DNA of 27,720 nt, taken from Monosiga brevicollis MX1. Taxonomy: Eukaryota > Opisthokonta > Choanoflagellata > Craspedida > Salpingoecidae. Shown one piece after another: positions 1 through 27,720 of this stretch. Within the stretch, counting starts at the first letter, position 1. Each line of letters starts with the position of its first letter. The DNA is taken from assembly GCF_000002865.3 (NCBI RefSeq), contig NW_001865047.1, forward strand, positions 711,938 through 739,657, read 5' to 3'. Both the position numbers and the translations under genes were made by a program. The notes below the pieces were generated by a model, which was not told the origin of the DNA, did not search any database, and was given only the letters and a program-made list of their open reading frames with translations.

Positions 1-135
1 CGTCGTTGTCGTCCCGTTGGCCAGGCCAGCATCCGTCATCGTGTTGGTCGACCCCATCGCCGTGGTTGTAGGCATCGTCGTGGTCGTGGTCGTCGTAGGC
101 ATCGTTGTGGTCGTGGTCGTGGTCGTGGTTGTCAT
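1..135 (-). other. Thr-rich low-complexity linker at the window edge
   Basis: The reading frame continues through runs of ACG/ACC threonine codons (for example MTTTTTTTTTTMP) to the first base of the window. It looks like an O-glycosylated mucin-type spacer after the HYR array. What follows it lies outside the window. Confidence 0.75.
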
Positions 136-3100
136 GGGCTCGGTGTAGTTGACCCAGCTAAAAAGCGGCGCCACCCGATCCAACACGTTAAACTCCACAT
201 ACTGACTCACGTTGTTGCCGCACACATCTGTCACCGTAAAGGTCACAAAGTCCAGGTACGTGGCCGCACATCCCGGCACCCGCGACGTGTTGTCATAGTT
301 GTTCGTCCACGTCACCTCGTCGCCACAAGTGTCATACGCGCTGCCGTTGCCATGCGTCGCAAACCAAGTCGCAAACTGCGCCCCGTTGCCCATGCCGTCG
401 CACTCCACCGTCAAATCACTCGGCGCCGGTGCCAGCGTCGGTGCCTTGGTATCAATCACCTCCAGCACCTGCGTCGCATTGTCCGTGTTCCCGCAGTGAT
501 CCGTCGCCAGCACCCCACGATACAACGTTCGCTCATGCGCGCATCGTCCCGGCACCGCCTCGTCCGAAAACGTCACCACAGGGTCCGTATCGCACACATC
601 CGTCACGTTCATGTCCGACTCGCTCGGGATCGCATCACACTCATAAATCCCGTCCGCGCGCACACCCAGCAGGGCGGGCGGCCGGCGATCCACAATGTCA
701 ATGTACGACTCGATGGCCGCCGTGTTGTTGCAAATGTCCGTCGCGTAAAACGTCACGTTGTGCCGGCCCACCGACCCGCAGCTCACCTGCAGCGCATGCC
801 GGTCAAACGCCCACCGCACCGCGTCGCCGCACTGGTCCTCCGCCGTGCTGTTGCCGTGGATGGCCAGGTATTCGCCGATGATCGTCTCCGTCGAGTTGGG
901 ATCGCACTCCACCGTCAGCGTCTCCGGTCCCACGGGGAAGAGCGGACCCGTCGTGTCCACCACCGTGATGGTCTGCGTCTGCGTCGTGCTCAACCCGCAC
1001 GCGTCCGTCGCCGTCCACGTTCGTTCCACCTGATAGGCGTGACCACAGGCCGCGTCCTCGGGTCGCGCCGCCACCTGCTGCTCAGACACAAACGTCACCG
1101 TCACATTGGTGTCACATGCGTCCCCGGCCCGTACCACCGGCATGTCCGGTAGCTCCTCGTGGCACTCAATCGTCACGTTGGCCGGGAAGTTCTGGAAGTA
1201 CGGCGCCGTCGTGTCCCGGCGCACAATCTTGGCCGTCGTCGTCGTCGTCAGACCGCAGGGATCGTGTGCCGTAAACGTCACCGTCACCTCGCCCGTCTCA
1301 CTGCACGATGCCTCCAGACCCGCCTTGACCTCCTCGAAGTTGTTGCTGTACGTAATCGTGCCACCGCACTGGTCCGAGGCCATGGCCCCGCCCACCTGGT
1401 CCAACCACGGCTGGATCTCGTCCATCTGATCCGTGTTGTCGCACTCGAGCGGTAGGTCACGCGCCTCCACATCAAACACGGGGGCCACGTTGTCCGACAC
1501 CGTGTACGTCACCGACGCCGTGCGCTCGTTGCCGCACGGGTCCGACGTCCACCACGTCCGCACAAACGTGTACTCGTCCACGCACCGTCCGTCCGTCCGC
1601 TCATCCCAGAACGTCACGTTGACGTTGTCGCCGTCACACTGGTCCGTCGCCGTCACCGTCGTTCCGTCCGGTAGGGCATGGCACTCCGCCGGGTAAGCCT
1701 GCTTGGGCGGCAGGCCCACAAACTGAGGTGCCACGTTGTCCGTCGTCGTAAACACGGCCACCGACATGTCATGGCCTCCCTCCGTAAACGTCACCGACAC
1801 GTTGTACATGTGCGCCGCACAGCTGGCCGACGCTCCCTGCCAACCCACGTACGCCGACGAAATGGTCGGCGCACCGCAGTCGTCGTGGTCGTCCGGCTCG
1901 GCCCCAAACTCCTGCGCCGCCCACACACGCTGCTCCACCGTAAACGTGTCGCACGTCGACGTGCTGTCCTGCGGTGGCGTCTCAAACGTGCAGCGCACGC
2001 ACGCCTGGCCCGCTTCCAGACACTTGAACCCCGGCACCACCGTGCAGTTGTCAAAGCACCCGTCGATCCCGCCCAGCACACCGTCGTCGCACTCCTCGCC
2101 GGCCACGTGCAGACCATCACCGCAGATGGGCACGCACGACGGTGGCCCTTGGTTCCACGACCCGTCATTCTGGCACTGTCGCAAGCCGCTGTCCTCATTG
2201 GCCAGCTCAAAGCCCGTGTCACACGTGTACGTCGCCACGCTCGGATACCGATTGTCCAGCGACGTCCGCACTTGCCCGTGCGCAATGGTCGGCGCCACAT
2301 CGCACATGCGTCCAATGCAAGCCGTGGCTCCCGTGCCCAGCGTAACGTAGCCCGTCGGGCATGGCGTGCACGCCTCGTCCTGCGAGCTGCTCTTGTACGT
2401 GTTGATGGCACACTCGGTGCACGCACCCGTACCCGAGTTGTAGCCGTACCCCGCTCGGCACAGGCAGTCCGACTGCGCCTGCTGTCCGTTGGTGCTCGAA
2501 AACGCCGGGCATGGCTGGCACGTGTTGCCTGCACTCTGGCCAACCTTGTATGTGTCGACGCCGCAAGCCCGGCACGTGGGCTCGGGGTTGGTCCAGCTCT
2601 GGTCGGTCTTGCACACCGTCGAAGCTGATCCCACCAGCTCGTAGCCCGCCCCACATTGGAACGTCACCGTGGCCGGGTACCGCGATACCGTGGCACTGAT
2701 CGAACCGTAGGTCGGTGCCACCAACGCGTCACACAGCTTGCCCTGGCATTCCACCTCCGATCCCGTCCATGACGTGTCCGGGTTGCAAGTGCGCGTCGTC
2801 GTTCCGCTCTGACGCTCGTAACCCGCATCGCACGTGTACGTGGCCGTTGAGGGATACTTGTTGTTGTTCGTGGTCGATACGACGCCGTTGGTCGGTGCCG
2901 ATAGTGCTCGGCACGTCTTGGCCACACACGTCGGTGGGTTGGCATTCCAGCTCAACGTCGTGCCCGATGCCACACACGTGGCCGAGCTTGACCCAGACAG
3001 CGTGTAGCCGGCGTTGCATGTGTACGTCAACACGTCGCCCACAATCGGGTTGCTCACCACCGTGGCCACACCAAAGCTGTACGTGGGAACGGCCGGGCAC

Positions 3101-6100
3101 GGCAGCGGCTGGCACGTCGGCGCAGAGCCCGAGAAGGTGCGAGTGGCTTGGCAAGTGCGTGTCGCACTGCCCACCAGTTGGTAGCCGTCGTTGCACGAGT
3201 AGGTAATCGTGTCGCCGTAGTACGTGTTTCCACTGACCCGACCGTTGGCCGGTGCCGTCGCCGAGCCACAGCTCACGCGCGTGCACGTCATGGCCGAGCC
3301 ATCCCACGATACGCCCGAGGACGACGCCACGCAGGCGCGGCTCACATCGCCCGAGGCCCGTTCGTAGCCCGGGTTGCAGCTAGTGCGGATGGCATCGCGT
3401 TGCGTGTGAGGTGGGAACAATAAGTGATAGATGTGTCGCAAGGAAAGAAAAGAAAAGACAAAAGAAAAAACATGGACGGGGCACGCACACACCTGTACTC
3501 GGCAGTGACGGGGTAACGACGTGTCGAGTCCGAGTAGGAGATGGCACCATTGGAGACCGAGCCCAAGGAGGGGCAGGTCAGGCCAACACAGGTTCCAATC
3601 GAGGCGCCGCCACAGCCCGAGCTCGTGTAGCCATTGGGGCAGGCCGGGCAAGTGTAGCATGATGTCGTGAATGCCTGCCATGCATTCCAAGTGCCCATGC
3701 CACCATGCTCGTCATGAGGCCCACAGCATGTAACTCGTACAAAAGCATTTGCAACATGACACGGGCAACACTTACGTTGTCTGGTTGGTATTTGCCAGCA
3801 GGACAGCTCACACACGAACCAGCATTGGTCGTGCCACAGCCGCTTCGGTAGTATCCAGCCGAGCACGCCCCACAGCTTGTGCAAGAAAAGTACTGGTGAC
3901 TCGAGCTCGCCATGTATGTGTTCACAGGGCAGAACTGACACGAGCCCGGCCCAGAGCCACCACCGCATCCCGTGAGGTAGTAGCCCGCAGAGCAGGTTCT
4001 GCAACTGGTGCAGGTGGTGCCACGGTAACCACTCTGAGGCTGATATTGCACCGAGGTACAGGCTGTGCACGACCCAGTCGAGCTACCGCCGCAACCAGTC
4101 TGACGATAGCCAGGGTTGCACGCCGTGCCGCTACTGCTACACGAGTTGCATGTGGTGTAGCGATGGCCCGTGCTGGTCATAAAAGTACCACTAGCGCAGT
4201 TGGTGCAAGTTCCTGCACTCGTCGTGCTGGGGCCCGCCAAATAGGTCCCGGCACCACATGTGTTCCATGGTGAACAGCTCGTGATCCGGTGTGAGCTGCT
4301 ACTAATGTAGGTGGCACCGGCACAGGCCGTGCAAAAGCCGGCTCCGATACGAAGGCTGCCGCTGAGCGTCTCTGTGAAATAGTTTCCGGCGTTGCAGGTG
4401 GTAGCTGCCAAACAGGATGACGTGCGATGGGATGTTGACAACTGGTAAGTGCCAAATGCGCACGCCTAAGATGTGGTGATGCCACGAACAAGCGAGGATG
4501 TGTCAGCGTTTGGGGGGGTTCCAAGGCAACGATGAGCGCGAATGTGAAAGTCAATCGTCCAACGTACCGTGCAACTGGTCCCACTCTGGGAATTGCATGT
4601 ATACCCCGTGCCTTGGCCGCACGTCGGGCAGGATGTGCAAGAAGTCAAGCGATGGCTCGTTTGCGACTGATAGGTGTTGGCTGCGCACGATGTACAAGAG
4701 CCAGCACTGCTGGAACCACACGAGGCCTGATATTGGCCAGCACCACAAACAGTACCGGCGGTCGAACACGACTTGCACGAGCTCTGCCCCGTCGAGGTTT
4801 GGAATGTCCCCTAGACAGCGTTCATAACTGTGTCAGCTTCCAGCTGTGTGCGCGACAGCTAGTTTTGATCGAAAACATACCGAAGCGCAGTCTGTGCAGC
4901 CTGTTGCCATTGCTGAGCTTGAATAAGTTCCCTAAAACGTGTTGAACCATTCAAGTTACCAAATGGATTGTTCGTCACTCGTCGTGTGCGTGCCAAGTAC
5001 GGACCACAGGGCAATTTGTGCATGCTGTGTTCGTGTTCAAAGAGCTTGCGTATTTACCAGCCGTGCATGCTAAACAGGGATAGAGATGAGACTGCGTGTG
5101 CGGCGGCTGTCCAAATACCTTTTCTCAAATGCGCTGGTTGAAAATCGCTTTACGACGCACCTTGGCAACCATCAATCTCGATGTTTGAAGACAGCTTGTA
5201 GTAACCAGCTTGGCATACACACGAGTTGCAGCCTTGGGCATCGCAAGCGCTGGTGCAGAGGTTGCACGTGCCATCACAGTTCTCGTCACAGTGGGAGTCA
5301 TACGCACATCTGCGCAAGTTTTCATCACAACACCAACCCGGCTTCAGTGAGCATAATGACCCTCAAACTCTTTTGATACAAGCCGAGCGAGATTTTCAAG
5401 TTTCCTGACCCATCGCAGTCGCAACCTACGAACCCATGTGCATCAAAAGCAACAAAAATCAAGCCATGAAACCAGGTGCATTCACCAGCGTTGAAATTAA
5501 ACGCAGATATACAACATACCTCCACCCCACCAGCTGTCCTGTAAGCCGTGCGGGTTTCAAATAAAGTAAAAGGCGGCGCGGATGGAGCAGACGATGAGAC
5601 AGTTTTGCTGGCAAGAGGTTGCAACGCAGCTCTGATCTCTGGAGGATGACATCACTTACACAATCGCAAGAGTCGTCACAAGTTTGGACATCACAGCCAG
5701 TTTTGCAGCCCTAGTTGCAAAAAAAAAAGACAAATAATGAGTCAAAACCTTTGGCATGCTAGTGCACAAGACACAAAGTGGAAGGAAGCCGGTCGCCAAG
5801 CCTGAAGCCGGACAAAGACGTACATAATCATCGCAATCATAGCTAGCAGGGCAACCATTGTTGCAGCTCGTCGATGCGCACCCATTGCAATAACCACCCT
5901 TGCTGTTTCCAGCGGGAGTGTATGCAGCATCTCGTCGCTGGCGATATGCAATTGAATACTTCTCCGGGTTTTCGATCAGTCCTCGAATGCTTACGGTCTG
6001 TTGTTGATTATCCTTGCCGTTGTCAGCATCGCAGGATGCAAGCCTCTGGAGCTCCGTCAAGGTTTGAGCCCGAGGCAGGTATGCAACAGCTGTCACTGCG

Positions 6101-7332
6101 ACATGCTGTGTCCAGAGGGAGCGCAGCGAGTAGGGTTGAAATGATGTGATCATGTCTTGTAATTGGGAGCAGTGACCACCGGCCTCAGATGGATCATAAG
6201 CGAGTTGTAGCCAGGGAAGACCGAGGTCTGTCTTGACAACGTCTGACAGAATTGTATGAACAGCTGAGCAGATGTTTGACTGCGACGTCACGCATGCTTG
6301 CTGCACAACGTCTTGCCAAGTGAGGCCATCTCGACCAATCGAGTAGGTCACATGAGCTGAGACTTGGTCTTTATCAGTCGTTGCGTAGTGGATCATTGAC
6401 TTTGGCAGGTACAAAATGTCACCGGGAAGCATTGTGAAAGTGTCACAGACCATATTGTCGATCTGGGCATAGTCAAAGCTAGTGCAACCTACACGTTGTC
6501 CGCGGCAGCAGAACATGAAACTTGTTGGACAGGATCATGGTTTTTTTTTTTTTTTTTTTTCATATCCATATATTTTGCAGTGGCGTACCTTCAACGTGTT
6601 TAATTTGAATTTCATGCAACTGGGCTAGTTCTGCCGGTGAAGCCGAGGGCCAAGTCTGACTACTGTTGAGAGCTTGACATAGGTGCCATTCTTTTTGGCC
6701 AGTGACTTGAACCACAAAAACGTCATAGCTACCATGGCGGAGCACAACGAGGTGAGATACACGGGCGGCAAACGGGTAAGCGGGCAGCACACGCCAGGGG
6801 GCAGAGGCACTGACGGATCCGTGTGTGGCTTCAAGGCATGAGCTTGACCGGCGGAAATATACGCGTGGGCCGTGACCTCGGGAGAGCCAAAGACGTCGCT
6901 GATGAGCATTTCAATTGGCTCTTTACTTACGCTCATGTGCTCGCGCCGAATGACGGCAGATTGGCCAGAGCGATAGAATTGGTCACTGTAGTCCATCCAG
7001 GTGGCGGCCTTGGGGAAGGGGAGCTTGGTGCTGTTGGCGGTCTTGAAGGAAAGAGCACTATCATCGTAGAGCTGCTGATATAGCTCGGTCATGAAGACAT
7101 CAATGTTTTGAAGGTCACCAAACCAGGAATCCAAGGGCATCAAGCTGTCCAGGTGGCGGGAAATGTGCAGGTAGTTGCGACGATAAAAGTTTTTGAAAAA
7201 GGTTGAGGCAGCGTTGGGGCCAACGAGGTCTGCAAGTTGAAACGGGTGAGCATGGTTGGCTGCGGGCATGGCTGAGAGCAAGATGCACAACAGCAAGGTG
7301 GCCAGCGTGGCCGGGTGGCCAGCGGCCGGCAT
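1..7332 (-). CDS. Secreted JmjC-type oxygenase fused to TNFR-like, sushi, DUF4215 and HYR modules (3' end outside window)
   Basis: Partial multi-exon gene, at least 2055 codons. My exons are 7332-6815, 6728-6589, 6488-5824, 5710-5660, 5341-5161, 5069-5005, 4931-4881, 4810-4568, 4465-3776, 3674-3493 and 3379-1 (open at the edge). All junctions keep phase and all introns are GT-AG. The start is the first ATG of the frame; it gives a hydrophobic signal peptide (TLATLLLCILLSAMPAA). Domain order: signal peptide, JmjC/Cupin_4 domain (about residues 30-290), a linker, Cys-rich TNFR/GCC2_GCC3-like repeats (about 415-895), sushi domains, two more Cys-rich repeats, another sushi, a DUF4215-like motif, about six HYR-like modules, then a Thr-rich stretch. 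Expected location is extracellular or secretory lumen. Substrate and partners are unknown, and whether a membrane anchor lies beyond position 1 cannot be seen. The least certain junctions are the acceptor at 5342 and the GTCCGT donor at 5004. Confidence 0.85.
136..2009 (-). other. HYR-like repeat array
   Basis: About six modules of roughly 80-95 residues are each opened by a D-[NTR]-x-x-[AGP]-P-x-[FL] boundary (DNVAPQF, DNVAPVF, DTTAPYF, DTTGPLF, DRRPPAL, DTKAPTL, DRVAPLF). They carry an ECD-type strand, a DxCG turn and a TWTATDACG-like strand. The pattern matches HYR and the related repeats of bacterial gliding/adhesion proteins. A diverged unit (about 1750-2009) precedes them. There is no intron in this stretch. 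The likely role is a rigid extracellular stalk or adhesive arm. Confidence 0.8.
2010..2136 (-). other. DUF4215-like / myxobacterial Cys-rich motif
   Basis: A short module starts CGDGLHVAGEECDDG and continues GGIDGCFDNC and VVPGFKC. This matches the 'CGDG....GEECDDGN..GDGCS..C' pattern of DUF4215 and myxobacterial disulfide repeats. It sits between the last sushi domain and the HYR-like array in the same uninterrupted exon. Such modules are common in bacterial surface proteins and in ciliates, and rarer in animals. Function unknown. Confidence 0.75.
2137..3587 (-). other. Sushi (CCP) domains with two interposed Cys-rich repeats
   Basis: Six CCP-type units can be read, each with four cysteines, a central 'YTCxxGY' motif (YSCNDGYQLVG, YTCNAGYTLSG, YTCDAGYERQSG, FQCGAGYELVG) and a late W..PTC-like end. 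Between the fifth and sixth, at about 2340-2590, are two further TNFR-like repeats (CGVDTYKVGQSAGNTCQPCP and CAINTYKSSSQDEACTPCP). The first CCP is split by the 113-bp intron 3380-3492 and its upstream half shares an exon with a TNFR-like repeat. These modules usually mediate protein or glycan binding. Confidence 0.85.
3588..5863 (-). other. TNFR / ephrin-receptor-like Cys-rich repeat array
   Basis: Exons 3-10 carry Cys-rich repeats of roughly 45 residues, with motifs such as CSAGYYLTGCGG, GSCVSCPAGKYQ and SSSHRITSC. They resemble TNFR/NGFR and GCC2_GCC3 modules of extracellular proteins. The first Cys-rich motif (YCNGCASTSCNNGCP) is in the same uninterrupted exon as the third iron ligand of the JmjC domain (exon 6488-5824), so the two regions belong to one gene without any splicing assumption. 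Exons 7-9 are phase 0 at both ends, which allows repeat gain by exon duplication. Confidence 0.8.
6277..7245 (-). other. JmjC / Cupin_4 oxygenase domain within the large secreted protein
   Basis: Three exons encode a domain laid out like the NO66/MINA53 (Cupin_4) family. It has an N-terminal FFKNFYRRNYLHISRHL segment like the family's 'FF..YW.KKPLLI' element. The metal-binding HxD lies in HALKPHTDPYDVF (H170 and D172), followed by VVQVTGQKEWHLC, and the third ligand is in PGDILYLPKSMIHYAT (H253). HTDP is joined to YDVF by removing an 86-bp intron (6729-6814, donor GTCAGT), which restores the family spacing. Known family members hydroxylate protein side chains using Fe(II) and 2-oxoglutarate. 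The iron triad is directly visible; 2-oxoglutarate binding and activity are inferred. Confidence 0.85.
6541..6560. repeat. T20 homopolymer inside intron 2 of the JmjC-fusion gene
   Basis: An uninterrupted run of twenty T on the plus strand (poly-A in the transcript) lies in the 100-bp intron 6489-6588. Its length is likely to vary between individuals or assemblies. Confidence 0.95.
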
Positions 7333-7884
7333 GTTCGCGTTGATGGCACCAGAAAGAAAGGCAATGGGCAGCCTCACGGCCACACTACCCAAGCCAGGTC
7401 AAATCCAACAGGCTGTGGTGGAAATGCACAATGTGGTTTCCAGAAAGGAGCGAAGAGCAAAAAATGACAGTGCGTGAGTGCCAGCGGTGGAAACAAAAGC
7501 GCCGTCCACCACTTTGAATGCAGTCGAGGTGGATGAGAAATAGGTGTGTGTGTGTGTGTATTGTGGAAGGGGTCAAGGTGAGCGCGGGGTGGCGGTTATC
7601 CCAGAGCAGCGCTCGCTGGAGGTGCGGCCCGACGAGGAAAAAAAAAACAAAATCGTGGTGGAGAGAAACTGTGCCCCAGCGGCCCGTCGATCCGCAACAC
7701 ACCTCGCAAAGGAAAGGGGCGGAGGTTGCTTTCTTGTGGCCGGCGATCTGGATGCCCGAGCACACCTCACCAGCGAGCAAGAGCGCAAGCGAAGGGCGGT
7801 GACGCGGAAGAGATGAGTGATGCTCAACCAACCGCAAGACATGGAATTACACAAACTCGATGACCTGCTGGGAAATGTGCTCGC

Positions 7885-7994
7885 AACACACCCACACACA
7901 CACCCACACACACACACGAACTGACACATACCCATACATTCGTTCACACACACAAACACACACACACACACAAACATACACACACACACACACA
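7885..7994. repeat. Interrupted (CA)n tract
   Basis: CA dinucleotide runs are broken by CCC, AAC and short unique segments, so this is a degenerate microsatellite. It is followed at once by ATGCATGATG and the region leading to the CT tract. Confidence 0.9.
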
Positions 7995-8088
7995 ATGCAT
8001 GATGTCCTCATTCAAACATGAACCCCATACGTGCCCACTCCATTTCTGCAATGTGAAATGTCAACATCAGTTTCTACATCACCTTTTG

Positions 8089-8262
<174 letters not shown>

Positions 8263-8394
8263 TCCACCCCCAATGACAGTTCCACCCACAAATCATAGAG
8301 CTCGTTGTCTCACGTCAGAACCAAGCGCTGACGTACAGACGTAAACGAGGTGGTGGTGTGCTGTGGCTTTGGATCTCGCCAACACACCCGTATT

Positions 8395-8466
8395 GGTCCC
8401 TGTTCCCCCGACAGGCAAGACAATGGCCACATCGGTCCCAGTCCCCCGCAGGCTAGACAATGGCAT
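8395..8466. repeat. Imperfect tandem duplication, unit about 39 bp
   Basis: GGTCCCTGTTCCCCCGACAG at 8395 and GGTCCCAGTCCCCCGCAGG at 8434 begin two similar segments. Both continue into GACAATGGC. The copies differ by several substitutions and small indels. Confidence 0.7.
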
Positions 8467-8717
8467 GACGACCATGCCACCCCCCATAAACGTGGCGGCA
8501 GAGTCAGAAATTGTCACATTCGACAATAATAACGTCATGGGCATTTGATGAGTGAGGGAGTTGATCCGGAGGGAAAAAAGCCAGTGCACAGCTGCAACTG
8601 TAGAGAGCGAGCAATGTGAAATTCATTCATGACACAAAGACAAGCGAGCGAACAGCACTCGCTGATCACAAAAGGTTTTCACAGCATCGCCATCTTGTGT
8701 TTTTTTTTTGGCGGGGT

Positions 8718-8737
8718 GGGGGGGGGGGGGGGGGGGG
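8718..8737. repeat. G20 homopolymer next to a T9 run
   Basis: T9 (8701-8709) is followed by GGCGGGGT and then twenty G. Such a run can form a G-quadruplex and is prone to slippage and assembly error. Confidence 0.9.
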
Positions 8738-9051
8738 CAAAAGAGGCAAAGAAACGGCTCAAAACGCCAGAGCACATCTGCTGGCCACACGACATGGTAT
8801 GCAAAACAAAGAGTGAATCGTCCCTGAGGATGTGGGAGATGCGGACGAGCGTGTTAAATTTATGTCACAAATGCCAACATTGCAACTGGTGTTCACGCCA
8901 CTCGGGCGCACATGACCTGTATTGAGCCAGATCAATCAGTCCTTGGATGAAACACAAAATCAAAGACACTGTTCGATTGAGAGGTTAAAAAAAAAGTCCG
9001 AGACTATTTTCTGGCCACAAAATCGAGCAGGCTTGGAGCTGATGGGTGGAT

Positions 9052-11269
9052 TTAGGCGGTCCACTTGGCAACGCCCGACTGCTGAGTCACCGTGTCGTCA
9101 AGGGCAGCGTAGGCCACCTTCTCGTTGACAACCTCAATGCCGAGACCGTAGTAGCCCCAGAAGACGTGCGCATAGGGATCCCAGGTCTAAAAGCGCGTCA
9201 AACCAATTCGTTGACATGAGAATAATGTCATCCAAGCAGGCAGACTTTTTGTTTTTTTTTTATGTTCATCAACATCAGGAAGAACACGAGACGAGGGAGC
9301 TCACCTTGCCACCATCGCGGGTCTCAACAAAGTAGGCCTTGGGTGCCAGTTCACCGAGCTCGCCGCCGACAGCCCAGCCCAGGTTCTCGTTGGCAAAACG
9401 GATCTAAGTGCAGCATCATCATGAGCCGCAAGAAGAGAGGGGAAACGACAAAAAAAGGATGAGGGTGCCAAAGAAGCCGGGTGGCAGGGAGGATGCACGA
9501 GATCAGATGGATAAGAATGCGCGTACATCAATCAAAGAGAATCCGCCAATGTTGGAGTCCTGGGAGTAAAAGGTACGGTTCCAGGTCTCGCCGTCGTGGG
9601 TGCACCAAATACCGGCGCCGTCAAAGGGAAGATCCATCGACTCGCCAACAGCGCAGCAGTGCGTCTCAGAGGTGCAGTCAATGCCTATGAGAAGAGCAGA
9701 GAGGATGATGAATGAGGGAGGTGGCTCCATGCCCGTGCACCATGGGCGTGGTTCCGGCGACGAGGCGAGACAAGGGGGACAAACCATTGAAGTAAAAGGT
9801 ATCGTTCTGGGCGAATTGCGTCTTCCAAGTCTTGCCACCATCAACAGTCTGTTAAACGCGGTTGATTCGTGGATGAACACTTGATGCAAGCATGGTCATG
9901 GACATTTAACCAAGGCAACTGGCCAAGAACAGCGCACGCAAGACCTACCTTGATCAGCTGAGCCTTGTAGCTGCCGGTGGTGTTTTGAAGACGGTGGGCC
10001 CCAAGGTCCTTGCGCCAGCGGCCAAATTCATCCTGGAAGACAGACTTGCGACCACGAGCAGCCATCTTGTCCCCAGGGAGGCGGGCGCGAAGGGCAGCAG
10101 GCAAGTCATCTTGGTCGTCATCCTGCTCCTGCTGGGGGAACTCACCAGCGGTGATGTCTGGGGAAGCGCACCAGCAAGCCAGATGAGTGTGGGGCGTGGG
10201 GAAATGCGGGAAAGCGTAACGGTAAGCTCAATGCAACGTACACCAAGTGTTTTCCGAGGGATAGGCGCCGTAGCGGGCAAAGGTGAAGAGCTCGGGAGCA
10301 GGGCGCTGCTCAAAGAGAACGCCACCATCGTGGGTGATGGCAGCACCACCATAGCCAAAGAAAGAGTTGGCACAGCCAAAGCGCTCGCCGTCGTTGTCAG
10401 TGGAGATGTAGCGGATGGACTGGGAGTGACCGCCACCGAGCGAGTCGTTGAAAGTGCGGCCATCGTCCTTGGAGTAGAGCTCGTTGAAAACTAATGGACA
10501 TATCATTAAATGATGAAGAAGAAGAAGATCAAGAGTGAGAATGGGCAAGATCAAAATCTGAGAGGAATGCATGTGTTTGTGTTTGTGTTTGGGCGAAGCA
10601 GGTCCAGTAGCCTCCGCCTTGGCCTTGGCTTTGGCCTTGTTTTCGTCTCCATGCAAAATCACAAAAAAATCGTACCAGCGGTCACAATGACAGTGTTCTC
10701 CGAGCATTCGCAGTCGAAGAGCAGCAGGTCGTTGTTCAGGTTGCCCTGAGTCGAGTTCCAGGTGTGGCCACCATCAACCGTGTGCAAGATCTCGTTACCA
10801 AGACCGTTGACGGCGCCAGCCAGAAAGCCTAAAACAGAGGAGACGACACTAGGGTTCAGCAAGGTACGAGTCCGCCCAAGGACCAGCTGCCAGATTGTCT
10901 CCACAACAAGATAAACACGACCAAAGACAAAATGACGACGAAGAAACAGGGCGGTCGGGGGCCATCAACAACACTGCACCAGGCAGTCCGATCTTCAATC
11001 CCCGATTCCCGATTCCCTGATCCTGCCCTGATGCGCCTCGCTGATCAGCGCCGATCGCAGCGATCGCAGATCCACTGATATCGGCGGGGCCAGAAAAAAC
11101 AAAAACAAAAAAGAGAGAGAGGGAACCGCGATCGCGCACCTTCATCCTCGTTCTTGAAGGTGATACCAATGTTAATGGTCAAGCCAGGGTTGGAGATGAT
11201 CTCCCACTTGCCCTCTTGGCCCAGGGCCAGGGCCGTCAAGGCCAAAACGGCAGCGATCCGCAACAACAT
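9052..11269 (-). CDS. Secreted Asp-box (BNR / Ycf48-like) beta-propeller protein
   Basis: Eight exons: 11269-11140, 10828-10676, 10490-10242, 10157-9949, 9848-9785, 9684-9527, 9403-9305 and 9186-9052. They total 1197 nt, 398 residues, and every junction is in phase. It begins with a signal peptide (MLLRIAAVLALTALALGQ). Asp-box motifs repeat along the chain: TVDGGHTW, SKDDGRTF, THDGG, TVDGGKTW, THDGETW and TRDGGKTW. The last is interrupted exactly between Lys and Thr by the intron 9187-9304. The layout resembles Ycf48/photosystem-assembly-factor-like propellers, but the signal peptide points to the secretory pathway, so a photosynthetic role is not implied. Exon 4 inserts a charged segment of about 65 residues (QQEQDDDQDD, then a basic stretch) between blades. 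The ligand is unknown; a sialidase-like active site was not recognised. Confidence 0.85.
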
Positions 11270-11305
11270 CTCTGCAGAAGAAGAAGAAGAAGAAGAAGAG
11301 AAAAT
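11270..11305 (-). other. Acceptor-like site directly before the propeller start codon
   Basis: On the minus strand a CTT-rich polypyrimidine run ends in CTGCAG, then AG, then the ATG at 11269. This looks like a 3' splice site two bases before the start, so the gene probably has a 5'-UTR intron. The upstream non-coding exon was not located. Confidence 0.45.
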
Positions 11306-12170
11306 CCTAAAAAACAAATGAGAGACGAGAGACAGAGAGTCAGAGAGAGACAAGAGAAGAGAGTGGGTGTGACAGAGGTTTGGTCGGTTTGAGAGAGACA
11401 CAAAGAGAGAGACAGAGAGACAAACAGACAGACACACAGACACACAGACAGACACACAGACAGACACACAGACAGACACACAGAGACAGACAGCCAGAGA
11501 GAGAGAGTAAACAGAAGAGAGCTACCCAGAGCGTCAAACAGAGCGGGCGATCACTGACATGACCAGGAGCAAGACCCGTTGCTATCGCACACCATAGAGA
11601 CTTATTGAAGAAGATAATGAATTTAATGAAGGTTTTCTTGTATTATCATGCCATTATATTAATGGTATTCCATTAGGTTGATGTTGTTAAAAAGGTGGGT
11701 TAGTGTAGCACACAAGGTGAGATTTCGACTGATGGGTGTTCAGCACAACTCGTGATTTTCAGTCGCACACAGATACCACTGCTACAACTACACATTAAAC
11801 TACATAAAGTATGAAACGTGTATAAGGTAATTACATTGTCAATATTTGAGATACGACAATAACTTCATTTATATCTTCAATAGCTTGATGTGGGTCAAGA
11901 ATAGAGACAATTTTGTTGCTGGAAGGGATGTCAGCATTTTGCGGATGTAAACAAAACACGGCGACAATTGGACGCCCCGCGATTTTGTGAAATTTTGTCG
12001 CTGGCGACGGAGCGAGCGAGCGGCGATTGCGGCAGATCGGACACCTGTAAACCGATGTTGCCTGTACAGAAGCACCCTGAGATTTGAAGCACAAAGAATC
12101 AACTGCGCTGGCTCCTTTTTGTTGATTTTTTGATCAACTGCCCCCCTCTCGCACGCGCCCTGCCTCAACC
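11306..12170. other. Divergent intergenic region with simple repeats and an AT-rich island
   Basis: This region separates the minus-strand propeller gene from the plus-strand sulfatase locus and should hold both promoters. 11330-11510 is a purine/CA-rich tract (GAGA, ACAGACAGACACACAG). 11590-11930 is markedly AT-rich compared with its surroundings and without a convincing reading frame. 12000-12170 returns to GC-rich sequence. No TATA box or RNA gene can be supported. Confidence 0.6.
11590..11930. other. AT-rich island
   Basis: About 340 bp of low GC content in GC-rich surroundings, starting near GAGACTTATTGAAG (11597-11610). A near-identical 14-mer starts a second AT-rich island at 27065. 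No terminal repeats or transposase frame were found, so mobile origin is only a possibility. Confidence 0.5.
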
Positions 12171-13276
12171 ATGCGAGAAGCAGCAACAGATCGGGCCACG
12201 CCGATCGGCAGCGGTTGGCCCCAACACTGGCATCTATTGGCCCTACTTGTGCTCAATTTGGGCCAAATGGCTCAAACCAAGGCCCCTCCCAACATTGTCT
12301 TCTTCTTGGTTGACGACCTGGGCCACTACAACGGTGAGTCCTGCGATCAGCACGGCCGGTCAGCTCTTGGCCATCCCTGACTTTGACCAACCCTAACCAC
12401 GCGCGCCTGTGGCGTACCACTAGTGGGCTACGAGGGCAACTCCAACGCCACCAGCCCCACTCTTGATCGACTGGCTTGGTGAGGTGATTGCCTCGGCGTT
12501 GTGCTCAGCGGGCTGCCGCTCGCTTTTGATGGACAACAAACGGCCAGCATTGCCTGCCTCTCACGTCACAGCTGCCGCCGTGTGCCTCACTAGAGAAGGC
12601 ATCATTTTGAATCGACATTACGTTTACAAATTCTGCTCCCCTACCCGATCATCTTTTATGAGTGGACGTTTGCCCGTCCACGTCAACATTCAAGTCCGTC
12701 TGGCTCTTTTCTTTTTTTTTTCTCGCAAGTGTGTGGCTGCGGCTGTGCCAGCCGACCTCACGCCTGCCTTCACACAGAACAACCCTTCTAGCAAGAACGG
12801 CGGCGTAGATCTCCGCATGACCACCATTGCCGAAAAGCTCAAACAAGCAGGGTACGACAATCTGTGTCAACCCAACGTAGATGGTAGCTTTGTCTGCCAC
12901 TGCCATTCACTCCAGCTTGGCTCAACCCACCCTCTCATGTCCAACATGTGTTGGAAACCGCGTCTCAAGGTATCGAACCCACACCTCTGGAAAGTGGCAC
13001 GGTAAGTCGAATGAGCACGCCCAATGGGGGCGGGACATGATCCAATAATTGGCTGGCTCGCCTCATCTGGTACTCGGCCATACAACTATGGTAGCCGGCG
13101 GCTATGTGCAGGGCATGGTACCCATTCATCGTGGCTTCGACTCGAGCATTGGCTTTTGTACGTTGTTCTTCATATTGGCCTGAATACCAAAGGGACGATT
13201 TTGATCTGAGACCAGCTGACAGTGCGTTTGATGCTACGTTGTGTCGTGTAGTGAATGGGAACGAAGATCACTACAC
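12171..13276 (+). pseudogene. Truncated arylsulfatase (ARSB/I/J type), N-terminal part only
   Basis: Seven exon-like segments follow the arylsulfatase N-terminus: 12171-12333, 12424-12478, 12594-12693, 12778-12851, 12970-13001, 13095-13157 and 13252-13276. They encode a signal-like leader, the metal-binding NIVFFLVDDLGHYN, VGYEGNSNATSPTLDRLA, the catalytic formylglycine site in YKFCSPTRSSFMSGRLPVH, MTTIAEKLKQAGYRTHTSGK plus WHAGGY, HRGFDSSIGF and LNGNEDHYT. This is about 170 residues against roughly 500 in the family. The C-terminal part, including the later metal and substrate residues, is not found downstream before the CT tract at 13811. Joining exon 2 (ends TG at 12478) to exon 3 (starts A at 12594) makes TGA in frame. 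Both features suggest a decayed gene; an assembly error is the alternative. Confidence 0.7.
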
Positions 13277-14154
<878 letters not shown>

Positions 14155-15073
14155 ATGGATCCGTCGGACCTGTTGTCACAACGCCGCAAAGTCGAACAGC
14201 TCGAGGAGCTATCCAGTCAATGTACGGAGTGATCGCCAAACACCATGCAATACGCCTGACGCTTTTGCAGAAATGCATTGCTTACCCGTTCCATGACTCC
14301 TCCGCCCCTCAACCCCAAATAATGTGTTTTTTGTTATGGCAGTGAAGGACTTGCAAGAACTCGTTGTCCAGCGGCAAGCTCAAGAGGACAAACATTTTAA
14401 ACGCCTGGAGACGCGCCTGAGTTTGGTGGAGCAAAGGCTCGAGAAATCGGAAGGGCCTGCCATGCGGAGCGAAGATCGGTCTGCAAGTGAGCTGCAAGAT
14501 TTGTCGGCAGAGCTGGTCCAGCTGGAGGAAGACGTCGGCCGGTGTCCTGAAGGACAAAGTCATGAGGCTCTCAAGGCTGAGACCGAGAGCATCAAGCAAA
14601 GCATTGAGGAGCTGCGAGCTGCCAAGGAGCAAAAGGACAAGGAGAATGCACTCAAGGCCGAGGAGCTGCGAGCTGCCATGAAGCAGAAGGACGAGGAGCT
14701 GCGAGCTGCCATGAAGCAGAAGGACGAGGAGATGCAAAGAAGCTTTGATCAATTTGCGCTCGCGGCCCACAATCATATGTTGGCCAGTTGCCTCAGCGAC
14801 TGGCTGCTTTCAAGGTTGCATGCCGACCAAATTCCGTGGACTGGCCATCCGCCGCGGGTCATCGACCTCAGCAATTTTCTCAACATTGCGTTGGGCTACG
14901 GCGACGTACCGCGCCCATCATTTGAGTATATAGAGTGGTGTTTCACGCAGGCTCCCCTTGAAGCTCAATGGCAGATGCTCCAAGCCTACAGGGAATGTTG
15001 CAACAAGCTGAGAGCAAAGCACGTGTCGCCTGATCAATTTTTTGCTGCCGTGGAGCAACAACTTAGAATGTGA
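14155..15073 (+). CDS. Coiled-coil protein of unknown function
   Basis: Two exons, 14155-14221 and 14343-15073, joined in phase 1 (GTACGG donor, GGCAG acceptor), give 265 residues. The splice joins two halves of one heptad-rich helix (QLEELSSQ to LKDLQELVVQRQ), which supports the model and the MDPSDLLSQ start. Residues about 10-195 are a charged coiled coil with a three-fold repeat of about 11 residues (EELRAAKEQKD, then EELRAAMKQKD twice; DNA 14606-14638, 14660-14692 and 14693-14725). The C-terminal 70 residues are a compact domain with WTGHPPRVIDLSNFL and FEYIEWCFTQAPLEAQW that I do not recognise. No signal peptide or membrane segment; probably cytoplasmic. The family is unknown to me. Confidence 0.75.
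14606..14725 (+). repeat. 33-bp in-frame repeats in the coiled-coil gene
   Basis: Units at 14606-14638, 14660-14692 and 14693-14725 all begin GAGGAGCTGCGAGCTGCC. The last two are direct tandem copies and nearly identical, indicating a recent expansion that lengthens the coiled coil by 11-residue steps. Confidence 0.85.
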
Positions 15074-15871
15074 GCGTTGCGCCCGGCTCGCTTTGTGCGG
15101 TGCGCCTTGTCTCGTTTCTTTCTCTCCGGCAAACCCAGCCTTGCTTCAATCGATACTGCTCCTCCATGTCATTTTGGTAATGAGGTCTTTACATGGGAAA
15201 GATCACGGCGATCGGCAGTGTGTTGCCGCACGACTGACTGCTGTGCAACCACGGCCTCTGGTCTTACTGATTGTCCCCGTGTAACTCTCTGCCCCTGTGT
15301 CTCTCTGTCCTTGCACCTCTGTCTCTCTGCGTGTGCCTCAAGTGCCGGCCTCTGCCTTTTTCTTCAACTCTCGCTCCGAAGAGAGAGAGAAGAAGAAGAG
15401 GTCGTGTGGTCCCTAAGCACGTGTGATGTTAGGTCAGGATCTGACAAGAAGCGATCCAACTCTAATACATGCCAACGTCACTGCCACACCTGCACAACGC
15501 GTGAGACACTATGATGACTAATATAGGATCACACCTGATGACCCGAAACGCCACACTTGGCAACAGTCCTCTTTTCCTTTGAGTTTTGTCCTTGGTTGAA
15601 CCTCTCTCTCAGTTGCCGTGAGTTTGACATTTAGGATGTCGTTCTCTCTGAACTTTCTCTCAAAAGCCTCTGTGTCTCTAAAATCCCTTTGCTCACACAT
15701 GGCTTTGAAATTTTCTGCATCCATGTTTCTCCGTCTCTCTGCCCAGCCTCTGGCGCTGCCTTCTGTCTCTTTTGGTCTCTTCAGCCTCCCAGCGTGGACA
15801 ACCGTTTCCAACAAACAAAGTCTCTCTCTCTCTCTCTCTATCGCGTGTGTTGCAGTCCGCGATCGCCGACG

Positions 15872-15952
<81 letters not shown>

Positions 15953-16227
15953 CAACGGTGCAGTTTGCGATCATCGACGAGCTGCTCCTCTTGTCTCCCT
16001 CCTCTCCCTATCCCCTCCTAACCCTCCTAATACTCCTCTCTCTTTCCCCTTCTCCTTCTCCACCGCCTTCCCTCGCCCCCACCTCTCTCCCTCTCCTTGC
16101 GCTTTTTTTTTTATCAAGAGTGCAGTGACATTTCTCTTCTCTCTGACCTTGGAACCATCGCCCCCGCCACTCCCCCGCGCCGTCCGTCAAACGAAACCAG
16201 CGCGCAGAGGCAGAGATCAACGGGTCC
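15074..16227. other. Intergenic region, pyrimidine-rich, before the FG-GAP gene
   Basis: No gene is supported on either strand. From about 15600 the plus strand is strongly pyrimidine-biased (TCTCTCTG, CTCCCTCC runs) up to the FG-GAP start and contains a (CA)n tract. It probably holds the 3' end of the coiled-coil gene and the promoter of the FG-GAP gene. Confidence 0.55.
15873..15949. repeat. (CA)38 microsatellite
   Basis: A 77-bp CA repeat without interruption, in the pyrimidine-rich region upstream of the FG-GAP gene. Confidence 0.97.
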
Positions 16228-17480
16228 ATGATGATGCATGCGGCACTCATCCCCTGGTTGATCGGGGCCCTGTGCCTGGCCGTTCACGTGTACTCGCAGC
16301 AAGTGCCCAGCTTGACGGTGGACGAGGATGGCACGCTGCACATCAACTCGACCAAGCGCGTCATTGTCAATGGAATCGACGTGGCCGAGGCCGGCACCAC
16401 ACTCCTTGATTTCCTCGAGAACAACCCCAAAAAGTCGTCTCGACATGAGCCATGTACGCATATTCGGTCGTGGGTGCCGACCTGGACCGGGATGGCCATG
16501 TGGACATTGTGAGCGCGAGTCGGAACGATGACAAGCTGGCTTGGTACAAAAACCTTGGCAATGGTCAGTTTTCCGACGCGATCAACATTTCCCTCGAGGT
16601 TGATGGCGCCGTGTCGGTTCATACGGCCGATTTGGATGACGACGGAGACCTGGATGTCCTTGCGTTTGGAAGCTCCAATAACTCCATCGTTTGGTTTGAA
16701 AATGACGGTCAAGGCGGTTTCATGATCAGCCACGTTATCGACAGCAATGCCCCGGGTGCAACCGATGTCATCGCCGCCGATCTTGACGACGATGGCGCCC
16801 TCGACGTTGTTGCTGCCGTGAGTTTGGAGAACAAAGTGGCTTGGTACCGCAATCTGGGTGGGTCCTTTTCAACGCAGCAAGTCATTTCCACCAACGTCCA
16901 GGATGCCCGTGCAGTGTATGCTGCGGATTTGAGCGGCGATGGGCGCTTAGACGTCCTCGGCGTGAGCGACAACAGCGACTATGTCTGCTGGTTTCGTAAC
17001 ATTGACGGATCCACTTTTGCTGCACGTGAGCTCATTGCCACCAACATCATAGACCCGCGTGACGTGTACGCCGCTGATCTCGATGAAGATGGTGATGTGG
17101 ATGTGTTGTCTGCCAGTCTGGCAGATGGCACCATCGCCTGGTACCGCAATGATGGTGATGGCAACTTCACCAAACGCATCATCACAACGTCGGCTTCTGG
17201 GGCGCATGCCGTGCGCGCGGCCGACGTCGACGCGGATGGCCATCTCGATGTCCTAAGTGCCAGTGCATATGCCAATGCCATTGCCTGGTATCGCGGCAAT
17301 GGTCGGGGCGACTTTTCAGAGCCCATTCCCATCACCACGAACGCTCAACGCGCCTACAGCGTCGAGACGGCCGACCTCGACGGCGATGGAGCCCTCGACG
17401 TCCTTAGCGCCAGTGCCTACGATCACAAGATTGCCTGGTACCGCAACGATCAATGGGCCTGGCGAGCTCGCTTTTACTAG
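16228..17480 (+). pseudogene. Secreted FG-GAP/VCBS repeat protein, reading frame broken
   Basis: The first frame starts at 16228 with a signal peptide (LIPWLIGALCLAVHVYSQQ) and runs about 75 residues (VDEDGTLHINSTKRVIVNG) before going astray. From 16452 a second frame runs 342 codons to TAG at 17478-17480. It carries about seven FG-GAP repeats, each with a calcium-binding-like loop (DLDRDGHVDI, DLDDDGDLDV, DLDEDGDVDV, DVDADGHLDV, DLDGDGALDV) and an [IL]AWYRN strand. No GT-AG intron with a matching phase can join the frames. Just before 16452 the second frame reads QKVVST, stop TGA, AMYAYSVVGADLD, which aligns with a normal repeat start. So the lesion is a one-base deletion near 16446-16452, or a frame change plus a nonsense codon, or a sequencing error. 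No introns. If intact it would be a secreted propeller resembling bacterial ones. Confidence 0.65.
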
Positions 17481-17856
17481 CAGTCCAGCTGACCCCGCCT
17501 TGACCTTGCTGCGCTTTTTCCCATTTCCCCTTCTCAAGAGTGAAAAAAAAAAAAATTGATGGCTCGAGTTGCACGCCAATCTGCCGTAATTTTGTTTTCT
17601 TGGTCATTTGCAGTCACATGTCAACGCCCTCCCTCTTCCCGTGCATAAGAAAAGAAAAGGTATCCATGGACGTATCATGCTAAAGAAGCAGAGAAACAAG
17701 ACACATGGGTGTCGCCATCAAGTTGTCAATTCAGTGCATTACGACCGTCGCACGCTGGGCAGACCGCGTGATGCTAGAAACCAAAAAGACGCCTTGCTGG
17801 AGAGCGTTTGCTTTCGGATACAGGCATTACAAGAACACGGGCGGGTTTCATCGAAT
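17481..17856. other. Convergent intergenic region between the FG-GAP gene and RPLP2
   Basis: The two genes end toward each other here. It contains an A12 run (17542-17553) and no supported frame. No consensus AATAAA was seen just past either stop. Confidence 0.55.
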
Positions 17857-18611
17857 TTAATCGAAGAGGGAGAAACCATCCATGTCCTCATCCTCAGACT
17901 CCTCGGGTTCGGGGGCCTTCTCCTCGGCCTTGGCCTCACCAGCACCACCGGCAGCGGCAGCAGCGGGGGCGGCGGCGCCACCAGAGGGGACGGAAGCAAG
18001 CTTCTCCTGGCCCTCGGCGATCAGCTCCTCGAGCTCCTTGTCAGCCAGCTGGGAGATGACCTAGAGAGGGTTGAAGCAAACATGACATGATATTCAGAAT
18101 GAGCACTGGGCTTGTCCAAACAAGAGTACCAAGCCAATGTATGATGCACGAGTGGATCAACCATGGTTGAGGAGGAGAAGAAGGTGTCACATCAACGCCA
18201 GAACGCAACCGTGAAGCAAACAAACACGGGAGCAACCACATCATGCCGTATCCTTGTGGGACCAAACATAACGCGCGAGGATGCATTTTAATCTGGGCCT
18301 CTGAAAGACCGCCCAAGTCAACAGCGACCAGACTGCTCCGAAGAGCAATCTGGCTGATGCTTCCTTGACGGTGAGTAAGAGGCCGTGTCGGCTCAAAGGT
18401 GTTTGACCGTTGTGTGGTGTGGTTGTGTGGTGGGAAACAATATTGCATTCTTGTGTGGATGAGTAGGTGTTGGTATGCTTCGACTTACAGTGTTGAGCTG
18501 CTCATCATCGACGCTGACACCGACAGACTCGAAGATCTTCTTGAGATCGGCCGCAGAGGGCTTGGCGTTGCCACCGAGGGCAGCCAGAAGGTAAGCCGCG
18601 ACGTACCGCAT
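17857..18611 (-). CDS. RPLP2: 60S acidic ribosomal protein P2
   Basis: Two exons, 18611-18489 and 18060-17857, joined in phase 0 (GTAAGT donor), give 108 residues; the human protein has 115. The N-terminus [20 protein letters not shown] matches the P2 signature. The N-terminal dimerisation domain is followed by an Ala/Gly-rich hinge and an acidic tail ending [13 protein letters not shown], the conserved P-protein terminus that recruits elongation factors. It acts in the lateral stalk of the cytoplasmic 60S subunit as a dimer with P1 on P0. The 428-bp intron is among the longest in the window and contains a strong hairpin (18328-18353). An acceptor-like TCTCTCAG lies one base before the ATG, suggesting a 5'-UTR intron. 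Confidence 0.97.
18328..18353 (-). other. UUCG-capped hairpin in the RPLP2 intron (candidate structured RNA)
   Basis: On the RPLP2 sense strand, CCAGATTGCTC pairs with GAGCAGTCTGG around a TTCG loop. This gives 11 consecutive pairs, one of them G-U, and the loop is the very stable C(UUCG)G tetraloop. CAG just 5' and CTG just 3' may extend the stem past a three-base bulge. An AGATTA (ANANNA, H-box-like) element follows about 40 bases downstream. Introns of ribosomal protein genes often host snoRNAs, so an H/ACA snoRNA is possible, but no complete two-hairpin H/ACA or C/D architecture could be established. Confidence 0.45.
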
Positions 18612-18631
18612 GCTGAGAGAAAAAAAAAGAT
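18612..18631 (-). other. Acceptor-like site directly before the RPLP2 start codon
   Basis: The minus strand reads a long T run, then CTCTCAG, then C, then the ATG at 18611. This is a good 3' splice site and suggests a 5'-UTR intron in RPLP2. The upstream exon was not identified. Confidence 0.5.
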
Positions 18632-19902
18632 GATGAAAATGGGAAGTGAGTAAGCGGTCAACATCCGGGTGGCCGACAACGAAGACAGCAAAGTAGGAGC
18701 AAGGTGTATATGGAATGGTACGCTGGTTGCATAACTCGGTCAAGTAATCCCCGAGCTGATGCCAAATTGGCAAGGTGCTACGGGATGAACCGCAAAAGCA
18801 CCACGTGTGCGTGATGATCGAGCTGCGACAAGATGTGCGTGTTGCTCGAACTGGAGGTCACCCAACTCTGGAGACAAGAGGAGAAGAGGAAGAAGAGGAG
18901 CTAGCTACCGTGCGCGGTGGCAACGGCAGATTGGAGCGTATGCACTCGCCACAAGAGCGAGCCAGCATCGCCAGCCAAGATCCGTGTCACTGCCTCTTTT
19001 CACTCTCTGCTCCTCGTCGCTCCATGTGCACACGCCACACGCTCATCTTGTCCAGCTCAGCCAACCGGCAACCAGCGCACCACACCAACACCAACGCCAA
19101 CACCATCACCACTACCACTACCAGGAAGCAGGGGAAGCGGGCTGCCGTTTTCACGGGGGACGTACTTTAAGGTTGATAAGACCGGCGAAGTACGTTTCAA
19201 CGCGACAAAGCAGGGAAAGAGTAAAGTGACCACCGCACCATATGGTGGGTCTGTTTATACGGCCTGGTGCTGCGCCGACCCCCTATGGCTGTAAGCTTGT
19301 AAGGTTAAGGAAGCGCGGGCAGACAAAAGAATCTCGTGTGGCGAAACGCGTTGGAAGCTGGATCAGGGTTCAAATCTCGAATGTCAGACTGTTCAACTTT
19401 TTTTCTCCCCCAAGAAAAAAAAGAAAACTGAGCCACTGGCCTTACACTTGGTAGCAAAGAGAGACAGAGAGAGAGAGACAGAGAGAGAGAGAGAGATACA
19501 CAAGACACTCACGCACACTCAGTGGCGGCGGTGCCATTCAGATATGGGGGCAGGGATGGTCGGCGGCTTCTTTTGATCAGTCAATTTGGAAGATATGCGT
19601 GGGAAGGGGTGAAGTGTCCTTTTCGCTGGCTTGACTGCCGTGTCGACGCAGCCACCAGCAATTGAAAAGACGGAAAATCGGCCAGCCAGGACAGGCGTGT
19701 GCCAGAGTTTGGACCACCACCAGAGTTTGGCAGGTTGCATCGAGCTCCTCCAGCGCGGCGGCAGGATGAGCAGGATTCTCTCTAAGATTATACAAGGACA
19801 AACAAAACAAAAACAAAAAAAGACACGGGGGCCAGGAGCAAGTCGGCGGGCAGAGGTGTGCTGGGCTGTCCGGGCAGGATTCCGAATCAACAGAGTAGAG
19901 GC
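18632..19902. other. Intergenic region between RPLP2 and NDUFA5
   Basis: About 1.27 kb with no supported gene. It should contain the RPLP2 promoter (minus) and the NDUFA5 3' end (minus). It holds purine tracts at 18876-18902 and 19456-19496 and A-rich runs near 19399-19430. A GGTTCAAATC motif at 19367 was examined as a tRNA B box and rejected. Confidence 0.55.
19456..19496. repeat. (GA)n purine tract
   Basis: GAGAGACAGAGAGAGAGACA-type repeats, about 40 bp. On the sense strand of the flanking minus-strand genes this is a CT tract. Confidence 0.85.
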
Positions 19903-20754
19903 TTAGGGCCATTTCCATTGTCCTGGCGCGGGCTCCTCGTCCAGTTGTTGCCAGGGCTCGTGCTGCAGCATCAACTCGGCCAGCTTCAGCTCATCCTCAG
20001 CCTGCAACAATAGCAGCACATGTGTCCGTGAGTCAAGCTCGACCCCTCGGCTCGCAGCATGCTAAGACTCGAGACCTTGGTGCGCAGAAAGAGTGGCTAG
20101 AGCTCACCTGCACAATAATCTGCTCAACCTGGAGACCAGGAAAGTTGGCCTCAAAAGCATCAACATCCTCGCTCTGCACAAAATGACGCCGTGAGCAACA
20201 GGCCTGACAGCGCTCCAACAGTTGACCAGAACAATCTAGAGGGTCCGACCGGCAAGGCACGCCTGGCTGACCTTTTCCAAAATGGCCTGACGCTCCTTGG
20301 TGATGGCCTCTACCTTGGAACGGTACGCGGCGCTCTGTGGCATGCGGCCCACTACCTGCAGCGTAGCGCCGTACAGACCCGACAGCACCTGCCCCGCGCC
20401 AAACCCCCAAAGGTCAGCACACACACACACACTTGCGCATAAACCAACAAAAAGCTAACGCGCAGGTGGATTTCGTACCTCCTGAGGGTTGGCGACCTTG
20501 TGCAGGCCTGTAATGCCGGTCGTCTGCGCATCAGCCAAGAGTCGAGCGCCGCTATATGAGTCGCCCGCCAGGGAAAAAAGAAAAACCGACCCCTCCATGC
20601 TCCGTTTGGCCCCGTTTTAGCCACACGAGCAAGATGCCAACGCCATGACACCACAAAAACATCGCAACCGCGCCGTCTGCACGACTGCCTTGCACCCCCG
20701 GCTCGCTTCTTCGGCGCTTACCTTGCGCAGGGCGTGGCGGAGGTACGAAGCCAT
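19903..20754 (-). CDS. NDUFA5: NADH dehydrogenase (ubiquinone) 1 alpha subcomplex subunit 5
   Basis: Five exons, 20754-20722, 20523-20479, 20388-20272, 20173-20108 and 20001-19903, with all four introns in phase 0. They give 119 residues; the human subunit has 116. Family hallmarks are TTGITGLHKVANPQE, LSGLYGATLQVVGRMPQSAA followed by YRSKVEAITKERQAIL, a FPGLQVEQIIVQAEDELKLA segment, and the terminal PGQWKWP, which matches the animal C-terminus. It is an accessory subunit of the peripheral (matrix) arm of mitochondrial complex I. The first two coding exons are only 33 and 45 nt. A CT tract on the sense strand lies within about 30-55 bp of the ATG. Confidence 0.96.
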
Positions 20755-20776
20755 GTCGACGGTCACACAGACTGAA

Positions 20777-20780
<4 letters not shown>

Positions 20781-20807
<27 letters not shown>

Positions 20808-20808
20808 T
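20781..20808. repeat. (GA)14 tract upstream of NDUFA5
   Basis: A short perfect GA repeat ending next to ATGAAGCC. It reads as CT on the NDUFA5 sense strand and lies 27-54 bp before its start codon. Confidence 0.9.
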
Positions 20809-20984
20809 GAAGCCAGGTAAACCTGTAAACAACAGTTGTTTTGCATGGATTGCCGCTTGGTCAAAAGGATAACGAAAGACAAAAAAGACAAAAAAAGAAA
20901 AAAAGTTGGATCAGATGGAAATTTGTCTGCTGCACAACACAAAGTGCCCGGCGATGAACCGCACAACGGTAGCCGACACGCACG

Positions 20985-20986
<2 letters not shown>

Positions 20987-21071
<85 letters not shown>
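20987..21071. repeat. (CA)n microsatellite
   Basis: CACGCACGCA passes into an uninterrupted CA repeat of about 80 bp, located about 90 bp downstream of the RPTP stop codon. Confidence 0.97.
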
Positions 21072-21072
<1 letters not shown>

Positions 21073-21159
21073 GGGTTCCTATCAAGTCAACGAAATCAAA
21101 AAAGAGAGAGAATGGCAGGTAAGCTGCCGTAGCTGCTGTAGTCAATGGCTCACTAAGGA

Positions 21160-26371
<5,212 letters not shown>

Positions 26372-26755
26372 GGCGTTGTACGGCGTTGGTGCAGAAGGGG
26401 AGCCGGCTGGGGTTGAGCCGGTTTCCAGCCAAGGCGTTGAGGGCGGTTACCCAAGGACGAAAGAGGGGAGAGGAGCAGCTAAAAGGAAAAGGAGGGGATG
26501 AGGGCGTTGATGTATGAGCCCGATCGATCCGATCCACGTGCGGCCCCGCTCGACCTGCTGCCAGGACCAGTTTGAGCCGGCGAGCAAACGAGCAGAGTGA
26601 GTCCGAGCCGGGCAATGGAGCAAAAATGGCGAGCTCACACTCTCTCTGTTCTGCCCAGGGCCAGCTATGCAGGATGTGCATTCAAAGCAGACCCATTGGC
26701 ACTGGATCAAATGCTATCCGAGCTCGCACACGGCGACGCGTCGCGCGCAGTGAAC

Positions 26756-26772
26756 TTTTTTTTTTTTTTTTT
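26756..26772. repeat. T17 homopolymer
   Basis: An uninterrupted T run followed by GGAGAGAGAGAG; with the GA-rich segment it gives strong strand asymmetry upstream of the RPTP gene. Confidence 0.9.
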
Positions 26773-27040
26773 GGAGAGAGAGAGAGCTCGCTGCCACTTT
26801 TTTCCAAGGCAGAGAGAGGACGAGAGAGGAGGATCAAAGGCAGAGATGGGACAAGGCGGCGGGTGTGGATTCAGAGAAACGAGGTCAAAGCACGAGATGG
26901 ATAACGTTAATCACAAGCTGTATCAGAGAGAAAGAAGCGCTCAGAGACTTGAGCCAGAGATGAGCACACAGAGCAGAGAGAGAGACAGAGAGAGACGAGG
27001 AGCGGAAAGCGGGAAAGAGAGACGTTACGTACCCGCACTC

Positions 27041-27300
27041 GTTGAATGACAAATGCAACAACGAGAGACTTGTTGAAGCGATTTATGGACTTGTTGAAGA
27101 GAGTCTTATTTTTTATTAACAAACACCAACAAAATACATGGTACTTTGTGTAGGTGTTTATACACTTTTAGTGTTATAAGCAACCACTATGTTAAGGATT
27201 ATTTATTATCACTATCTTCGTCTACACAAATGACCGGCTTGTTTACAACAGTAGTTGAAGCCGGTCGTGTTTATTGAATTGTGGTCCTCAAGCTTTTCCC
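27041..27300. other. AT-rich island with a direct repeat
   Basis: Low-GC sequence with GACTTGTTGAAG twice (27067-27078 and 27088-27099). It begins with a 14-mer that nearly matches the start of the island at 11597. No coding frame or terminal repeats were recognised. Confidence 0.5.
27232..27266. repeat. 9-bp perfect inverted repeat (stem-loop)
   Basis: GACCGGCTT (27232-27240) and AAGCCGGTC (27258-27266) are exact reverse complements separated by 17 bases, a GC-rich stem inside the AT-rich island. It could be a palindromic binding site, a hairpin in a transcript, or an element end. Confidence 0.6.
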
Positions 27301-27427
27301 CGCAAACTCATTCAAAATTTTGCGTTCCCGTGTGTGTGTTCGGCGACCTAAGGCAATTCAAGAGGCCGAACAAGATCCCATGACCATGGCCCCTCTGGCC
27401 CCGCTGCCAAATCGTCATTAGATGTTC

Positions 27428-27462
27428 ACATCATCATCATCATCACCATCATCATTATTATT
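27428..27462. repeat. CAT/ATT trinucleotide tract
   Basis: CATCATCATCATCATCACC passes into ATCATCATTATTATT. A simple repeat; nothing else is seen in it. Confidence 0.85.
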
Positions 27463-27581
27463 CGTGTCCATATCCCAACACCCCGACCAGCGCTTCAACG
27501 GCAACACCGCCATTCGTAAACCACTTGAACGAGTTGTTGTCACCCTCTATGTGAAGCCTTGATCGTTGCTCCTTAGGCAAT

Positions 27582-27720
<139 letters not shown>

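Follow-up and report, generated by a model that had tools for sequence, protein, structure and literature searches.

A family of predicted Monosiga brevicollis receptors with a JmjC oxygenase-type head

JmjC oxygenases are nuclear, cytosolic or, rarely, ER proteins. What, then, could such a domain do at the tip of a long extracellular chain? The question is raised by one gene within a 27,720-nucleotide stretch of the Monosiga brevicollis MX1 genome (contig NW_001865047.1, positions 711,938 to 739,657 of the forward strand; hereafter the window). An earlier note on this DNA had claimed that the gene joins a signal peptide and a JmjC domain to an adhesive ectodomain within unbroken exons, and had suggested a hydroxylase acting in the secretory pathway or at the surface. 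A JmjC oxygenase as the head of a receptor family suggests a new connection between the chemistry of oxygen and signalling at the cell surface; the setting is a close unicellular relative of animals, and one family member, RTKB2, is ready for experiment.

Structure of the window gene

The gene lies on the minus strand with its ATG at position 7332, and its 13 exons encode 2054 amino acids with no stop before the window edge (Table 1); the sequence past that edge, downstream of the gene (C48:702000-711937), consists entirely of N. The gene start, the exon borders that had been named and the domain order all proved correct: a signal peptide is followed by a JmjC domain of the MINA/NO66 type and then by TNFR/ephrin-receptor-like, sushi, DUF4215-like and HYR modules. 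JmjC_2 (2e-19; 69.8 bits against a cut-off of 22), Cupin_8 (1.4e-08), Sushi (1.1e-46, five stretches) and Ephrin_rec_like (9.5e-06) exceeded their Pfam cut-offs, and TNFR_c6 (26.4 against 29.4 bits; 4465-3777), DUF4215 (25.3 against 27) and HYR_4C (24.1 against 27) fell slightly below theirs. HYR_4C passes the cut-off in the C17 paralogue (42.3 bits), as DUF4215 does in the relative L030 (29.0 bits). The Pfam search returned no match between the JmjC domain and the Cys-rich part, the place of the dimerisation/winged-helix region of MINA/NO66.

Table 1. Features of the JmjC gene, in window positions
Feature	Position	Strand	Evidence or remark
Exons 1-7	7332-6815, 6728-6589, 6488-5824, 5710-5660, 5538-5520, 5425-5410, 5309-5161	minus	GT..AG borders
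Exons 8-13	5069-5008, 4931-4881, 4810-4568, 4465-3776, 3674-3493, 3379-2	minus	GT..AG borders
Signal-peptide-like N-terminus, MPAAGHPATLATLLLCILLSAMPAANHA	7249..7332	minus	hydrophobicity judged by eye
JmjC_2 (Cupin_4) domain, exons 1-3	6331..6897	minus	Pfam 2e-19
HTD motif of the JmjC domain	6825-6817	minus	sequence motif
Presumed 2OG lysine (GQKEW) of the JmjC domain	6694-6692	minus	sequence motif
Third iron His (LPKSMIH) of the JmjC domain	6390-6388	minus	sequence motif
Furin-type convertase site RQRR, border of JmjC head and Cys-rich stalk	5932..5943	minus	only RX[KR]R in 2054 aa
Cys-rich TNFR/ephrin-receptor-like repeats, from the last part of exon 3 through exon 11	3776..5889	minus	Pfam and reading of exons
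Exon uniting a TNFR-like repeat with the first sushi	3493..3674	minus	182-nt exon also in the C17 paralogue
Large exon running off the window: sushi, Ephrin_rec_like, DUF4215-like, HYR, Thr-rich	2..3379	minus	
Sushi repeats in the large exon	best 3270-3112	minus	Pfam
Ephrin_rec_like in the large exon	2451-2323	minus	Pfam
DUF4215-like in the large exon	2178-2044	minus	Pfam, under cut-off
HYR region in the large exon	about 1728-168, best HYR_4C 1188-961	minus	Pfam, under cut-off
Thr-rich linker in the large exon	138-2	minus	

The unbroken-exon fusion of head and stalk was confirmed for exon 6488-5824, in which the coding sequence runs unbroken from the third iron histidine into the first Cys-rich repeat. 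Corresponding exons unite the same two elements in C17 (665 nt) and in L030 and L041 (668 nt each), and at the L032 locus a single open exon of 3.9 kb holds the 3' part of the JmjC domain together with 10 Ephrin_rec_like and 7 TNFR stretches.

The C17 paralogue, found by a DNA search of the genome, is readable to its end (3472 aa) and has an exon plan near that of the window gene (exons of 140, 665, 243, 690 and 182 nt), with one window-gene intron absent. Its C-terminal part consists of a transmembrane helix, VVLVAIVIIFVVRRRR, followed by a tyrosine-rich tail that carries NPLY and several acidic tyrosine sites and no kinase. Judged by this paralogue, the window gene very probably encodes a receptor as well, with a helix and a tyrosine tail of its own. 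L030 (C35), about half identical, likewise has a tyrosine tail without a kinase, and the stretch RTGVINPLYG is common to both tails.

The two paralogues differ unevenly along their length. Over residues 29-300, 157 of 271 positions are identical and synonymous change in the heads is saturated; over residues ~930-2000 the proteins are nearly identical, with dS of 0.005-0.019. The switch spans residues 760-930, encoded by exons 4465-3776 and 3674-3493 (window 2-4465 compared with C17 L008/L009). The pattern probably reflects gene conversion confined to the stalk.

The family in the genome

Run over the genome, the JmjC_2 profile gave 43 matches at about 32 loci. Twenty of these were fetched, 15 with an ectodomain-type head and five without (L022, L024, L027, L035 and L039); adding C17, L041 and the window gene to the 15 gives the 18 loci read here. 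Four further loci (C44:982083, C28:277595, C34:180795 and C18:205373) belong by head similarity only, and six JmjC_2 loci (C54:464714, C56:446445, C48:864770, C25:374577, C51:1150380 and C55:892192) lie outside the classification. Gene models were made with a small home-made predictor trained on these genes, and small exons are therefore uncertain. Among the 13 heads that were aligned, the lowest identity to the window head is 31%.

Two of the genes, L025 and L026 (C41), lie about 11 kb apart and have identical JmjC heads, which suggests a recent duplication or conversion. L022 (C39:398800-408600), used as outgroup, is a MINA/NO66-like intracellular JmjC gene lacking the four-cysteine pattern described below. 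A profile of 13 rows was also used to look for relatives of the head in prokaryotes and viruses; this search, a weak one because it scanned with a single pattern, confirmed none (9 and 4 pattern matches, 0 by tblastn).

Conservation of the head

Three elements are kept at all 18 loci: HTD, the G/NxKxW lysine and the third histidine (PK/PR..[IV]H). The lysine, which by comparison with MINA we take to be the 2-oxoglutarate (2OG) ligand, stands in a GxKxW context, or NxKxW in L025 and L026. Four cysteines are invariant across the 13 aligned heads and were found at all 18 loci (one of those in L041 by eye, outside the pattern); three of them have no counterpart in the intracellular L022. The closest PDB structures to the window head are MINA (1.5e-08, or 2.6e-19 with the family profile) and NO66. 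In 13 of 13 aligned heads a histidine stands where MINA has an asparagine two residues before its tyrosine (NVY), and because of this substitution the geometry of substrate or 2OG may differ from that in MINA. Signal-peptide-like starts, judged by eye from hydrophobicity and in several cases placed at a methionine other than that of the model, are present at 17 of the 18 loci, the start of L033 being ambiguous.

The head has changed under constraint. Its dN/dS is 0.13 between the window gene and C17 (a rough value, as dS is saturated) and 0.22 between C17 and L030 (where dS is high); for L036 and L037, residues 150-300 gave 0.09 at a dS of 0.65, the lowest among the six segments of that pair. 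The head is not always the most constrained part: residues 641-760 reached 0.09 between the window gene and C17, and the C17/L030 tail stood at 0.20 against 0.22 for the head. The iron triad is kept in L034 and L041 despite the loss of catalytic residues from their kinase domains (see below), and a triad that outlasts kinase activity suggests that the chemistry of the head is needed.

A secretory-pathway JmjC oxygenase joined to an adhesive ectodomain is borne out at the level of sequence, and since the residues for iron and, presumably, 2OG have been conserved, a hydroxylase working in the lumen or at the surface was soundly proposed in the earlier note. The receptor type, the family, its kinase and pseudokinase members and the convertase site go beyond that reading, coming from outside the window or from comparison.

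A putative convertase site between head and stalk

RX[KR]R occurs within 30 residues before the first stalk cysteine in 11 of the 17 models with a definable stalk start, among them the window gene (RQRR) and RTKB2 (RKRR). The chance expectation is 0.5% per stretch, only six further occurrences lie elsewhere in the 17 models (about 36,000 aa), and across 2000 shuffles of the linkers the motif appeared at no more than 3 of 17 loci. The 11 cases are not independent, because the loci are related, but head identities to the window gene go down to 31%. Of the six models without the full motif, C17, L021 and L023 retain a dibasic pair and L020, L028 and L037 lack even that. L037 was counted as a miss; its close relative L038 has the site, and the absence from the L037 model is probably a model error. 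L034 has RSRR, but the start of its stalk cysteines is not definable and it stands outside the 17. Matches to the P_proprotein (kexin/furin) domain were found at three loci in the genome, the best at 67 bits.

Intracellular regions and kinases

A transmembrane helix was found at 12 of the 18 loci. It was not seen in the window gene, which runs into N, or in L029, over half of which is N; in L025, L026, L028 and L032 no helix could be assigned within the stretch fetched. What follows the helix varies. L020, L021 and L023 have short tails, and C17, L030, L031, L033 and L037 (the last cut by N) have long kinase-less tails with 7 to 25 tyrosines, mostly placed after acidic residues. NPx[YF] is present in all five long tails and arose in 0.02 to 0.08 of shuffles of each; these are not five independent cases, because the loci are related. 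A Monosiga kinase with a PTB domain is described as binding NPXY-type peptides (PMC3082566).

Kinase-like domains are present at four loci. L036 and L038 have intact motifs (Pfam PK_Tyr_Ser-Thr 6e-34 and 3e-33; HRDLAARN and DFG) and are identical at 100 of 138 positions over part of the N-lobe; L034 and L041 are pseudokinases, reading HGYLCAAN (in frames read directly) and VSALSGRN at the catalytic motif. Signal peptide, one helix and a catalytically intact tyrosine kinase occur together in L036 and L038 only. In L038 the HYR region, helix and kinase start lie within one open frame of 906 codons, and in L041 a Cys repeat, the helix and the kinase start share one open exon; this L041 exon gave no kinase match in Pfam, though the kinase region of L041 is matched in a genome-wide search. 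From JmjC domain to kinase, the L036 and L038 models run through predicted small exons, some of them equal in length in both genes (71, 39, 170 and 147 nt), and the link between JmjC domain and kinase is for that reason less secure than the link between JmjC domain and Cys-rich part.

In a tree of the heads the loci with kinase-like domains occupy two separate positions, and L037, which has no kinase, is placed between L036 and L038; most forks are below full support. The ectodomains of L037 (C55) and L038 (C38) are closely similar (dN 0 to 0.16 by segment), and their intracellular parts differ, a kinase-less tyrosine tail in L037 versus a tyrosine kinase in L038, as if one type of head served paired receptors, one active and the other a decoy or adaptor.

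L036 and RTKB2

Two RM2 peptides of M. brevicollis RTKB2, given in the available part of the published text (PMC3584944), were back-translated without their first residue and searched in the genome. Each pattern had exactly one match, at C51:10545-10570 and 10320-10345 on the minus strand, and the reversed control had 0. The first peptide is encoded in full (SEEVYGAVVD) within L036, in frame with the kinase C-lobe and RM2-like repeats; the second is 225 nt (75 codons) downstream of it, outside the sequence that was fetched. As both map singly at or directly behind L036, we take them to show that L036 is RTKB2, a receptor tyrosine kinase previously studied in vitro.

The available text of that paper lists Cys, HYR, SCR, EGF, TM, TK and RM2 as the domains of RTKB2 (PMC3584944); Cys-rich, Ig/HYR-type and EGF modules, helix, kinase and RM2-like repeats are common to RTKB2 and L036. 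L036 begins in addition with a signal peptide and a JmjC domain, which that list lacks, and the word JmjC is absent from the text as available. The L036 kinase comes about 110 residues later than published (glycine loop at residue 1573, against a construct of 1450-1724), an offset which implies that either our model or the published one is wrong somewhere upstream of the kinase.

Discussion

The head resembles MINA53/NO66 (RIOX) in its JmjC_2 profile, HxD...H triad, presumed 2OG lysine and closest PDB chains. MINA53 and NO66 are nuclear or nucleolar; they have no signal peptide, stalk or helix, and the four cysteines of the family are absent from the aligned stretch of MINA. ASPH, a 2OG oxygenase of the ER lumen that acts on EGF repeats of receptors, offers a functional likeness, but it is a separate membrane enzyme, works in trans and belongs to another branch of the superfamily. 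JMJD8 has both a JmjC domain and a signal peptide and resides in the ER lumen (PMC5684140); it consists of the JmjC domain only, without stalk or signalling tail, whereas the window gene continues for more than 1600 ectodomain residues. RTKC8 and other choanoflagellate receptor tyrosine kinases likewise combine a Cys-rich and HYR stalk, one helix and a tyrosine kinase; RTKC8 has a CAP-Gly tail, and the accessible text mentions a JmjC head nowhere (0 occurrences; PMC10263333). The window gene is a relative of RTKB2 whose own paralogue, C17, lacks a kinase. Among the titles and abstract openings that pair choanoflagellates or Monosiga with JmjC or jumonji, a coverage that excludes Manning 2008 and King 2008, there was no receptor paper, and the word JmjC was not found in PMC8662651, PMC10263333 or PMC4054682. 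Automatic annotation of these proteins presumably exists.

Our preferred reading, to which we give a probability of roughly 60%, is that M. brevicollis has a family of convertase-processed type I receptors with an Fe(II)/2OG oxygenase as head. The family, its architecture, the conservation of residues, the selection, the RTKB2 match and the position of the cleavage site are read from sequence, and the mechanism would build on them as follows. The signal peptide would route the chain into the secretory pathway, where the MINA/NO66-like head would fold with its four extra cysteines; a furin-like convertase would cut the head from the Cys-rich/sushi/HYR stalk at RX[K/R]R, and one helix would anchor the stalk in the membrane. 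Inside the cell, phosphotyrosine signalling would proceed through NPxY/F and acidic tyrosine sites in the kinase-less members and through the tyrosine kinase in RTKB2 and L038. The head, if an active hydroxylase, would work in the ER or Golgi lumen or just outside the cell, on its own stalk or a close partner, and receptor maturation or ligand handling would then depend on O2, iron and 2OG.

These steps differ in strength. That the head is catalytic is likely, judging from its residues, and that it is cut from the stalk is only a little less so. For action on stalk or partner, whether in the lumen or at the cell surface, the chances are about even, with the surface the harder place of the two because extracellular 2OG and Fe(II) are scarce; that the head acts in cis rather than in trans is doubtful. 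A bolder proposal, a new class of O2-, iron- and 2OG-dependent receptors in which a convertase-cut catalytic JmjC head licenses or triggers tyrosine-kinase signalling, RTKB2 included, is offered tentatively, with the odds against it. RTKB2 reagents are at hand (kinase, tail peptides, partial cDNA clones), and simple mutants of the convertase site and of the conserved iron triad could be used to probe O2/2OG gating of phosphotyrosine signalling.

The conserved head could instead be a sensor whose ligand is iron, 2OG or a related dicarboxylate, or a peptide derived from prey, and which passes a conformational signal to kinase or tail. Its position farthest from the membrane is the one that ligand domains of receptor tyrosine kinases usually take, and it is the constant part of proteins that differ inside the cell, where some have a kinase, some a pseudokinase and some a tyrosine tail. 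In a pure binder, however, at least one of 18 diverged copies should have lost a metal ligand, and none has; nor is direct coupling by mechanical means favoured by a cut between head and stalk, except where the head remains attached. We consider a sensor without enzymatic activity unlikely.

The same cut could point to a precursor from which the JmjC head is set free as a soluble, secreted oxygenase, directed at prey bacteria or matrix, and which leaves the stalk as an independent adhesion receptor. In favour of this, 11 of 17 models have the convertase consensus where head and stalk meet, several of them with no other in about 2000 aa; but a Cys-rich start can be defined after the head in 17 of 18 models, and a free enzyme needs no such constant fusion. 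We rate this possibility as low as that of the sensor, and retain the convertase-processed receptor with an oxygenase head.

A gene-model artefact that joins a JmjC gene to an adjoining adhesion gene is very improbable: several small exons are indeed predicted only, chiefly between JmjC domain and kinase in L036 and L038, but for the border of JmjC domain and Cys-rich part the artefact is already contradicted by the one open exon uniting third iron histidine and first Cys repeat at four loci and by the 3.9-kb exon of L032. Least probable of all is an ordinary nuclear ribosomal oxygenase or histone demethylase of the MINA/NO66 type, for although MINA and NO66 are the closest solved structures, the heads come with signal-peptide-like starts, four extra cysteines, extracellular modules and helices, and the genome has a separate MINA/NO66-like gene, L022, without the four-cysteine pattern. 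The paralogues, the lumenal signs and the size of the family led us to reject a fusion by chance splicing, a demethylase of the nucleus and an isolated, aberrant gene.

Other features of the window

Upstream of the JmjC gene, long GA and GT simple repeats occupy window positions 7890-8270. An open frame on the plus strand at 16449-17477 contains seven FG-GAP_3 stretches (1.3e-72), and an open frame on the minus strand at 22227-22799 has at its end the first part of a protein tyrosine phosphatase domain (4e-11).
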